A stretch of DNA of 64,000 nt from Saprospiraceae bacterium. Its GTDB lineage: Bacteria > Bacteroidota > Bacteroidia > Chitinophagales > Saprospiraceae. Shown here piece after piece: positions 1 to 64,000 of this stretch. The notes below the pieces were generated by a model. The model was given only the letters and a program-made list of their open reading frames with translations. It did no database searches and was not told the origin of the DNA. The position numbers were made by a program, and so were the translations under genes. Every line of letters starts with the position of its first letter. The first letter of the stretch is position 1. The DNA lies in contig JAKVCV010000013.1 in assembly GCA_022448945.1 (NCBI GenBank), positions 156,911 to 220,910 on the forward strand. Direction: 5' to 3'.

Positions 1-815
1 TTTCCTTTGTCTATTTCAGAATCATTTTTAATAGAAATGAATCTCACATAGATCTGAGGAGACCCTAAGAAACCAAGACCAATCGTAACAAAGCCAAGAA
101 TAGCAAAAATATTCATCCATGGGTTTGGGTCATTACCCCAAATATTAGTTAGATCTGGATCTATAGCATGCAAGCCACTTACGATACCATCACCATTTGT
201 AATACTCCACCAGGCTATGACAGGTAGAGTCACTAAGCCCAAAAACATTAAAATTCCCTGAAATAGATCGGACCAAACAGCAGCAACAAAGCCTCCGATA
301 AATATATAAGCAAGGACTATAAAAAAGCCAAGTAATGCTCCAGTGAAGTAATTAAGTTCTAATAAAGATTCAAAGGCTTTACCAGTAGCATCGATTTGTG
401 CACTTACATAAATGACTACAAAAACAGCAAGTGCAACGGCAGCTAACACCCTTATTGTATGTGTTTTAGCATTGAAATGGCTCTCTAGAAAATCTGGTAC
501 GGTAATAGATTCATATTTGTCAGTTAGTCTTTTGAATGGTTTGGCCATAAACCACCAGGAAATGCCTACACCGAGTAATTCTCCTACTACCACCCAGTAT
601 GCTGAAAGTCCTGCAATTGCTCCCATACCAGTTAACCCCAACAATAACCAACCGGATTCTCCCGTAGCACGTGCAGAAAAAGCGGCAGCCCAATACCCTA
701 TATTCTTGCCACCAACGTAAAAATCACTAAGTCCTTTTACACGTCTAGACGCCATTAATCCAATAAAAAATAATATGGCAAAGTAAATACCAAGAACAAT
801 GAATTTTGTGAGCAT
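1..815 (-). CDS. Sodium/solute symporter (SSS family), 5' part only
   Basis: My own translation of the minus strand from the ATG at 815 gives about 271 residues that stay open to the window edge; the ORF track missed it because the stop lies outside. The product starts MLTKFIVLGIYFAILFFIG and carries the early SSS/PutP landmarks: a short cytoplasmic loop (SRRVKGLSDFYVGGKNIG), then GYWAAAFSARATGESGWLL, then ITVPDFLESHF, followed by several more hydrophobic helices. Members of this family import small solutes such as proline or sugars with Na+ across the inner membrane. It is divergently arranged with the DUF3089 gene at 1004. The substrate cannot be told from this fragment; PutP-like is the closest match by motif. 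Confidence 0.9.
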   Translation of the reverse strand, partial: MLTKFIVLGIYFAILFFIGLMASRRVKGLSDFYVGGKNIGYWAAAFSARATGESGWLLLGLTGMGAIAGLSAYWVVVGELLGVGISWWFMAKPFKRLTDKYESITVPDFLESHFNAKTHTIRVLAAVALAVFVVIYVSAQIDATGKAFESLLELNYFTGALLGFFIVLAYIFIGGFVAAVWSDLFQGILMFLGLVTLPVIAWWSITNGDGIVSGLHAIDPDLTNIWGNDPNPWMNIFAILGFVTIGLGFLGSPQIYVRFISIKNDSEIDKG

Positions 816-1003
816 TGGGAGTAGGATTTAATTTTTTGTGTTTATTAGATTATCTAACTTTGTAATTAAATGTAATATACAAGTTTTGAGTTTTCCTTTG
901 ATTTTATTTTTAAACTATTTTATTATTATTAATATTTTAAACTTTGTTCATTTATACTTGTTTATTTTTTCATAGATAGTTTTATTATTACAAAAAACAT
1001 AAA

Positions 1004-2026
1004 ATGTATAAACACGCCTTATTTTTATTTGTTCTTGTATTATATACAAATTATATTGTTGGACAAAAAGTTATAACATCATTTGACGACACTCCGCAAT
1101 CGCTAAAACCTAATTATTCAAATTTAAATAATTGGTGTGCCCACCCTGATAAAGAAGATAAATCGGATTTAATTCCCAGACCTTTACGTAAAGAGACAAA
1201 TGATTTGTCAGATCAAGTAGATGTCTTTTTTATACATCCTACAATGTATTTGGACGATCCTAAAAATGAATTTTTGTGGAATGCCGATATCGATGATAAA
1301 AAAATGAATAAAAAAGTTGATAATAAACCTATAAAATATCAGGCTAGTATATTCAATTTGGCAGGAAGGGTATACGCACCACGCTATAGGCAGGCTCATA
1401 TTCGTAGTTTTTATAGAAATTATAAATCTGATGGTAAAAAGGCACTTATATTGGCATATCAGGATGTAAGAAGTGCTTTTATTCATTACTTGAAAAATTA
1501 TAATAATGGTCGTCCTTTTATTTTAGCAGGACATAGCCAGGGCGCTTTACATTTGATTAGTTTACTTAAAGAAATGATAGATGGCAAGGACTTGCAAAAA
1601 AAATTAATCGCTGCTTATGTGATAGGATGGGGAGTAAAAAAGAATGAATTCAAAACCATACCATTGGGAAATAGTCCCGATCAAACTGGATGCTATCTAA
1701 CTTGGCGAACATATTCACGAGGATATTTGCCTTCATATTTAGATACAAATGATGTATGTGTAAATCCAATAAATTGGAAATCGAATAATAGCTATGCATC
1801 TTATAAAGAGAATAAAGGATCTATTTTATTTGGTTTTAATGTGGTTCGAAAACATTTGTTTGATGCACAGGTTAACGGTTCAGTCTTATGGGTTGGTAAA
1901 CCAAATTTATTTTTAGGGGGGTTATTTGAAAGAGAAAATTATCATATCGGTGATTTAAATTTGTTTTATTTGAGTGTAAGAAGAAATGCTGTCTTGAGAG
2001 CAAAAAAATATTTGACTGAGAACTAA
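1004..2026 (+). CDS. Secreted DUF3089-type alpha/beta-hydrolase
   Basis: The 340-residue protein begins with a clear signal peptide (hydrophobic residues 5-20, cleavage probable after VGQ). It has DUF3089 hallmarks: the FFIHPTMYLDD segment near residue 75 and a nucleophile elbow GHSQG around residues 176-180, which supplies the presumed catalytic serine of an alpha/beta-hydrolase. The natural substrate of DUF3089 proteins is not established; an esterase or lipase-like role in the periplasm or outside the cell is inference. It is monocistronic, divergent from the symporter and convergent with the CYTH gene. A TAACTTTG box at 855-862 could be its -7 element, but the upstream TTTG is only 16 bases away, so I do not call a promoter. 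Confidence 0.85.
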   Translation: MYKHALFLFVLVLYTNYIVGQKVITSFDDTPQSLKPNYSNLNNWCAHPDKEDKSDLIPRPLRKETNDLSDQVDVFFIHPTMYLDDPKNEFLWNADIDDKKMNKKVDNKPIKYQASIFNLAGRVYAPRYRQAHIRSFYRNYKSDGKKALILAYQDVRSAFIHYLKNYNNGRPFILAGHSQGALHLISLLKEMIDGKDLQKKLIAAYVIGWGVKKNEFKTIPLGNSPDQTGCYLTWRTYSRGYLPSYLDTNDVCVNPINWKSNNSYASYKENKGSILFGFNVVRKHLFDAQVNGSVLWVGKPNLFLGGLFERENYHIGDLNLFYLSVRRNAVLRAKKYLTEN

Positions 2027-2061
2027 AATATTTGATAAAGTTCTATTCTGATCACAAATAA

Positions 2062-2532
2062 TTACCAGAATTTGAATGGATGGCTAACCAAACTTGAATT
2101 AAAGTATCTGGTATCTTCTGAGACCTCTTTACTAACCCAGTTGGGGATTATTATTTCTTGGTGTTCACTTTTAAGTTCAACCTCTGCAATTATTAAACCT
2201 TCGTTGTCACCACTAAATTCATCAACTTCCCATCTAAGCCCATTAAAAACTATTGTATACCGTGATTTTGAAATGATGGCACCCAAACACATTTCAATCA
2301 TTTCTCTTGCATCGTTTAAAGGAATGGTATATTCAAATTCTTTTCTTATAATTCCTTCATTTTTACTTTTTATAGTCAAAAAACCCTGATTTGCCTTTAT
2401 ACGAATACGAACTGTTCGTTCTGCTCCTTTAGAAAGATATCCCTGTATGATACATTCAGGATTATGTTCTTTTTTTATTTCTGACCATAGATTATGGTGT
2501 ACTAAAAATTTGCGTTCTATTTCTGTAGCCAT
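2062..2532 (-). CDS. CYTH domain protein (triphosphate-metabolising tunnel enzyme)
   Basis: At 156 residues this is a single-domain CYTH protein. The N-terminal ExExK signature is present (TEIERKFLV), followed by the expected strand motifs: TVRIRI, TIKSKN, EFEY, SRYTI, WEVDEF and IAEVELKS. These charged residues line the triphosphate tunnel and bind divalent metal. Bacterial stand-alone members are mostly inorganic triphosphatases or of unknown substrate; adenylate cyclase activity is also known in the family, so the precise reaction is open. No signal peptide, so it is cytoplasmic. It is the last gene of a possible three-gene minus-strand run, 79 bases after the lipocalin-like gene. Confidence 0.9.
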   Translation of the reverse strand: MATEIERKFLVHHNLWSEIKKEHNPECIIQGYLSKGAERTVRIRIKANQGFLTIKSKNEGIIRKEFEYTIPLNDAREMIEMCLGAIISKSRYTIVFNGLRWEVDEFSGDNEGLIIAEVELKSEHQEIIIPNWVSKEVSEDTRYFNSSLVSHPFKFW

Positions 2533-2611
2533 AAATTATATCGTGGTATTTTGCAAGGATTTATAGGTACTGATAATACTGTTATTTGTTATAAATTGAT
2601 GGGAAGAAATA

Positions 2612-3571
2612 TCAATTTTGAATTCTATTGAATAAGATGGTCTGAAAATCATCTATGAGTTCTAAACTCTTTCGACTAATATTTTCAATCGGGTACGATA
2701 AACGGCCTAATGAGTGCTCGAAAACCAAAAAAGCAGCATCTTCACTTACATACCATTGTCCAACTTGAGATATATGTTGATCTTCGAATATTTTAAGGCT
2801 TCCATCTTCATTAAGATATAGTGTGTAATCAGAACTTCCAACTTCTTTATCTCCAACATTAGCTAATGCCCATGCACCTATAATCTTATGCTCTATTTGT
2901 TGATTTGAGGGGGCTTTTGACTCGTTATTTGTTTTTTCCAAGATATAAGAGCCATATTGGTCTGTAAATTGAAGTTTGTTTTTTTTAAGGAAGTTAATAT
3001 CGATAGTTTGAGTATTATTATCATTTGATAGTGTTAGTTTAGTATTATTATCATTTAACACCCAACGTCCAAGGCGTACCTTTTCATTCACTTTTTCACG
3101 GTATGAACTATTTTTAAAGAAATGAAAAGTGAGATTTTTTTCATTATAGTTATAACAACTATCTTCAATTTGAACTATTGACCATTCACCTCTTAATTTT
3201 TTTCTTGCCTTATTATGATTTATAGATTTTATCTTTAAATTTCGTGTTAGAACAAAGCCATTGTCTTTGTTAGAAAGCCCTAAAAATAAAGGGCTTATGT
3301 AATTAATGACAAAGTGTTCGGAAATGATATTATCTTTTTCAGAGATGGTAATTACTTTCTTTTTTTTGGAATATTCCCAATTATTAATCTCAGTATTTTC
3401 TTTAGAAAATGCTATTTCCAGTGTACCGTTTTTCTTAAAGAAATATGAACGTTCAAAAGTCGTATCTTTAGTTTCTATTTTCCAATTACCTACAATTCTT
3501 TGTTTTGTACTACAAGAAGAAATACTCCAGATAAACAGCAGAAAGCCCAAATTTATAAGTAAGTTTTTCAT
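2612..3571 (-). CDS. Lipoprotein with three lipocalin-like repeats
   Basis: I prefer the ATG at 3571 (residue 8 of the track ORF, which begins at 3592), since it places a lysine directly before the hydrophobic core and gives a compact lipoprotein leader ending in the lipobox ISSC. The mature part contains three related segments that open with a [I/L]xGxW pattern: RIVGNWKIE, KLRGEWSIVQ and KIIGAWALAN. Each is about 90-100 residues and rich in beta strands, as in the small lipocalin-like domains common in Bacteroidota lipoproteins. Function is unknown; a periplasmic ligand-binding role is inference. It lies between the methyltransferase gene (57 bases upstream of the track start) and the CYTH gene. 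Confidence 0.75.
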   Translation of the reverse strand: MKNLLINLGFLLFIWSISSCSTKQRIVGNWKIETKDTTFERSYFFKKNGTLEIAFSKENTEINNWEYSKKKKVITISEKDNIISEHFVINYISPLFLGLSNKDNGFVLTRNLKIKSINHNKARKKLRGEWSIVQIEDSCYNYNEKNLTFHFFKNSSYREKVNEKVRLGRWVLNDNNTKLTLSNDNNTQTIDINFLKKNKLQFTDQYGSYILEKTNNESKAPSNQQIEHKIIGAWALANVGDKEVGSSDYTLYLNEDGSLKIFEDQHISQVGQWYVSEDAAFLVFEHSLGRLSYPIENISRKSLELIDDFQTILFNRIQN

Positions 3572-3649
3572 TTTATTTATAGTGTAATTCAAATTATGAG
3601 TTAGGAGAAAACAAAAAAAATGTCAGATATCTATTTAATGATAGCAATT

Positions 3650-4207
3650 TTAATGCTCTTGATTAGTAAGGTAACTAAATTTATAATGTTTAAGAAATAC
3701 TTTCTTTCCTTTTTCAGTTTTTGAAAAATCAGTATAAACGAGTTCAACACCACTAAAAAGTTCAAGAACAGGCCGTTTATGAGGAGTTAAAATTACAAGA
3801 TTTTGGCTGTGTTGAAAAAGTTGAATAACAAGATCATAAAGTTTTTCTTTAGGACATAAATGCATAGCAAAACTACAAATAATACAACTATACTTTCCAG
3901 CCATCTTCCCTTTAATAATATCGTTAAAAGACCATTTATAACATTCTTTATTTAGGTTTTTTTTATATAGATGGTGTGTATAAGGATCACTAGCTTTATA
4001 GTTGTCATAATTTAAAGATCTTAATATTAAACTAACCTCGCCACCACCAGTACAAAAATCCAGGACTGAAGTATAGTCTAATTTTTGTGAATTATTAATA
4101 ATTAATTCTCGGATCTGTTCAATATGAGGGTTTTTATATTCATTACCGTAATCCTGGTAATACTTATCTACTCCTAGTTGTTCATATAGATTACGTATAT
4201 GCTTCAT
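3650..4207 (-). CDS. Class I SAM-dependent methyltransferase
   Basis: The 185-residue protein has a recognisable SAM-binding motif I, VLDFCTGGGEVSLILR (about residues 48-63), followed by an acidic strand end (KASDPY) and a hydrophobic post-motif strand (YSCIICSFAMHL). It has no signal peptide and no additional domain, and is small for the fold. The substrate is unknown. The LVILTPHKRP stretch resembles methyltransferases found in varied small-molecule and tRNA-modifying subfamilies, but I cannot place it in one. It is the first gene of a possible minus-strand run with the lipocalin-like lipoprotein and the CYTH gene, and is divergent from the SDR gene at 4362. Confidence 0.8.
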   Translation of the reverse strand: MKHIRNLYEQLGVDKYYQDYGNEYKNPHIEQIRELIINNSQKLDYTSVLDFCTGGGEVSLILRSLNYDNYKASDPYTHHLYKKNLNKECYKWSFNDIIKGKMAGKYSCIICSFAMHLCPKEKLYDLVIQLFQHSQNLVILTPHKRPVLELFSGVELVYTDFSKTEKGKKVFLKHYKFSYLTNQEH

Positions 4208-4361
4208 TGTAGATTATTAGGTATAAAAAATATAACATTTCAGCTGTATATGTTTCTGATATTATTAAAAGTAAAAAAAAGGAGATTAAATTCATGCACC
4301 TAATTTATCTTTTGCTATATTGATTCAAAATTAACCAAAAAATTAATTAAATCAGTTTTTT

Positions 4362-5132
4362 ATGTTTGCAAAACATCTGTTGAAGGATAAAATTATATTA
4401 ATAACTGGCGGAAGAAGTGGTATCGGGTACCAAATAGCAACTTCCTGTTTGTCCTATGGAGCTACTGTATATATATGTTCTAGGAAAGAGGATAAGTTGA
4501 AAATTGCTGCAGATAAATTGAATGAAATTGGAACTTGTTATCATATTGCAGGTGACATTCGAGATATTGAGCGTGTTCAGGAAATCGCAGAATATATTAA
4601 GGAAAAGTCTGGTCGGTTAGATATTCTGGTAAATAATGCTGGAGGTCAGTTTCCATCTCCTGCTGAAGATATTAGTTATAACGGCTGGAATTCAGTCATC
4701 AATAATAATCTTAACGGTACTTGGTATGTTACTCAAACTATGGCAAAAACATTCTTTATTCCTCAAAAAAATGGGAATATCGTTAATATTATTGCCAATA
4801 TTTTCAGAGGTTTTCCAGGAATGGTACATACTGGTGCAGCACGGGCTGGTGTTGAGAATATGACTAAGACACTTGCAGTGGAATGGTGTAAGCATAATAT
4901 TAATATCAATGCAGTTGCTCCTGGCATAATTAAGTCTACTGGATTGGGTCAATATCCAGATGAACTGCTAGAAGGCGTGAGTGATAGAATTCCTCTTAAA
5001 AGACTAGGTACTACTAAGGAAGTTGCAGATTTATCAATATTTCTCATGAGCCCTATGGCAGGCTTTATTACTGGTGAAACAGTATATATCGATGGTGGTC
5101 ATCGTTTATGGGGAGATCTTTTCGACTTTTAA
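4362..5132 (+). CDS. SDR oxidoreductase, peroxisomal trans-2-enoyl-CoA reductase (PECR)-like
   Basis: A 256-residue short-chain dehydrogenase/reductase with the cofactor motif TGGRSGIG (residues 15-22), NNAGG near residue 92 and the C-terminal GFITGETVYIDGG. The usual catalytic YxxxK is absent: the aligned positions are Thr157 and Arg161, within HTGAARAGVENMTK. That TGAARxG signature is typical of the PECR/2,4-dienoyl-CoA reductase branch, which reduces enoyl- or dienoyl-CoA with NADPH and does not rely on the standard tyrosine. The next two genes are acyl-CoA dehydrogenases, which supports a role in handling unsaturated fatty acyl-CoA. The gap to the first dehydrogenase is 184 bases, so an independent promoter is possible. 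The exact substrate is inferred. Confidence 0.85.
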   Translation: MFAKHLLKDKIILITGGRSGIGYQIATSCLSYGATVYICSRKEDKLKIAADKLNEIGTCYHIAGDIRDIERVQEIAEYIKEKSGRLDILVNNAGGQFPSPAEDISYNGWNSVINNNLNGTWYVTQTMAKTFFIPQKNGNIVNIIANIFRGFPGMVHTGAARAGVENMTKTLAVEWCKHNININAVAPGIIKSTGLGQYPDELLEGVSDRIPLKRLGTTKEVADLSIFLMSPMAGFITGETVYIDGGHRLWGDLFDF

Positions 5133-5316
5133 GAGTTTTTATCATTAAACAAATTTTAAAGACCATAAATCCGAAGGATTCTAATAAAGAAGTCTGAATC
5201 TTCATTTTTTTTCCTTAAATATTTTTTCTCATGTTACTTCTATTAAAATGAAGTTGAAAAACCCCATTAAATTTGAACCTTAAGAAATAATTCAAGGTCA
5301 ATTTATTATTAAGCAT

Positions 5317-6465
5317 ATGAATTTATATAACGAAGAACATCAACTTTTTAGACAATCAGTAAAGGATTTCCTAAAAAAGGAAGCAATGCCATATATAGAT
5401 GATTGGGAAAAAGCAGGAGAAATACCCCGAACTATTTGGAAAAAATTTGGAGATATGGGTTTTTTGGGTGTAAATATCCCAGAAAAATATGGTGGTAGTG
5501 GGCTTGATTTTGGATATCAGTCAATTCTTGTTGAAGAGACTTCTAAATGTTATTCAGGCGGCTTCAGTGCTGCTATTATAGGTCATATCTCATTGGCTAT
5601 GGTTTACCTTGAACGTTTTGGAAGTGAATATATTAAAGAACGCTATTTGCCGAAGAGTTGTTCTGGAGAATGGTTTGGTTGTTTAGGTGTAACAGAACCA
5701 TTTGCTGGTTCTGATGTTGCTGGAATCAAAACTACTGCTGTTGCTGATGGAGATGACTATATTCTTAATGGTAGTAAAACTTTCATAACGAATGGTGTAT
5801 TAAGTGATTTTTTGATTATTGCTGCAAAGACAAATCCCGAAATGAAATCAGCTGGTATTAGTCTTTTTGTTTTAGATAGATCAATGCCTGGAATATCTGC
5901 CCATAAACTTGATAAGTTGGGCTGGCATGCTTCCGATACTGCTGAAATTTCTATTCAGGATGTTCGTGTACCTGCAAAAAATATAATTGGTGAAGCGGGT
6001 ATGGGTTTTTATTATATTATGCAAAATTTTGCATTGGAAAGACTAATTTTGGCAATTGGAGCTATAACTGCCTGTGAAACAGCTATTGCTTATACCCTTA
6101 AGTATATGTCTGAACGTAAGGCATTTGGTCGTCCAATTAATAAATTTCAGGTTTTGCGTCATAGAATGGCACAACTTGCTAGTGAAACTACTATGTTAAA
6201 ATCTTTTAATTCCACTATTTCAGTTGCTTTCAATCAATCGAAAAATGTTGTTAAAGAGTGTGCTATGGCAAAGTTGCTATGTACAGAGCTATCGGATAAA
6301 GTAATGACTGAGTGCCTACAGTGTTTTGGGGGTTATGGATATATGGAAGATTATAGAATGGCTAGAATGTTTAGGGATAGTAGATTAGGTACTATAGGAG
6401 GTGGCACTTCAGAAATAATGCGCGAATTAATATCTAAAATGGTAATTGATGATGTTAGTTACTAA
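5317..6465 (+). CDS. Acyl-CoA dehydrogenase (first of tandem pair)
   Basis: A full-length (382-residue) FAD-dependent acyl-CoA dehydrogenase. The N-terminal helical domain is followed by the FAD/substrate motif GVTEPFAGSDVAGIKTTA, the middle beta-domain (YILNGSKTFITNG), and the C-terminal helices with ERKAFGRPINKFQ and CLQCFGGYGY. The terminal FAD loop reads TIGGGTSEIMREL, so the glutamate used by MCAD-type enzymes is a glycine. The base is more likely Glu241 in FALERLILA, the helix-G position used by long-chain and isovaleryl-CoA dehydrogenases. It introduces the 2,3 double bond in acyl-CoA and passes electrons to ETF. It lies 66 bases before a close paralogue and probably shares a transcript with it. 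Confidence 0.93.
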   Translation: MNLYNEEHQLFRQSVKDFLKKEAMPYIDDWEKAGEIPRTIWKKFGDMGFLGVNIPEKYGGSGLDFGYQSILVEETSKCYSGGFSAAIIGHISLAMVYLERFGSEYIKERYLPKSCSGEWFGCLGVTEPFAGSDVAGIKTTAVADGDDYILNGSKTFITNGVLSDFLIIAAKTNPEMKSAGISLFVLDRSMPGISAHKLDKLGWHASDTAEISIQDVRVPAKNIIGEAGMGFYYIMQNFALERLILAIGAITACETAIAYTLKYMSERKAFGRPINKFQVLRHRMAQLASETTMLKSFNSTISVAFNQSKNVVKECAMAKLLCTELSDKVMTECLQCFGGYGYMEDYRMARMFRDSRLGTIGGGTSEIMRELISKMVIDDVSY

Positions 6466-6531
6466 ATAATACATTTTTATTGTCTCATTTTTTAATTAAT
6501 AAAACTTATTTAAATACAATTAATCATAATT

Positions 6532-7695
6532 ATGAAATCATATTATTTTAATGAGGAACATGATATGTTCAGGCAATCTTTAAAGGATTTTCTAAATAAA
6601 GAAGCCATTCCAAATATTACGCAATGGGAACAAGATCGTAGAATACCAAAAGCCTTTTGGAAGAAATTTGGAGACATGGGGTATTTTGGGATCAATTTTC
6701 CAGAAAAATATGGTGGCCTTGATTTGGGTTTTTTCTATTCCGTTGTGTTAATCGAAGAAATTTCTAAATGTTTTTCTGGTGGTTTTGCAATCTTACCCAT
6801 GGTACAGTCTTATATGTCTACTCCTTATATTCTTAATCATGGTTCAGAAGCGCTTAAAGAAAAGTATCTTCCAGGTGCTATAGCAGGAGAGAAGATTTGT
6901 TCTATTGCCATATCAGAACCTGGTGCTGGCTCCGATGCCATGAATATCCAAACTAAAGCCATTAAAAATGGAGATCATTATATAGTTAATGGTAGCAAAA
7001 CTTTTATAACCAATGCTTTTTATGGCGATTTTATGGTAGCAGTTGTAAAAACAGACCCTGAAGCTGGAGTGAATGGCATTAGTTTATTAGTCATTGATAA
7101 TAAATCAGAAGGTGTATCAATGAGGAAGTTAAATAAACTTGGATGGCATTCTTCAGATACTGCTGAGATAAATTTTGATGATGTTGAAGTGCCAAAGGAA
7201 AATTTAGTTGGTGATGAAGGGATGGGCTTTTATTATTTAATGGGAGGATTACAACTAGAAAGATTAGTTGCTGCTGTTGGTGGTTTTGCAGGCTGTGAGT
7301 CTGCACTAAGATACTCGTTACAATATATGTCTGAACGTAAGGCATTTGGTCGTCCAATAAATAAGTTTCAGGTTTTAAGGCATAGAGTAGCTCAGATGGC
7401 ATCTGAAATTGAAGCGCATAAATACTTTACTTATCATTGTTGCAAATTGCATAATGATGGTGAATATGCTGTAAAAGAATGTTCTATGGCCAAGTTATTA
7501 GGCACAGAAATGGCTAACAAAGTTGCTACAGAATGTCTTCAGTTTTTTGGTGGATACGGGTATATGGAAGATTACAAGATGGCTCGTTTTTTCAGAGATT
7601 CTCGTATTGGAACAATTGGGGGTGGAACTTCTGAAGTTATGAGAGAAATTATTGCTAAGATGATCATCGATGGGCAGGAATATGAAGAAGCGTAA
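6532..7695 (+). CDS. Acyl-CoA dehydrogenase (second of tandem pair)
   Basis: A 387-residue paralogue of the preceding gene with the same architecture: SEPGAGSDAMNIQTKA, YIVNGSKTFITNA, ERKAFGRPINKFQ, CLQFFGGYGYMEDY and the terminal TIGGGTSEVMREI. The probable catalytic base is Glu243 in LQLERLVAA, the LCAD/IVD-type position; the MCAD-type glutamate is again a glycine. The two proteins differ most in the substrate-facing middle part, so they probably take acyl-CoAs of different length or branching, which is inference. The DNA around 7324-7360 is identical to the first copy for 35 bases, including silent positions. It is followed by a thioredoxin-like gene after 149 bases. Confidence 0.93.
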   Translation: MKSYYFNEEHDMFRQSLKDFLNKEAIPNITQWEQDRRIPKAFWKKFGDMGYFGINFPEKYGGLDLGFFYSVVLIEEISKCFSGGFAILPMVQSYMSTPYILNHGSEALKEKYLPGAIAGEKICSIAISEPGAGSDAMNIQTKAIKNGDHYIVNGSKTFITNAFYGDFMVAVVKTDPEAGVNGISLLVIDNKSEGVSMRKLNKLGWHSSDTAEINFDDVEVPKENLVGDEGMGFYYLMGGLQLERLVAAVGGFAGCESALRYSLQYMSERKAFGRPINKFQVLRHRVAQMASEIEAHKYFTYHCCKLHNDGEYAVKECSMAKLLGTEMANKVATECLQFFGGYGYMEDYKMARFFRDSRIGTIGGGTSEVMREIIAKMIIDGQEYEEA

Positions 7696-7844
7696 AATTA
7701 ATATAATTATATCTTTTCTATCCATACTTCAAGGAGTAGAGACTTTTACTATTATTATCTTTTCAGTTCTTAATTTTTTAATGTATTTTTAAATGTACTA
7801 ATTGTAATAATTAATCATGTTAATGTTTCTAAATCAGTATTTAT

Positions 7845-8285
7845 ATGGAATTGGAAGATATTAAAGAAAAAAATTATATAGAAAGCTTTGAAGTAAAAAC
7901 CATTAAAGGCGAAACCATTAAATTTGGTGATGGTAGTAATAAACCTACTTTGTTGGTCTTGTTTACTACTTGGTGTTCATCCTGTATGGAAGCAGCGCCA
8001 GCTATAAGTAATAAGTTTTCTCATTTAAAAGGACAAATAAATCTTGTCGGTATAGGTAGGGAGCACAATGCTGAAGAATTAAAAAAATGGGCTGATGTGG
8101 CTGGTCTACATTATGATTTGATAGAGGATCCTGAACGTGAATTATTTAATAGATTTGCAGAATTTCATGTGCCTAGAATTTATTTGATAGCCACTGACGG
8201 TTATGTTACATATCAGGATGTAAACTGGCATCCATTTATGCTGGAGGATATGGAAGAAGCTGTTAATGATATACTTACAAAATAA
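7845..8285 (+). CDS. Thioredoxin-like (TlpA/peroxiredoxin-type) protein
   Basis: A compact 146-residue thioredoxin fold with the redox motif WCSSC (Cys44 and Cys47) after a TLLVLFTTW strand, and a cis-proline loop FAEFHVPRIYLI near residue 108. The sequence resembles TlpA/AhpC-TSA-like proteins, but it has no signal peptide or membrane anchor. That is unusual for TlpA relatives and suggests a cytoplasmic thiol-disulfide role. It is the last gene before a strong terminator, downstream of the acyl-CoA dehydrogenases; whether it belongs to their transcript or serves them functionally is not shown by the sequence. Confidence 0.85.
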   Translation: MELEDIKEKNYIESFEVKTIKGETIKFGDGSNKPTLLVLFTTWCSSCMEAAPAISNKFSHLKGQINLVGIGREHNAEELKKWADVAGLHYDLIEDPERELFNRFAEFHVPRIYLIATDGYVTYQDVNWHPFMLEDMEEAVNDILTK

Positions 8286-8291
8286 ATATAA

Positions 8292-8320
8292 CCACTTCAA
8301 CTCCGAAGTGGCTTTTTTTT
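8292..8320 (+). terminator. Rho-independent terminator after the thioredoxin-like gene
   Basis: A perfect 7-bp stem CCACTTC/GAAGTGG with a six-base loop is followed by eight T residues, starting six bases after the thioredoxin-like stop codon. It closes the acyl-CoA cluster. Confidence 0.9.
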
Positions 8321-8651
8321 GTTTTTTATACAATGGTGATTACTTTGATACTATTTAATATTCTGTAAATTGAAAATAATTTGTTGATATTCTTTTTATA
8401 AGAATTAATGATAGCTAATAAATCTTACGTTTGATATGCTATTTGTAGCTTTGCTGTTGTCTTGATAATTATATATTATGAATTACACCTACCTTAAATT
8501 TATTAAAAAACACCAACAAAAAAGACTTTAAATTACGTTTAGAAATAGTAGGGGAATGATATTACAAATTTATTAACTAATACATAGTCATTATAAAGTG
8601 TTTTTTATTTGATAGAACTTCAACATATCCTAAAATCAAAAGACAGGAAAT
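8321..8651. other. Intergenic stretch before the large outer-membrane gene
   Basis: AT-rich and without a credible ORF. Two TAnnTTTG-like boxes, TACGTTTG at 8426-8433 and TAGCTTTG at 8446-8453, may be -7 elements for the downstream gene, but neither has a TTTG at the usual 19-20 base spacing. Confidence 0.4.
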
Positions 8652-11600
8652 ATAAAAAAGCGATCAAATATATTTTGTTGGATTTACATACTTTTATGTT
8701 TGCAATTCAACAATATTCTGGCACAAAGTGACAGCAGTCAGACAAAGACTCCTCTTAGTAATTGGAGGTCTATCTCATTTGTATCTACTTCTGATACTAT
8801 AACACTTGATACTCACGTTGTTTTTTCTAATTCAGTACAATTAAGAAATTCAAAAGCAGTTGTGCCGGATTCTTGTTATAAAGTAGAAGGTAATTTACTT
8901 GTTTTTTTGAAACCTCAGCGAGATAGTTCTTATCAAGTTACTTATCGTGTTTTTCCCTATCCAATAAACAAAAAAAGACAGCATAAGGATATTAATTTAA
9001 TAGGAAGTTCCCTACAACATGATGGATTGATAGGTAGCGCCTACACCTACAATCCATTTATACTTGGTGGTGAAGCTTTTAATTTTAATGACTTGGACTA
9101 CAGTGGCGTTTTTGCAAGAGGTATTTCATTGGGGAACAGTCAGGATTTAATTCTTAATTCTAATTTTAACTTACAGGCATCTGGTAAGTTGGGTGATATT
9201 GAAATCTTAGCTGCTATTAGTGATAATAATGTGCCCTTACAACCAGATGGGAATACACAGCAGTTGCAGGATTTTGATCGAATTTTTGTCCAATTTAAAT
9301 ATAAAAAACAGAGTCTTATTGCTGGAGATTATAATATTAAAAGACCCAAAGGAAGTTATTTCATGAATTACTATAGACGTTTACAAGGGGGGCAATTATT
9401 TACTGATTTGAAAGCAGGTAAAAAAGGACGTCTTAAAACAGATGCTAGTTTTGCAGTTTCAAGGGGTAAGTTTGCAAGAAATGTATTTATGGGGCAAGAA
9501 GGAAATCAAGGACCTTATAGACTTACTGGTGCTAGTGGAGAACAGTTTATTATTATTATTGCTGGTACAGAAAGAGTATTTATTGATGGTATATTATTAA
9601 CGCGTGGTACAGACAATGATTATGTTATTGATTATAATCTTGGAGAGCTTACGTTTACCCCTAACCAATTAATAACTAAAGATAAAAGGATACAGGTTGA
9701 ATTTAGTTATTCTGATCTAACCTTCCTAAGAACACTTGCTACAGCCAATATGTCTTATGAAACTCAAAAAACTAATATAAGGTTTAATTTTTATTCAGAA
9801 CAGGATGCAAAAGGTCAAACATTGACCGAATCACTTTCTGATTCTGCTAAAGCTGTATTACAACGTGTAGGGGATAATATCGATCAAGCTTTTGTTTCTG
9901 GTTTAAGTATACCTGACCCCAATAGCCAAGGAGTAGGTGCTATTTTTTATATGCTTACTGATACAACTGTAAATGGTATTTATTACGATAGTGTTCTGGT
10001 GTTTTCTAATGATCCAGACTCAGCTATTTATAGTGCTAAATTTGCTTCGGTAGCAAATGGTGGAAATTATATTAGAAATCAGGGTTCTGCAAATGGTGTT
10101 GTATATCAGTGGGTTGCTCCTGATCCTATTACTGGCTCACCAATGGGGACACATGACCCTATACAATTGTTAGTTACGCCAAAGCAACGACAGTTGTTTA
10201 ATTTAGGTATGGATTATAGCATTGGCAAAACAGGGAAAATCTCCGCAGATATTGCTTTGAGTAATGTTGATCAAAATACTTTTTCAGAAATTGGTAATGA
10301 TGATAATCAAGGTGTTGCAGGACGATTGTCCTATAGGCAATCAATCCCTTTGTATTTTGGTAAAAAGTTTAAGATTGACAGTTTGTCTGGCACTGGAAAT
10401 AATAATGATAGTGTTAAGAGTCTTGCAAATAATTATTTTGATATTCAAATGCATTATGAGTATTTGATGAAAGAATTTGAGTTTGTAGAACCCTATCGTC
10501 CAAGGGAATTTGCACGCGATTGGAATATCAATTTACCAGAACCTACTCAAGAACATTTATATAAAGCATTAATTAGACTGAGAGGCACAAAATGGGGTAG
10601 GATCTCATATGAGTTTAGTGGCTTAAATAAAGAAGAGAAATATAGTGGATATAAGCACAATCTTAGTATGAATACGAATTATAAGGGAATGAAATTAATT
10701 GCTAATGGTAGTTTATTACAGAGTAATACGGAAGCTGAAAAGAGCATATTTATTCGTCCTAAAGTTGATTTATCATATACTTTTAAAAAATTATTGAATT
10801 GGAAAATAGGGGCTTTTGCAGAAATGGAACAAAACCAAAGAATAGATATCAGTTCAGATACATTAATGGCTGGTAGTTTTTTCTATAATTTTTTTAAAGT
10901 ATATTCTGATTTACCTGCTTCTAAAAATCTAAATTTACATATTCATTATCTTCATCGTTATGATTATACTCCTACAAGTGAAAGGTTTATGGTTAACTCG
11001 ATTGCTGATGATTTAAACCTTGCTGGTGAGTGGATCCCTTCCAAAGCTTCCAGACTTATATGGAACTTAAATTACCGTAGTCTTTATATTAAGGATAGCA
11101 CCCTTACTAATGAAGAACCAAAGCAGACATATCTTGGGCGTCTTGAATATATTCTTAATGTTAAAAAGGGTTTTATTCGTTCCAACACAATTTATCAATT
11201 GGGATCTGGTCAGCAACAAAAAATTGAGTATAATTTTGTAAAAGTAGACCAGGGGCAAGGTAGTTATATATGGGTAGACAGAAATGGTGATGAATCCGAA
11301 CAGACTAATGAATTTGAATTGTCTAATTTTCAGGATCAGGCTGATTATATTCGTGTAACACTACTAACAGGTCAATTCATACGAACCAATAATGCCCTTT
11401 TTAGCCAAAGCCTTACGATTAGACCAAAAATTCTCATCAGAAACAGTAAAAAAAGAGATAAAAATAAAAAGCTTCCTATAGGACTAGATATTCTAGAACG
11501 TATTTCTACACGTAGTATTTTTAAGATCGATAGAAAAACGTATGATGGAGCAGCGGGGGTGGTTGCTTTTAATCCTTTTCAGTTGGAAGTTAACGATACG

Positions 11601-12305
11601 GCTTTGGTATCTGTAAGTTCTAATCTTCAAAACAATATATATTTTAACAGAACTGGGATTTATAGTCTTGAATTTGCTCAAAGAGATAGCAAAAATAAAA
11701 CACTTTTAAGCACAGGGTTTGAGACTAGGAACTTCACAGAATACATGTTAAGACAACGCTTGAATATAAAACCCGGATCAATAACAAATGGAAAGAAACC
11801 TACTCTAGCAATGCGAAATATAAGGTTGCAAGCTTTATTGACAGGAGCATTAGGATTTCAAGGAAATCAATCTGAATTTTTTCCATCAAGAGATTTTAAT
11901 GTTGAATTTTATCGTTTGGAACCACAGTTTTCTTTTCTCTATAAAAAGTTTTTGAGGGTTATACTTAAATATAAATTTGATTATAAGGAAAATCAAATAG
12001 GTAATCGCGAGCTATTAAGAAGTCATGATGTAACAACGGAAATTACTTATAATAAAACTTCTAAGACGAATATTAGAGCTAGTTTTTCAATTGTTCAAAT
12101 GGAATATAATGGTGATCCTACTTCACCAGTTGGATATACTATGACTCAAGGCTTACAATCTGGTAGTAATTATTTGTGGAAAATAGGAATTTCTCAAGCA
12201 TTATCATCCAGTATACAGATGACAATAAGCTATGAAGGCCGCAAGACGGGCGATGATTCACCAATTATTCATGTAGGTCGCGCAGAAATCCGGGCTAACT
12301 TTTAG
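8652..12305 (+). CDS. Large outer-membrane beta-barrel-like protein, probable ATA start
   Basis: The track starts this ORF at a TTG (8700), which leaves no export signal. Reading upstream in the same frame gives an excellent signal peptide, (M)KKRSNIFCWIYILLCLQFN then NILAQ, if translation starts at the ATA codon at 8652. The frame is closed by TAA at 8631 and contains no ATG in between. The protein is about 1217 residues and dominated by alternating beta strands. It has a repeat-domain-like segment near residue 300 (RGTDNDYVIDYNLGELTFTP), a central region of long amphipathic strands, and it ends in GRAEIRANF, a terminal aromatic as in outer-membrane barrels. I do not recognise a characterised family; an outer-membrane location is inferred from the signal peptide and strand pattern. 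Confidence 0.75.
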   Translation: MKKRSNIFCWIYILLCLQFNNILAQSDSSQTKTPLSNWRSISFVSTSDTITLDTHVVFSNSVQLRNSKAVVPDSCYKVEGNLLVFLKPQRDSSYQVTYRVFPYPINKKRQHKDINLIGSSLQHDGLIGSAYTYNPFILGGEAFNFNDLDYSGVFARGISLGNSQDLILNSNFNLQASGKLGDIEILAAISDNNVPLQPDGNTQQLQDFDRIFVQFKYKKQSLIAGDYNIKRPKGSYFMNYYRRLQGGQLFTDLKAGKKGRLKTDASFAVSRGKFARNVFMGQEGNQGPYRLTGASGEQFIIIIAGTERVFIDGILLTRGTDNDYVIDYNLGELTFTPNQLITKDKRIQVEFSYSDLTFLRTLATANMSYETQKTNIRFNFYSEQDAKGQTLTESLSDSAKAVLQRVGDNIDQAFVSGLSIPDPNSQGVGAIFYMLTDTTVNGIYYDSVLVFSNDPDSAIYSAKFASVANGGNYIRNQGSANGVVYQWVAPDPITGSPMGTHDPIQLLVTPKQRQLFNLGMDYSIGKTGKISADIALSNVDQNTFSEIGNDDNQGVAGRLSYRQSIPLYFGKKFKIDSLSGTGNNNDSVKSLANNYFDIQMHYEYLMKEFEFVEPYRPREFARDWNINLPEPTQEHLYKALIRLRGTKWGRISYEFSGLNKEEKYSGYKHNLSMNTNYKGMKLIANGSLLQSNTEAEKSIFIRPKVDLSYTFKKLLNWKIGAFAEMEQNQRIDISSDTLMAGSFFYNFFKVYSDLPASKNLNLHIHYLHRYDYTPTSERFMVNSIADDLNLAGEWIPSKASRLIWNLNYRSLYIKDSTLTNEEPKQTYLGRLEYILNVKKGFIRSNTIYQLGSGQQQKIEYNFVKVDQGQGSYIWVDRNGDESEQTNEFELSNFQDQADYIRVTLLTGQFIRTNNALFSQSLTIRPKILIRNSKKRDKNKKLPIGLDILERISTRSIFKIDRKTYDGAAGVVAFNPFQLEVNDTALVSVSSNLQNNIYFNRTGIYSLEFAQRDSKNKTLLSTGFETRNFTEYMLRQRLNIKPGSITNGKKPTLAMRNIRLQALLTGALGFQGNQSEFFPSRDFNVEFYRLEPQFSFLYKKFLRVILKYKFDYKENQIGNRELLRSHDVTTEITYNKTSKTNIRASFSIVQMEYNGDPTSPVGYTMTQGLQSGSNYLWKIGISQALSSSIQMTISYEGRKTGDDSPIIHVGRAEIRANF

Positions 12306-12346
12306 TAAGGAGGGCTTAAATTTTAGCTTTTTTAAGTACTAATTTA

Positions 12347-13435
12347 TTACTCTTCGAGTTCTTTAAAAGCTCTGTATAGGTCCGACCATTCTTTTCTTTC
12401 TTTAACAATTGTTTCAAGATATTCTTTCCATACTTCATAATCTTGGATAGGGTCTTTGATGATTGCACCAATAACTCCTGCTGCTAGATCTCTAGCCTTT
12501 ATAGCGCCATCTCCGAAGTGTGCAGCCAATGCCTGTCCACTGTTAATCACTGATATTGCTTCGGCAGTACTTAATGTTGCAGACGGAATTTTTAGTTTAA
12601 TTTTTCCATCAAATGTCTTTCCCGTTCTTAATTCTCTGAACATCGTTACTAGTCGCTGTATCTCTTTTTGGGGAGCTAATTTTGCTGGAATTTCTAGTGC
12701 TTTGCCGAGCTGATCTACTCGGGTTTTTACAATTTTTACTTCTTCTTGTAAAGAATTTGGAAGGGGTAATACTATCGTATTAAATCTTCGTTTTAGTGCA
12801 CTTGAGAGATCATTAATACCTTTATCCCTGTCATTTGCAGTAGCGATCACATTAAACCCTTTTTTAGCTTGTATCTCTGTATTAAGTTCGGGTACAGGTA
12901 ATGTTTTTTCTGATAAAATAGTAATTAATGCATCTTGTACATCAGAAGGTATTCTTGTTAATTCTTCAACACGAGCAATTTTACCCTTTTCCATAGCTAC
13001 CATAATTGGCGAGGCAACTAAAGCTTCTTCTGAAGGTCCTTTAGCTAATAGACTTGCATAATTCCAACTGTATCTTAATGTATCTTCACTAATACCTGCT
13101 GTTCCCTGAACCAATAAGGTAGAATTTCCTGAAATTGCTGCTGAGAGATGTTCGCTAACCCAGGTTTTCGCTGTTCCTGGTACACCCATGAGTAGTAAAG
13201 CACGATCAGTTACCAAGGTTGCTACTGCTACTTCAATAAGTCGTTTGTTGCCAAAATATTTAGGGCTGATAACTGTACCATCCTCCAGTTCTCCACCCAT
13301 AATATAAGTTACTACAGACCAAGGTGAAAGATTCCAGTTTATAGGTTTTTGGTAATTGTCTAGTTTAGCTATAGCTTTGAGTTCTTTAGCATATTCTACT
13401 TCAGCGTGTTGTTTTAAGAGGTTTTTTTTAGACAT
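12347..13435 (-). CDS. MoxR-type AAA+ ATPase of the YehL group
   Basis: A 362-residue AAA+ ATPase with Walker A GVPGTAKT (residues 84-91), a Walker-B-like strand KIARVEEL (about residue 155, with the MoxR-typical replacement of DE by EE), sensor ATAND and arginine-finger region SSALKRRFN. The long N-terminal lead (PINWNLSPWSVVTYIMGG) matches YehL-group ATPases, which usually sit beside genes for SWIM-zinc-finger, DUF5682 and VWA proteins and are thought to remodel their partners. None of those partners is nearby: the neighbours are an outer-membrane protein (convergent) and a subtilase (61 bases upstream). The cellular target is unknown. Confidence 0.88.
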   Translation of the reverse strand: MSKKNLLKQHAEVEYAKELKAIAKLDNYQKPINWNLSPWSVVTYIMGGELEDGTVISPKYFGNKRLIEVAVATLVTDRALLLMGVPGTAKTWVSEHLSAAISGNSTLLVQGTAGISEDTLRYSWNYASLLAKGPSEEALVASPIMVAMEKGKIARVEELTRIPSDVQDALITILSEKTLPVPELNTEIQAKKGFNVIATANDRDKGINDLSSALKRRFNTIVLPLPNSLQEEVKIVKTRVDQLGKALEIPAKLAPQKEIQRLVTMFRELRTGKTFDGKIKLKIPSATLSTAEAISVINSGQALAAHFGDGAIKARDLAAGVIGAIIKDPIQDYEVWKEYLETIVKERKEWSDLYRAFKELEE

Positions 13436-13496
13436 GTTATGTTGGAATATAGATTATTATGAAAAGAACTAAGGTATAATTAATATAGTCATAATA

Positions 13497-15167
13497 TTAA
13501 CCTTTAATCATTTCCAGCCAATATGGATAGCCACCGATTTCAATTTTTATGATATAAACATCTGGAGGATATTTTTTAAGATCAGGGATTTTCATTTCTA
13601 TAATCTCATTACCCTTAGTATGACCTTCATGGTAATATTTTTCCTGAAATGTTTTGTCAAATATAGTCATTGTTATAGATGTCGGGTAACGTTGCTCTAC
13701 AAAAAGATGTAATTGTTTATCAATGACTTTAGGTGCGAAGTACATTTGTCCCCGATGGTCAATAATGATACTGGATTCTAGCAATGCCATGTAGGCAAAA
13801 AAGAAATTAGGAATGCCAAAACCCAGTGATGAATCAGGTTCAGATGAAATACTACCACTAAGACGGATTGCATTTTTGATATCTTCACTTTTATGCGTTG
13901 GGAAAGCTTGTTTCAATGATGCAACCATACCAGCCATTACAGGGGAGGAAAAAGAGGTGCCATTCGTTCTAGTAATATCGTATCTTGTCATTGATGCTAC
14001 AACGGTATGCCGTCCCTGGGCAGCAATATCGGGTTTTATTCTTCCGTCGGGTGTAGGCCCCCAGGAACTAAAACTTGCCCGTTTACCATTAGGACGTACA
14101 GCACCAACAGATAGCACACCTTTTGCATCTGCAGGTGCTCCGATATAATGCCAAGGACCATCTCCTTCATTACCTGCACTATTAACTATTAACAGGCCTT
14201 TTGATGCACCTATCTCGGCGCCTCTGCTACACATTGCAGTTTTGCCATCCATTTGATGATATTTATAAGACATAGTGGTGTCATTAAAGCCTGTATAGCC
14301 CAGAGAAGAATTAATGACTTCAACACCTAAACTGTCCGCATGTTCAACACCCGCAACCCAATTAAATTCTTCTGCTCTGAACTCTCCCTTTACATCCTCA
14401 GTTTTAAAAAGATAATATGAAGCATCAGGAGCAGTACCTACCATAAGATGAGGCGCCTTTGCAGCCATACATGATAGTACATTACATCCATGACTACTAC
14501 TTTCATATACAAAACGGTCACCTTGTACAAAATCATGTGTCCCAAGTAATCTATTCTCGTTAAACATACTGTCAAATACAGGCATTCTGTATACATTTAG
14601 AAAACCACCATCAAGTATAGCTACATGTACTCCTTTTCCTGTATATCCATAACTGTGCAGCACGTCACCACCCAACATTTTAATTTGATTATCAGCTTGT
14701 CCGTAATAGTCCTTTTCATGTTTTGAAAGATCAACTTTTGGACGTTTAGTATTCATTGATGGTTTAATAGCGTTTCTGTATTTTCCTAATGGTTTTACAG
14801 AGTTTACGAAGGGTAATGCTGCAATTTTTTTAAGAACTGTTGTATCTGTTGTATGAACTGCTACCGCATTTAACCATTTCGATTTGGCATGAATTCCTGC
14901 ACCTAAAGCTATTATTTGTTGTATATATTCAGGAGTGACAGGAATGTCTAATATATCAATCTCAATTCCCATTAAATATCTACGTTCAATTGCCCTTGCA
15001 GACAAAAAGTCCTGGGGTCGGAATATACTGTATGGACTTTTATTTTTGTCCTTTAATTCTACACAATGTAGGCTATGATTATGATGTCTGTGATCATTTT
15101 TTTGGCCTGTTAAATTATTGTTTAAAAATAAAATAATGATAACTGTTAATGGAATTCTGTTGAGCAT
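13497..15167 (-). CDS. Secreted S8 (subtilisin-like) serine peptidase
   Basis: I place the start at the ATG at 15167 rather than the track start at 15200, because MLNRIPLTVIIILFLNNN then makes a clean signal peptide. An inhibitor-like prodomain (to about residue 170) is followed by the S8 domain with all three catalytic residues: Asp in HVAILDGGF, His in SSSHGCNVLS and Ser in NGTSFSSPVMAG. The last 90 residues form a beta-rich domain ending in DVYIIKIEIGGYPYWLEMIKG. This resembles a T9SS sorting domain in position and pattern but lacks the usual PNP and GxY motifs, so the export route past the outer membrane is uncertain. Stand-alone gene with a 61-base gap to the MoxR ATPase downstream. Confidence 0.9.
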   Translation of the reverse strand: MLNRIPLTVIIILFLNNNLTGQKNDHRHHNHSLHCVELKDKNKSPYSIFRPQDFLSARAIERRYLMGIEIDILDIPVTPEYIQQIIALGAGIHAKSKWLNAVAVHTTDTTVLKKIAALPFVNSVKPLGKYRNAIKPSMNTKRPKVDLSKHEKDYYGQADNQIKMLGGDVLHSYGYTGKGVHVAILDGGFLNVYRMPVFDSMFNENRLLGTHDFVQGDRFVYESSSHGCNVLSCMAAKAPHLMVGTAPDASYYLFKTEDVKGEFRAEEFNWVAGVEHADSLGVEVINSSLGYTGFNDTTMSYKYHQMDGKTAMCSRGAEIGASKGLLIVNSAGNEGDGPWHYIGAPADAKGVLSVGAVRPNGKRASFSSWGPTPDGRIKPDIAAQGRHTVVASMTRYDITRTNGTSFSSPVMAGMVASLKQAFPTHKSEDIKNAIRLSGSISSEPDSSLGFGIPNFFFAYMALLESSIIIDHRGQMYFAPKVIDKQLHLFVEQRYPTSITMTIFDKTFQEKYYHEGHTKGNEIIEMKIPDLKKYPPDVYIIKIEIGGYPYWLEMIKG

Positions 15168-15200
15168 TGTAAAGAACAAATAAATAATCCGCGATCTCAT

Positions 15201-15510
15201 TAAATGAATTTAAAAGGAAAATGTTTAGTAATTATTGAGTTTTGGTATGCAATTCAGAAAACAAATGCTAAAGTAATAATTATTATAACTAAACATGAAT
15301 AGCTTTAAAATAAATAGCTGTTTATAACAAAAAATTAATTGTTTGCTTTTGCAGTAATAAATAGCGAAAATTGTTTATTTACTATCGTAAAAACAGCAGA
15401 TTATTTTTTCAATAAAGATATGACGAAATAATAAATATAATGGGAGGTTGGTAAATTAATATAAATTAGCTAGATTAGGTTTCAATAACCCAACCCCACA
15501 AAAATATTTT
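15201..15510. other. Divergent intergenic region between subtilase and T9SS esterase
   Basis: About 310 bases, very AT-rich, presumably containing both promoters, but I found no TAnnTTTG box with a correctly spaced TTTG on either strand. A GGTTGG/CCAACC pair (15445-15450 and 15490-15495) sits just before the esterase start; its 39-base spacer makes it weak as an operator or leader hairpin. No RNA gene or small ORF with coding character seen. Confidence 0.35.
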
Positions 15511-17124
15511 ATGAGAATACTAATACTAATCTTACTCCCCTTTATTATACAGTCTTCGGTTTTTTGTCAATGTATTGAACGTTATAAGCAACGATATTTT
15601 AATAATATTGATATACATAGAGATGTAGTGTATCGAAAGGATGCACCAAGTTTGATAGCATCAACAGTTTTTGGCGAAACCCTTATTAACAAAGATTTGG
15701 TTATGGATATTTTTATGCCAACTGCGTCAGATACCGTAACCAATAGACCAGTTGTTGTTATTGGTCATGGAGGTGGCTTTGTTAATGTTGCTTTTATGTC
15801 TAATACTATTATGGTTGGAACAATGGACAATGATGATGTTCAGGCTCTAGCTGATACACTTGCTCATTGGGGTTATGTAGCTGCAGTAATAGAATACAGA
15901 TTAGGTTATAATTTGCTTAGTTCTTCTAGTATTAATCGCGCTGTATGGCGTGGCACTCAGGATATGAGTTCTGCCATAAGGTTTTTTAGAAAAAATGCCT
16001 CCTGGTTTGGCATTGACCCAGAGCGTGTTTTCTCAGTCGGGTCTAGTGCTGGTGCATTTGGAGCCCTTCATTCTGCTTTTGTTGATTTTCATGAAAGAGA
16101 TGCTGAGACTTACGAATTGAGTCCTGGGTCATTTAATGATCTGGGTCATTTGCATAGTTGTCCTGTAGTGTCTTTATCCACTTTTGATCCTTTTTCAGGG
16201 TTGAATGTAGTTGGAAATGATGTAGACTCAATTCCAAATGGTGTTGCTACATATTGGGGTGCAATAGCTGATTTGAAATGGTTGTATCAGGGTAATAATA
16301 AGGCTCCGATAATTATGTTTCATGGGACAAATGATTTGATTGTTGATTATAAATGTGCTAAACCCTTTTCAAATGTTGTTATTGTTGCTGCAGAAACTTG
16401 TGGAACATATATGATGGACTCTGTTTTAACTGCTCATAATATGTTACACGAGGCTTATTATGGACAAGGTCAGAATCATGAATACTGGGGCGCTTTAAAC
16501 GGTGAATGGTTGCCTGGAGGCCCCAATGCATATTGGCCGGATATCATTCAAAAAACAGCCGATTTTTTCTATAATTTGATGAAACCTGAAATCCCATTAA
16601 TATCGGGACCAAATAATGTGATACATTCTACAAATTATTCTTATACTATTTTAAATCCATTACCAGGTTATACATATTGTTGGGAAGTAGGAGGGGGTGT
16701 TATAGTTTCTCCCGTAACAAATTCATCTACTATAGATGTACAATTTTACAATACGACCAATCAGGGTTATGTTACTGCGAGGGCAATTGATTCTGGTCAC
16801 TTTGTTAGTGAAAAGGCTGTTGTTTTTACTATAGTAACAACAGATGTAGACAATATCACCAAAACTCCTTCAATTTCAACCATCAATCTAAAGCCCAATC
16901 CTGCAAAGAAAAGATGTATTGTTTCTTTTATTAGTAGCTTAGAATTAGAAGGGCAATTATTGGTATATAATGCTTTTGGAGTTGAAGTCTTCAATAATTC
17001 TATTAATATAAATATTGGAGAGAATCATAAAAATCTAGATTTAGATAAGTTAAATCAGGGTATATATTTTGTAGAGGTTAGAACTCCTAAAACCAAAGTT
17101 GTAGAAAGATTAATAATTTATTAA
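15511..17124 (+). CDS. T9SS-secreted alpha/beta-hydrolase (esterase-like) with PKD-like domain
   Basis: A 537-residue exported protein in four parts: signal peptide (residues 1-19, ending VFCQ); an alpha/beta-hydrolase domain with oxyanion motif HGGG (near residue 85) and nucleophile GSSAG (near residue 178), the combination seen in HSL and carboxylesterase-type enzymes; a PKD/Ig-like domain (about residues 360-445); and a T9SS type-A sorting domain starting at LKPNPAKK and ending GIYFVEVRTPKTKVVERLIIY. An acid/histidine pair probably lies in the FHGTNDLIVDY and GQNHEYWG segments. It likely hydrolyses ester bonds at the cell surface; the substrate is not predictable. Confidence 0.9.
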   Translation: MRILILILLPFIIQSSVFCQCIERYKQRYFNNIDIHRDVVYRKDAPSLIASTVFGETLINKDLVMDIFMPTASDTVTNRPVVVIGHGGGFVNVAFMSNTIMVGTMDNDDVQALADTLAHWGYVAAVIEYRLGYNLLSSSSINRAVWRGTQDMSSAIRFFRKNASWFGIDPERVFSVGSSAGAFGALHSAFVDFHERDAETYELSPGSFNDLGHLHSCPVVSLSTFDPFSGLNVVGNDVDSIPNGVATYWGAIADLKWLYQGNNKAPIIMFHGTNDLIVDYKCAKPFSNVVIVAAETCGTYMMDSVLTAHNMLHEAYYGQGQNHEYWGALNGEWLPGGPNAYWPDIIQKTADFFYNLMKPEIPLISGPNNVIHSTNYSYTILNPLPGYTYCWEVGGGVIVSPVTNSSTIDVQFYNTTNQGYVTARAIDSGHFVSEKAVVFTIVTTDVDNITKTPSISTINLKPNPAKKRCIVSFISSLELEGQLLVYNAFGVEVFNNSININIGENHKNLDLDKLNQGIYFVEVRTPKTKVVERLIIY

Positions 17125-17161
17125 AGAGATATAATACCAATACAAAGCGTTCGTTTTTTAT

Positions 17162-18268
17162 TTATTTTTTTTCAAAAATTCTATTATAGAATTCCAACAA
17201 TTTTAATTCTTCTTTTTCCCAGATGAATTCTTCTCTCGCCCTAACACAATTTTTTTGGATTTGAGTGTAAAATTCTGAAGATTTTGTGAATTTTTCAATA
17301 GCAACTACAATAGATTCTGTAGATAAATCTTCTAAAAGCAAACCAACAGGGAATTCACTAATAATGTTAGAATATTCAGGAAAATTCATATTTAGAGATG
17401 GTTTTTGAGCCTGGATATAATCGAAAAATTTATTAGCTAATGAGTAGTAATAATTTAGTCCTTTGTTTTGCAGTAAATTAATGCCAATATGTGCTCTTTT
17501 TGTAACTTCAAGCAGTTGATCAGGTTGGGCATATCCAAGAAATTTTACTTTATCTGTAAGATTTAACGCTTTCGATAGATTACGTAATTTTTCTGAATTA
17601 TCACCTTCTCCAACCAGCCAAAACTCAACATCTTCCAAATGCTGGATTGCCTCAATCATTTCTTCTAATCCTCTGCCATCATTCAAAACTCCTTGATATA
17701 GGAGAATATAAGGCGGATGAAAGGGTAGTGGTGTTATGTTTTTATCCTGTTGTAAAGGTACATTTCTGATAACAGAGAAATCAACATTATATTGGTCCTT
17801 AAATACCTTTTTTAGACTTTCACATACGGTATAACAATATTTTAACTTAGGAACTGTTTTTTTTCCAATCCATTCCCATGTACGCTTAACCTTAGGCCTT
17901 TCAACAACTTCTGGTAGTTCTGTAAAAAATTCATGCGCATCATAAATACATATCTTTCTTTTCAGCTTGCTTGAGTAATATCCTGCCAAAATACTATCAA
18001 GGTCTATGCTACAGACTGCATCAAATTGTCGAAAAAGCAAGAAAAAAAACAAACGGATATTGTATTCAATATAAAACATTTTCCCTTTGTTAAAAATACA
18101 TTTTAACCGCTTTTGTTGAAATGATCTGTTTTTTAGTGCTTCACTTCCAGGACGTTTTCTTCCTACAAGGCATACATTATAACCATCCTTAACAAGGGTG
18201 GAACAGATGCGTATCATCCTTTGATCATAAGTAAGATCATTCGTAACAGTGAAGTAAATCTTTTGCAT
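17162..18268 (-). CDS. Glycosyltransferase, GT4-like
   Basis: A 368-residue GT-B fold glycosyltransferase. The N-terminal half has the Rossmann start (MQKIYFTVTNDLTYDQRMIR) and a DAHEFF loop. The C-terminal donor-binding half shows ILLYQGVLNDGRGLEEMIEA, VEFWLVGEGDN, VKFLGYAQPDQL and the SLANKFFDYIQAQKPSL segment, where GT4 enzymes carry the nucleotide-sugar-contacting region. No signal peptide, so it is cytoplasmic or peripheral. It probably acts in surface glycan synthesis, though no other glycan genes are linked. Its start lies two bases after the TauE-like gene stop, so the two are almost certainly co-transcribed. Confidence 0.85.
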   Translation of the reverse strand: MQKIYFTVTNDLTYDQRMIRICSTLVKDGYNVCLVGRKRPGSEALKNRSFQQKRLKCIFNKGKMFYIEYNIRLFFFLLFRQFDAVCSIDLDSILAGYYSSKLKRKICIYDAHEFFTELPEVVERPKVKRTWEWIGKKTVPKLKYCYTVCESLKKVFKDQYNVDFSVIRNVPLQQDKNITPLPFHPPYILLYQGVLNDGRGLEEMIEAIQHLEDVEFWLVGEGDNSEKLRNLSKALNLTDKVKFLGYAQPDQLLEVTKRAHIGINLLQNKGLNYYYSLANKFFDYIQAQKPSLNMNFPEYSNIISEFPVGLLLEDLSTESIVVAIEKFTKSSEFYTQIQKNCVRAREEFIWEKEELKLLEFYNRIFEKK

Positions 18269-18270
18269 TC

Positions 18271-19008
18271 TTAAATATATCCTAATGCTTTAAAAATTAA
18301 TAGAAATCCTGAAATTAACATCAAAATATAAACATATTTATTAAATGCAGAGGGGTTTGTGATAAAACTATTAATCTTTTTACCAATAGGTACTGCAATA
18401 ATCATTGCAGGAAATGCATATAGAAAATAGTAGCCTATCTTAGAATTTTGATAGGAGTTCATATATACATGACTACAAATAATAAGTATTGTAAGCAGCC
18501 AAAAATAAAACTGTAAAGTAACTCTGAAAGTAGGTGGAGACCATTGCCTTAAGGAGCCATAAATAACAACTGGAGGACCAGAAATATTGTATGCTCCTCC
18601 AAACAAACCAGAAAGTGCACCAAATATAGCAGCATATCTGTCATTTTTGATATAAGGAATTTTGGGTGTAATTAAATTATAGATCGAAAAAATAATAATA
18701 AAACTTCCTAGAATTATCTTAATTAATGATTCATCTGCATACTTACTCAGATATACTCCTATGGGTACAAATAACGACGCTGAAATAACGAGTGAAATGA
18801 TACTTTTATACTGAATTTCTTTTCGGCCACGGACAACTATAATTGTACTACCTGCTATAAAAAGTAAGGGTATTAATGGACCAATAATTTCTAAGCTAAA
18901 ATAAAGAGATAGAATAGGCATTGAAACCATTGCAAAACCAAATCCAAAAGTTGAATTAATTAAACTACAACAAAAAACTATCAGTATTATAAATAGAATA
19001 GTCTCCAT
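18271..19008 (-). CDS. TauE/SafE family membrane permease
   Basis: A 245-residue integral membrane protein with about eight hydrophobic segments and the family-typical glycine-rich repeats: SLINSTFGFGFAMVSMPIL in the first half and ALSGLFGGAYNISGPPVVIYG in the second, reflecting internal duplication. TauE/SafE proteins are proposed exporters of sulfite, sulfoacetate or other organic anions across the inner membrane; the substrate here is unknown. It is the first gene of a tight two-gene unit with the glycosyltransferase. There is no obvious biochemical link between them, so the pairing may only be transcriptional. Confidence 0.88.
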   Translation of the reverse strand: METILFIILIVFCCSLINSTFGFGFAMVSMPILSLYFSLEIIGPLIPLLFIAGSTIIVVRGRKEIQYKSIISLVISASLFVPIGVYLSKYADESLIKIILGSFIIIFSIYNLITPKIPYIKNDRYAAIFGALSGLFGGAYNISGPPVVIYGSLRQWSPPTFRVTLQFYFWLLTILIICSHVYMNSYQNSKIGYYFLYAFPAMIIAVPIGKKINSFITNPSAFNKYVYILMLISGFLLIFKALGYI

Positions 19009-19235
19009 TCTAAGATTTTTTAATTAAAGTTGTTTTGTCAAAGAAAAGATGTAAATCTACTATCTTTTAAAAGATATAATTGTACGTATTCAAGTATATA
19101 ATTGGTTTTTATTTTATTATTTTCATCTTGAACGAACAAGAAGTATAGGTTGTACCCTTAGAGATAAAAAATACAAGGTATTACAAATACTTTGTAACAA
19201 AGGGTTTTAATTTAAATGGATTTTACTTGTTTTTA

Positions 19236-19274
19236 TAAAAAGAGACTATTGCATCTATACAATAGTCTCTTTTT
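19236..19274. terminator. Strong hairpin terminator (T-tract on both strands)
   Basis: A 15-bp perfect stem AAAAAGAGACTATTG/CAATAGTCTCTTTTT with an 8-base loop. On the minus strand it follows the stop of the 251-residue outer-membrane gene by about 25 bases and ends in TTTTTATAAAA, so it terminates that gene. No plus-strand gene precedes it. Confidence 0.88.
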
Positions 19275-19298
19275 GAATTGATTGAATAATCTAATTGT

Positions 19299-20054
19299 CT
19301 AAAATGTTACACCTATTCTCAAAGAAGGACGGTAAAAGGTGCGATTCTCAATTACTGGGTTTCCATTCCAATCTGAATATTCATATTTAGCAAATTGTAT
19401 GACATAACCAAAATCCATTACAAGATGTGTTTTTCTTGTAGAAGGGAATCTTATGCCGATTGAGGGTCTTAGATAGAGGCCCCCTTCTGCACGATTATTC
19501 ATTAACATATCATTAATTCCTATTCCATAACCTATATTTAAATCATAAAATATGCTTGTAGAAGTTTTCATTAAATGGCCACGTATATTTGCATATATAG
19601 GAACAAAAGAATATTGCATTAAAGTGAGACTATTCAGACTGATTCCAGCACCAATTCCAATAAGACGATGCAAATGATATCCCGATACATAGTTTACACT
19701 TAACCCCAAAGATGGGCCATTAAAATCTGTGGTTCCTATTAAAGTTCCTCCAGTAATTGAATTATACCAACCTTTTTGAGGTACATGCATTTTCCTCTTT
19801 TCTTTTTTTTGGATTTGATAATCCAAAGAAACTTCATCTTTCAGTATTTTAACTACTTCAGAAGCTTTATATACTAAAATGCTTCCACCAAGAATTTCAA
19901 TTTTGATATTTTCTTTTGGGTTATATTCTAATACATAACCTTTTATTACAGAACCATTTTCTAAATATATAATATCTTGAAAATTGGTTTGAGCATAAAG
20001 GTTAAAATATGTAAAAAGACATATTAGTACACTATAAATTTTTTTGAAATGCAT
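19299..20054 (-). CDS. Exported protein: LSm-like strand motif plus outer-membrane barrel
   Basis: A 251-residue protein with a signal peptide ending LYAQ. The first mature segment (residues 25-75, QDIIYLENGSVIKGYVLEYN through ILVYKASEVVKI) is a short beta module seen at the N-terminus of many Bacteroidota exported proteins. The rest looks like an eight-stranded porin-like barrel, with repeated GxGIG patterns and a final strand YRPSLRIGVTF ending in phenylalanine, as expected for BAM-inserted proteins. No enzymatic motif seen. It stands alone, between the TauE unit and the first LVIVD lipoprotein, with its own terminator. Function unknown. Confidence 0.75.
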   Translation of the reverse strand: MHFKKIYSVLICLFTYFNLYAQTNFQDIIYLENGSVIKGYVLEYNPKENIKIEILGGSILVYKASEVVKILKDEVSLDYQIQKKEKRKMHVPQKGWYNSITGGTLIGTTDFNGPSLGLSVNYVSGYHLHRLIGIGAGISLNSLTLMQYSFVPIYANIRGHLMKTSTSIFYDLNIGYGIGINDMLMNNRAEGGLYLRPSIGIRFPSTRKTHLVMDFGYVIQFAKYEYSDWNGNPVIENRTFYRPSLRIGVTF

Positions 20055-20163
20055 ATCTAATATATTTACGAATCCTTATAATAAAAATGTTGTAATAAAT
20101 CTGATTTAGTATACTTACAATCCCCTCCAGAATTTATTATTTGTAAAATGGATTTATCTACTA

Positions 20164-21432
20164 TTATTTTACAACTGGAATATGACTTAACAGTTGTAAA
20201 GCAGCAGGGGAGGACGTATTGTATTGATAAAAACCATCTTGTCCCACAACTAATAAGATATTTGCATTTGGAATAGTGATTGCATCATAAGTTGGAAATG
20301 AATTATCATGAAATAATTGATTTTGACCTATATTGAATTTGTCAGCAACATCAAAGACTTTAAGTCCATCTGCTCCATCACAAAGATACAGTTTGTCATT
20401 TTCAACGCTTAATCCTTGCGGATTGGTTAAAGCTGTTGTACTTATTAAAGATGGATTCAATATATCTGAAATGTCAATTACATCAAGTTGATTGATAAAA
20501 CCCTGGCATCTGGTTCCGCTACGAAGTGTAATATATGCAAAATTTCCATTTACGAAAACAGGGTCACAGACATCAGCATGTTCAAACTCACTCAAATAAG
20601 TGGGATTTTGAGGGTTACTATTATCGTATATAAACATGCCTGTATTTGATCCTATAAACAACTTGTCTTGATAGGGAAAAATGGTTTCAATACCCCAGCC
20701 CCAACCAATTTGGAGTTGATTAACTCTTGTAGGGTCTTCTGGAACTGTAATATCAAATATATGCATGTCTTGGTTATCTACAACATAAAGGTTTTGACCA
20801 TCAATTGCAAATCTTGCCATTGATCCTCCAATTCCTATTGCTTCTCGACTTCCACTACCAGCAGCAGCAGAAACACCACCAGTACTTACAGATGTAAATG
20901 GTTCTATTTGAGGTGTACCCCATATAGCAGGATCGTCACATATTACTTCTTCAGTTACTTCTTCCGCATTATATTTTACTAAAACACCTAAATCAGGGTC
21001 AGTGCCGTAATTAGGAAAAGCATCATTAACTCGTTTTTCAAGTCTGATATTTTGAATGTCAGTTATATCAATTGCTAATAAATCAATATAATTATCTGCA
21101 TATAGCGTTGTTCCACTCATTGCTATATCTAAATTACCTGGTATTGCAATAAAAGCTATTTTAGCAGGACTTGAAGGATTAGCATTATCAATTACATGGA
21201 TTCCTTCATCAATTTCATTAATTAGAATTAAACTTCCATATAAATAAATTTTACCAGGATTTATCAGGTCACGTCCCGGTTCAACCACAGGATCAATTCG
21301 AATTTCATCATAGGTTTTGTAAATGGGTTCATATTTTGTATAAGTCATTACTCTTTTACAGTCATCCTTTACACATGCTGACATTAATAACAGTAAGCTG
21401 ATAGTCGCAAAAAATATATTGGAATTTTTCAT
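20164..21432 (-). CDS. LVIVD-repeat lipoprotein (first paralogue)
   Basis: A 422-residue lipoprotein: leader MKNSNIFFATISLLLLMSAC with lipobox LMSAC, then a beta-propeller-like series of LVIVD repeats. Recognisable blades include LILINEIDEGIHVIDN, LYVVDNQDMHIFDI, LFIGSNTGMFIYDN, FAYITLRSGTRCQGFINQLDV and LYLCDGADGLKVFDVAD. These repeats form a propeller expected to bind partners at the membrane surface. The protein of the gene at 24386 shares the blade order and the phrases GGSMARF, TIFPYQDKLFIG-type and FAYITLRSG, so they are clear paralogues. No enzyme motif; exact role unknown. Confidence 0.88.
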   Translation of the reverse strand: MKNSNIFFATISLLLLMSACVKDDCKRVMTYTKYEPIYKTYDEIRIDPVVEPGRDLINPGKIYLYGSLILINEIDEGIHVIDNANPSSPAKIAFIAIPGNLDIAMSGTTLYADNYIDLLAIDITDIQNIRLEKRVNDAFPNYGTDPDLGVLVKYNAEEVTEEVICDDPAIWGTPQIEPFTSVSTGGVSAAAGSGSREAIGIGGSMARFAIDGQNLYVVDNQDMHIFDITVPEDPTRVNQLQIGWGWGIETIFPYQDKLFIGSNTGMFIYDNSNPQNPTYLSEFEHADVCDPVFVNGNFAYITLRSGTRCQGFINQLDVIDISDILNPSLISTTALTNPQGLSVENDKLYLCDGADGLKVFDVADKFNIGQNQLFHDNSFPTYDAITIPNANILLVVGQDGFYQYNTSSPAALQLLSHIPVVK

Positions 21433-21689
21433 AATAAATTTTGTTTGTGTTAATAAGTGATATGTATATAAGTTATGGGTAATACTTATAGAATATATAT
21501 GTTATAGATTTTATTTTAATTAAGAATACTTTTGGATTATAAACTGCATTTAACAATCTGATTAATTAAACGCTTTCATTTTTATAAAAGTGAAATGTTA
21601 TTATGATTTTAACATATTCTAGATATTAGATCATTTTTTTTAATTGAATGAAATAATTAAAAACTAAAATACATAAAAAATTTTGGAAA

Positions 21690-22085
21690 TTAATTTGATT
21701 GATCTAACGTTTGAAATATTTGACCGGCAGCCCATAGTGAGCTTCCAATTATATTATATACAGACTGCTCTTTTGATGGTTTGACTATTACCAATTTATA
21801 TGCTTCTTTTGGATTAGTATCATTTGGACTAAATTGATACATTGAGTACGATGGGTTATGAGAATAATTTTCTTGATAATTAATGGTTTGAAGGTTTTGT
21901 TTCCAAAAATAATCCTCTTTGATTCCTAGATGCAATTCTACTTTTTTGTCTACCTTTTTGGAGGTAATCACTAAAGGAACATTATCATAATGTTGTTTGA
22001 AATTAATATTAGTTAATTCTATTTGTTGTCCATATGTTGATTGAAGTGAAACAACAGCAATAATAATAAGCATTAGCTTTTTCAT
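21690..22085 (-). CDS. Small secreted protein of unknown function
   Basis: A 131-residue protein with a signal peptide (MKKLMLIIIAVVSLQSTYGQ) followed by a 110-residue mature domain with mixed strands (VPLVITSKKVDKKVELHLGI) and no cysteines or known motif. The ending NIIGSSLWAAGQIFQTLDQSN is helical. A well-formed promoter (22205-22236, minus strand) lies about 120 bases upstream of the start, which supports this being an expressed gene. I do not recognise the family. Confidence 0.7.
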   Translation of the reverse strand: MKKLMLIIIAVVSLQSTYGQQIELTNINFKQHYDNVPLVITSKKVDKKVELHLGIKEDYFWKQNLQTINYQENYSHNPSYSMYQFSPNDTNPKEAYKLVIVKPSKEQSVYNIIGSSLWAAGQIFQTLDQSN

Positions 22086-22409
22086 AAAATTTAATTTTTC
22101 TTAGTGAAATAAATTATATGTTATTTATAACATTTATTATGTCAGCAGAAGTAAATTCAATAATGATTTTTAACTTATTTATATCTTATTATTGTTTGAT
22201 AATGCAAAGATAATATAAATTAAATGAATATTCAAACAAAATTTATAATTTTTTGTTTTTAATTTAATACTCATGCTTTTTTTAACAAATTTATTACATA
22301 CTTTGTAAAAGTACTGGTTCATTGTAACTATAACGCAATTAAATAAATAGGTTACATTGTCTTCATCAAAATTTTAATTCAATTAAAAAAACCAATTAAC
22401 TTTTATAAT
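22086..22409. other. Divergent intergenic region
   Basis: The region separates the small secreted-protein gene (minus) from the subtilase gene (plus). It contains the minus-strand promoter listed separately. On the plus strand only a weak TACATTGT resembles a -7 box; no other structure seen. Confidence 0.4.
22205..22236 (-). promoter_or_regulatory. Bacteroidota-type promoter for the 131-residue secreted protein
   Basis: On the minus strand this reads TTTG-N20-TATCTTTG, a full match to the Bacteroidota primary sigma consensus (TTTG at -33, TAnnTTTG at -7). It predicts a leader of roughly 110 bases before the ATG at 22085. Confidence 0.7.
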
Positions 22410-24320
22410 ATGAATCTTGTTTCTCAAATAATAATTTTTACTTCTATTTTTTGTTTGCTATTTAATAAGATAGATGCCCAGCAGTATTCTAGCTATACAG
22501 AATATCTAGATCTTGAACGTTTAATCATTAAATTTGATCCACTAATAGAAAGTAATTTTAAAGATAAAACCCTGTCAAAGTTTAAGTCTATTAAATCCTG
22601 GGGTTATTTGTCTTATCCTCAGATTACGATTGCTTTTACTAAAGCAAAAAATGTAAATGAATATTTTCAGATCATTGAAGAACTAAACAATGAACCTTCT
22701 ATTCAATATGTTGGAGAATATTTTAAAAACAATAAAAACCATAGCCTAGGTATTTTGAATCAGGTATTAGTTCAATTAAATGATAAATCCGAATATGATT
22801 TATTAAATGATATAGCAAATGAGTATAATGTACAATCTATTGTACCACATCGTATGAATAATCTTTATGAATTACATATTAATAAAGATTCAAAACTTAG
22901 TGCTTTAGATTTAGCAATTAGTATCCATCAATCTAAAATGTTCAGATATGCAGAACCAAATTATCTTATTAATCCCATAGTTACTTCAAATGATTCTCTA
23001 TATGACTATCAATGGGCAATTAATAACACAGGTTCTGCAATTCAATTTAATGGAACTATTGATGCCGATATGGATGTTCAGGAGGCATGGGCAATAACAA
23101 CTGGTCAACCATATATTCGTGTTGCAATTCTAGATTCAGGTGTTGATACTTTACATCCAGATTTAATGTCTAATTTAGTTAATGGATATTCGGCAATAGG
23201 AGATAGCAGTAAAGGATATCCTTCTTTCAATTTCAATAAAGATGGCCATGGGACTTGTTGTGCTGGAATTGTTGCTGCAATTGGCAATAATAATATAGGA
23301 ACAGCAGGAGTGGCTTATGGTTGCAAGATAATCCCTATTAAAACATTTTATTATCAAAACTTGCCGGGTATTGGCACTTTACCTTATTCAACTGCTTCTT
23401 GGATGGCAGATGCAATTACATGGGCTTGGCAAACAGGATATGCTGATATACTCAGTAATTCTTGGGGGCTTCAAGATCTATTTATACCATTATTACCAGG
23501 TCCTGGAGATACATCTACTGTCAATAATGCAGTTATTCAGGCGTATGCAAATGGTAGGAATGGAAAAGGGAGTTTGCTTTTTTTTAGCTCAGGAAATGAA
23601 GGTGATCCTCCAATATGGCCAGGTAGAGAACCTGATGCAATTTCAGTTAATGCAACATCAATGTGTGATGAGCGTAAGTATAATGGTTCTTGTGATGGAG
23701 AATCCTGGGAAGGCAATTATGGATTTGGATTGGAATTGGCTGCTCCAGGAGTGAAAATTGCTACAACAGATGCTTTAGGGTCTAATGGATTTGATGCAGG
23801 AGATTATGAAATGACTTTTAATGGTACTTCAGCTGCATGTCCGAATGCTGCTGCTGTAGCTGCTTTGATTTTGTCAGTTGACAGCAATCTTACTGCTCAT
23901 AGTGCAAGGGCAATAATTGATTCAACTGCTGATAAAGTAGGTGGATATAGTTATTCAACAAATGCAATATATGGAACCTGGTCAGATGAACTTGGCTATG
24001 GAAGAATAAATGCATATAGAGCTGTTTCAGCAGCTTTACAAGGAATGGCTTCCAGTACTGTAGATATTCAAACATTAGCAGATGTTACAATATATCCAAA
24101 TCCATCTCAAGGAAGTGTTATCATTTCACATCAACTGTTGAATGATAATCCTATAAGTTTAACCATATATTCATCTTTAGGGCGTTCTTTGATGATAAAG
24201 AAAATTAATAACAGCAATGAAACAGAATTATATTTACAGAATTTTCCCAATGGCACCTATTATCTTCATTTAATTACGGAAAAAACAACTATTACTAAAA
24301 CGCTACATTTGATACGATAG
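22410..24320 (+). CDS. T9SS-secreted S8 serine peptidase
   Basis: A 636-residue subtilase. Order: signal peptide (to IDAQ), a propeptide of about 190 residues, and the S8 catalytic domain with Asp near residue 242 (VAILDSGVDTLHPD), His near 279 (DGHGTCCAGIVAA) and Ser near 473 (NGTSAACPNAAAVAAL). It closes with a T9SS type-A sorting domain beginning VTIYPNPSQGSVIIS and ending NGTYYLHLITEKTTITKTLHLIR. Propeptide removal and sorting-domain cleavage by the T9SS are expected, giving an extracellular or surface-attached protease. Its gene lies between two paralogous LVIVD lipoprotein genes that run the other way and ends at a strong shared terminator. Confidence 0.93.
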   Translation: MNLVSQIIIFTSIFCLLFNKIDAQQYSSYTEYLDLERLIIKFDPLIESNFKDKTLSKFKSIKSWGYLSYPQITIAFTKAKNVNEYFQIIEELNNEPSIQYVGEYFKNNKNHSLGILNQVLVQLNDKSEYDLLNDIANEYNVQSIVPHRMNNLYELHINKDSKLSALDLAISIHQSKMFRYAEPNYLINPIVTSNDSLYDYQWAINNTGSAIQFNGTIDADMDVQEAWAITTGQPYIRVAILDSGVDTLHPDLMSNLVNGYSAIGDSSKGYPSFNFNKDGHGTCCAGIVAAIGNNNIGTAGVAYGCKIIPIKTFYYQNLPGIGTLPYSTASWMADAITWAWQTGYADILSNSWGLQDLFIPLLPGPGDTSTVNNAVIQAYANGRNGKGSLLFFSSGNEGDPPIWPGREPDAISVNATSMCDERKYNGSCDGESWEGNYGFGLELAAPGVKIATTDALGSNGFDAGDYEMTFNGTSAACPNAAAVAALILSVDSNLTAHSARAIIDSTADKVGGYSYSTNAIYGTWSDELGYGRINAYRAVSAALQGMASSTVDIQTLADVTIYPNPSQGSVIISHQLLNDNPISLTIYSSLGRSLMIKKINNSNETELYLQNFPNGTYYLHLITEKTTITKTLHLIR

Positions 24321-24328
24321 ATAAAACT

Positions 24329-24364
24329 AAAAGACCTTATGACATCTGTCATAAGGTCTTTTTT
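24329..24364. terminator. Bidirectional terminator between subtilase and LVIVD lipoprotein
   Basis: A perfect 15-bp stem AAAGACCTTATGACA/TGTCATAAGGTCTTT with a two-base centre, flanked by A-rich and T-rich tails. It sits between two convergent stop codons and can serve both genes. Confidence 0.9.
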
Positions 24365-24385
24365 GATGAGCAGATATATTGAATG

Positions 24386-25564
24386 TTATACGTCAATTGT
24401 AATCTCACTAATACGTACAAGTTTCTCAGGGTCTATAGCATCGTACTGAAAGATGCCTTCAAGACCAACAACTATAAGTGTGTTATTTTCAGAATTAGGA
24501 ATAACATCATAGGCTTTACGGATATCTCTATCTGCATATTGTAAATTGTCCAATATTTTATTTTTATCAGTAACATCAAATACTTTTAATCCCTGATTCC
24601 CATCACAAAGGAAGAGTGTATTTTCTTTGACACTTAATCCATGTGGGTTATGCATTTGGTAATTACTTACGAGGGTTGGATTGTTTAGATTTGAGATGTT
24701 AACGACATCTAATTGGTTGATTGCTCTGTCACAAGGTCCTCCACTACGTAAAGTGATATACGCAAAATCACCAGCTACTACTACTGGATCGCAAGCAACT
24801 GCATGTTCAAATTTACTTAGGAATAGTGGATTTTGTGGATTAGTATTATCATAAATATACATTCCTTCAGTACCACCAATAAAAAGATGATCTTCATGTG
24901 GGAAGATAGTTTCCACTGTAAATTCTAAAGGAATTTCTTTGATCTTAGAAGGGGTAGAAGGCTCGGTAATGTCAAATACAATCATTTTATTGCCATCCAA
25001 TACATATAATGTATTTCCAACAATCGTAAAACGGGCCATTGATCCACCTACTCCAGTAGGGTTCCCTCCACTGGTAGGCTTACCATTTGAAACGGCTTGA
25101 AACTGCGTACCTCTGATACCAATCGGTTCAGCACCATTGTTTATTGCTAGAAGATGTTCCCTTCGCTCTTTTTCAAATGTTTTAAAAGCTCCTTTTACGC
25201 GTTTTATTTCTCCTGTTTTTGTATTTAAAGTTACGAGGTCCATATAGTTGTCTGCATAAATAATATCACCTTTCATAGCTACATCAATATTGCCAGGTAT
25301 TTTTACAAAGCCAACTTTCTTAGGTTTTGCAGGATTTTCATTAAAAACAAGATGAATGCCTTTGCCCATTTCATTGATAAGTAACATATCATCTTTAATA
25401 TAAATTTTGCCGGGATTTTTTAGCGGTTGAGACGTTTTGAGTTCTATAGCTTTTTGTCGCATTTCTTCAGCTGTTTTATAGCTCAGTTCGTTATTATCTG
25501 AATTGCAACCCCAAAATAAGGAATTGGCAATTAGCGCTATTAAGCAAAGATATATGTATTTCAT
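24386..25564 (-). CDS. LVIVD-repeat lipoprotein (second paralogue)
   Basis: A 392-residue lipoprotein with leader MKYIYLCLIALIANSLFWGC (lipobox LFWGC) and the same LVIVD propeller as the gene at 20164. Blades include MLLINEMGKGIHLVFN, LYVLDGNKMIVFDI, LFIGGTEGMYIYDN, FAYITLRSGGPCDRAINQLDV and LFLCDGNQGLKVFDVTD. It lacks the roughly 30-residue insert rich in Gly/Ser found in the first copy. Anchored by lipid to a membrane, probably facing the periplasm or cell surface. The shared blade order indicates duplication followed by insertion of, or rearrangement around, the intervening genes. Role unknown. Confidence 0.88.
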   Translation of the reverse strand: MKYIYLCLIALIANSLFWGCNSDNNELSYKTAEEMRQKAIELKTSQPLKNPGKIYIKDDMLLINEMGKGIHLVFNENPAKPKKVGFVKIPGNIDVAMKGDIIYADNYMDLVTLNTKTGEIKRVKGAFKTFEKERREHLLAINNGAEPIGIRGTQFQAVSNGKPTSGGNPTGVGGSMARFTIVGNTLYVLDGNKMIVFDITEPSTPSKIKEIPLEFTVETIFPHEDHLFIGGTEGMYIYDNTNPQNPLFLSKFEHAVACDPVVVAGDFAYITLRSGGPCDRAINQLDVVNISNLNNPTLVSNYQMHNPHGLSVKENTLFLCDGNQGLKVFDVTDKNKILDNLQYADRDIRKAYDVIPNSENNTLIVVGLEGIFQYDAIDPEKLVRISEITIDV

Positions 25565-25785
25565 AATATGAATTCTTTTGAGTTAACAGGACAAATTATT
25601 AAATAAAAAATGTACTTGGAAAAATTAAAATTTTATAAAATTAACAATACAATTTATCATTAGATGGATTCTAGTTAAAATTACAAAAAACTTTAAATAA
25701 AAGTTTCCAATACAAAAACTTTAATATTTCGATAAGTAATTATATGTAGCTAATCTAAGTTTTAAATTCATCGTTTAATTAACAT

Positions 25786-27165
25786 TTAAAGCTGTAATTC
25801 TTTTTTGTTAAATACTTCATATAAAAGAACTCCAATTACAAACAAGTATTCAGTAATTATTATATAATAATTTTCTGTAAAGTCGGTACCTGAATAGCTA
25901 ATGTAAGTTAATGTTATAAGAAAGGACCACAGTATAACAAACCTGAATGAAGTGAAAACTCCTATCATAATAAGAGGCGTGATATACCATGGATGTATAG
26001 TTGTAGCAAGAAAAAAATGTATTGAGTAAATAAATAACATACTTTTAAAAAAAGAATGTATAGAATTACGGTTTGATCTATTGAATGAGATTATAAAAAT
26101 AATTAGAATATCTAAGATTGGAAGTGTTTTTCGAATAATCCCATAAATATCTTCTCTTAAAAAATCTTCTAACCATTGTACATTCATAAAGTACTTATGA
26201 AAATCCCAAAGCTGCCAATATTCATTAAAAAGGCCATATCTTGCCAGATAATATATGCTTGCATTGAACTCAAAATGATTAAAATAAAGGGATATACTTG
26301 ATTGTATTTTACCAACTAATTCAATATCAATAAATAGCAGAAATAGTAATGCAGTGACTCCTAAAACAATTGTACAATATTTTATACCTTCTTTGAACCA
26401 TAGTCGGCACAGAATCAGTGGTAAAAAGATGAGGGGAAGCAGTTTTATATTAACTGCAAGTGCAAATACAAATGCAGAAGTTGTCAATTGATTTTTTAAC
26501 AAAAAATACAAAGCAAGAGATAGAAAAAATATCATTGCAGCTTCAGTATGTAAATTGCCAGATAATTCTATAATCACCAATGGATTAAAAGCATAAAAGA
26601 AAGCGAGGTGTACAGGTTTTTTGATTATTTTCAATATTTTGATAACCATGATGATAGTACCCACCTCAAAAGCAATTGTTATAAGATGTAAAACAAATAA
26701 ACTGGCCCCAATATTATTATCAAATAAAAACGAAGAAATAAAAAAGAGGCATTGAGTCAAAGGTGGGTAGACTGAATAGAAATTAGTAGAATTCAGATGA
26801 GGATATAACTGTTGAAGTTCTGCTGTCTCATACAAATAATGATTAATTAATTCAGAAGGCAGGTAAGCATAGGGATTGTAACCATTATATAGTAAACGAC
26901 CATCCCATAGATATCTCCAAAAATCATCAGAAAGCGCTGGATATTCAAAAGTAAAGATCAATCTCAATATGATTGCAGCAAAAATAAATTGATTTATTTT
27001 ATTATCTACAAATAATTTGCTCGCCTTATTGCACCAATACAAATAAAATATAAATGCTCCTGAAAATAAAGTGATAAAAATTAAAAAATCACTTCTGCTA
27101 ACCTCATAAGCAATTAAAAAATAAGTAATTATAGAAAGTAGAAAAACCACATAATTTGTCCTCAT
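25786..27165 (-). CDS. GT-C membrane mannosyltransferase-like protein
   Basis: A 459-residue polytopic protein with about 11-12 hydrophobic segments. The first large extracytoplasmic loop carries LSDDFWRYLWDGRLLYNGYN, the acidic DD-containing loop typical of lipid-linked-sugar GT-C enzymes (MptB/ALG-type mannosyltransferases), followed by YPPLTQCLFF and later AVNIKLLPLIFLPLIL, the conserved K-L-x-P segment. Such enzymes move a hexose from a polyprenyl-phosphate donor to an acceptor on the outer face of the inner membrane. It is the third gene of a minus-strand unit after the K+ channel and the beta-lactamase-like gene (49-base gap). Donor and acceptor are not known. Confidence 0.85.
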   Translation of the reverse strand: MRTNYVVFLLSIITYFLIAYEVSRSDFLIFITLFSGAFIFYLYWCNKASKLFVDNKINQFIFAAIILRLIFTFEYPALSDDFWRYLWDGRLLYNGYNPYAYLPSELINHYLYETAELQQLYPHLNSTNFYSVYPPLTQCLFFISSFLFDNNIGASLFVLHLITIAFEVGTIIMVIKILKIIKKPVHLAFFYAFNPLVIIELSGNLHTEAAMIFFLSLALYFLLKNQLTTSAFVFALAVNIKLLPLIFLPLILCRLWFKEGIKYCTIVLGVTALLFLLFIDIELVGKIQSSISLYFNHFEFNASIYYLARYGLFNEYWQLWDFHKYFMNVQWLEDFLREDIYGIIRKTLPILDILIIFIISFNRSNRNSIHSFFKSMLFIYSIHFFLATTIHPWYITPLIMIGVFTSFRFVILWSFLITLTYISYSGTDFTENYYIIITEYLFVIGVLLYEVFNKKELQL

Positions 27166-27214
27166 AAAAATATGGTTTTAAATTAACCTTAATATTAACA
27201 ATATTAATTCTGTT

Positions 27215-28435
27215 TTAAAGAGAAAGTCTTGGTGCAAAATAGAGATCGAAAAAAGCACGAACACAGTTGGTAGATAATTCATTTTTTGATGAATTAGTTA
27301 GAAATACAATGCCTACATCTTCTTTGGGGCAGAAGCCCATTTCAGGACGAAAGCCTCTAACAAAACCACCATGATAAACAATTTTGTGATTATTGTAATC
27401 AAATATACGCCATCCCATTCCATATGAAGCCTGCGATAATCCAGGAAACCAAATTTCATAATAATCTGAATCTTCGTTCATTGGGATATGGGGTGTAAAT
27501 ATTTCATCGAGTACTTTCTGGGGGACAATATCTGTCCTATGGCCGAGCATGGTCTTAAGCCAGATTGCCATATCTGAAATACTTGCGTTAATGCCGGCAG
27601 CTGGAGCCACATTGTACCAGTTTTTACGAATGTTAGCACTTTTCCATTTTTTTCTGCTTAGCACATGAGGGAAACCTTTGTTTTTGGTATTTACCATAGC
27701 ATTATATCCAACAGAAGCATCGGTCATTCCTAAAGGGACAAATAACAACGAATCTAATAATTGTTCAAAAGTATACTTAGTAGCAGACTTGGCCACTTCG
27801 CTAATTACGCTAAACATAGCATTTTGATAAGCATAAACTGTTGCTGGTTCCGTTTCGATGTTTACATTACACATTTTTCTTAAAATGTTAGGATAGGATA
27901 AGCCTTGATAAATTAGTGAAGAGCCTGCATATTTTATTAATCCGCTAGTTTGACTTAATGTGTGCCTTAACGTTAATTTTTCTGTATTAGAAGATTTTTT
28001 AAGTCTGAAATGAGGTAAGTGATCCTTTATTTTATCATTCCAGCCTATATATCCTTTGTCAACCAACAAACCTGCCAATACAGAAGAAAAACCTTTGGAA
28101 ATTGATGCTAGTCTGAAAACAGTATGTTTGTTTATGCTATCAAGAGAGCCATTTTTTCTATGTCCATAAGTTTTGATGCTTTTTATTTCGCCATTTTTCA
28201 CAATAGCATAAGCAACTCCAGGAAGTTGAAATTCTTTAATTTTACTACTAATAAATGTTTCATACTGTTTCACAACATTTAGCATGTGTGTATTTTCAGG
28301 GTCTGGCAAGTTCAGTAAGACAGCCTTTTTACCTTTTAAAATGAGCTTTGATTCTTCATTTTGAGGACTATTTAAACATGCTATTAAATTTATAAAGACA
28401 ACTATATACATAGTCGTTTTAAATAAGAATTTCAA
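27215..28435 (-). CDS. Serine hydrolase, class C beta-lactamase/PBP-like lipoprotein
   Basis: A 406-residue protein with a probable lipoprotein leader (INLIAC) and the full active-site set of class C beta-lactamase-like hydrolases: SxxK in LASISKGFSSV (near residue 97), YxN in VYAYQNAMFS (near residue 190) and HGG in VYHGGFVRGF (near residue 359). Such proteins range from DD-peptidases to esterases; nothing here argues for antibiotic resistance. A periplasmic, membrane-anchored enzyme is inferred. It lies 21 bases after the K+ channel gene and 49 before the GT-C gene, so the three are probably one transcript. Confidence 0.9.
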   Translation of the reverse strand: MKFLFKTTMYIVVFINLIACLNSPQNEESKLILKGKKAVLLNLPDPENTHMLNVVKQYETFISSKIKEFQLPGVAYAIVKNGEIKSIKTYGHRKNGSLDSINKHTVFRLASISKGFSSVLAGLLVDKGYIGWNDKIKDHLPHFRLKKSSNTEKLTLRHTLSQTSGLIKYAGSSLIYQGLSYPNILRKMCNVNIETEPATVYAYQNAMFSVISEVAKSATKYTFEQLLDSLLFVPLGMTDASVGYNAMVNTKNKGFPHVLSRKKWKSANIRKNWYNVAPAAGINASISDMAIWLKTMLGHRTDIVPQKVLDEIFTPHIPMNEDSDYYEIWFPGLSQASYGMGWRIFDYNNHKIVYHGGFVRGFRPEMGFCPKEDVGIVFLTNSSKNELSTNCVRAFFDLYFAPRLSL

Positions 28436-28456
28436 AATAGTTTACTTTTTATCTAA

Positions 28457-29491
28457 TTAGGAATGTTGATGATCTTCTTCGTCGATTAATTTTGTGCCGC
28501 AATATGGACAATAAATAAAAGTTTGTCCAAAGTGATTTTTACAATCTTCGTGATTTCCTGAGATAATTGGATGGTCCACTGTAGCCGTATATGAATCTTC
28601 TTCAGAATGTTTTTTAGATGCAATTTTCTGGAATTGGGCCTGAGGTAAAACTGTTTTGCTTACGAAATCTTCTACATCTTCTTCTTTAATAGTTCCATCT
28701 TCGAGTTTTTCTATAAAAGCTGAACTTAATATACCTGCTGGCAATGCTACTAAACCAATTCCAAGTAAGGCAATTATTCCTGATAGGAATTTACCTAAAG
28801 GCGTTATGGGAAAAACATCACCATAACCTACTGTTGTTAAAGTTGCAATAGCCCACCAAAAAGAAGATAAGATATTGGGGAATAAATCTGGTTGAGCAGA
28901 ACCTTCTACATAATACATTATAGTAGCCGACACCATCAGTAAGATAAAGGTTACAAATAAAGTAATTCCCAGATCATGTCTTTTCTCTTTAAAAACGCCT
29001 GCAACAGCCATAATTGAATTATTAAAAGCATTCATTTTAAAGATTCGTAATAATCTTGTGATTTTTAGTATTCTGATAAATCTAAAATCTGCTTTCCCGA
29101 AATGAGTTAGGCCAAGGAAACTAATAAAATGAAAAAGGACCGGAGAGAGTGCAACTAAATCAATAATACCATTACCTGAGCAAATAAAACGCCAGGCAGC
29201 AGGAGACCAATGGTCTAGGTCTTTATATTTGTAATCAGCAGTAATAACCCTGAGCAAGTATTCAATACTGAATATTGTTAAGGTAAAATTCTCAAATGAA
29301 TCGAAATAAACACCATAAATAGCCCTTAGTTGCGCATCGTGATCAACAAAAGATTCTAAAACTATGGTAACAATACTCAATAAAATAAGGGCAGTGATAA
29401 ATATTTCGAAAGTTTGGCTGCCAAAAGATTGCTCTTCATCATTGTCAATAAAATGATAAATATGTTCTCTTATTCCACGATTTTTGGTCAT
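28457..29491 (-). CDS. Voltage-gated-type K+ channel with C-terminal zinc-ribbon
   Basis: A 344-residue six-TM ion channel subunit. S1-S3 occupy roughly residues 28-120, S4 carries regularly spaced arginines (RFIRILKITRLLRIFKM), and the pore has the K+ selectivity filter TTVGYGD near residues 217-223, followed by S6. A short soluble tail ends with a zinc-knuckle pair, HEDC plus CPYCGTKL (about residues 312-337), which is not part of the standard channel fold. Four subunits should form a K+-selective, voltage-sensitive pore in the inner membrane. It is the first gene of the minus-strand unit with the serine hydrolase and GT-C genes. Confidence 0.92.
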   Translation of the reverse strand: MTKNRGIREHIYHFIDNDEEQSFGSQTFEIFITALILLSIVTIVLESFVDHDAQLRAIYGVYFDSFENFTLTIFSIEYLLRVITADYKYKDLDHWSPAAWRFICSGNGIIDLVALSPVLFHFISFLGLTHFGKADFRFIRILKITRLLRIFKMNAFNNSIMAVAGVFKEKRHDLGITLFVTFILLMVSATIMYYVEGSAQPDLFPNILSSFWWAIATLTTVGYGDVFPITPLGKFLSGIIALLGIGLVALPAGILSSAFIEKLEDGTIKEEDVEDFVSKTVLPQAQFQKIASKKHSEEDSYTATVDHPIISGNHEDCKNHFGQTFIYCPYCGTKLIDEEDHQHS

Positions 29492-29921
29492 AAAAGGTTA
29501 GTTGAGTTTTCTAATAGCTTCAAAACAAGTTACAAAGCTTATAACAAAAAACAAAAAGCTGACATAAAATTTTATTAGGTCTTGAATGTAAAATTATCCT
29601 TTAGTTAGTGGTTTAAGTTTGTATATATATTGATTTGACAAAGCCAAATGGCCGATTATTAACTTTTTCTACGAGTATTTTATCTGATTTGATTCACATT
29701 TTTAGTTATTTAGTAGTTAGATCAGGAACATAAAAATTCTAATTTTATTTATTTCTTGAAAAATCTTTTGATTCCCTTAGTAGATATTGCACGCAATATT
29801 TACTAGATTATATGACTTTGGTTCCACTTGATTAGGTTAATTAAATTAAAATTATTCTTAGAATAGGAAACTTAATTATATTATAGTTTTAGAATTTTAC
29901 TTTTGAATATTATGTAAAGAT
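29492..29921. other. Intergenic region between channel operon and giant secreted protein
   Basis: About 430 AT-rich bases between genes of the same (minus) strand. It must hold the channel-operon promoter and the end of the giant gene, but I saw no correctly spaced promoter pair, no convincing terminator hairpin and no small ORF with coding character. Confidence 0.35.
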
Positions 29922-32900
29922 TTAATCTAAATCATGTGCAGAACTGGCTTTGTTCTTAAAGCTACTATATTCACTTGGTGAGGAAATTATAACTTCAAAA
30001 TGAGTCCCATTCGAGGATTTTATTTTACGATCCTTAGGTTTTAAAGACGAAATAGCATTATTATAATCAGGATTTGATGAAACAGTTTTTAAGAAACCAC
30101 TTTGGTAAGAGAAAAAGTACCAATCTCCATTTGGAGAAACAATGAAGAATGTCAAAGCATCACCTCTAGTAGGGTCATTTAAAATTTCAAGATGTCCTCT
30201 TACCACTTGTCCAATATGCTTGCCAGCAATGTTAGCCAATTGCATACTATGTCCCTGAGTGATAAAGGACTGAGTTTTGGGACTCCACATCAATTCGTTA
30301 TTAATAAAAAAGAAAGTATGTTTAAAGCCATGAGGTAAATGCATGTGTTCATCATCAGTTACTTTCTTCCACATTTTTTCAAATTTATGTTCATCGGTAA
30401 TAAAACTTTTCATATGCTGATGTAATTTTTCATTTTTTACACTTGCATATAATATTTTTTCTTCTAATTCAGGGTTGCTATGTAAATCTGAAACGATAAT
30501 ATCTCTAAGAACTTGTGGAATATAAAAGTCAAGATTCATACTAGTTTCAAAAAGATATTCAGAATCTTTATTCAGAAAAAAAGAAAAATCGCCAACTACA
30601 TCTACTAGCACAGGAGGTGAATTTTCTGAATTGAACCCTGTATTGAAATCAAAATGCCCTGAGGCAGTTACTTTGCCATCTTTTTCTGAAACAGTAAATA
30701 AATTACCGACTTCTGCATTACCTGAAACTCGGGCAGAGTCTCCAAAGTAATGCATTTCACTTTTGCTGTCATATTTAACTAAGCCGATTGTAGAAAAGAT
30801 ACTTCGATCAGTAGGATTAGTCTTGGGGGTTAAAATTGCAGGATATAAAAGCATGGTGTCTAAATCGAGGAACAGCCCTACATGCATTTCTTCTCCTTGG
30901 GGATTTTTAGGTTTGTTAAATTCAATTAATACATCATTTTTATTGATCTTAGAATCGATTTCAAACCATTCTGTTGTAGGAATAACAGAAGATGACATTT
31001 TAGCATAGCCCTGGAAAGTGAGCATTTCAAAATTTGCAATTAGGTTAACATTCCCTTTGAACTTTGTTCTTTTATCAAGGAAGAAATTAGAGGAGTCACT
31101 TACAGAGCCATTTCCAATTGTAATAGATTGATTTTCACTTTTTTGAATAGAAATGTTATCTAATAAAATTTGCTGATCTTTAAATCCATCAATATTAAAC
31201 TCCAGCAATCCTTCTGCTGTATAATTATTTCTATTCAATACATTAATAGTAGCCTCATGAATGGTATGTATTTGATTTATAGTATCTGCAATTATAGTCG
31301 ATTCAAATAATGTTTGCATATGAGACCCTTGGTCAATTTCAATATGTTTATCTTTTGGATATATAAAAGCGTCAGCTATACGAATAAATTCTACTCCATC
31401 AATTTTAAGCATACCAGTATTAAGATCAAAATCTGCTCTTTCACCTAAAAACACTAAAGAGTCCTGATTTTCTGCAGCAAGAAAGAAACCTGTTTTACCA
31501 TCTTCAGCATTCATAAATATGTGGTTAGTGGACATATCCCAGTGAAATTGATTAAGTGTAGTTTCATAACTATTGTAGGGCAAGTCAGTCGCAATATCCT
31601 CTTCCTTAGCTATGAAATCACCGATTTGGTTTAACAAATCAATTTTTGCCTCTACATTATCATTTTCGAAAGCAAATTCAATATCGCCAGAAGATTTTAT
31701 TTTCAAAGCAGTAGATTTTGAATTAATCGTGTGTGTCCCAAATTGAAAATTACCACCTTCATTTGAAGATAATGTAGCACCATTCCAATCAATAATCCCT
31801 TCGCCTAAAAGTCCTTTGGGTGTAAGGAATAAAGATCCATTAAGGTTAAAATTGGTTGAATCAAATAACTCAAATGGTATACTATCTATAATTGACTCAA
31901 TGTACATACTGTCTTTATAAGGAATCCAATCAATTGTAACTTTTTCACCTTTTACTTTAGGAAATTCAACTTCGTTATAAATACCAGCATTTAAGTTGAA
32001 GCTATCTACACTTTCTACACGTAGCTGTTTTGGCATGAATTCAATATATTCAGATTCAATTGAAACATCGAGATAATCAATTTTGCCGCTACCTAAAAGG
32101 CCTTCATTACTAAGTCCAATAACACCTTTGAATTGACCTTTACCCTTTTTATCTTCCTTGATATATATTGGGTTGGGGTCATTTCCTCTGGTTTCTGTTT
32201 CAAATCCAAGAGAAAGGTCATGATACATAACTTTTAGTTCTTCGGTTATTGGTTCAAAAATATCTGAAGCATATAATTTACCGTTAAAAACGAGTTGTTC
32301 TGGCACCAAATCATCAAGACCATCAAGCATAAAGGGCTCCATTTCATAATAAAAACTGTCTCGAGGATAGACATTTTTACCAAGACGATTTTGCCGATCA
32401 TAATATACTCTTGCATTACTGGTTAGCTCAAAAGAGGGATAAATAGGATCACTAATCATACGTCCTGATTTATTACTTGGAACATCAATAAGTAGTAATC
32501 CTGAGCCACCTTCAATTACACTATTAATATGTTCTTTTTCATTACTTAGGAAGTTGTTGGCATTAATGGCTCTTTCGGGTTTAGGCCTACCTGCTAGTAA
32601 TCCAGCATCTGGACCATGACGCGCACGTTTAAATATAAACATATCTATAAAGTTGATACTGTCCATTTCTACGTGAAAAATGTCATAGATAAAATGGAAG
32701 TTCGAGCCAGTGAAATTACAGAAACCACCAGACAAGATGCCATTGAAATCCATATTACGATCCTTTTTCATGATTACATTTCCATTAAAAGGTCTGGCAA
32801 TCACATTTTGTGAATCGCTTAGTATAAATTCTTGTACACCAAATGTTTTAATGGTACCTTCTTTCATGTTAAGGATTCCATTTGCTGATTCTTTGTTGTG

Positions 32901-34964
32901 ATAAGATGGAACAGATTTTATTTTGATTTTATCAAAGTCATGATCTCTCTTTTTTGTGTTTACAGAAGCTGCATAATGAAAAAGTTTATCTCTAAGTGTA
33001 ACAGTTTTATTTTCTTTATTGTATAAGACAAAACCATCTTTTACTAATTCTAAGAATAAAGGCAAAGAACTTTTAGCATCAAAGGATGGGTTTGGAACTA
33101 CAGAAAAAAGGTTATATACATCCATGATCCCAAATTTAAAGATCTTTGGAAATCCTTTTTCAAATTCTCGATAGCTTTGATCATTATGAATAACCTTAAA
33201 ATTTGGATTTTTACTTGCTTTTTCAATTTCAATTGATGTAAGAATAGTAATTTTTTCCATTCGCTTATCAAGAAGAGCAGCCAATTCCCTAGCGTGAATT
33301 ACACGAGGTCCGGTTTCGATTAGTTCTACAGTTTCAGGTATAATTTCATCTACCTCATCAGAAGGTGGCCATTCTCCAATTTCCATTAAAAAAGCAGTGT
33401 CAATTGGAACATCTTCTTCAGGATCTGTATCCACTAAAGGCACGCCGAATTCATCACAAAATTCTGGATAAAATTCACAATAATCTGAATCCGTTGTAGG
33501 AGAATCGTCCCAGTTTTCGTTCTCAGAACTTCTGGAATCAAGCAATTCTTCAGATTCAGATAATTTGGTGGAATAAACAGCAAATTTAATAAGAGGGTTT
33601 ATTGAGATTATATTTTGGTATTTTTCTAATAGCATATGGTCAAAATAGTTTTTTGATGCCATTTCTAACTCATTATTATTGTCACCTAGAACAAGTTCAT
33701 CAGAATCTATTAACCAACTTAAAGCAATCACGGTCAAATCCATTTCCTGTAGAGAATTGGTAAATGGCACCCTGGATGTATTAGTGTTGCCTCTCGTAAG
33801 ATTTACCTTTCGATTTACGATATCATATATAAATTGGATATTTGGATGAAAAATAGAATCTAATGAACCATTTTCATTATGAATATATAGTGAAACTTTC
33901 GCTTCAGAAGAAAGTACTTTCTCTCCTTTAATAATATCAAAATTTGTAGATTCTGCTTTTAAAATTGTTTGATCTTTATTGTTTTTGACATATACAGTAG
34001 ACAATCCTTTATCATCACCATATCCTTTGATAGTTGCTCCTGTCATCCTGAATCCACCAATAAAACTAACACCTTCACCAATATCATCCATAGCTAATTT
34101 TCTTGAATTGGAAATAAATATTGGATATCCTAGCTTTTTAACTGAACGTACTGTTGCAATGTCTTTTAGAATGCCATTTATTGGTTTTGAAAAGATAGAA
34201 TTATAATGTAGTGTTGCTTGATTACATGTATAAAAAGTCGATTTTGTATGAATAGTGAACGTATTCAGACTCGCGTAAGCATTTGTGGCACCTTTGGCCG
34301 TCCAATTTACTTGACCTTTATATCCTTTCCATTTATATTCTAGCGGATAATAAATCCCTTTTACATCAAAAATTTCAAGTGAATCTTTTTTGTGAAAGCA
34401 AAGAAGATTTGTATTCTCATATATGATTGATAAAGATCCTTCAGAGTATTTTATTTCGAAATCTTTACTATCAGCTTTCCATTTGTGACTTCCTTTTGAA
34501 ATATCATATAGGTGGCCTGTATTCCAGAATTCATGAAAGAATTTTAAGTAAAGCTCAAATTCATCTAATTTTCCTTGAGGAAGAGATTGAAGTAATTGTT
34601 TAGATATTGAAATCCAATTATTAAAATGTTTGGAAGATAAACCAATATCATCAGAAAAAATATTGATAGTGGCAATCAAATGTTTAAAGAAATTATAACG
34701 CTTCATTTTATGATTAATCATTTCATTGCCTAACTCAACCAACCCGTTATAATGTTCTGTAGTCCATTTGTTTGCATTCTGATTTTCTTTCCAAATATTC
34801 ATTATATCTTCACAATCTTTACGCTTTTGGACCAACATTACAGCTTCCATATACTTATAACAAGCATCAGGTGAATTGGGAATAGAATCAATTTTATCTT
34901 GAGTATAACCAACTGAAATAGTCAATAATAAAGCGCAAAGTATAGAAAATAAATATTTAGTCAT
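29922..34964 (-). CDS. Giant (1680-residue) secreted beta-rich protein of unknown function
   Basis: A signal peptide (MTKYLFSILCALLLTISVGY, then TQ) is followed by about 1660 residues without a recognised domain. The first part (to about 150) is helical. Most of the rest consists of short strands with a recurring pattern around F-x-G-x-x-x-L-x-x-x-G-L-x-G-x-G-x-I/L-D, clearest at FKGVIGLSNEGLLGSGKID (near 950) and LTPKGLLGEGIID (near 1050). This suggests a long solenoid or stacked beta structure. An acidic linker with a DSDYCEFYPEFCDEFG cysteine pair lies near residue 490. There is no T9SS domain, lipobox or terminal aromatic barrel strand, so it is periplasmic or surface-associated by some other route. 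Monocistronic. Confidence 0.8.
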   Translation of the reverse strand: MTKYLFSILCALLLTISVGYTQDKIDSIPNSPDACYKYMEAVMLVQKRKDCEDIMNIWKENQNANKWTTEHYNGLVELGNEMINHKMKRYNFFKHLIATINIFSDDIGLSSKHFNNWISISKQLLQSLPQGKLDEFELYLKFFHEFWNTGHLYDISKGSHKWKADSKDFEIKYSEGSLSIIYENTNLLCFHKKDSLEIFDVKGIYYPLEYKWKGYKGQVNWTAKGATNAYASLNTFTIHTKSTFYTCNQATLHYNSIFSKPINGILKDIATVRSVKKLGYPIFISNSRKLAMDDIGEGVSFIGGFRMTGATIKGYGDDKGLSTVYVKNNKDQTILKAESTNFDIIKGEKVLSSEAKVSLYIHNENGSLDSIFHPNIQFIYDIVNRKVNLTRGNTNTSRVPFTNSLQEMDLTVIALSWLIDSDELVLGDNNNELEMASKNYFDHMLLEKYQNIISINPLIKFAVYSTKLSESEELLDSRSSENENWDDSPTTDSDYCEFYPEFCDEFGVPLVDTDPEEDVPIDTAFLMEIGEWPPSDEVDEIIPETVELIETGPRVIHARELAALLDKRMEKITILTSIEIEKASKNPNFKVIHNDQSYREFEKGFPKIFKFGIMDVYNLFSVVPNPSFDAKSSLPLFLELVKDGFVLYNKENKTVTLRDKLFHYAASVNTKKRDHDFDKIKIKSVPSYHNKESANGILNMKEGTIKTFGVQEFILSDSQNVIARPFNGNVIMKKDRNMDFNGILSGGFCNFTGSNFHFIYDIFHVEMDSINFIDMFIFKRARHGPDAGLLAGRPKPERAINANNFLSNEKEHINSVIEGGSGLLLIDVPSNKSGRMISDPIYPSFELTSNARVYYDRQNRLGKNVYPRDSFYYEMEPFMLDGLDDLVPEQLVFNGKLYASDIFEPITEELKVMYHDLSLGFETETRGNDPNPIYIKEDKKGKGQFKGVIGLSNEGLLGSGKIDYLDVSIESEYIEFMPKQLRVESVDSFNLNAGIYNEVEFPKVKGEKVTIDWIPYKDSMYIESIIDSIPFELFDSTNFNLNGSLFLTPKGLLGEGIIDWNGATLSSNEGGNFQFGTHTINSKSTALKIKSSGDIEFAFENDNVEAKIDLLNQIGDFIAKEEDIATDLPYNSYETTLNQFHWDMSTNHIFMNAEDGKTGFFLAAENQDSLVFLGERADFDLNTGMLKIDGVEFIRIADAFIYPKDKHIEIDQGSHMQTLFESTIIADTINQIHTIHEATINVLNRNNYTAEGLLEFNIDGFKDQQILLDNISIQKSENQSITIGNGSVSDSSNFFLDKRTKFKGNVNLIANFEMLTFQGYAKMSSSVIPTTEWFEIDSKINKNDVLIEFNKPKNPQGEEMHVGLFLDLDTMLLYPAILTPKTNPTDRSIFSTIGLVKYDSKSEMHYFGDSARVSGNAEVGNLFTVSEKDGKVTASGHFDFNTGFNSENSPPVLVDVVGDFSFFLNKDSEYLFETSMNLDFYIPQVLRDIIVSDLHSNPELEEKILYASVKNEKLHQHMKSFITDEHKFEKMWKKVTDDEHMHLPHGFKHTFFFINNELMWSPKTQSFITQGHSMQLANIAGKHIGQVVRGHLEILNDPTRGDALTFFIVSPNGDWYFFSYQSGFLKTVSSNPDYNNAISSLKPKDRKIKSSNGTHFEVIISSPSEYSSFKNKASSAHDLD

Positions 34965-35134
34965 AATTGTGTTTTTAGTCTCAGCCTATTTTTATAAGAA
35001 CGCAATGATTTAGATTTCAGAATTAAAAAAGTAAATCCAAAACTCTATTGATATTATATGTAAAGTTAAAGTTAATAAAACTATAATCTAAAATAAAAAA
35101 CGAAGTCAAAAGGATAATGGATAGAATATTAGCT

Positions 35135-35959
35135 TTATGAAAACAATAAACAGTTCCATTTATCTTTTTGCGTTTTTAAATTTACTGAAAGCCCATGTTT
35201 ATTTGCCGCTGCTATTATTAGTTCAACATCTGAATTTAAAAAACCTGATGCAAGCAAGTAACCCCCTTTAATTAAACGCATTGACATTTCTTCCATTGTA
35301 TTTAAAATAACATTTCTATTAATATTTGCTAATATAAAATCGTACTTCTGAAAAGGAGCAGCTTCGATTTTACCACAATAAACATGTATAGCATTAGATG
35401 AATTGTTAATGTCAATATTCTCTAATGTGTTTTCATATGCCCATTTATCAATATCAATTGCAGTTAGTTTTAACGCTCCAAGTTTATGAGCTAAAATTGC
35501 TAAGACTCCAGTTCCACATCCATAATCCAAAACAGATTTTTGATTAAATTTTAGCTTTTCCATTTGTTTAATCATCATATATGTAGTTGCATGGTGTCCT
35601 GTCCCAAAAGACATTTTTGGAGTTACAACAATTTCATGTTTTACCTTTAATATTGGTTTATGAAAAGTAGCTCTAACTGCACAAAACTCATCAACGAAAA
35701 CAGGTTCATAGTCAGATTCCCATTTTTTATTCCAATTTTGATTAACGATCAGTTGTTTTTCAATTTTTAAATTATATTTAACAATCAAACTTTCGAATTT
35801 TGTTTTTGATTGATCACAAAAGTTTTTTTCAGCAATATATGCTATGAGCAATTCTTCTTCCTCAATAAAACCATTAAATTGAAAATCCGATAGATGCGCA
35901 ATAATGATATCATTAGAGATGTCCTCGGGAGCTTGTATTGTTAGTTTTAAATAATTCAT
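35135..35959 (-). CDS. prmA: Ribosomal protein L11 methyltransferase PrmA
   Basis: A 274-residue cytoplasmic protein with the PrmA arrangement: an N-terminal L11-recognition domain (about residues 1-85), a linker with NWNKKWESDYEPVFVDEF, the hallmark MSFGTGHHATTYMM loop, SAM motif I VLDYGCGTGVLAILAHKLGA near residues 139-158, and the post-motif ANINRNVIL in place of the proteobacterial ANIL. PrmA trimethylates ribosomal protein L11. It stands alone on the minus strand, divergent from the SRP RNA gene. The length is slightly shorter than proteobacterial PrmA, as is usual for Bacteroidota. Confidence 0.95.
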   Translation of the reverse strand: MNYLKLTIQAPEDISNDIIIAHLSDFQFNGFIEEEELLIAYIAEKNFCDQSKTKFESLIVKYNLKIEKQLIVNQNWNKKWESDYEPVFVDEFCAVRATFHKPILKVKHEIVVTPKMSFGTGHHATTYMMIKQMEKLKFNQKSVLDYGCGTGVLAILAHKLGALKLTAIDIDKWAYENTLENIDINNSSNAIHVYCGKIEAAPFQKYDFILANINRNVILNTMEEMSMRLIKGGYLLASGFLNSDVELIIAAANKHGLSVNLKTQKDKWNCLLFS

Positions 35960-36191
35960 AATTATTTTCTATCAAAAAGTATATAATTTAAGTCTTGTGT
36001 TAAAAGTACTAAAACAAAGTGAACTGACAGGACCAATTCGTTTTGTTTTTTTAGATCATATTTGATATTGTATGTTGTTTATTTTTTTATTAAGATAATA
36101 TAATAGGTCGTATACTAAGAGATTTTCTAATAATAGTTCATTTTAGTTTCTAAAGTATTTTTTTCAAATCCAGACATTTTTTCCTTAAAAG

Positions 36192-36223
36192 TTTGGATGA
36201 GCTAAAAAAGGATTTTATATTTA
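36192..36223 (+). promoter_or_regulatory. Bacteroidota promoter of the SRP RNA gene
   Basis: TTTG (36192-36195) and TATATTTA (36216-36223) are separated by 20 bases, with one mismatch to the TAnnTTTG consensus. Transcription is predicted to begin about six bases later, exactly where the SRP RNA terminal helix begins (36229). Confidence 0.8.
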
Positions 36224-36228
36224 CATTC

Positions 36229-36322
36229 GGAGTTGGAGATATATGGCAAGCTCCTGCTTAATCCCCCAGGTGTGAAAGCAAGCAAGGGTCGGCAGTCGTA
36301 GCAGCTGGTATGTTTCTGCTCC
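36229..36322 (+). ncRNA. ffs: 4.5S signal recognition particle RNA
   Basis: The 94-base transcript contains the conserved SRP helix-8 core: CCCAGGTGTGAAAGCAAGCA, then AGGGT. The apical part folds as U-G-U[GAAA]G-C-A, a GNRA tetraloop closed by a U-G pair, with the AAGC/AGG asymmetric loop on the 3' side, as in the E. coli GGUCCGGAAGGAAGC core. The outer parts GGAG...CTCC close a long imperfect helix, as expected of the small bacterial SRP RNA. It pairs with Ffh to target membrane and secreted proteins. It is preceded by a matching promoter and followed by a T-rich stretch (36323-36332). Confidence 0.9.
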
Positions 36323-36332
36323 TTTTTCTTTT

Positions 36333-36882
36333 CTAATATTTACTTCCAAATAATATATTAAGGCTCTTAATTAGAATTTAACTTTACCAAGTTAAACGTT
36401 ATCTTTCTGTATACTTAATTTTATGCAAAAGCCTTTAGCATTTTATTCGTTTTTCACTAACTTTTAATTATTTCGGATCTGTAATTAATTCTTTATTAGT
36501 CTATTAAAAAAATCTATTAAAAATTAATATTAGCTATAAACTTATAAGAATATCCAAGTCTTTTAATCTTTTTAATATCTAAATTTTCTTTTTTTTTAAA
36601 AATAATTTATATATTTAGTGTGATATTTACTAACTATTCCCATTAGTGTGTTTCAATAAAAACTTAAAAATACATTAATTACCTAATTAATACATTTACA
36701 ACCCCCTAATTAAAAACCTTGCCTTTATAAAAAGGCAATCAAAGCCAAATTTATAAATTTTAAAGTTTCATGTACGGATTAAGTACACGACAAACTGATG
36801 GTATAATTAAACCTACTGGTATACTTATATTATGTCTTTTGTCTTTGATACTATTCTATGATTATAATAAAAACTAAACACG
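36333..36882. other. 550-base intergenic region before the T9SS surface protein
   Basis: Highly AT-rich, with no credible ORF. One hairpin is visible: TTGCCTTT/AAAAGGCAA at 36719-36738, without a following T-tract, so it is a possible leader structure rather than a terminator. A TATATTTA at about 36610 resembles a -7 box but lacks a spaced TTTG. No riboswitch or RNA family recognised. Confidence 0.4.
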
Positions 36883-38712
36883 ATGTATATAAAACCCTTA
36901 AGATTAGGATTTGATGTTACATTACTTTTGCCCTTTTTGCTTTCTAGTACATTTTTATTTTCTCAAAGAGTTTCTAATGATGGAGCGCATATAGGCATAA
37001 GTACAGGTACGCATTTTATTGTAGATGATGCTAATTTAGATAACTCTAGTAATATTAAAAATGAAGGAAATATATGGGTTACTCAAACTGGTACCATAAA
37101 TAATTTTGGTTCAATAGAAGGCTTGCTTACATTAACAGGAAATGTTGCTAAGTCTGTGAACCTTGGAAATCTTGAATCTTTAGAATTAGCTAACTCAGGT
37201 ACTGTAACCGTAACTTCAGATTGCTCTGTATCAAAATTATTGCGTTTGTCAAGTGGTGTTTTAGAAAGTAATGGCTATGATTTCATTTTATCTTCTGACA
37301 GCAACGTTACATGTTTAGTACATAATAATGGCGGTTCGACTTCAGGTGATTTTATTTGTCAACGATATACTACGGGAACTGGTAGCCATTTTATTTCTTC
37401 GCCTACAACCAATGCCACTGTACAAGAGTTAGATGATGATATAAAATATTTTTTGATATACCCCTCTACTAAAGGTTATTTTTATGATGAAACAAGTACT
37501 ACTTATGGTTTCACATCTAGATGGGCTATGATTCCAGGATTGTCATTTCCAATGACACCAGGTGAAGGATATACATTTGTTTACGATGCAGATACAGGTC
37601 TTGTTCTTGATATTGATGGGCCACTAAATTCAGGTTTCATACAGTCTAATTTGACTTATACATTAAGTCAACCAATTCCAAATACAAATCTCCAAAGTCC
37701 TGAAGGATGGAATTTGATAGGCAATCCCTATCCTTCTCCAATTGATTTTGATAAAATGTCTCTTAATAAGCCGGCATCTATGCAAAACAGTTACTATCAT
37801 TGGGATGGGGTATCGGAACTTTATATATCATATGTCAATTCCATTAGTTCAGATACATTGTTTAATAATAATGTCGGTCCTTTTCAAAGTTTTTTTGTAA
37901 GAATTGACCCTAATAACCAGGTAAATGCCCAATATCAATTTACTGATGCTGTTCGTGTTACTGATCCAGATGAAGTTATAAGCCCTTTTTTAAAATTAAA
38001 TAGAAAATTATTTAGACTTAGAATAGAGGGTCAGGGATCATTTAATCATACCGTTGTTTACTTTGAGCCATCTGCTACAGCGTTGTTTGACTCTGATTAT
38101 GATGCTTATTATCTGAATTCTGGTCAGTCTAACCCCATTGAGTTTGCTAGTGTTACCCCTAATAATCTTGTAAGTATTAATGGGTTACCATTAAATTCGA
38201 GTATTTCTCAAACAACAATCCCACTCTATACATCAGTAGCAGTTGCTGGTACTTATGAAATTTCTCTAGAGGAATTCACCAATTTTGAAGTTGGTGAATT
38301 GGTGATATTAAATGATTTATTGTTATCGACAAGTCATGTGCTTAATAATAGTTCATATGTGTTTCAGGCTAGTCCAAATGATCCTACAAATCGTTTTGAA
38401 ATAAATGCGACTAATCCTAATGTTATTTTACCTGTTTCAGTATCATCAAATAATGTTAATTGCTCTAGCTTTTACCCAAATCCAACTACTGATTATGTCA
38501 ACTATAATTATTATAGTATCGATAATAAATCATTAACATTATCGGTTTCAGACATTTCAGGGATAACGATATATAAATCAAATTACAATGCTGTTTTTGG
38601 TACAAATAATATATTATTAGATTTTAAAAATTATCCATCTGGTAGCTATATAATCAATGTATCTGATGATAATAACCAGATTGTAGATAAACAAACAATA
38701 ATTAAAGAATAA
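36883..38712 (+). CDS. T9SS-secreted surface protein
   Basis: A 609-residue exported protein: signal peptide (to FLFSQ), then a beta-rich body that opens with repeated short strands (NLDNSSNIKNEGNIWVTQTG, GTINNFGSIEGLLTLTG) like the N-termini of many Bacteroidota surface proteins. A middle region carries GWNLIGNPYPSPIDFDK, a phrase recurring in T9SS cargo of this phylum. The end is a type-A sorting domain from CSSFYPNPTTDYVNYN to SGSYIINVSDDNNQIVDKQTIIKE. No enzymatic motif seen; a structural or adhesive role is inferred. The S74-containing surface protein gene follows after 116 bases on the same strand, so the two may function together. Confidence 0.88.
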   Translation: MYIKPLRLGFDVTLLLPFLLSSTFLFSQRVSNDGAHIGISTGTHFIVDDANLDNSSNIKNEGNIWVTQTGTINNFGSIEGLLTLTGNVAKSVNLGNLESLELANSGTVTVTSDCSVSKLLRLSSGVLESNGYDFILSSDSNVTCLVHNNGGSTSGDFICQRYTTGTGSHFISSPTTNATVQELDDDIKYFLIYPSTKGYFYDETSTTYGFTSRWAMIPGLSFPMTPGEGYTFVYDADTGLVLDIDGPLNSGFIQSNLTYTLSQPIPNTNLQSPEGWNLIGNPYPSPIDFDKMSLNKPASMQNSYYHWDGVSELYISYVNSISSDTLFNNNVGPFQSFFVRIDPNNQVNAQYQFTDAVRVTDPDEVISPFLKLNRKLFRLRIEGQGSFNHTVVYFEPSATALFDSDYDAYYLNSGQSNPIEFASVTPNNLVSINGLPLNSSISQTTIPLYTSVAVAGTYEISLEEFTNFEVGELVILNDLLLSTSHVLNNSSYVFQASPNDPTNRFEINATNPNVILPVSVSSNNVNCSSFYPNPTTDYVNYNYYSIDNKSLTLSVSDISGITIYKSNYNAVFGTNNILLDFKNYPSGSYIINVSDDNNQIVDKQTIIKE

Positions 38713-38828
38713 TAACATTTGTTTATATTCTAAGAAAAAATATGATTTTCGATTTAAAGATTTTATAAAATCAAAAATCATTTTAACGAAAAAATTACAT
38801 ACTATTTTATCAATTTAAAATTAAACCA

Positions 38829-40109
38829 ATGAAACTACTAACGCTAACTACTGTCTTGCTATATTTCTTTATAATTAGTTACTCATATGCGCAAGGTGTT
38901 ATAATTTCATCAAACAATACGAGTACAGTTAATTCTAATGCTATGTTAGAATTAGAATCTACACAAAAAGGATTGTTAATTAGCAGGATGACAGAATTGC
39001 AAAAGAATTCAATCTTTTCAGCTCCAGATCCTTCTGCAGAGGGGATGTTAATTTATCAAAATGATGGTTTAACAGGATTTTATTATTATGATGGAACCGC
39101 TTGGCAAAATGTAGGTGCAAATAATCAATCACTATCATTATCAGGCAATATTATTTCTATAACTGGTAATACTTCAACAGTAGATTTGAGTACTTATGTT
39201 AATGAAGGATTGGACAGGATTACCGAAAACTCTAAAGATGGTTGGCGTTTTATTGGTAATGATCCTGGTAATTATGGTGATATCGGAACTGAAGCAGTAG
39301 ATTTGAGTTTTTCTTCTCCCGCTTCTTCAATACAAGGGGCTACTGGAAACTATTCTATTGCCATGGGGAGGAATACCATTTCAAGTGGAAATAATTCTAC
39401 AGCAATGGGAAGAAATAGCGATGCCTCTGGAAACTATTCGACTGCAATGGGAAGAAATACTATTTCAAGTGGAAGTCATTCTACGGCAATGGGTAGGCAC
39501 ACAGTAGCTTCTGGTAGTTATTCTACATCTTTAGGTTATTATACTACAGCTAGTTCTGCCTACGAAACAGCTATTGGAGCATATAGTACTGATGTCATCC
39601 CATTCTCTAATTCTTCCCATGACCCTAATGATCGGTTATTAGTTGTTGGCAATGGTACTTCATTACAAAATAAAAGTGATGCTTTAGTTCTATTTAAAAA
39701 TGGGAACATGAGCTTGGCTGGAACTTTGACTCAAAGTTCTGATGCAAGACTGAAAAACACTATTAAACCTTTGGCTATGTCTCTTTCCAATATCATGAAA
39801 ATAGGAGGGTATTCTTATTACTGGAATGATAAACAAAAACGTGGAGATCAAAGACAGATTGGTGTATTAGCACAAGAAGTACAGGCTTTATATCCGGAAT
39901 TAGTTCGTAACGATGGAAATGGGAATTTAACTGTAAACTATTCAGGTCTTGTACCAGTACTGTTAGAAGCTACAAAAGAACAACAACAAATAATAAATAA
40001 CTTGCAACAAGAACTTAAAACAACAAAAAATACAACTCAATTATCAATCAATGATTTGAAAGATCAGTTAAAAGCGCTTACTATCCTTATTGAAGAAGGG
40101 GTGAGATAA
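38829..40109 (+). CDS. Surface protein with YadA-like head repeats and S74 chaperone domain
   Basis: A 426-residue exported protein (signal peptide ending SYAQ). Residues 40-130 match the N-terminal region common to Bacteroidota tail-fiber-like proteins. Residues about 172-254 are five or six 14-residue repeats of the form SGxxSTAMGRxTxA, the YadA/adhesin head motif that makes a trimeric left-handed beta-roll. Residues about 305-400 are a peptidase S74 intramolecular chaperone (SSDARLKNTIKPL, YSYYWND, IGVLAQEVQALYPELV), which trimerises and usually cleaves itself before the SSD serine. A C-terminal coiled coil follows. The protein is most likely a trimeric fibre on the cell surface; no T9SS domain or phage genes are present. 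Confidence 0.88.
   Translation: MKLLTLTTVLLYFFIISYSYAQGVIISSNNTSTVNSNAMLELESTQKGLLISRMTELQKNSIFSAPDPSAEGMLIYQNDGLTGFYYYDGTAWQNVGANNQSLSLSGNIISITGNTSTVDLSTYVNEGLDRITENSKDGWRFIGNDPGNYGDIGTEAVDLSFSSPASSIQGATGNYSIAMGRNTISSGNNSTAMGRNSDASGNYSTAMGRNTISSGSHSTAMGRHTVASGSYSTSLGYYTTASSAYETAIGAYSTDVIPFSNSSHDPNDRLLVVGNGTSLQNKSDALVLFKNGNMSLAGTLTQSSDARLKNTIKPLAMSLSNIMKIGGYSYYWNDKQKRGDQRQIGVLAQEVQALYPELVRNDGNGNLTVNYSGLVPVLLEATKEQQQIINNLQQELKTTKNTTQLSINDLKDQLKALTILIEEGVR
39340..39600 (+). repeat. 42-base coding repeats (YadA-like head)
   Basis: Within the S74-protein gene the DNA repeats with a 42-base period, one 14-residue head unit each; units read TGGAAACTATTCGACTGCAA or close variants followed by TGGGAAGAAAT. 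About six copies, decaying toward the 3' end. In-frame gain or loss of copies would change fibre length. Confidence 0.85.
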
Positions 40110-40252
40110 GAAAAATATTTAGCTTTTAATTTTTTATCTTAGATTTATATATACTATTTTCAATTTGTTAGTGCAAAGATGAAATTAAACCATGCTTTGT
40201 TTATGTTTGCTCAACACTTAAAGTAAGACTCGTTTATCTAGATAAAAAATAT

Positions 40253-40948
40253 ATGAACATATTAACAAAATTTATTCGAAATATTGTTTTCATTAGTATC
40301 TGTAGTATTTTTATTTGTTCTTGCCTTAGTCTTGGTGCAGGCCGTTCATATAAGCGTTTTGTAAAATATAGCCCTTATGATGCTGTGATTGTACCAGGTG
40401 TCCCTTTTGAAGATAGCGTATGGAGTGATGTAATGAAAATACGAGTCCACTGGGCAATTTATTTGTACAAAAAGGGAATAACTAAAAATATTATTTTTTC
40501 TGGCAGTTCTGTATATTCTCCATATACAGAATCTAAAATTATGGCTCTATATGCGGAAAAACTTGGAGTGCTAAAGGAAAATATTTTTATTGAAGATCGA
40601 GCAGAGCACAGTTCTGAAAATTTATATTATTCATATGTTTTAGCACGGAAAAATGGTCTGCATAATATTGCTTTGACTACAGATCCTTTTCAAAATTCAT
40701 TTCTTAGAAATTTTGCAAAGAAAATTATGCTTGATGATATTTCTTTTATGCCCATTGTTTTTGATTCTTTAAAGACTGTTGATATGAAAACGCCCGTCAT
40801 AGATCCATCTTTGGCTTTCCAAAAAGATTTTAAGTCAATAACAGAACGAGAAAGTATGGGAAAAAGATTTTTAGGTACAATGGGGAAATATATTATTTAT
40901 GAGGAAGGGGATGACCCCAAAGAAAAAAAGAAACAAAAACAGAGGTAG
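40253..40948 (+). CDS. YdcF/SanA-like (DUF218) lipoprotein
   Basis: A 231-residue protein with a DUF218 domain: strand YDAVIVPGVPFED, helix with RVHWAIYLYKKG, strand ITKNIIFSGSSVYSP and a later ESKIMALYAEKLGVLKENIFIED segment, matching YdcF/SanA proteins linked to envelope integrity. The N-terminus has a hydrophobic stretch ending SIFICSC, a likely lipobox or an N-terminal membrane anchor. The C-terminal tail is basic (KEKKKQKQR). A TATGTTTG box at 40202-40209 could serve as its -7 element. Its stop codon lies inside the terminator hairpin listed next. The biochemical activity of this family is not settled. Confidence 0.82.
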   Translation: MNILTKFIRNIVFISICSIFICSCLSLGAGRSYKRFVKYSPYDAVIVPGVPFEDSVWSDVMKIRVHWAIYLYKKGITKNIIFSGSSVYSPYTESKIMALYAEKLGVLKENIFIEDRAEHSSENLYYSYVLARKNGLHNIALTTDPFQNSFLRNFAKKIMLDDISFMPIVFDSLKTVDMKTPVIDPSLAFQKDFKSITERESMGKRFLGTMGKYIIYEEGDDPKEKKKQKQR

Positions 40949-40968
40949 TTCAACTATCTCTGTTTTTT
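40938..40968. terminator. Bidirectional terminator overlapping the YdcF-like stop codon
   Basis: The stem AACAGAGGTAGTT/AACTATCTCTGTT (one G-U wobble) has a T-tract on the plus side and A-rich DNA (T-rich on the minus strand) on the other. The YdcF-like stop codon TAG (40946-40948) is within the 5' arm. The convergent lipase gene ends at 40979, so the hairpin can serve both. Confidence 0.8.
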
Positions 40969-40978
40969 GCTCTTGGGA

Positions 40979-42658
40979 TTATCTTTGAATATTTAATTTC
41001 CGTGTGTACACTTTGTCTTCATGGTGAAGTTGTACCAAATACGTACCATTTGGAATAAGGCTAATGTCATAACGGATGAATGGTAATTTCGTATTCAAGG
41101 TTTGATGTATAATTCTTCCATTTAAGTCTATTATACTAATGTTATATGTTTTTGACAAAGGAAGTGTTACTTGTAAATAGACGATATTCTTTGCAGGATT
41201 AGGCATCAACTTAAAATAATTTTCTACTTTTTTTACGTTGATACTTGTCGAAACATTAACGTTTATATCTTGAATGATAAAACAACCTCTTGCATCAGTA
41301 ACCTGAACTTGATAAGTATTTGATCCTAACCCAGTAACAGTTGATGTAGTCTGTCCTGCTAATGCATCTTGCCATTCATATGTATATGGTCCAGATCCAT
41401 TATCAGCATTTAGTGTTATTGTTCCATCTGATGAAGATGCTGATGTGGCATCATTTACAGAACTACTTATTGTCATTCCACCTGTCATGTCCATATACAT
41501 TTCGAATAGTGCAAAGCTGTTTAGAAAACACATTGGCGCACAATTTGTATGATCTAGATTTCCAAGATTAACTGCATCAACATGTGTTGCGCCCAATGAA
41601 TGCATTGTATCTCTAGCTACAAGAGCATTCTCATAGAAAACTTGTTCATCTGCTGTACAATAATACATTGTCAATGGTGCAACCGGAGCCCAATTGTACA
41701 GGTCGTTGTCTTTTAGCATACTCCAAGCAAAGTGGTTGGGGTCGTTAAGAAATCCATTTAAAAAAGCAGAATCAAGCATTACATTTGGTGTGTCAGGCAA
41801 TTGATTATTAATCCAGTTGATCCCATTAGTTCCATCGAAATATAAAGGTAATAATGAATCATATGGTGGTTTAAAGATTTCAGAAAGGTCGTTATAAATA
41901 TTACCATATGCTTCTTGAAGACCCATTATAACATACGGGAGATAACCTGGACTTGCATATGGAGTATCATTAGTCATTGTTACTGCCTGTACTCCAGAAA
42001 CATCATATGGCCCAGACATAGGTGTACAAGCTGTAACAGTAAATTCTGAAGAAAAATTAGTTTCAATTTCCTTGAATGTAGCCATTGTTGAATGTCCTCC
42101 TTGAGAATATCCAAATAAAAAAAGTTGATCATTTAGGTTATAGCCTATACTATCTTTAAGCTCTCTAACTGTTCGTAATAAATCAATTGTAGCAGAAGCT
42201 TCAGATGCTGCATGGATATACGGGTGAAAACCAGGAGAGTCACCCATGCCGAGATAATCAGGCATACTTATTACACATCCTGTAAGAGACGCAGCAATCA
42301 TCCCAATCTTGTATTCAGAGCCTCCCTGATAAGAAGGAATATAATAACGCCTGGATTCTGTACCGTGTTGATAACTTAATAGTGGTACAGGGCAAGTGAT
42401 TCCTGAAGGAACTGCCATTCCACCAGTAGCAATTGTTGTTCCTGTATCCTGAGCATTTCTTGTACTATATGTAATTTTATAATAATCAATTGAATACTCA
42501 GGTATAAGAAAACCTTGTGGAAATCCTAAGTTATTCATTATTGAAATTAAGTCTTGTGGAGTATAATGTTGTACAAGTTGATAGGAAATAAGATGTTGAC
42601 TGAAAGTAGAATTTAAAAAAATAAATAGTGAAAAAAAGAGTTGTAGAATGTATTTCAT
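40979..42658 (-). CDS. T9SS-secreted alpha/beta-hydrolase (lipase-like) with SprB repeat
   Basis: A 559-residue exported protein: signal peptide (to STFSQ), an alpha/beta-hydrolase of the secretory-lipase type with nucleophile elbow GYSQGGH near residue 187 and a late NLGNLDHTNCAP segment that may hold the catalytic His. One SprB-like repeat (about residues 388-465, SSSDGTITLNADNGSGPYTY and onward to GCF) follows, then a T9SS type-A sorting domain (FKLMPNPAKNIVYLQV to NGTYLVQLHHEDKVYTRKLNIQR). SprB repeats are found in gliding adhesins and other surface proteins. It probably cleaves lipids or esters at the cell surface. Confidence 0.9.
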   Translation of the reverse strand: MKYILQLFFSLFIFLNSTFSQHLISYQLVQHYTPQDLISIMNNLGFPQGFLIPEYSIDYYKITYSTRNAQDTGTTIATGGMAVPSGITCPVPLLSYQHGTESRRYYIPSYQGGSEYKIGMIAASLTGCVISMPDYLGMGDSPGFHPYIHAASEASATIDLLRTVRELKDSIGYNLNDQLFLFGYSQGGHSTMATFKEIETNFSSEFTVTACTPMSGPYDVSGVQAVTMTNDTPYASPGYLPYVIMGLQEAYGNIYNDLSEIFKPPYDSLLPLYFDGTNGINWINNQLPDTPNVMLDSAFLNGFLNDPNHFAWSMLKDNDLYNWAPVAPLTMYYCTADEQVFYENALVARDTMHSLGATHVDAVNLGNLDHTNCAPMCFLNSFALFEMYMDMTGGMTISSSVNDATSASSSDGTITLNADNGSGPYTYEWQDALAGQTTSTVTGLGSNTYQVQVTDARGCFIIQDINVNVSTSINVKKVENYFKLMPNPAKNIVYLQVTLPLSKTYNISIIDLNGRIIHQTLNTKLPFIRYDISLIPNGTYLVQLHHEDKVYTRKLNIQR

Positions 42659-42843
42659 TTTTTATTGTTATAAGCAGTTAATTAATTTCGCAATATAATG
42701 ATTTTAGGCACGATTTTTTAATTATTATTAAAACTAATCACCTCTTTATTCAATCTATTAAATTGAAATAATACCTTTTTTAATAATCTTTGATTTATTT
42801 TATGAATTTTATTTTCTCTATGCAAAAAACAGTAATTTTATTG

Positions 42844-42851
42844 TATCTTTG
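42844..42851 (+). promoter_or_regulatory. Probable -7 box of the nuclease gene
   Basis: TATCTTTG matches TAnnTTTG exactly, about 20 bases before a 16-codon leader ORF that abuts the nuclease start. No TTTG is seen at the -33 position, so only half of the consensus is present. Confidence 0.5.
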
Positions 42852-42922
42852 TCGCAGAATAAAGGATATTCATGTTAAGGTTGGTAGAGGCGTTGTTTTT
42901 TCAAATTGCAAACCTAATTTAA

Positions 42923-44170
42923 ATGTATAAGTATATTCATTTTTTAATTGCATTATTATTCTGGTCAGGAACTTTAAAGGGGCAGGAGACTCGTGAAATA
43001 ATTAAGGAGTTAGAAAAACAACAACATGAATTAGAGTTAAGACAAATAGATTTGTCTAGTGAATTGGAAATATATCGTTTAAATAAGATCAGAGAAGATT
43101 TACATGCCGTTGGGTTGCCAGTTTTAAGTGAAGATGTAGATGATGAATTGGTTGAGCATGGGGCAATGATTTTAAGTTATAATGAGAGACATGAACAGGC
43201 AAATTGGGTTTCTCATATTATTATTCCAGCTGTCAATAAAGGAAATTTACCGAGAACAAATGATTTTAGAAAAGATTCTTTGGTAAAAAGTGGAACTGCT
43301 GTTAAATCAGATTATTGGTATAGTGGTTTTGATAGGGGGCATTTAGCTCCTTCTGCAGATTTTAGGTGGTCGCCAAGGGCTATTAGTGAATCTTATGTTT
43401 ATTCAAATATCTCTCCTCAGCGCCCAGAATTCAATAGAGAAATATGGGCTAAATTAGAAAGTTTTGTAAGAAAACATGTTTGGGTTACAAACGAGCAATT
43501 AATTGTTGTTACAGGGCCAATTTATGATAAGGGCTTAGAAACTATTACCCAAGGCCCTAATGTTGTTTCTATTCCTAATCGTTATTTTAAGTTGATTCTT
43601 GATATAGAGGGTGATGAAAAGAAAGCTATAGCTTTTTTGATGCCTAATGCGTCTTGTAAGAAACCGTTTATTACTTATGCAACAACAATTGACGAAGTAG
43701 AAAAATTAACAGGAATTGATTTTTTCTCAAACTTGCCAGAAGACCTTCAATCAAAACTGGAATCTACATATGATTTTAGTAAATGGGAAGCTTTAAAAGA
43801 AGGGGAGATACCTACTCAGAATCCTTTGGGTTTAAACGACAGGCCCAACAATACACTTAATTCTGTTGAGGCAGATTTATTTGTTGATAAAAAAGCTTGT
43901 GTATGTGGAGTTATTGTTTCAACCAGAAAAACCAGTACAGGTTCAGTTTTTTTTAATTTTGACTCTAAATTCCCTAACCATACTTTCTCAGGTTCTATAT
44001 GGTCAGATAATGTTAAAAATTTCACTTACGAACCTGAAATAGAATTTCTAGGAAAGAAAATATGTATTTCTGGAAAAATAAGAGAATACAAAGGTAAACC
44101 CACTATGAATGTTGAACATGAAAAGAAAGTAACTTTTCTTGATCATAATGGTCGAAAACTTCCCAAGTGA
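42923..44170 (+). CDS. DNA/RNA non-specific endonuclease (NUC) with OB-like domain, exported
   Basis: A 415-residue secreted nuclease. After a signal peptide (to GTLKGQ) comes a short coiled coil (EIIKELEKQQHELELRQ), then the NUC domain with DRGHLAPSADFRWS (catalytic His near residue 139) and SNISPQRPEFNREIW (Asn and Glu of the metal site). Residues about 310-410 form an extra beta domain (ACVCGVIVSTRKTSTGSVFF to GKPTMNVEHEKKVTFL) that looks like an OB fold, as in nucleic-acid-binding proteins, and may hold the substrate. It degrades nucleic acid outside the cytoplasm. A 16-codon leader ORF (42872-42922) ends directly before its ATG. Confidence 0.9.
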   Translation: MYKYIHFLIALLFWSGTLKGQETREIIKELEKQQHELELRQIDLSSELEIYRLNKIREDLHAVGLPVLSEDVDDELVEHGAMILSYNERHEQANWVSHIIIPAVNKGNLPRTNDFRKDSLVKSGTAVKSDYWYSGFDRGHLAPSADFRWSPRAISESYVYSNISPQRPEFNREIWAKLESFVRKHVWVTNEQLIVVTGPIYDKGLETITQGPNVVSIPNRYFKLILDIEGDEKKAIAFLMPNASCKKPFITYATTIDEVEKLTGIDFFSNLPEDLQSKLESTYDFSKWEALKEGEIPTQNPLGLNDRPNNTLNSVEADLFVDKKACVCGVIVSTRKTSTGSVFFNFDSKFPNHTFSGSIWSDNVKNFTYEPEIEFLGKKICISGKIREYKGKPTMNVEHEKKVTFLDHNGRKLPK

Positions 44171-44284
44171 TAGTCTTTATAATGCAGCATTTAGTTAAAG
44201 AAAATGGCTGCTTTTCAGGTTTATATTAAGCAACCTGAATGGATATCATTATCATCTCAATACCTTCTAAGTATATGGCATTAT

Positions 44285-45463
44285 ATGAAAGATAGGATCA
44301 AAAAACTAATATCAAACAAATATAGTTTAGTAATCGTCTTTGCAATTTTTGCGTTATTTGCAGGAATTCAGTCTCTGACCTTAGGGCCTAAGATGTTTTC
44401 TGGAAGTGATAAAGAATACAATAATTATAATAATTATACAATTTTTGAAAAATCATTCCATCATCTGAAAGATAAACAAGACTTGTATATGTTATATCCT
44501 GACGAACATTGGGACCTATACAAGTACACACCTACTTTTTCAGCTTTTTTTGGTTTTTTTGCTTTCTTTCCCGACTGGATTGGCCTGAATCTATGGAATT
44601 TTCTAAACGCTTTTATTTTGCTTTTGGCAGTTTACTACCTTCCTCGTTTAGATAATTTTGAGAAAGGTCTAATACTTTCAATTATTTTAATTGAGTTAAT
44701 GACATGTATGCAGAATGAACAATCTAATGCTTTAATAGCAGGCCTTTTGGTTTTATCTTTTGGAATGCTCGAAAATAAGAACTATTTGTTTGCTACATTC
44801 TGTATTGTATTTTCAGGTTTTATTAAATTATTTGGAATAGTAGGATTTGCACTTTTTCTTTTTTATCCTCATAAATCGAAATTGTTACTATATACGGCCT
44901 TTTGGGCTATTTTGCTTTTTATGATACCTTGTCTGTATGTAGATTTTAACCAATATATATTTCTGTTGAATAGTTATGTAGAAATGTTATTAAATGATCA
45001 TTCTGCTTCATATGGTTACTCGGTAATGGGGTGTTTGAATTCATGGTTTCACATAGCGAATTATAATAGTATTATTGTTCTTACTGGAATTATTATATTT
45101 TTATTTCCGCTCATCAGAGTTAAAGCATATAATATTTATACTTTCAAATTTTTAACACTTACATCTATTTTGATATGGATAGTTATATTTAATCATAAAG
45201 CAGAATCTCCTACATTTATTATTGCAATGACTGGAGTTTCGTTATGGTTTGTCGGCAGTGAAAAAAACAAAGTAAATATAGCACTTTTTGTTTTTGCATT
45301 TATTTTAACATCATTATCACCAACAGATATTTTCCCAGAATATTTAAGAGAAGAATTTGTTAAACCTTATACTTTAAAAGCATTTCCTTGTATTGTGATC
45401 TGGCTGAAAATAATTTATGATATGATTCGATTAAATAAAGATAGAATGGGAATATTTTATTGA
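44285..45463 (+). CDS. DUF2029/GT87-like membrane glycosyltransferase
   Basis: The track ORF opens at 44204, but I prefer the ATG at 44285: MKDRIKKLISNKYSLVIVFA gives a positive N-terminus before the first membrane segment, while the 27 residues upstream have no coding or signal character. The resulting 392-residue protein has about ten membrane segments. The first extracytoplasmic loop contains YPDEHWDLYKYTPTFSAFFG, the DUF2029-type loop, and NEQSNALIAGLLVLSF follows. It resembles polyprenyl-phosphomannose-dependent mannosyltransferases. The last seven bases overlap the convergent EEP-family gene. Acceptor unknown. Confidence 0.8.
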   Translation: MKDRIKKLISNKYSLVIVFAIFALFAGIQSLTLGPKMFSGSDKEYNNYNNYTIFEKSFHHLKDKQDLYMLYPDEHWDLYKYTPTFSAFFGFFAFFPDWIGLNLWNFLNAFILLLAVYYLPRLDNFEKGLILSIILIELMTCMQNEQSNALIAGLLVLSFGMLENKNYLFATFCIVFSGFIKLFGIVGFALFLFYPHKSKLLLYTAFWAILLFMIPCLYVDFNQYIFLLNSYVEMLLNDHSASYGYSVMGCLNSWFHIANYNSIIVLTGIIIFLFPLIRVKAYNIYTFKFLTLTSILIWIVIFNHKAESPTFIIAMTGVSLWFVGSEKNKVNIALFVFAFILTSLSPTDIFPEYLREEFVKPYTLKAFPCIVIWLKIIYDMIRLNKDRMGIFY

Positions 45464-46608
45464 ACTATTATATTACTATCTGTTTTAATTTCTTCTAACC
45501 CTATAAGTTCGATTTCCATCATAACAGGATTGTGGTCAGAATGTTCGAATTTTAGATTTTTGCCTTCAACTTTTATTACATTTATATTTGGAGAAACTAG
45601 GAAATAATCTATCAACGTTACAGGAGTTTTGCCATAATCAAGTACATTTTTCAATGCTCTGTTTGTAGGGACTTTGTCATCAAATGTCCATTGCCAGTCT
45701 TCAGGTAAAAAATCTGAAGCGATATTAGCGGGTTGATACGTAGAGTCTGTAGCAACGCCAATTGCTAATCCTGCTTTGTCAAATGGAACATTAGGGGGAG
45801 TTTGGTTCCAGTCTCCTCCTACTACAATATAATTACCTTTGTTGTATTCTTTTAAAATAAACTCCCTGAAATATTGCATTTCTTTATCTTTCAGTTTGCC
45901 ACCGTCATAAGCAGAATTATGCGTGTTTACAATAACTAGTTCTTTACCTTCAGGATGGGCTGTTTTATATTTTTGTACCGACATGCATCGGTCTAAATGG
46001 AAAATATAATCAGGCCACCCATATGACCCTGGGAATTGATATCTTGTACTTGTTTGGGCTTTGTATTTTGAAAAACTACTTAGGCCACTTTCCATTTGCC
46101 CCATTACATTCCAGGGGCTAAATATTGGAATTGCAACACGTTTTACAAGAAAATTATAGGCAAAACTACTACTGTATTCTGGTAATTGTGTAAGATATTT
46201 TTCATGTTGATTAATAAAATAACTACGTCTTGAATTTTGATCAACTTCCTGAAGTAAAATAAAATCTGTTTTGTTTTCTGAAATAAACTTAGAAATTCCT
46301 GCTATGTTTTCTATGACAAACTCCTGAGGAGAACGAACCATTTTATCTCCCGAGAAGAAAAATCTATTATCATCATAAAAGAAATTTGATTTCGCACCTA
46401 AACCACCATAGCCAATATTCCAATTTAAAAAGGTGAGCCTATTTTTGACGATGATTTCTTTTTGTCCACTCGATTCAATTTTTAATTTTATCGTTTCTTC
46501 AGGCTGGAAATCAGTAAAAGTGCCATGTGTAAGACAAATCGCAACATAGATGATAAAAAGCACTATGGCGAGAAAACTAAATTTGAATATTTTTTTTATT
46601 ATTTTCAT
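45457..46608 (-). CDS. Endonuclease/exonuclease/phosphatase (EEP) family protein
   Basis: A 383-residue protein with an N-terminal membrane anchor (FKFSFLAIVLFIIYVAIC) and an EEP catalytic domain. The metal and catalytic motifs are visible in order: FLNWNIGYGGL, FILLQEVDQNSRRSY, VVGGDWNQTP and FEHSDHNPVMMEIEL. EEP members hydrolyse phosphodiester bonds of nucleic acids, phosphoinositides or sphingomyelin; the substrate here is unknown. The anchor suggests activity on the periplasmic side of the inner membrane. It overlaps the preceding convergent gene by seven bases, so no room for a terminator exists between them. Confidence 0.88.
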   Translation of the reverse strand: MKIIKKIFKFSFLAIVLFIIYVAICLTHGTFTDFQPEETIKLKIESSGQKEIIVKNRLTFLNWNIGYGGLGAKSNFFYDDNRFFFSGDKMVRSPQEFVIENIAGISKFISENKTDFILLQEVDQNSRRSYFINQHEKYLTQLPEYSSSFAYNFLVKRVAIPIFSPWNVMGQMESGLSSFSKYKAQTSTRYQFPGSYGWPDYIFHLDRCMSVQKYKTAHPEGKELVIVNTHNSAYDGGKLKDKEMQYFREFILKEYNKGNYIVVGGDWNQTPPNVPFDKAGLAIGVATDSTYQPANIASDFLPEDWQWTFDDKVPTNRALKNVLDYGKTPVTLIDYFLVSPNINVIKVEGKNLKFEHSDHNPVMMEIELIGLEEIKTDSNIIVQ

Positions 46609-46818
46609 TTAATAAAAGTCTAAAGGGGAATTTATAATTGGTTTAAAATGTTTATTTTTGTTTGCTAAGTTTCAGTTTGCTTTGCCTGTTGTATTCTAAT
46701 ACAATAGTACTGCTTAATTTTTAGATAGACAAAGGTTTTTTTGCTATTATTTATTTTTAAAATCATTATAATATTTTCTAATTCATATACTTATTTAGAT
46801 AAAGTATAATTCTATTTT

Positions 46819-47268
46819 ATGAACAAATTATCCATTGTTTTTTTGGATATTTTTATTCATTTTTTGCTTTAGTTTTACCCATATCAATGGTCAGGTATTA
46901 CAAAATATGGTTAAAAATCCAAGTTTTGAACAATACAATAAGGTTCGATCCTAATTGGGTAATATTCAAACAATAGATTTTTCTAGCTCACCGACTGATG
47001 CTACGACTTGATAGGAACCATTCGGACATATCCCAATTATAATATTGAAATATCGGGACATACCGTTGACCGGGGTGATCCACAGGCAAATTAGGACCTT
47101 TCAAAAACACGAGCCAAAGGAGTGTATAACTTTTTATTATCCTCAGGGATAAAAAGCGAAAGATTAACCTATAGGGGCTATGGTCAGTCGAGGCCTATTG
47201 CTTTAAATAAAACCCTCGAAGGACGACAAAAAAATGATCGTATTCAATTTAGGATTACAAAAAAATAG
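46819..47268 (+). pseudogene. Decayed OmpA-family gene
   Basis: Pieces of one gene persist in shifted frames. A start ATG with a signal-like MNKLSIVFLDIFIH runs into a frameshift. A second frame then reads SFTHINGQVLQNMVKNPSFE, the opening of Bacteroidota OmpA proteins, before a stop. Later fragments give NIEISGHTVDRGDPQAN and, after a TAG, SKTRAKGVYNFLLSSGIKSE, YRGYGQSRPIALN and GRQKNDRIQFRITKK with a terminal stop: the peptidoglycan-binding OmpA C-terminus. The middle of the gene has been deleted. At least two frameshifts or stops and the loss of the core make it non-functional. No mobile element is visible at its ends. Confidence 0.8.
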
Positions 47269-47278
47269 CGTACCTTTG
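47248..47278 (+). promoter_or_regulatory. Promoter inside the OmpA remnant
   Basis: TTTA (47248-47251), 19 bases, then TACCTTTG (47271-47278): a perfect -7 box with a one-mismatch -33 box at correct spacing. It overlaps the last codons of the OmpA pseudogene and leads to the small gene at 47319, with a predicted leader of about 35 bases. Confidence 0.65.
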
Positions 47279-47318
47279 TAGGACTTATTTTTTAAATTAT
47301 TCCAGATGCTGTAGAACT

Positions 47319-47687
47319 ATGAAAAAAACAATCGAAAATAACACAATTAGTAATGAAATGAAACAGATTTTAGATGAATTAAAATCGTCTTTTCAAAACA
47401 ATAAAGAAGTCACAGAAGATGTAGTTATGAAGATGAAAGATTTAAGAGAGTTATATAAAGAAATTGAACAACCGACAATGGTTAAATCGATACGGTTAAC
47501 ATATGAACACCTTATGAACTATGGGACTTTGGATAACTTGACATACTGGGAAACTGAAGAAATTGAATTGGATGATGAGTGTACAAGTATTGGTTATTAT
47601 TTTGATTTGTTATATAAACCTTTTAATAAGTATAACAGAGAAGAAATAAAAGAAATGAATATTTTGCTTAAAGAAATGGCAGAATAA
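47319..47687 (+). CDS. Small acidic cytoplasmic protein, unknown function
   Basis: A 122-residue protein without a signal peptide or membrane segment. The first 55 residues are charged and helical (MKQILDELKSSFQNNKEVTE, VVMKMKDLRELYKEIEQ), likely a coiled coil. The centre holds a YWETEEIELDDECTSIGYYF segment and the end is again helical. I do not recognise the family. A promoter-like sequence immediately upstream and a strong terminator immediately downstream argue that it is a real single-gene unit. Confidence 0.7.
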   Translation: MKKTIENNTISNEMKQILDELKSSFQNNKEVTEDVVMKMKDLRELYKEIEQPTMVKSIRLTYEHLMNYGTLDNLTYWETEEIELDDECTSIGYYFDLLYKPFNKYNREEIKEMNILLKEMAE

Positions 47688-47706
47688 CATTTGATCTCTA
47701 AAACAA

Positions 47707-47740
47707 AAAAAGTGCTTTTGAATTCAAAAGCACTTTTTTT
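47707..47740. terminator. Bidirectional terminator
   Basis: The stem AGTGCTTTTGAA/TTCAAAAGCACT has an A-tract before and T7 after, between two convergent stop codons (47687 plus, 47776 minus). It can serve both genes. Confidence 0.9.
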
Positions 47741-47775
47741 GTTTCTATATGAGTGAAAATATATATTTCATTTAT

Positions 47776-48921
47776 TTAATCTTCAACTTTTTCTCCAGGA
47801 ATAAGTCTCGATTCACCAGTATCTGTAACACCCATTGAAGTTTTGGCTGATGAAGCAAATTTATCCATCTTTTCTTCCAAGTTTGAGGGGTTGATATAGC
47901 CAATATGTTTGCCAATTACTTTTCCTAATCGTACAAAAACAATACATGGTACATGTGTAACACCAAAACTTCTGTGTAATTTATGTGAACCATCTACCAT
48001 AATAGATTCGAATTTTATTTTGCTGTATTTACGACCAAATTTTTCAATGACCTCATTTGTTTTATTGCAAATACCACATTGAGGGAGTTTAAAGTAGAAA
48101 AGAAGGAATTCTCCCATTCCATAAAGTTCTTTCTTATTTATTTTCTTTAATCCTTTAATTGAACCAACGCTATTGCTGTCACTGATATTTGCACCAGTCA
48201 TTATAATAGAAATCTTTTGCTGTATTGCTGAAAGGCTTAATTCTCCTTGATGTATTGCAATTTGCTTATTTCCTCTTTTGAAAATTATGGCTGGTAAGTT
48301 TTCAATTTTTAATTTGTGCATCAACTTAGGATCATTCTGGATTAAAGTCTTTTCAACTTCAATCATCCCAGCATGTTCATTTTCTATAAATTCAAGACGT
48401 TTCCGCATTTTTCGGCAATCTTTGCTTTTTGAGCCATAAAATTCCAGCACAATCATATTCCCATCATTGTCTTTTGGGGCAGCAAGAACTTGTTTAGATT
48501 GTTCATAGATCATCATGATGGTATTTTTCGCCTTTTCGTCTTGTATATCATCTGCAAATTGACCAAACCATGATGATGATAGCTTTTTGAGCTTAATGGC
48601 CAGCATACCTTCTTCTTTAGAAACTTTTGTGCCTTTTGTTAATAAAGAACCAGAACCATCTATACAACTTTTAAAAATAGGGGAGTCCTTTGCTAATTGC
48701 GTTATTTCTTTATACAATGATTTCCAGTTTTTTTCTCCAGCACTATCTCCTGCTTGTTGCTCAATCAACTTATCTGTTTTTGATTTAAGGAGTCTCATTT
48801 CATTGTACTGCTTCTTAAGTTTACCGGAATGTGCACCTAAATTATTTTTTTTATAATCATCTATCCAGGAAATTGCTAATTTATTGAGTTTCAGTACATC
48901 CTTAAATTCTTCGAGTGTCAT
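47776..48921 (-). CDS. Protein with two thioredoxin-like domains
   Basis: A 381-residue cytoplasmic protein. The N-terminal 145 residues are helical and charged, without a known motif. Two thioredoxin-like folds follow. The first (about residues 153-240, IVLEFYGSKSKDCRKM to LPAIIFKRG) has lost its CxxC and keeps only one Cys. The second (about residues 265-360, LLFYFKLPQCGICNKT to VPCIVFVRLGK) has an intact CGIC near residues 279-282 and a cis-Pro loop. The lone active site suggests one redox-active and one structural domain. A consensus promoter lies about 100 bases upstream (49020-49051). Partner unknown. Confidence 0.78.
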   Translation of the reverse strand: MTLEEFKDVLKLNKLAISWIDDYKKNNLGAHSGKLKKQYNEMRLLKSKTDKLIEQQAGDSAGEKNWKSLYKEITQLAKDSPIFKSCIDGSGSLLTKGTKVSKEEGMLAIKLKKLSSSWFGQFADDIQDEKAKNTIMMIYEQSKQVLAAPKDNDGNMIVLEFYGSKSKDCRKMRKRLEFIENEHAGMIEVEKTLIQNDPKLMHKLKIENLPAIIFKRGNKQIAIHQGELSLSAIQQKISIIMTGANISDSNSVGSIKGLKKINKKELYGMGEFLLFYFKLPQCGICNKTNEVIEKFGRKYSKIKFESIMVDGSHKLHRSFGVTHVPCIVFVRLGKVIGKHIGYINPSNLEEKMDKFASSAKTSMGVTDTGESRLIPGEKVED

Positions 48922-49019
48922 AATTGTCTGTTGCGAGTTTTCACTATTTCATGAACCGTAGTGAAAGATTTATGTTAAAATCAATGTATTTTATATATAT
49001 GATATTCTGCCACCAAACC

Positions 49020-49051
49020 CAAAAATAGCCAATTTTTTTAACAAAAACAAA
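49020..49051 (-). promoter_or_regulatory. Promoter of the double-thioredoxin gene
   Basis: On the minus strand: TTTG-N20-TATTTTTG, fully matching TTTG/TAnnTTTG with correct spacing, about 100 bases before the ATG at 48921. Confidence 0.65.
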
Positions 49052-49135
49052 AACAAATTAAATTTAAACTTTAGATGTAATCATATTATTTGTATTCCTT
49101 AAACAATGAACAGGATAAGGAATGATGCGCTGTAT

Positions 49136-50476
49136 TTATGCATTAGCTTCTTCAATCCATTTGTCTCTGTCGTCAGGAGAAAACGCCCAGGGAGCACCAT
49201 TGTTTTCAATAGCGTTGAACATGCTGTTCCATGGTTCTGGTGATTGTGAGAGTTCAAGAATTGAATTCCTTCTAAGTTCAACAATAATATCGACCGGGCT
49301 AATCATAATAGGGCAGGCTTCCATACACGCATTACACGTTGTACAAGCTAATAATTCTTCTTGTGAGATATAGTCGAATAAATTTTTTGAATCATTATAA
49401 TTTTCAGCGGTAAGCTTGGTAGTATTTTCTTTATGCTCATCAGAAATGAACTCAGTTTTATTGATTTGAATATTTTTGCCAATTTCTTCAGAGCGGTCTC
49501 TAACGTCCATCATTATTTTCCTTGGAGATAATTTTTTTCCAGTCATATTTGCAGGACATACTGAAGTGCATCTTCCACATTCAGTACAGGTATAGGCAGC
49601 TAAAAGATCTGTCCAATGTAGATCAAAGACATCTGATACTCCAAATTTTGGCAAGGGAGCATTTGGGTCGGGTTCTTCAAAAGCAGCATCAGGGTCAAAC
49701 ATTGATGCAACTTCCTTTTGAATGTCAGGCATATTTTTCATCTCGCCTTTCGGTGTTAACCTTGCGTAATAAGTGTTCGGGAAAGCCAGAAGAATATGTA
49801 GATGTTTAGAGTATGGTAGGTAGTTCAAAAAAGCAAAGACAATAATAATATGTCCCCACCATCCAATTCTTTCAATTAGTACAAGATCACTATGTGTAGT
49901 AGATGCCCATAATGGTGAAAGTTGCCCACTTATAAAAAAGTTCAGATCCGGATGTAGTTGCATATCTGCACTATTCATCATAAAGATGAAAGTAACCAAT
50001 AAAAACTCAGCATATAAAATCAGATTGCCATCTAATTTTGGCCATCCATTCATTTCAGGTTTTATAAACCTAGGAATTTTTAGTAGATTTCTTCTTGCTA
50101 AGAATACAATAGTAGCAATGAATGCTCCTAAAGATAGAAATTCAATAAAATTTATCAGGAATGTATAAACTCCACCCAGATATTCACTGAAAAATCTGTG
50201 TTGTGATGTAAAACCGTCTACAAAGATTTCTATAAGTTCAATTTGGGTAAACAAGAAAGCCACATATATAAATAAGTGCATAGTTGCTGCTAAAGGACGT
50301 TTAAACATTTTTTTTTGTCCTAATGCAATCATTACTGTGTTTTTAATCCGCTGAGATTTGTTTCCTTCAATCTTATCTTTTTTGCCAAGCATAATATTGC
50401 GGTAAACAAAACTGTATTTTCTAAAGGCTACAAAAAAAGTAATGAATACAATAGCGGAGAAAATGGCTTGTTCCAT
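49136..50476 (-). CDS. Membrane Fe-S protein (heterodisulfide-reductase-like, 2x[4Fe-4S])
   Basis: A 446-residue protein with about five hydrophobic segments in the first 250 residues (NarI/DsrM-like membrane part), then a soluble ferredoxin-like part with two cluster motifs: CTECGRCTSVCPA near residue 296 and CTTCNACMEACPIM near residue 377. This layout passes electrons between membrane quinols and a cysteine-rich (CCG-domain) partner, whose gene usually lies immediately downstream in Bacteroidota. Here the next gene on the strand is the double-thioredoxin gene and no CCG protein is in the window. A TACATTTG box on the minus strand (50583-50590) may be its -7 element. Confidence 0.88.
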   Translation of the reverse strand: MEQAIFSAIVFITFFVAFRKYSFVYRNIMLGKKDKIEGNKSQRIKNTVMIALGQKKMFKRPLAATMHLFIYVAFLFTQIELIEIFVDGFTSQHRFFSEYLGGVYTFLINFIEFLSLGAFIATIVFLARRNLLKIPRFIKPEMNGWPKLDGNLILYAEFLLVTFIFMMNSADMQLHPDLNFFISGQLSPLWASTTHSDLVLIERIGWWGHIIIVFAFLNYLPYSKHLHILLAFPNTYYARLTPKGEMKNMPDIQKEVASMFDPDAAFEEPDPNAPLPKFGVSDVFDLHWTDLLAAYTCTECGRCTSVCPANMTGKKLSPRKIMMDVRDRSEEIGKNIQINKTEFISDEHKENTTKLTAENYNDSKNLFDYISQEELLACTTCNACMEACPIMISPVDIIVELRRNSILELSQSPEPWNSMFNAIENNGAPWAFSPDDRDKWIEEANA

Positions 50477-50776
50477 AGTGCAGTATTTATAGGTTTATGA
50501 TTGATTGATGTTTGGCAGTAGCTAATTTAACCGAAAAATTATAAATAATACTCAATATATTGATTATTTTTGGTCAAGACCCCAAATGTAATCGTTATAT
50601 CATTGTAATCTTAGTTATGATTAATTACTTTTTTTTCAATTTATATGTGCTGATTTAAGTTCTATTCCAATAATTTTGCAGCTTATTTTAGTTATACTTA
50701 ACTTAAAGGTTACAGTTATAAACATTTTTTTACATATACAATATCAGTGATTTATACAATATTAATTGCTAATAAT

Positions 50777-53041
50777 ATGAAATACTTTTTTGTACTCTTT
50801 TTATTTTTTTCTATATCTGTATTTGCTCAACAGTCTTCAAAACTCAATACAGATTTATATATCCAAATGAAATCGACGGAGTATCAAAATTATTCATTGA
50901 TATATGTTCCTGCTCTTGTTAAAGGAAATTTATCTACTATTGAACAAATCATCAAAGAAGATGGAGGGAATTATAAGTATGGTGTAAAGGATATTGCTTC
51001 TGTTAGAATTTCACTGGCTACTATTGATAGACTTTTAAAAAACAGTGAAGTTCAGCGTATAGAGTCTAGAAAGGTTCTTTTGAAAAACCTTTCTTACATT
51101 GAAGATACCGCTATGCTTAGCAACAATAATGTGTTTGATGTTCATTCAGGAGGTGGTTTATTACCACAGAGTTATCAGGGTGAAGGCGTCCTTATAGGTG
51201 TCATTGATGATGGTTTTGAATGGCAACATCCTGATTTTTTGAATCCTGATAGTTCCACGCGTATTATGCATCTCTGGGATCAGGTATCAACTGACCCGCT
51301 TTACCAGGAATTGTTTTATGGTTATGGCGCTTCATGGACAAATACCGATATAAATAATTTTCAATGTTCTCATTTACCTGGTGATCATGGTTCACATGTT
51401 ATGGGTACTGCAGCGGGTAATGCTAGTGCCTCTGGTAAATACTTGGGTATTGCTCCCAAAGCGGACCTAGCCTGTGTCAAAATAGATGAAGGATTAACTT
51501 TTTTGTCCGGATTTGTTGATGGCGTTAATTATCTATTTGATAAAGCCGATGCCAGTGGACAAGCATGTGCTATTAATTCAAGTGTAGGTAGCTACTCCAG
51601 CGGACATGATGGTAAAGATCTGTATTCCCAATTGATAGATAATATGCTCATTGCTAAATCTGGTCGTGCATTGATACAGGCAGGAGGTAATGAGCGTCAA
51701 ACTAATTTTCATCTTCAGGTTGATTTGAATAATAATAATTCAAAAACCTGGTTTGATTATGATGCTATACATCAGCGCACCCACTTTTTCCTATATGCAG
51801 ATACTGCAGAATTCAATCAGGTATCTTTTTCATTTGAGTTGATTAACCCTGTTACATATCAAACAGAAGCGCAAACAACTTCTTTTAATATTCTTCAGGA
51901 TTTTACTTTTAACGGTTCTGTTGCTTATTTTTCACAGGTTTTGTTTACAGATACCAGTGGAAGTCCTGTGACCCTTGAAATATATGTTGACCAGTATGAA
52001 GATGCTTATGAAGTATATTATGTGATTTCTTCTTTAAATGATCTTGGCAACTGGCAATTTACAACTTCGGGAGTCGGCAAATATGATATCTGGAGTAAGT
52101 CAAATCTAACTAGCACTTCAGATATTTTCCAAAATATTAATATCCCTGACTATGCTAATCCTGATAACGATCAAAGTATTGTTGGGTTCTGGGCATGTTC
52201 CGACAAAGTGGTTACTGTGTCTTCATATCAGAATCGGACAAATATGGTCAATTGGAATGGTGATACTGTAAATATTTCTACCGCTGGTTATCCTAAATAT
52301 GCTATTTCACATTTTTCTAGCTTAGGACCTACACGTACTGGAATGCAAAAACCTAATTTAACTGCTCCCGGAGGTCAAGTAATGTCAGCTGCTAAACTAT
52401 CTACGCTGGCATATTATATATCTATTAATTATAGTTATCTGGATGCAGATGGGTGGCATATTTCCAATAGAGGTACATCTATGGCTGCACCTATGGTTAC
52501 AGGTGCAGTGGCTCTTTTTTTTCAATGTAAGCCATATGCTGATTACCATGATGTTATTCAGGGATTACAAAACAGTGCTAAACTTGATAGCTTTGTAGTA
52601 GCTCAAGTTTTAGCTTTACCCAATGTACACTGGGGCTATGGTAAATTAGATGTTTATAAATTAATTGAGAACTGCCTAATTTATGGTTGTACGGATACTG
52701 CGGCTATAAATTATAATCCATTTGCAACTGCATCAGATAGTTCATGTATCTATACAACTGCTCAGGTTAATCTAATATCTGATGAATTAACTTTAAATTG
52801 TCAACCTAATCCTTTTTTTAATACTATAATTATTGAGTATTTATTACCGCCTAATGAAGAACTTAATAATGCAAGTATTACCATTTATAATCATATTGGT
52901 CAAACAGTATATCGTGAAATTATTAATAATAGAACCGGCAATTTTAATATAGCTAATAATCAATTTTCTTCAGGAACTTATTGCTTGGTTTTAGAAAATA
53001 ATGGAAAAAAAATTGCACTTCAGCAATTGATAAAAATATAA
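50777..53041 (+). CDS. T9SS-secreted S8 serine peptidase (with calcium-site-like insert)
   Basis: I use the ATG at 50777 (track start 50747 plus ten codons), since MKYFFVLFLFFSISVFAQ is a textbook signal peptide. The 754-residue product has a propeptide, then an S8 domain split by a long beta-rich insert. Catalytic residues: Asp in GVIDDGFEWQHPD, His in GDHGSHVMG and Ser in RGTSMAAPMVTGAV near residue 567. After the catalytic domain comes YGCTDTAAINYNPFATASDS with a following SC, the GCTDxxAxNYNPxA motif typical of marine Bacteroidota surface proteins. It ends with a T9SS sorting domain (LNCQPNPFFNTIIIEYLL to SGTYCLVLENNGKKIALQQLIKI). Confidence 0.92.
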   Translation: MKYFFVLFLFFSISVFAQQSSKLNTDLYIQMKSTEYQNYSLIYVPALVKGNLSTIEQIIKEDGGNYKYGVKDIASVRISLATIDRLLKNSEVQRIESRKVLLKNLSYIEDTAMLSNNNVFDVHSGGGLLPQSYQGEGVLIGVIDDGFEWQHPDFLNPDSSTRIMHLWDQVSTDPLYQELFYGYGASWTNTDINNFQCSHLPGDHGSHVMGTAAGNASASGKYLGIAPKADLACVKIDEGLTFLSGFVDGVNYLFDKADASGQACAINSSVGSYSSGHDGKDLYSQLIDNMLIAKSGRALIQAGGNERQTNFHLQVDLNNNNSKTWFDYDAIHQRTHFFLYADTAEFNQVSFSFELINPVTYQTEAQTTSFNILQDFTFNGSVAYFSQVLFTDTSGSPVTLEIYVDQYEDAYEVYYVISSLNDLGNWQFTTSGVGKYDIWSKSNLTSTSDIFQNINIPDYANPDNDQSIVGFWACSDKVVTVSSYQNRTNMVNWNGDTVNISTAGYPKYAISHFSSLGPTRTGMQKPNLTAPGGQVMSAAKLSTLAYYISINYSYLDADGWHISNRGTSMAAPMVTGAVALFFQCKPYADYHDVIQGLQNSAKLDSFVVAQVLALPNVHWGYGKLDVYKLIENCLIYGCTDTAAINYNPFATASDSSCIYTTAQVNLISDELTLNCQPNPFFNTIIIEYLLPPNEELNNASITIYNHIGQTVYREIINNRTGNFNIANNQFSSGTYCLVLENNGKKIALQQLIKI

Positions 53042-53252
53042 TTAGCTTATTATATAAAAATCGAAAAATAAGATATTATTTATTAATAAAATGGCTTATG
53101 GCTATGTTTACTTTTAGATTAATAGTACTATATGCTTAGAAAGTTTGGTTTTAAACTTAAATATTTCTTAATTGCGTATGAATTATTGGTTTAGATTACA
53201 CCTTAGTGTATTTTACCTTTTTGTTATAACAACTTGTAAATAATTCTCATTA

Positions 53253-55286
53253 ATGAGTTTTGTGTATCCTTGGTTTTTGTGGGCTTTAATAGCAACTGTC
53301 ATACCGCTGATTATTCATCTTTTTTATTTCAGAAGGTTCAAGACAGTATATTTTACGAATGTTAAATTTTTGAAGGAGGTAAAAGAACAAACTTCTACCC
53401 GCAGGAGATTGAAACATTTGTTGGTTTTGTTTGCCAGAATTCTGGTAGTTGTCTTTTTAGTGTTTGCTTTTAGTATGCCTTATGTGCCAAGTAAATCCGG
53501 TGCTAACAAGAAAGGAAATAAAGATGTTAGTATCTTTTTTGATAATTCTTTTAGTATGGCAGCCGAAAGTGAAGATGTGCGTTTATTGGAGAAAGCAAGA
53601 AGTCGTGTTCAAGAGATTGTTTCTGCATATAGTGTGAATGATAAAATTCAAATACTTACTGCTGATTTTGAGGGACGCGATCAGCGTTTGTTGACCAAGG
53701 AAGACGCATTGAACAGAATTAATGAAATAGAAATCACATACAATGTCCGTGATCTCTCAAAAGTTTTGATTAGGCAAAAAAATGCTGTTAATACAGGCAA
53801 AAATAAAATCAAAGAATTATATATAGTATCTGATTTTCAGAAAAACATCACTGACCTGGATATTTATAAAGATAGTTTGATCGATTTGACCTTGGTTGCT
53901 TTGCAATCTGTACAAAATCATAATGTTGCTATTGATTCTGCTTGGTTTCAATCACCTGTTCAAAGCCTTAATCAGCCAAACCCTTTAGTTGTAAAGGTGC
54001 ACAACCATTCCGATCGTGAGATTCCTAATATTCGTATGAGTTTGTCTATAGATGACCAGACCAGACCGCTAGGCACCCTGACAATTCCTGCTAAAACTTC
54101 TATTTATGACACTATAGATGTACCAGTTTTACACACCGGATGGTACGAGGCTAAGTTAAATATTACGGATTATCCTATTGAATTTGATAATGATTATTAT
54201 TTCACTTTCAAAGTAGATGAACAAGTTGATATTTTGCAAATTCATGGAGGAACACCAAATCGCTTTGTTGAAGCTACTTTTAGTAACAATGATTATTTTA
54301 AAGCTAGTTCTCAATTTGTAGGTAATCTTAATTACTCTAATTTTTCTGATTTTGATCTTATTATATTAGATGAAATCAATTCAATTCCTTCAGGTCTTAT
54401 TAGTGAATTAAAAAATTATGTTTCCAATAGTGGCAATGTCGTTGTTTTTCCGCACCCTGAGGCTGATCTTGTCAGCTACAATAATTTAACCAGTCAGTTT
54501 AATGCCAACTCATATGGTGATTTCGATCAAAATAAACGGATCGTTTCATATGTAAATTTCCAAGAATTTCTTTTCAATGATGTTTTTGAAGATCGTAGAA
54601 GAAACCTTAAACTACCTATTACTCAAGCAAATTATAGATTATCAAGACGAGCCATTTCAGGAGAGGAAGTTATATTAAGATATCGTGATGGCGGAACTTT
54701 TGTTGGGAAGTTTACTATAGATAAAGGACATCTTTTTCTTTGTGCAGCACCTTTGGGACTTGAGTATTCGGACTTGGTTAAAAATGGCGAAACTTTTGTT
54801 CCCATGTTATATAAAATGGCACTTTCTGCAACTTCTGAAAATAAGATCGCTTATATCATAGGTAGAGATGATGTGCTCGAAACAGATAATCGTACATCAA
54901 ATGCTGAAATGGTATATAAAATTGAAGGTAAACAAGGAGAATTTATTCCTGAACAACGGACAATGGGTAGTCGTATAATGCTTGGTATGAATAACCAAAT
55001 CCATAATGCTGGTTTTTATAACCTCTATTTAAAAAAAGGAGAAAATCATAATAAGTTTGGTTACAATTACGACCGAAAAGAATCCTATTTGTTTTACTAT
55101 AATACCGAAGATTTATCCAATATACTCGGAGAAAATGTAACAATAATTGAAGGTACAGATACAAATAATTTCGTAGAAATAATAAATTCGAAAAATCAAG
55201 GAACAATATTGTGGAAATGGTGCTTGATTATTGCACTAATCTTTTTGGCTATTGAAACAGCTTTAATTCGTTTATGGAAGGCATAA
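53253..55286 (+). CDS. BatA-type membrane protein with VWA domain
   Basis: A 677-residue inner-membrane protein. The N-terminal 80 residues are the aerotolerance-regulator (BatA) module with two membrane helices and the linking segment IPLIIHLFYFRRFKTVYFTN. A von Willebrand A domain follows, with the metal-site strand VSIFFDNSFSM near residue 95. A large periplasmic beta-rich region with a glutamine-amidotransferase-like strand (DLIILDEIN) precedes the C-terminal helix (ILWKWCLIIALIFLAIETAL). Such proteins occur with MoxR ATPases, but none is adjacent here. It probably heads a unit with the 134-residue protein, hydrolase and dipeptidase genes. Confidence 0.88.
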   Translation: MSFVYPWFLWALIATVIPLIIHLFYFRRFKTVYFTNVKFLKEVKEQTSTRRRLKHLLVLFARILVVVFLVFAFSMPYVPSKSGANKKGNKDVSIFFDNSFSMAAESEDVRLLEKARSRVQEIVSAYSVNDKIQILTADFEGRDQRLLTKEDALNRINEIEITYNVRDLSKVLIRQKNAVNTGKNKIKELYIVSDFQKNITDLDIYKDSLIDLTLVALQSVQNHNVAIDSAWFQSPVQSLNQPNPLVVKVHNHSDREIPNIRMSLSIDDQTRPLGTLTIPAKTSIYDTIDVPVLHTGWYEAKLNITDYPIEFDNDYYFTFKVDEQVDILQIHGGTPNRFVEATFSNNDYFKASSQFVGNLNYSNFSDFDLIILDEINSIPSGLISELKNYVSNSGNVVVFPHPEADLVSYNNLTSQFNANSYGDFDQNKRIVSYVNFQEFLFNDVFEDRRRNLKLPITQANYRLSRRAISGEEVILRYRDGGTFVGKFTIDKGHLFLCAAPLGLEYSDLVKNGETFVPMLYKMALSATSENKIAYIIGRDDVLETDNRTSNAEMVYKIEGKQGEFIPEQRTMGSRIMLGMNNQIHNAGFYNLYLKKGENHNKFGYNYDRKESYLFYYNTEDLSNILGENVTIIEGTDTNNFVEIINSKNQGTILWKWCLIIALIFLAIETALIRLWKA

Positions 55287-55340
55287 TTCCTTTAGTTTAT
55301 TAAATGACACCTACTATTAAGATTATTCATTTATTTAAAA

Positions 55341-55745
55341 ATGAAGACACCTATAAGCAGAACCGCACTTGAAAAAGTCTATAATAATAGTCTTAAACCT
55401 TTTCTTGATGGTTTGTCAAATACCTTTGAAGAATTTAAAGATATGTTTGATCTCATAGAAGTTCCTGATTATGGTCTGGAATTATTGGATGATCTGGATC
55501 CTATTTTAAATTTCAAGCTATGGGAGTTTCGCGAAAAACCTGATTTTAGTCTTACTTTAGTAGTTGAAATCCATTTTAATCGCTATGATTTCGAAATTGT
55601 TCTTTTTTTTGAAAATTTTAGCTTTAAGCAGCAATTTAAATTTACTTATGAAGAAAAATTTTTGAAACAGGATCAATCAGACGCTATCAATATTGTAGGG
55701 TTGCAAATAGTATCAAATATCAAAAGTGAGTTCCCGGATTTCTAA
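55341..55745 (+). CDS. Small acidic protein, unknown function
   Basis: A 134-residue cytoplasmic protein lacking a signal peptide. The helical N-terminal half (EKVYNNSLKPFLDGLSNTFE) precedes three or four strands (FSLTLVVEIHFNRYDFEIVL and FEIVLFFENFSFKQQF). It is rich in Phe, Asp and Glu, with no known motif. It lies 54 bases after the BatA-type gene and 49 before the hydrolase gene on the same strand, so it is probably part of that transcript. Function unknown. Confidence 0.7.
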   Translation: MKTPISRTALEKVYNNSLKPFLDGLSNTFEEFKDMFDLIEVPDYGLELLDDLDPILNFKLWEFREKPDFSLTLVVEIHFNRYDFEIVLFFENFSFKQQFKFTYEEKFLKQDQSDAINIVGLQIVSNIKSEFPDF

Positions 55746-55794
55746 TATATACCTTTCTGTATAACCATAAGTTTTTTATAAAACACTATACATA

Positions 55795-56613
55795 ATGCCC
55801 TTCATTAATTATCAGCAACATCAAATTCATTATTATCAATATGGTAATGGTGACGCATTGATGTTTGCCTTTCATGGTTTTGCTGATAGTGGTAATATGT
55901 TTGAAAAGGTTGCAAGGGTAATGTATAAAAAATATACAGTTATTGCCTTAGATCTTCCTTTTCATGGCGAAACCCTTTGGCAGGGTGATATTTATAAGCC
56001 TGAGGATATTCAGGCTATTATTTCTCAATTGATGAAAGATATGTCTGTGGATTCCTGTTCGTTCATGTGTCATAGTATGGGGGGAAGAATTATTTGGGGG
56101 CTTTTACCCTTAATGGCTGAGTATATTGATCAATTATATTTTTTTGCTCCTGCCGGGTTTCAATATGCATTTACTGCATCTCGTTTTTTTTGCCCCTTAT
56201 GGTTTCGAAAAAGAGCCAGAAACAGGTATGAAGAATCCGAGGGCATGCTAAGGTTTTTTGAGGTTACACATAAATTGAGATTAATGAACCGAGCTACTTA
56301 TCTGGTGTTTAAACAACAACTTGATTTACCTAGGAGACGTGCCAGGTTACTACAGACATGGATTTCAATGTATTACTTTCCCATGCTGGCAGGAAAGCGT
56401 CATTGTACTTTGATCAATCAAAATCATATTGCTTGTTTTTTCTTTTATGGGAAAAAAGATCGAATTACTCCTGCTAAATATTCATATAAATTTGTTAAGC
56501 AGCTTAAAAAATCTGAACTTGCCCTGTTCAAAGGGAATCACTTTTTTTTGCGGGATAAATTACCTGACCAATTGAAGGATTGGTTTTCTGAAAATCACTT
56601 ATTGAGTACTTAA
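55795..56613 (+). CDS. Cytoplasmic alpha/beta-hydrolase
   Basis: A 272-residue single-domain alpha/beta-hydrolase. The oxyanion-hole strand is FAFHGFADSGNMFEK and the nucleophile elbow CHSMGGR (Ser near residue 93). The acid is probably the Asp of FFYGKKDRITPAKY and the His lies in FKGNHFFLRDKLP near residue 257, so a complete triad is present. No signal peptide. Substrate unknown: this large family includes esterases, haloperoxidases and hydrolases of ring-cleavage products. Third gene of the likely BatA unit, 32 bases before the dipeptidase gene. Confidence 0.88.
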   Translation: MPFINYQQHQIHYYQYGNGDALMFAFHGFADSGNMFEKVARVMYKKYTVIALDLPFHGETLWQGDIYKPEDIQAIISQLMKDMSVDSCSFMCHSMGGRIIWGLLPLMAEYIDQLYFFAPAGFQYAFTASRFFCPLWFRKRARNRYEESEGMLRFFEVTHKLRLMNRATYLVFKQQLDLPRRRARLLQTWISMYYFPMLAGKRHCTLINQNHIACFFFYGKKDRITPAKYSYKFVKQLKKSELALFKGNHFFLRDKLPDQLKDWFSENHLLST

Positions 56614-56645
56614 TATGTTTTATAGAAATAATAAAAAAAGTCTAT

Positions 56646-58253
56646 ATGTTTGCTGATATGCATTGCCACGCTCATATGCGTACATACTTGTATTTGTGTC
56701 AGAAAAAAATTAAAAACGGAGCTAAAGAAATTAGCCCTTGGACAATTATTGCTACCAATATGTATCGTTTAAAGCATGCAGACAGAGCTGCAGGTTTTGG
56801 GCAGGCAGATTTAGTTTCACTTTGGAATTCGGGGACCAGATTGGTTTTTGTATCGATGTATCCAATAGAAAGAGAATTCTTTTTGACTCCTGAACAACCA
56901 GTAGGTGGTAAATATAAGTTTCTAAGAAAAGTCGTAAGATTAGCGACTCATCATAAAGCACCAATACGTACTTTGCTTCAACATTTAATAATGCGATTGC
57001 CTATAGAAACCATTAATTATGTTATTTCAGAAAAATATGATTATTGGGAATTTCTACAAAAAGAATATGCGTTTCTTAAAAGTAAATCCGGTATTGTAAC
57101 AAAAAATGAAATTCATTCACCTGGATTATTAAGAACTGTTTTGGAGAACAATGAAAATCGGAGAGTAAAATATCCTGATCATTATCATGCTGAAGGTTGT
57201 TATCAGATTCCAATGAATAGGGCAGAAGCACTCGAGATATCAAAGAAGAATATCATATTGATGCCTTTGACTATCGAAGGTGGGCACGTCTTCGATGCGT
57301 GTGCTAATGATGAAAAAACAGTATTGGGCCGTATTGATCATATTAAAAATAAATGGCAACATCCATTGTTTTTTATTACTATTTCTCATCATTTTGACAA
57401 TAAACTTTGTGGTCATGCCCATAGCTTGCCATCAGTTGCAGAATTTTTACTTAATCAGCGAAAAGCTATGAATACAGGTATTACCGGTCTTGGCTGGAAA
57501 GTAATACGTAAACTCTTAGCGGTAGATGAGCATAACAATCCTGTAGTTGATGAAAACTATCGTGTTCTCATAGACTTAAAACACATGAGCGCTCAAGCAC
57601 GTAAAGAGTATTATGAACAATTGATACGTCCATGTATGGCAAAAGGAGATAGCATACCTTTGATTGCAAGTCATTGTTCTTATTCCGGGCGTAAGACTTT
57701 ACAGGAAATGATAGATTTGCAGGATAGTGAAGATGATACATTTAGAGTTAAGAATGAATATGGTACATATTATGCTTGGAACATAAATTTATGCGATGAA
57801 GATATACTAATGATCTATAAAACTGGTGGTATATTTGGTTTGTCTTTTGATAAACGCATGACTGGAATTTCTTCAAAAAAGAAAGAAGAAAAAATGGAGC
57901 ATTATGATAATATTAATGGTCTTTGGAATAATCTTAAAGCGGCTTTGCAGGTTATTTATACTGATGATTCATTTTCATTAAAGGAGAAAAGGAAGGCTTG
58001 GGATATGTTGGCTATAGGAACAGATTTTGACGGTTATATAGAACCAGTAAGTACGTATAAAACAGCGTTAAAATTACCTGATTTTAAACAAGATCTACTG
58101 GCAGCAATCAAAAGAGAAACAAGGCAGGATAATCCTTTGCAATGTGTTTCTGATTTTGATGAAGTTTTTACTCCCGAGTTGGTGGTCGATAAGATCTGTT
58201 ATGATAATGCTTTAAATTTTACGCTTAAGCATTACCCTGAAAAAAGTCTTTAG
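56646..58253 (+). CDS. Membrane-dipeptidase (peptidase M19)-like metallohydrolase
   Basis: A 535-residue amidohydrolase-fold protein. The N-terminal metal-binding segment is FADMHCHAHMR (HxH/HxHxH in place of the usual HxD). Later histidines lie in TISHHFDNKLCGHAHSLP and LIASHCSYSGRKT, and the family-typical GTDFDGY occurs near residue 457. M19 enzymes cleave dipeptides, including D-amino-acid ones, with two zinc ions. At 535 residues it is longer than classic members (around 370-410) because of an extended N-terminal half, so the substrate may differ. There is no signal peptide, so it is predicted cytoplasmic. Last gene of the BatA-hydrolase run. Confidence 0.82.
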   Translation: MFADMHCHAHMRTYLYLCQKKIKNGAKEISPWTIIATNMYRLKHADRAAGFGQADLVSLWNSGTRLVFVSMYPIEREFFLTPEQPVGGKYKFLRKVVRLATHHKAPIRTLLQHLIMRLPIETINYVISEKYDYWEFLQKEYAFLKSKSGIVTKNEIHSPGLLRTVLENNENRRVKYPDHYHAEGCYQIPMNRAEALEISKKNIILMPLTIEGGHVFDACANDEKTVLGRIDHIKNKWQHPLFFITISHHFDNKLCGHAHSLPSVAEFLLNQRKAMNTGITGLGWKVIRKLLAVDEHNNPVVDENYRVLIDLKHMSAQARKEYYEQLIRPCMAKGDSIPLIASHCSYSGRKTLQEMIDLQDSEDDTFRVKNEYGTYYAWNINLCDEDILMIYKTGGIFGLSFDKRMTGISSKKKEEKMEHYDNINGLWNNLKAALQVIYTDDSFSLKEKRKAWDMLAIGTDFDGYIEPVSTYKTALKLPDFKQDLLAAIKRETRQDNPLQCVSDFDEVFTPELVVDKICYDNALNFTLKHYPEKSL

Positions 58254-58322
58254 ATCAAAAAGAACTTTATTGAAATAAATGCTATACTAATAATATTAGT
58301 ATTATTATTCCATAACTGGTTT

Positions 58323-59321
58323 TTAGGATTTGGTCATTACTTTTGAATTGGTGGTAATGATCTCTTCTACACGGTCGACCATATCTGTGGACCCCATAAA
58401 TATGGGCGTACGTTGATGTAACTCAGTTGCTTCAAGCTCCATTATACGTTGCGTTCCATTGGTTGACCGACCTCCTGCTTGTTCTATTATAAATGATAGC
58501 GGATTACATTCATAGAGTAATCTCAATTTGCCATTCGGGGAAGAACTTGTTGAGGGGTAGATGAAAATTCCACCTTTTATAAGTGTACGGTGTACATCGG
58601 CAACCATAGATCCTACATATCTGAAATTACAGCCATTCTTTATACATTCTTCAATAAATTGTTGCGTGTTTTCATCGAATTTGTAGAATGCACTATGATT
58701 AATAGAATATATTTTCCCTTTTTCTGGGATCGTTATATCTCTATGAGATAGACAGAATTCACCGATAGATGGATCAAGTGTAAACCCATTAACTCCTTTT
58801 CCTGTAGTATATACAAGCATTGTAGATGAACCATATACAACATATCCTGAAGCAACCTGCTCAACACCATCTTGAAGAAAGTCCTTTAACTCGCATTCTC
58901 CATCATCTGAAACGCGTCTGTAAATAGCAAAAATCGTCCCTATTGATACATTAACATCAATATTACTTGAGCCGTCCAATGGGTCAAAAAGCACAACATA
59001 TTTCGCGTTTTTACTTTTTTGAATTGGAACGTATGTAGTGTTTTCTTCAGAGGCTATACCACAACATTCTCCACTGTTTTGAAGGCAGGAAATCAATAAA
59101 TTATCTGCAAGAACATCAAGTTTTTGTACTGCTTCACCAGAAGCATTTTCTGTACCAGCTTGTCCTGATATGTCTGCCAGACCAGCTTTGTTTACTTCTC
59201 TGCTGATAATTTTTGATGCTAAGCCAATATCACGGAGTAGACCTGATAATTCACCAGTAGCATAAGGGAAGTCTTTTTGACGTTGAATGATGAATTCATC
59301 CAGAGTGATGATCGTATTCAT
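58323..59321 (-). CDS. fbp: Fructose-1,6-bisphosphatase, class I
   Basis: A 332-residue cytoplasmic enzyme with the class I signature [20 protein letters not shown] near residue 113, the metal-binding EENTTYVPI upstream and the sugar-phosphate-binding [20 protein letters not shown] near 238. It hydrolyses fructose 1,6-bisphosphate to fructose 6-phosphate in gluconeogenesis. Length matches bacterial class I enzymes. A TACCTTTG box on the minus strand (59367-59374) is a good -7 candidate about 45 bases upstream of the ATG. Single-gene unit, convergent with the dipeptidase gene. Confidence 0.97.
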
Positions 59322-59366
59322 AGTTTATAGAAGCTTAGTGTTTTTACAAATAGAATTAGCTTTTAT

Positions 59367-59374
59367 CAAAGGTA
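59367..59374 (-). promoter_or_regulatory. Probable -7 box of fbp
   Basis: CAAAGGTA on the plus strand reads TACCTTTG on the minus strand, a perfect TAnnTTTG. No TTTG at the -33 spacing is visible, so it is only a half match. Confidence 0.5.
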
Positions 59375-59436
59375 CATTTTTTTAAAGTAAATATAATAAC
59401 CTAATGCTGATTTATCATTAGCATTTTAACCCTATT

Positions 59437-60186
59437 TTAGATTAAGGCATATAATGTCGGCTTACTTGGAGCGGCATCATTTTCAAAAGCTGCAATTTGT
59501 AAGTTCAGCATGTATATACCATCAATTATTGTATTTGGAGCATAAATAAATTCTGATATTGTAGCATCGAGCCTTGGGCTTTCAGGATAATTCCAGAATG
59601 CGTGATGAGCAGCCAATTTACCGCCATCCGATTCTTTATCTACAGAAGGCGTGTCAATTAAAAAATGTCGTACGCCTTGTTTATACAACCAATTCATAGC
59701 TTCAGCCTCGACAAAGGGAGGATTTATATTGCTGTATTGTCGGGTGGTTTTGGCATTGTCATTAGGAAGTGTCCTTATTATAAATGCTTCTGGGGTTTTG
59801 TCTGTCAAAAAAGCGGCTTGAATTTGTTCGAAAGTAATAATACTATCATTTCCTTTTTTGACCGGTTGAATACTAATAAGCTGTGCAGGGAAGAAAAAGC
59901 GTTTCATGACATCATTAATGGAAACAAACTCGCTGGATATATGTCCGACACATTCTGTATGTGTGCCATTACCATGTGGATTAAAGCTGATGTTCATAAA
60001 ATTAACAGCCCCTCCCTGATTCACATCTCCAACAAAATGTTCATTCATTACAGGACTAAAATTTGCAGGGGGACAATACCAGGCATTTGCTGCTGCAGGA
60101 TTGTCCTGAATAGGTAGAGAAATGTCAATAGGTTTACTGAGGTCTATTTTGTATCTATTGCCCTGATATTGTATGGTTGTTTCCAT
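59437..60186 (-). CDS. Cyclase family protein (kynurenine-formamidase-like metallohydrolase)
   Basis: A 249-residue cytoplasmic protein of the cyclase/KynB-type fold. The zinc-binding hallmark is FNPHGNGTHTECVGHIS near residues 68-84 (HxGxGTHxxxxxH), and ISLPIQDN near the start corresponds to the common DLSxPI opening. A second conserved region, HFLIDTPSVDKESDGGKLAA followed by HHAFW, fits the family C-terminal metal and substrate site. KynB-type enzymes hydrolyse N-formylkynurenine, but many relatives act on other amides or lactones and no tryptophan-catabolic gene is nearby. It follows the acyltransferase gene with a 26-base gap. Confidence 0.87.
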   Translation of the reverse strand: METTIQYQGNRYKIDLSKPIDISLPIQDNPAAANAWYCPPANFSPVMNEHFVGDVNQGGAVNFMNISFNPHGNGTHTECVGHISSEFVSINDVMKRFFFPAQLISIQPVKKGNDSIITFEQIQAAFLTDKTPEAFIIRTLPNDNAKTTRQYSNINPPFVEAEAMNWLYKQGVRHFLIDTPSVDKESDGGKLAAHHAFWNYPESPRLDATISEFIYAPNTIIDGIYMLNLQIAAFENDAAPSKPTLYALI

Positions 60187-60212
60187 CTTTTTTTCGGTAT
60201 ATTCAATATTAC

Positions 60213-61421
60213 TTACGATTCATCCAAAGGTTTTCCCAATTCATCAAGCTTTTTCCATTTTCTGTTTCCCATGAAGATCAGAAAAAACCAACCTATAATA
60301 GGAATAAAATAAAAAATTGTGATAGGATTTCTAAATAAAAGTCGAAGCATTGTCCCCCAGCCGGTTTTTATTTCTATAGTTTCCTGAGTTTTGTATTTTC
60401 GTTCTTTTATCCATTGACGATCAAATTCATGAAAAATGAAAGGCCAGAAGATTGGGAGATTATAAGGAAAATATTTCCGGTTTTTCCAGATTACACTAAA
60501 GAATTCTTTAATTTGATAAGGCGCCTTGCCATATTGTTCAACAGCATTATTAAGATCATCCTGCATAGAATCTTTGATCTTGTCTCTTATAGCATTTATT
60601 TCTTCGTCTGTTAATGCTTCATATGGTTTATCTGTCCATTTATATGGGCTTAGTCTTGTACCTTTAATAAAGTGCATTTTTGCAGGAAATGCCATATAAA
60701 AGGCAAAGGGAAAAATTAGTGCTAATGTGGGAATGCCTAAAGACATAAAAGGAACACCAATTTTATTAAATTGTTTGTTTACCCAATCATTGCTGTATAC
60801 GTAAGGTATTGTATATTCAGCATTTACGGTGGCATAAGGTAAGATATCGGTTTTGTGTTTTAAGCTCATTTTGACAAATGATGTTGCAAAACGTTGTAAC
60901 TTATATCTGTTATTAAAACCTTTGCCGATTCCGGGAACACCTTCCGGATAGATTAGCAGATGACCTTTGGGGTAATGCATCATTGTTTCAAAGTTTAGAA
61001 ATGTCGCATCTACACCTCCAGCAACTTTCCAGGCACCTTTCATATAAAAAGGATGCATTGCAGGTATTCCTGAAAGTCCGGGAGCAATAATTGCCCTGAA
61101 AGTTTTATCTTCTGCATAATCAAAATGCTTTTGCATACCACAACCAAAAATCATTGCATCCCACGGAAAAGACATGCCAGAATGATTACTCGCCAAAATG
61201 ATTGGATGGTCCGGATCGTTACGTTCCGGCAATTCATCAAAACCTATAAAAACAGGCCTAAAGTAGGTCTCTGAAATAATATTTAAGATTGAATTGTTGA
61301 CCTGACGCACAAAATTAGGATCAAAATCATCATAAATAGATTTATTTCCTTCTATTTCTTCCAGGCTGATCGCTTTTCTTTTTGTTACCGCTAAATTTTT
61401 CGAAAGCTCTTTTTCGTGCAT
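60213..61421 (-). CDS. Lysophospholipid acyltransferase (PlsC-like)
   Basis: A 402-residue membrane-associated acyltransferase. The catalytic pair is in ASNHSGMSFPWDAMI (His80 and Asp88, an HX7D spacing rather than HX4D, as in the NHSGG-W-D subgroup). The glycerol-phosphate site motif is LIYPEGVPGIGKGFNNRYKL. Hydrophobic segments near residues 225-245 and 365-385 anchor it. It probably acylates lysophospholipid with fatty acyl-ACP or -CoA. First gene of a two-gene run with the cyclase family gene. An inverted repeat that overlaps a -7-like box lies upstream (61452-61473). Confidence 0.88.
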   Translation of the reverse strand: MHEKELSKNLAVTKRKAISLEEIEGNKSIYDDFDPNFVRQVNNSILNIISETYFRPVFIGFDELPERNDPDHPIILASNHSGMSFPWDAMIFGCGMQKHFDYAEDKTFRAIIAPGLSGIPAMHPFYMKGAWKVAGGVDATFLNFETMMHYPKGHLLIYPEGVPGIGKGFNNRYKLQRFATSFVKMSLKHKTDILPYATVNAEYTIPYVYSNDWVNKQFNKIGVPFMSLGIPTLALIFPFAFYMAFPAKMHFIKGTRLSPYKWTDKPYEALTDEEINAIRDKIKDSMQDDLNNAVEQYGKAPYQIKEFFSVIWKNRKYFPYNLPIFWPFIFHEFDRQWIKERKYKTQETIEIKTGWGTMLRLLFRNPITIFYFIPIIGWFFLIFMGNRKWKKLDELGKPLDES

Positions 61422-61451
61422 TGATTATATGATTTTCTTTGATTTGGATGC

Positions 61452-61473
61452 TGCAAAGTTATTAATCTTTGCA
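61452..61473. promoter_or_regulatory. Operator-like palindrome at a -7 box
   Basis: TGCAAAG-N8-CTTTGCA, with 7-bp perfect arms. The left arm overlaps a minus-strand TAACTTTG box (61454-61461), so a bound protein could block transcription of the acyltransferase run. The regulator is not identified. Confidence 0.4.
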
Positions 61474-61607
61474 TTAAAGTCTATGTTTTTATTACAATAA
61501 TTACTTTCTAACTTAAGTATCTTTTTAGATCCTAATTAAGGAACTTTTTTTACTTGTAAAAAGTTATTTGTTAGTATTCGGTTTTTTGGTATTTATTTAG
61601 ATTAAAA

Positions 61608-61639
61608 TTTGTTAATACTAAAAGACTAACTTATATTTG
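61608..61639 (+). promoter_or_regulatory. Promoter of the tRNA-Gly/tRNA-Leu operon
   Basis: TTTG (61608-61611), 20 bases, TATATTTG (61632-61639): a perfect Bacteroidota promoter, 36 bases before the tRNA-Gly gene. Confidence 0.85.
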
Positions 61640-61675
61640 CACCGCACTTGAAAGAAGTGTATAGTTAAAAAAAAT

Positions 61676-61748
61676 GCGAAAATAGCTCAGTTGGTAGAGC
61701 ACAACCTTGCCAAGGTTGGGGTCGCGAGTTCGAGTCTCGTTTTTCGCT
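61676..61748 (+). tRNA. tRNA-Gly (anticodon GCC)
   Basis: A 73-base cloverleaf: acceptor GCGAAAA/TTTTCGC, D arm GCTC/GAGC, anticodon arm CAACC-TTGCCAA-GGTTG with anticodon GCC, T arm GCGAG-TTCGAGT-CTCGT. The discriminator base is T and no CCA is encoded. First gene of a two-tRNA operon. Confidence 0.97.
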
Positions 61749-61795
61749 CTGAAAGGTTGAATTTCCACCCTTCTTTTGCTTATCTAAGCAATGTT

Positions 61796-61880
61796 GCCCG
61801 GATGGTGGAACTGGTAGACACGCAGGACTTAAAATCCTGTTCCCGTTGAGGGAGTGCGGGTTCGATTCCCGCTCCGGGCA
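61796..61880 (+). tRNA. tRNA-Leu (anticodon TAA)
   Basis: An 85-base class II tRNA: acceptor GCCCGGA/TCCGGGC, anticodon arm CAGGA-CTTAAAA-TCCTG with anticodon TAA, a long variable arm (TTCCCGTTGAGGGAGT) and T arm GCGGG-TTCGATT-CCCGC. 47 bases after tRNA-Gly, same transcript. Confidence 0.97.
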
Positions 61881-61882
61881 CA

Positions 61883-61919
61883 AAAAAGGGAGACTTTCGT
61901 AAGATTGTCTCCTTTTTTT
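61883..61919 (+). terminator. Terminator of the tRNA operon
   Basis: The stem GGAGAC/GTCTCC has an inner C-GTAA-G GNRA tetraloop and is followed by seven Ts, directly after tRNA-Leu. It is almost the same sequence as the terminator at 63818-63850 on the other strand. Confidence 0.9.
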
Positions 61920-61942
61920 CTTTACATCTTCGTTATGTTTTT

Positions 61943-61950
61943 TATATTTG
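61943..61950 (+). promoter_or_regulatory. Probable -7 box of the small membrane protein gene
   Basis: TATATTTG, an exact TAnnTTTG, about 70 bases before the ATG at 62019. The upstream element is poor (TTTC at 61917-61920, 22 bases away). Confidence 0.45.
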
Positions 61951-62018
61951 GTTAATAAACAAGTTTTTATCTAATTGTATTTTCATTATTTTTTTAATTA
62001 TTGCAAAACACACAAAAA

Positions 62019-62390
62019 ATGAAAACTTTACAAAAACCAAAAATTTGGCTTATAATAGCTGCTGTACTTCATACAGGTCCTGGTGTTATTATCCCCCATA
62101 TGGAAATGGGAGGAGGTACTGAAAACCTTGCCTTAATTCTTTACTTTTTATGTGTGACCGTTTATCTGTTATATGTTGCATTTATGACAGAAGGGCAAAA
62201 TCAAGCAAGATTGTCAGTTGTTCTTTGTGCACCTGTTATTCTGTTTTTTATTATTGGAGCAGTGATGAAATTAGAGATGTTAGGAATGCCAGTAGCTCCA
62301 TTTCCAGAAGCGCTATTCCCTTTAATCGTATGGTCATTGCCCGTAATAACTGGTATTTTAAATTGGAATGCTGAAGCAGAAAGTGTTTAG
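62019..62390 (+). CDS. Small membrane protein with four transmembrane segments
   Basis: The track opens at TTG 62001; the ATG at 62019 is more likely, since MKTLQKPKIWLIIAAVLHTG gives a positive start before the first helix. The 123-residue product has four hydrophobic segments (about residues 8-25, 39-58, 66-86 and 97-114), a short loop with MEMGGGTEN and no charged active-site motif. It resembles small integral-membrane proteins of Bacteroidota with no assigned function. Single-gene unit following the tRNA operon. Confidence 0.72.
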   Translation: MKTLQKPKIWLIIAAVLHTGPGVIIPHMEMGGGTENLALILYFLCVTVYLLYVAFMTEGQNQARLSVVLCAPVILFFIIGAVMKLEMLGMPVAPFPEALFPLIVWSLPVITGILNWNAEAESV

Positions 62391-62475
62391 GAGTACGATG
62401 CTTTTTCAGCTTAGTAGTTCAATCCTTACAATAGGATGAAATTATAATAGACTGTATACATATTTACTCAACGCA

Positions 62476-63576
62476 TTAATAATCATTTATTAATATCCGT
62501 TGACTAATAACAGTTTCCTGACCTGAAATTGTCAGGATATATACCCCCTTATTCAATAGTGTTAAGTCAATTTCATGTCTTGAAGTATGATCAAGGGAGC
62601 CTTGAAGGACCATTTTCCCTAGTCGATCAATTATTTTAAAATGTTCAAAATTATGATCTTCTGATAAAGAAAGATCAAATTTCCCCTGGGATGGATTGGG
62701 GAAAACAGAAAAATTATACTTTTTAGATATAGCTGAAACATATTTTATTGCCGTAACAGTCGACAATCCATCAATATCAGTTTGTTTGATCCTGTAGTAA
62801 GTACCTGAACGAAAAGGTGATTGGTCAATAAAACTATATGAATTATTAGGGCTGTTATTTCTTTTAGCGTGGACTGTATCTACTTTTACCCAATCCATAG
62901 CTTCTGTAGAACGTTCAATGGTGAAGTAATCATTATTCATGTCTGTGTTGGATGACCATTCTAATAAAACGGATTGTCCATGCTTTTTCGCATCGAAATC
63001 TAAGTTGTTAATTGGAAGAAAAACAATACAATCCATAGGTCCACCAATTGGACATAAAAAAGGCGCACGACCATTTTTTGCCAGGCCAATAGTATTTGGG
63101 CCCCATGCAAAGTTAAAACCATCTATATATATATTTGTTGAATTACAAAAATCACCAGATAATCCTGGAATGGCACTCCAGGTTACAAAACAGCTGTTGG
63201 TTGATATGGCATAAATTTCAGCATTACAAGATGGGTTGCCTATATATTCTAAGGACTCAAAGTCATTAAATGTTAGCGATCCAACTACTCCAATCGAAGA
63301 ACCTGCAGTAATAATAACTTTTGCACCAGTTGAAACAATAATGGATCCCTGAAAGGTATATTGACCACATATAAAAAGTTCACCACCAGGATTGACCGTA
63401 ACGGAGCCACTAAAATCTCCAAGCACACAGCCTCTTTCACCACTATTAATTACATTATTAGGTGCAGCTGTAGGCCCTATAATACTTTTGTCACAGGCTT
63501 TTATTTTCGAAAAAGTAAAATTTAAAATAAATACAATGAATAGTAGGATACCTCGTTTTGTGTAGTTTAGATGCAT
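62476..63576 (-). CDS. T9SS-secreted surface protein
   Basis: A 366-residue exported protein: signal peptide (MHLNYTKRGILLFIVFILNF, ending around IKAC), a first half of short parallel-strand repeats (GSVTVNPGGELFICGQYTFQ, GSIIVSTGAKVIITAGSS) like a right-handed beta-helix, then a beta-sandwich with VLLEWSSNTDMNNDYFTIER and YYRIKQTDIDGLSTVTAI. This block commonly precedes the T9SS signal. The final sorting domain runs from NFSVFPNPSQGKFDLSL to NKGVYILTISGQETVISQRILINDY. No catalytic motif; probably a structural or adhesive exoprotein. It follows the truncated T9SS gene after a shared terminator region. Confidence 0.88.
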   Translation of the reverse strand: MHLNYTKRGILLFIVFILNFTFSKIKACDKSIIGPTAAPNNVINSGERGCVLGDFSGSVTVNPGGELFICGQYTFQGSIIVSTGAKVIITAGSSIGVVGSLTFNDFESLEYIGNPSCNAEIYAISTNSCFVTWSAIPGLSGDFCNSTNIYIDGFNFAWGPNTIGLAKNGRAPFLCPIGGPMDCIVFLPINNLDFDAKKHGQSVLLEWSSNTDMNNDYFTIERSTEAMDWVKVDTVHAKRNNSPNNSYSFIDQSPFRSGTYYRIKQTDIDGLSTVTAIKYVSAISKKYNFSVFPNPSQGKFDLSLSEDHNFEHFKIIDRLGKMVLQGSLDHTSRHEIDLTLLNKGVYILTISGQETVISQRILINDY

Positions 63577-63817
63577 GTTTGACTTTTTTATCCCTTTGAA
63601 AGAGCGGTTAATAAAGCTTGGGTTATTTCAACATCAACTTACAATATTTAGAAAAACCAATATAAATAAAGGTTTTTCAGAAATCGAGTATGTTATTTAA
63701 TCTAGGGGCGATTAGATATTAAGTACAACAATGATTTTTTAAAAAGAGTTCATGATTACGCAAATAGAAAGCATAATAATTAAACATAATTAATATTCAT
63801 ATATTATTTTTAATAAA

Positions 63818-63850
63818 AAAAAGGAGACGATCTTTCGAAAGTCTCCCTTA
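63818..63850 (-). terminator. Terminator of the partial T9SS gene at the window end
   Basis: On the minus strand: GGAGAC, inner TTTC-GAAA-GATC with a GNRA loop, GTCTCC, then eight Ts. Located about 37 bases after the stop of the last gene. Near-copy of the tRNA-operon terminator. Confidence 0.9.
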
Positions 63851-63886
63851 ATTGTGTGTTCTAAAGATATGATTTATTGCATTCCC

Positions 63887-64000
63887 TTATTCTTTAATAA
63901 CGGGAAATACAAGTCTATCATTTTTAGTTTGTATGCTCAGTAAATACACGCCACTTGGATAGGGCATAGGTACTTGAACAGATTTCTGATCTTTGTACAT
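63887..64000 (-). CDS. T9SS sorting domain of a gene that continues past the window
   Basis: Minus-strand reading from the window edge to the TAA at 63887 gives 38 residues: QVPMPYPSGVYLLSIQTKND followed by RLVFPVIKE. PSGVYLLSI and the basic end RLVFPVIKE match the last two strands of a T9SS type-A C-terminal signal, so this is the 3' end of a secreted protein. Only this tail is visible; the body and function lie outside. It is too short for the ORF track. An ATG occurs at 64000, but it falls within the domain and is not the start. Confidence 0.8.
   Translation of the reverse strand: MYKDQKSVQVPMPYPSGVYLLSIQTKNDRLVFPVIKE

Follow-up and report, generated by a model that had tools for sequence, protein, structure and literature searches.

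A gene for a very large SprA-like outer-membrane protein, lying in the 64,000-nucleotide stretch of Saprospiraceae DNA analysed here (the window), appears to begin on an ATA codon, and a near-cognate start (ATA or ATT) recurs throughout a clade of relatives. By computation, the N-terminus of the protein falls at ATA 8652, the near-cognate codon is conserved, alternative starts are absent and the initiator tRNA of the genome is ordinary. We put at roughly three in four the chance that this ATA is a genuine, selectively maintained start that throttles translation, probably through discrimination by IF3.

The reading frame and its N-terminus

The original prediction described a frame closed upstream by TAA at 8631 and continuing from ATA 8652 into a signal peptide running from KKRSNIF to NILAQ, all of which is present as described. 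From 8634 the frame reads AAT CAA AAG ACA GGA AAT, then ATA (8652), then AAA AAG CGA TCA AAT ATA TTT TGT TGG ATT TAC ATA CTT TTA TGT as far as TTG (8700), and then CAA TTC AAC AAT ATT CTG GCA CAA. Translation from ATA 8652 gives (I/M)KKRSNIFCWIYILLCLQFNNILA followed after cleavage by Q, a textbook signal peptide with the end NILAQ, and the open frame closes at TAA 12303–12305. TTG 8700, which had been noted as a start yielding a protein without a signal, indeed sits within the hydrophobic stretch of that peptide. No in-frame ATG, GTG or TTG occurs in 8634–8699, nor is there an ATG in any frame in the 200 nt upstream of ATA 8652 in the window genome. Thus no ATG, GTG or TTG start fits the conserved N-terminus, which is one mark of a conserved non-NUG start.

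Table 1. Features of the SprA-like gene and its upstream region (window coordinates).
Feature	Position	Strand	Evidence or remark
SprA-like gene for a putative giant outer-membrane beta-barrel	8652..12305	+	1217 codons plus stop; 56 of the 61 genomes searched, the window genome among them, carry homologues
Proposed initiation codon ATA	8652..8654	+	ATA in G000, G001, G003, G005, G006 and G007; context score 3.4
Signal peptide M(ATA)KKRSNIFCWIYILLCLQFNNILA, cleavage before Q25	8652..8723	+	Sequence; charged, hydrophobic and A|Q-ending regions recur in relatives
In-frame stop TAA bounding the N-terminus	8631..8633	+	Sequence
TTG mechanical start	8700..8702	+	Inside signal-peptide hydrophobic region; not conserved in relatives
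Segment matching SprA profile TIGR04189 positions 604–656	9555..9719	+	24.9 bits, E 3.9e-6
A-rich leader with A at -3, no conserved Shine-Dalgarno	8627..8651	+	Context matrix; no unusual structure
Bidirectional terminator-like hairpin	8290..8313	.	After upstream thioredoxin-like gene

A SprA-like protein distinct from SprA

We call the encoded protein SprA-like, not SprA. Its likeness to SprA/Sov (TIGR04189), the type 9 secretion translocon characterised by binding of PorV/Plug and transport of T9SS cargo, consists of a weak shared motif (profile positions 604–656), found in almost every homologue at scores well under the SprA cut-off, and of the top rank among fold matches. In the window protein the match falls short of the family cut-off of 200 bits for a 2319-position model, which places the protein outside SprA/Sov, and neither a Pfam family nor a relative in the PDB by sequence was found for it. 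Its AlphaFold2 model (pLDDT 71, pTM 0.57) contains dozens of long beta strands, in keeping with a predicted giant outer-membrane barrel. The first four Foldseek ranks are all SprA structures (8gl6, 8gl8, 6h3j, 6h3i; E 3e-11 to 7e-9), with TM-scores by query length of only 0.22–0.25. Unlike SprA/Sov, the protein is about half as long (1217 vs about 2400–2500 codons), and a separate, true SprA is encoded elsewhere in the same genome (C3, 2408 bits). The SprA-like family, which lacks a Pfam entry, is widespread in Bacteroidota and KSB1, with homologues also in records named Aureispira, Saprospira, Owenweeksia, Chitinophagales and KSB1.

The SprA orthologues themselves start with ATG (MNLK/MNFK) in the eight genomes of the genus that were examined; there is thus no general avoidance of ATG among giant-barrel genes of the genus. 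One SprA (L139) had seemed to lack an NTG start; an ordinary ATG was found further upstream.

Start codons across relatives

The window genome (G000; 4.35 Mb in 73 contigs) has relatives that include records named Aureispira. Reading the 5′-ends codon by codon, we find ATA at the aligned start in all six distinct genomes listed for it in Table 1 (that of G005 read on the same contig as locus L032). In G004 and G008, near-identical genomes that represent one lineage, ACA occupies the aligned position, and two codons upstream stands an ATT with the best-scoring start context there (4.0). We give modest weight to this ATT as a moved start, since ATT is common in AT-rich DNA and could have arisen there by chance. 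An ML tree of 32 homologues unites the eight genomes that have ATA or ATT in a single clade (support 100/100), so that none of the branches sampled within it has lost a near-cognate start. Outside it branch G002 as sister, then Aureispira Cli_1, then Saprospira grandis. G002 uses ATG, so a non-ATG start is not universal in the genus; Cli_1 (L033) has no NTG ahead of the hydrophobic stretch and would start on ATA or ATT; and the S. grandis homologue starts with TTG.

Two possibilities raised by the original prediction do not survive this comparison. A single-base sequence error at 8652 is refuted, because the same ATA is present in five other genomes, each sequenced independently, where the same error could not turn up again; and an ATG-to-ATA change specific to this strain is excluded, because the other seven clade members have no ATG at the aligned codon. 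The alignment of homologous 5′-ends that it proposed as a check favoured instead a conserved near-cognate start, and its remaining reading, that ATA is the genuine and presumably inefficient start of this large outer-membrane protein, is strengthened by the same ATA in relatives to that of a putative near-cognate start conserved across the clade.

The relatives hold further variety. The ATG of G002 (L085, around 9164), the one ATG start of this gene in the genus, has a very poor context (a score of -11 with the matrix from the window genome), and across it runs the frame of an out-of-frame ATG 13 nt upstream, which ends 86 nt inside the gene; together these are perhaps another way of holding initiation low. 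Among homologues outside Aureispira (L011–L041), the start seems to be TTG or GTG in a large share (e.g. L016, L019, L022, L023, L025, L027, L034), which would agree with a family-wide preference for weak initiation.

Selection at the codon and at the coding boundary

The start ATA of the window genome is ATA in 5/5 comparison genomes, whereas each of its 27 internal ATA codons is ATA in at most 2/5 relatives, and 18 of them in none; viewed from G006, 14 internal ATA codons are common to at most three relatives. This contrast exists against a background of heavy synonymous change: by NG86, dN and dS are 0.049 and 0.959 for G006–G001, 0.067 and 1.74 for G004–G006, and 0.13 and 2.3 for G003–G006, with dS saturated in wider pairs (overall dN 0.05–0.29, dS 0.96 to saturation). 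Judged from these sequences, the conservation of ATA 8652 follows the pattern that an initiation codon would show, not that of an ordinary isoleucine codon; we attach no probability to it because the compared species are related. The pairwise alignments of G006–G001, G001–G003 and G006–G003 also carry frame-breaking indels of 1–2 nt some 10–20 nt upstream of the ATA, and downstream of it the same alignments stay in frame.

Leader, start context and controls within the genome

The start context was scored with a position matrix trained on 219 ATG starts of the window genome alone and applied to other genomes too. Starts in the window genome are A-rich both upstream (-14 to -2) and downstream of the start codon, and Shine-Dalgarno-like strings are depleted at them (2.7% vs 6.9% of random sites). 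ATA 8652 scores close to the true-start median (3.7), a level reached by 2.4% of random sites, whereas the alternatives score -4.1 (ATA 8670) and -0.04 (TTG 8700); a start at ATA 8670 was rejected on this score and on its non-conservation. The matrix supports the place rather than the exact triplet, because two non-start triplets just upstream in the window genome (ACA and GGA) outscore ATA 8652, and the ATA context in G005 and G007 reaches only -0.3 to -1 by the window genome's matrix. No conserved Shine-Dalgarno was found at the ATA/ATT starts, the leaders of which are A-rich, as expected in Bacteroidota, and RNA structure around the ATA is nothing unusual (z 0.33). Bacteroidetes initiate without Shine-Dalgarno pairing and favour A at -3, as observed in Flavobacterium johnsoniae (PMC6847099), and the context of ATA 8652 fits this.

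How exceptional the gene is within its genome can be gauged from a scan, confined by its nature to exported proteins, for signal peptides encoded ahead of any NTG codon. In stretches of the window genome that add up to 856 kb (about 20%), 611 open reading frames reach at least 120 codons, and the ATA 8652 frame is the only one of them with a signal peptide ahead of every NTG, an arrangement that is more than chance; none was found among 298 frames (400 kb) of G004. With no further case in these roughly 900 frames of the two genomes, use of ATA starts across the genus was rejected as far as exported proteins are concerned. A codon-usage score for sequence ahead of the first NTG is uninformative once TTG and GTG are allowed, because signal-peptide codons are untypical.

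The initiator-type tRNA of the window genome carries the ordinary CAT anticodon, and an altered initiator tRNA was rejected, the CAT match being the only one in that genome. Elsewhere, initiator-tRNA-like anticodon arms that carry GAT or AAT instead of CAT are seen at L175 (G002:C42:35624-35636) and L164 (G039:C1:639-651), and may be chance. In all nine genomes of the genus (L050, L052–L059) the infC gene opens with TTG GCT or TTG GCA, and none of them has an ATG at the conserved infC N-terminus; this TTG is a weak start that would fit autoregulation of IF3.

Gene neighbourhood

Terminator-like sites number three in 8200–8760, compared with 0.1 expected in shuffles, and given the hairpin listed in Table 1 the SprA-like gene probably has its own promoter in 8314–8651. 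A thioredoxin-like gene precedes it in the window genome, where the hairpin lies between the two, and in G007, while a ClpA/B-like ATPase gene is directly upstream in G001, G003, G004, G005, G006 and G008. The window genome has only distant Clp relatives of this ATPase and no close counterpart. The conserved ATA cannot be put down to translational coupling with a single partner, since the species have different genes upstream. The ClpA/B-like protein, which has two ATPase domains and about 752 aa, is encoded 16–195 nt upstream in the six relatives (L080, L081, L082, L083, L086, L087). Further upstream in the window, two adjacent and similar acyl-CoA-dehydrogenase-like genes (5317–6465 and 6532–7695, so named by sequence) are followed by the thioredoxin-like gene, and the same order occurs in G007 (L084).

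Alternative explanations

The alternative that deserves most discussion is that the ATA is genuine but tolerated, transcription setting expression and initiation on AUA being good enough in a lineage without Shine-Dalgarno pairing. We consider this improbable, if by no means negligible. The flanking context is like that of ordinary starts, and initiation in Bacteroidota depends on leader composition (PMC6847099), both of which suit a tolerated codon; yet ATA to ATG takes a single transition, which the clade has not fixed although its synonymous sites are saturated, no other such start occurs in the 611-frame sample, and AUA starts measured elsewhere give about 10–30% of AUG (PMC13009471). Much less credible, at a few per cent, is translation from somewhere else, whether from TTG 8700 without a signal peptide, from an upstream start in another frame by way of a frameshift, or by ribosomes reading through from the preceding gene. 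Such a reading can point to TTG 8700 as the mechanical start and to G003, where 16 nt separate the end of the upstream ATPase gene from the ATA and the stop of that gene is in frame with the ATA. Against it, relatives do not share TTG 8700, several of them lack any NTG within or close to the signal peptide, and the type of signal peptide is conserved. In none of the eight clade genomes does a frame opened by an upstream out-of-frame ATG extend as far as the ATA, and the upstream gene varies between species, the ATPase being absent from the window genome. Isolated candidates in relatives fare poorly as well: in G003 an ATG 12 codons in is not conserved and would give a signal peptide without positive charge, and G001 has a longer open frame in which ATG and TTG codons occur farther upstream, but in poor contexts (-2 to -11).

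The rarity of ATA starts is all that speaks for a recent ATG-to-ATA mutation or a sequencing error, and, since five other distinct genomes share the codon and none of the other seven clade members has ATG at that position, we regard either as having a vanishingly small chance. Equally hard to credit is gene decay with loss of the start codon: a canonical start is indeed lacking, but the frames are intact at 1208–1217 codons in all clade members and dN lies far below dS (0.05 vs 0.96).

Comparison with known near-cognate starts

To our knowledge, few conserved non-NUG starts in bacteria have experimental support, and we found no report of a conserved near-cognate start in Bacteroidota in the openly licensed literature. 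The closest parallels are infC genes with AUU, AUA or AUC starts, such as the AUA of Staphylococcus aureus infC (PMC13009471), which share with the window gene a near-cognate isoleucine codon, one base from AUG, in a normal frame. In contrast, infC encodes IF3 itself and is autoregulated, with an extended Shine-Dalgarno in S. aureus, whereas the window gene encodes a predicted outer-membrane barrel and has none. The conserved AUA of Staphylococcus ccpN and AUU of cvfC1 are similar in kind and give less output than AUG in reporters; the AUA starts of infC and ccpN, and AUA/AUU starts in S. aureus generally, reached about 10–30% of AUG (PMC13009471). These are Firmicutes genes for a cytosolic regulator or a small protein, the site being picked by extended SD–anti-SD pairing, whereas the window gene is from Bacteroidota, has an A-rich leader without Shine-Dalgarno, and encodes an exported protein of 1217 codons. 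The GTC start of Streptomyces sigR (PMC5472188) is likewise a genus-conserved, non-canonical start missed by annotation and a brake on dosage, which for the window gene we infer; it differs in its codon, its strong ribosome-binding site (AGGAGGTG) and its repression by IF3 shown by experiment. A strong or extended Shine-Dalgarno, usual in characterised non-NUG starts but not strictly defining them, is absent at ATA 8652.

A proposed brake on translation and its significance

We hypothesize that selection keeps the near-cognate codon, AUA or in one lineage AUU, as a fixed brake. The codon would be read by the ordinary initiator tRNA (CAU anticodon), and the site would be selected without Shine-Dalgarno pairing, through an A-rich, unstructured leader, A at -3 and the lack of a competing ATG nearby. 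IF3 lowers initiation on non-NUG codons, and its discrimination would make initiation on this AUA rare, so that weak initiation would yield small amounts of a very large SprA-like barrel. A plausible benefit is that a low dose of the giant barrel could spare the outer-membrane assembly machinery. We infer the inefficient initiation, the mediation by IF3 and the benefit of limiting the dosage of a large barrel, and dependence on IF3 is by analogy only, because infC of the genus itself starts with TTG. A more specific proposal, which we hold tentatively and think somewhat doubtful, is that AUA in particular, rather than any weak codon, has been kept so that translation of the SprA-like barrel responds to IF3 activity or growth state without Shine-Dalgarno pairing. 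If this were true, leader composition alone would select and tune a near-cognate start.

Gene finders allow only ATG, GTG and TTG starts, and would therefore cut off the signal peptide of this SprA-like family in Aureispira. The characterised non-NUG starts compared above lean on strong Shine-Dalgarno pairing, whereas ATA 8652 sits in a phylum that does not use it, and the gene thereby opens to experiment the way in which ribosomes locate a near-cognate codon by nothing more than leader composition.
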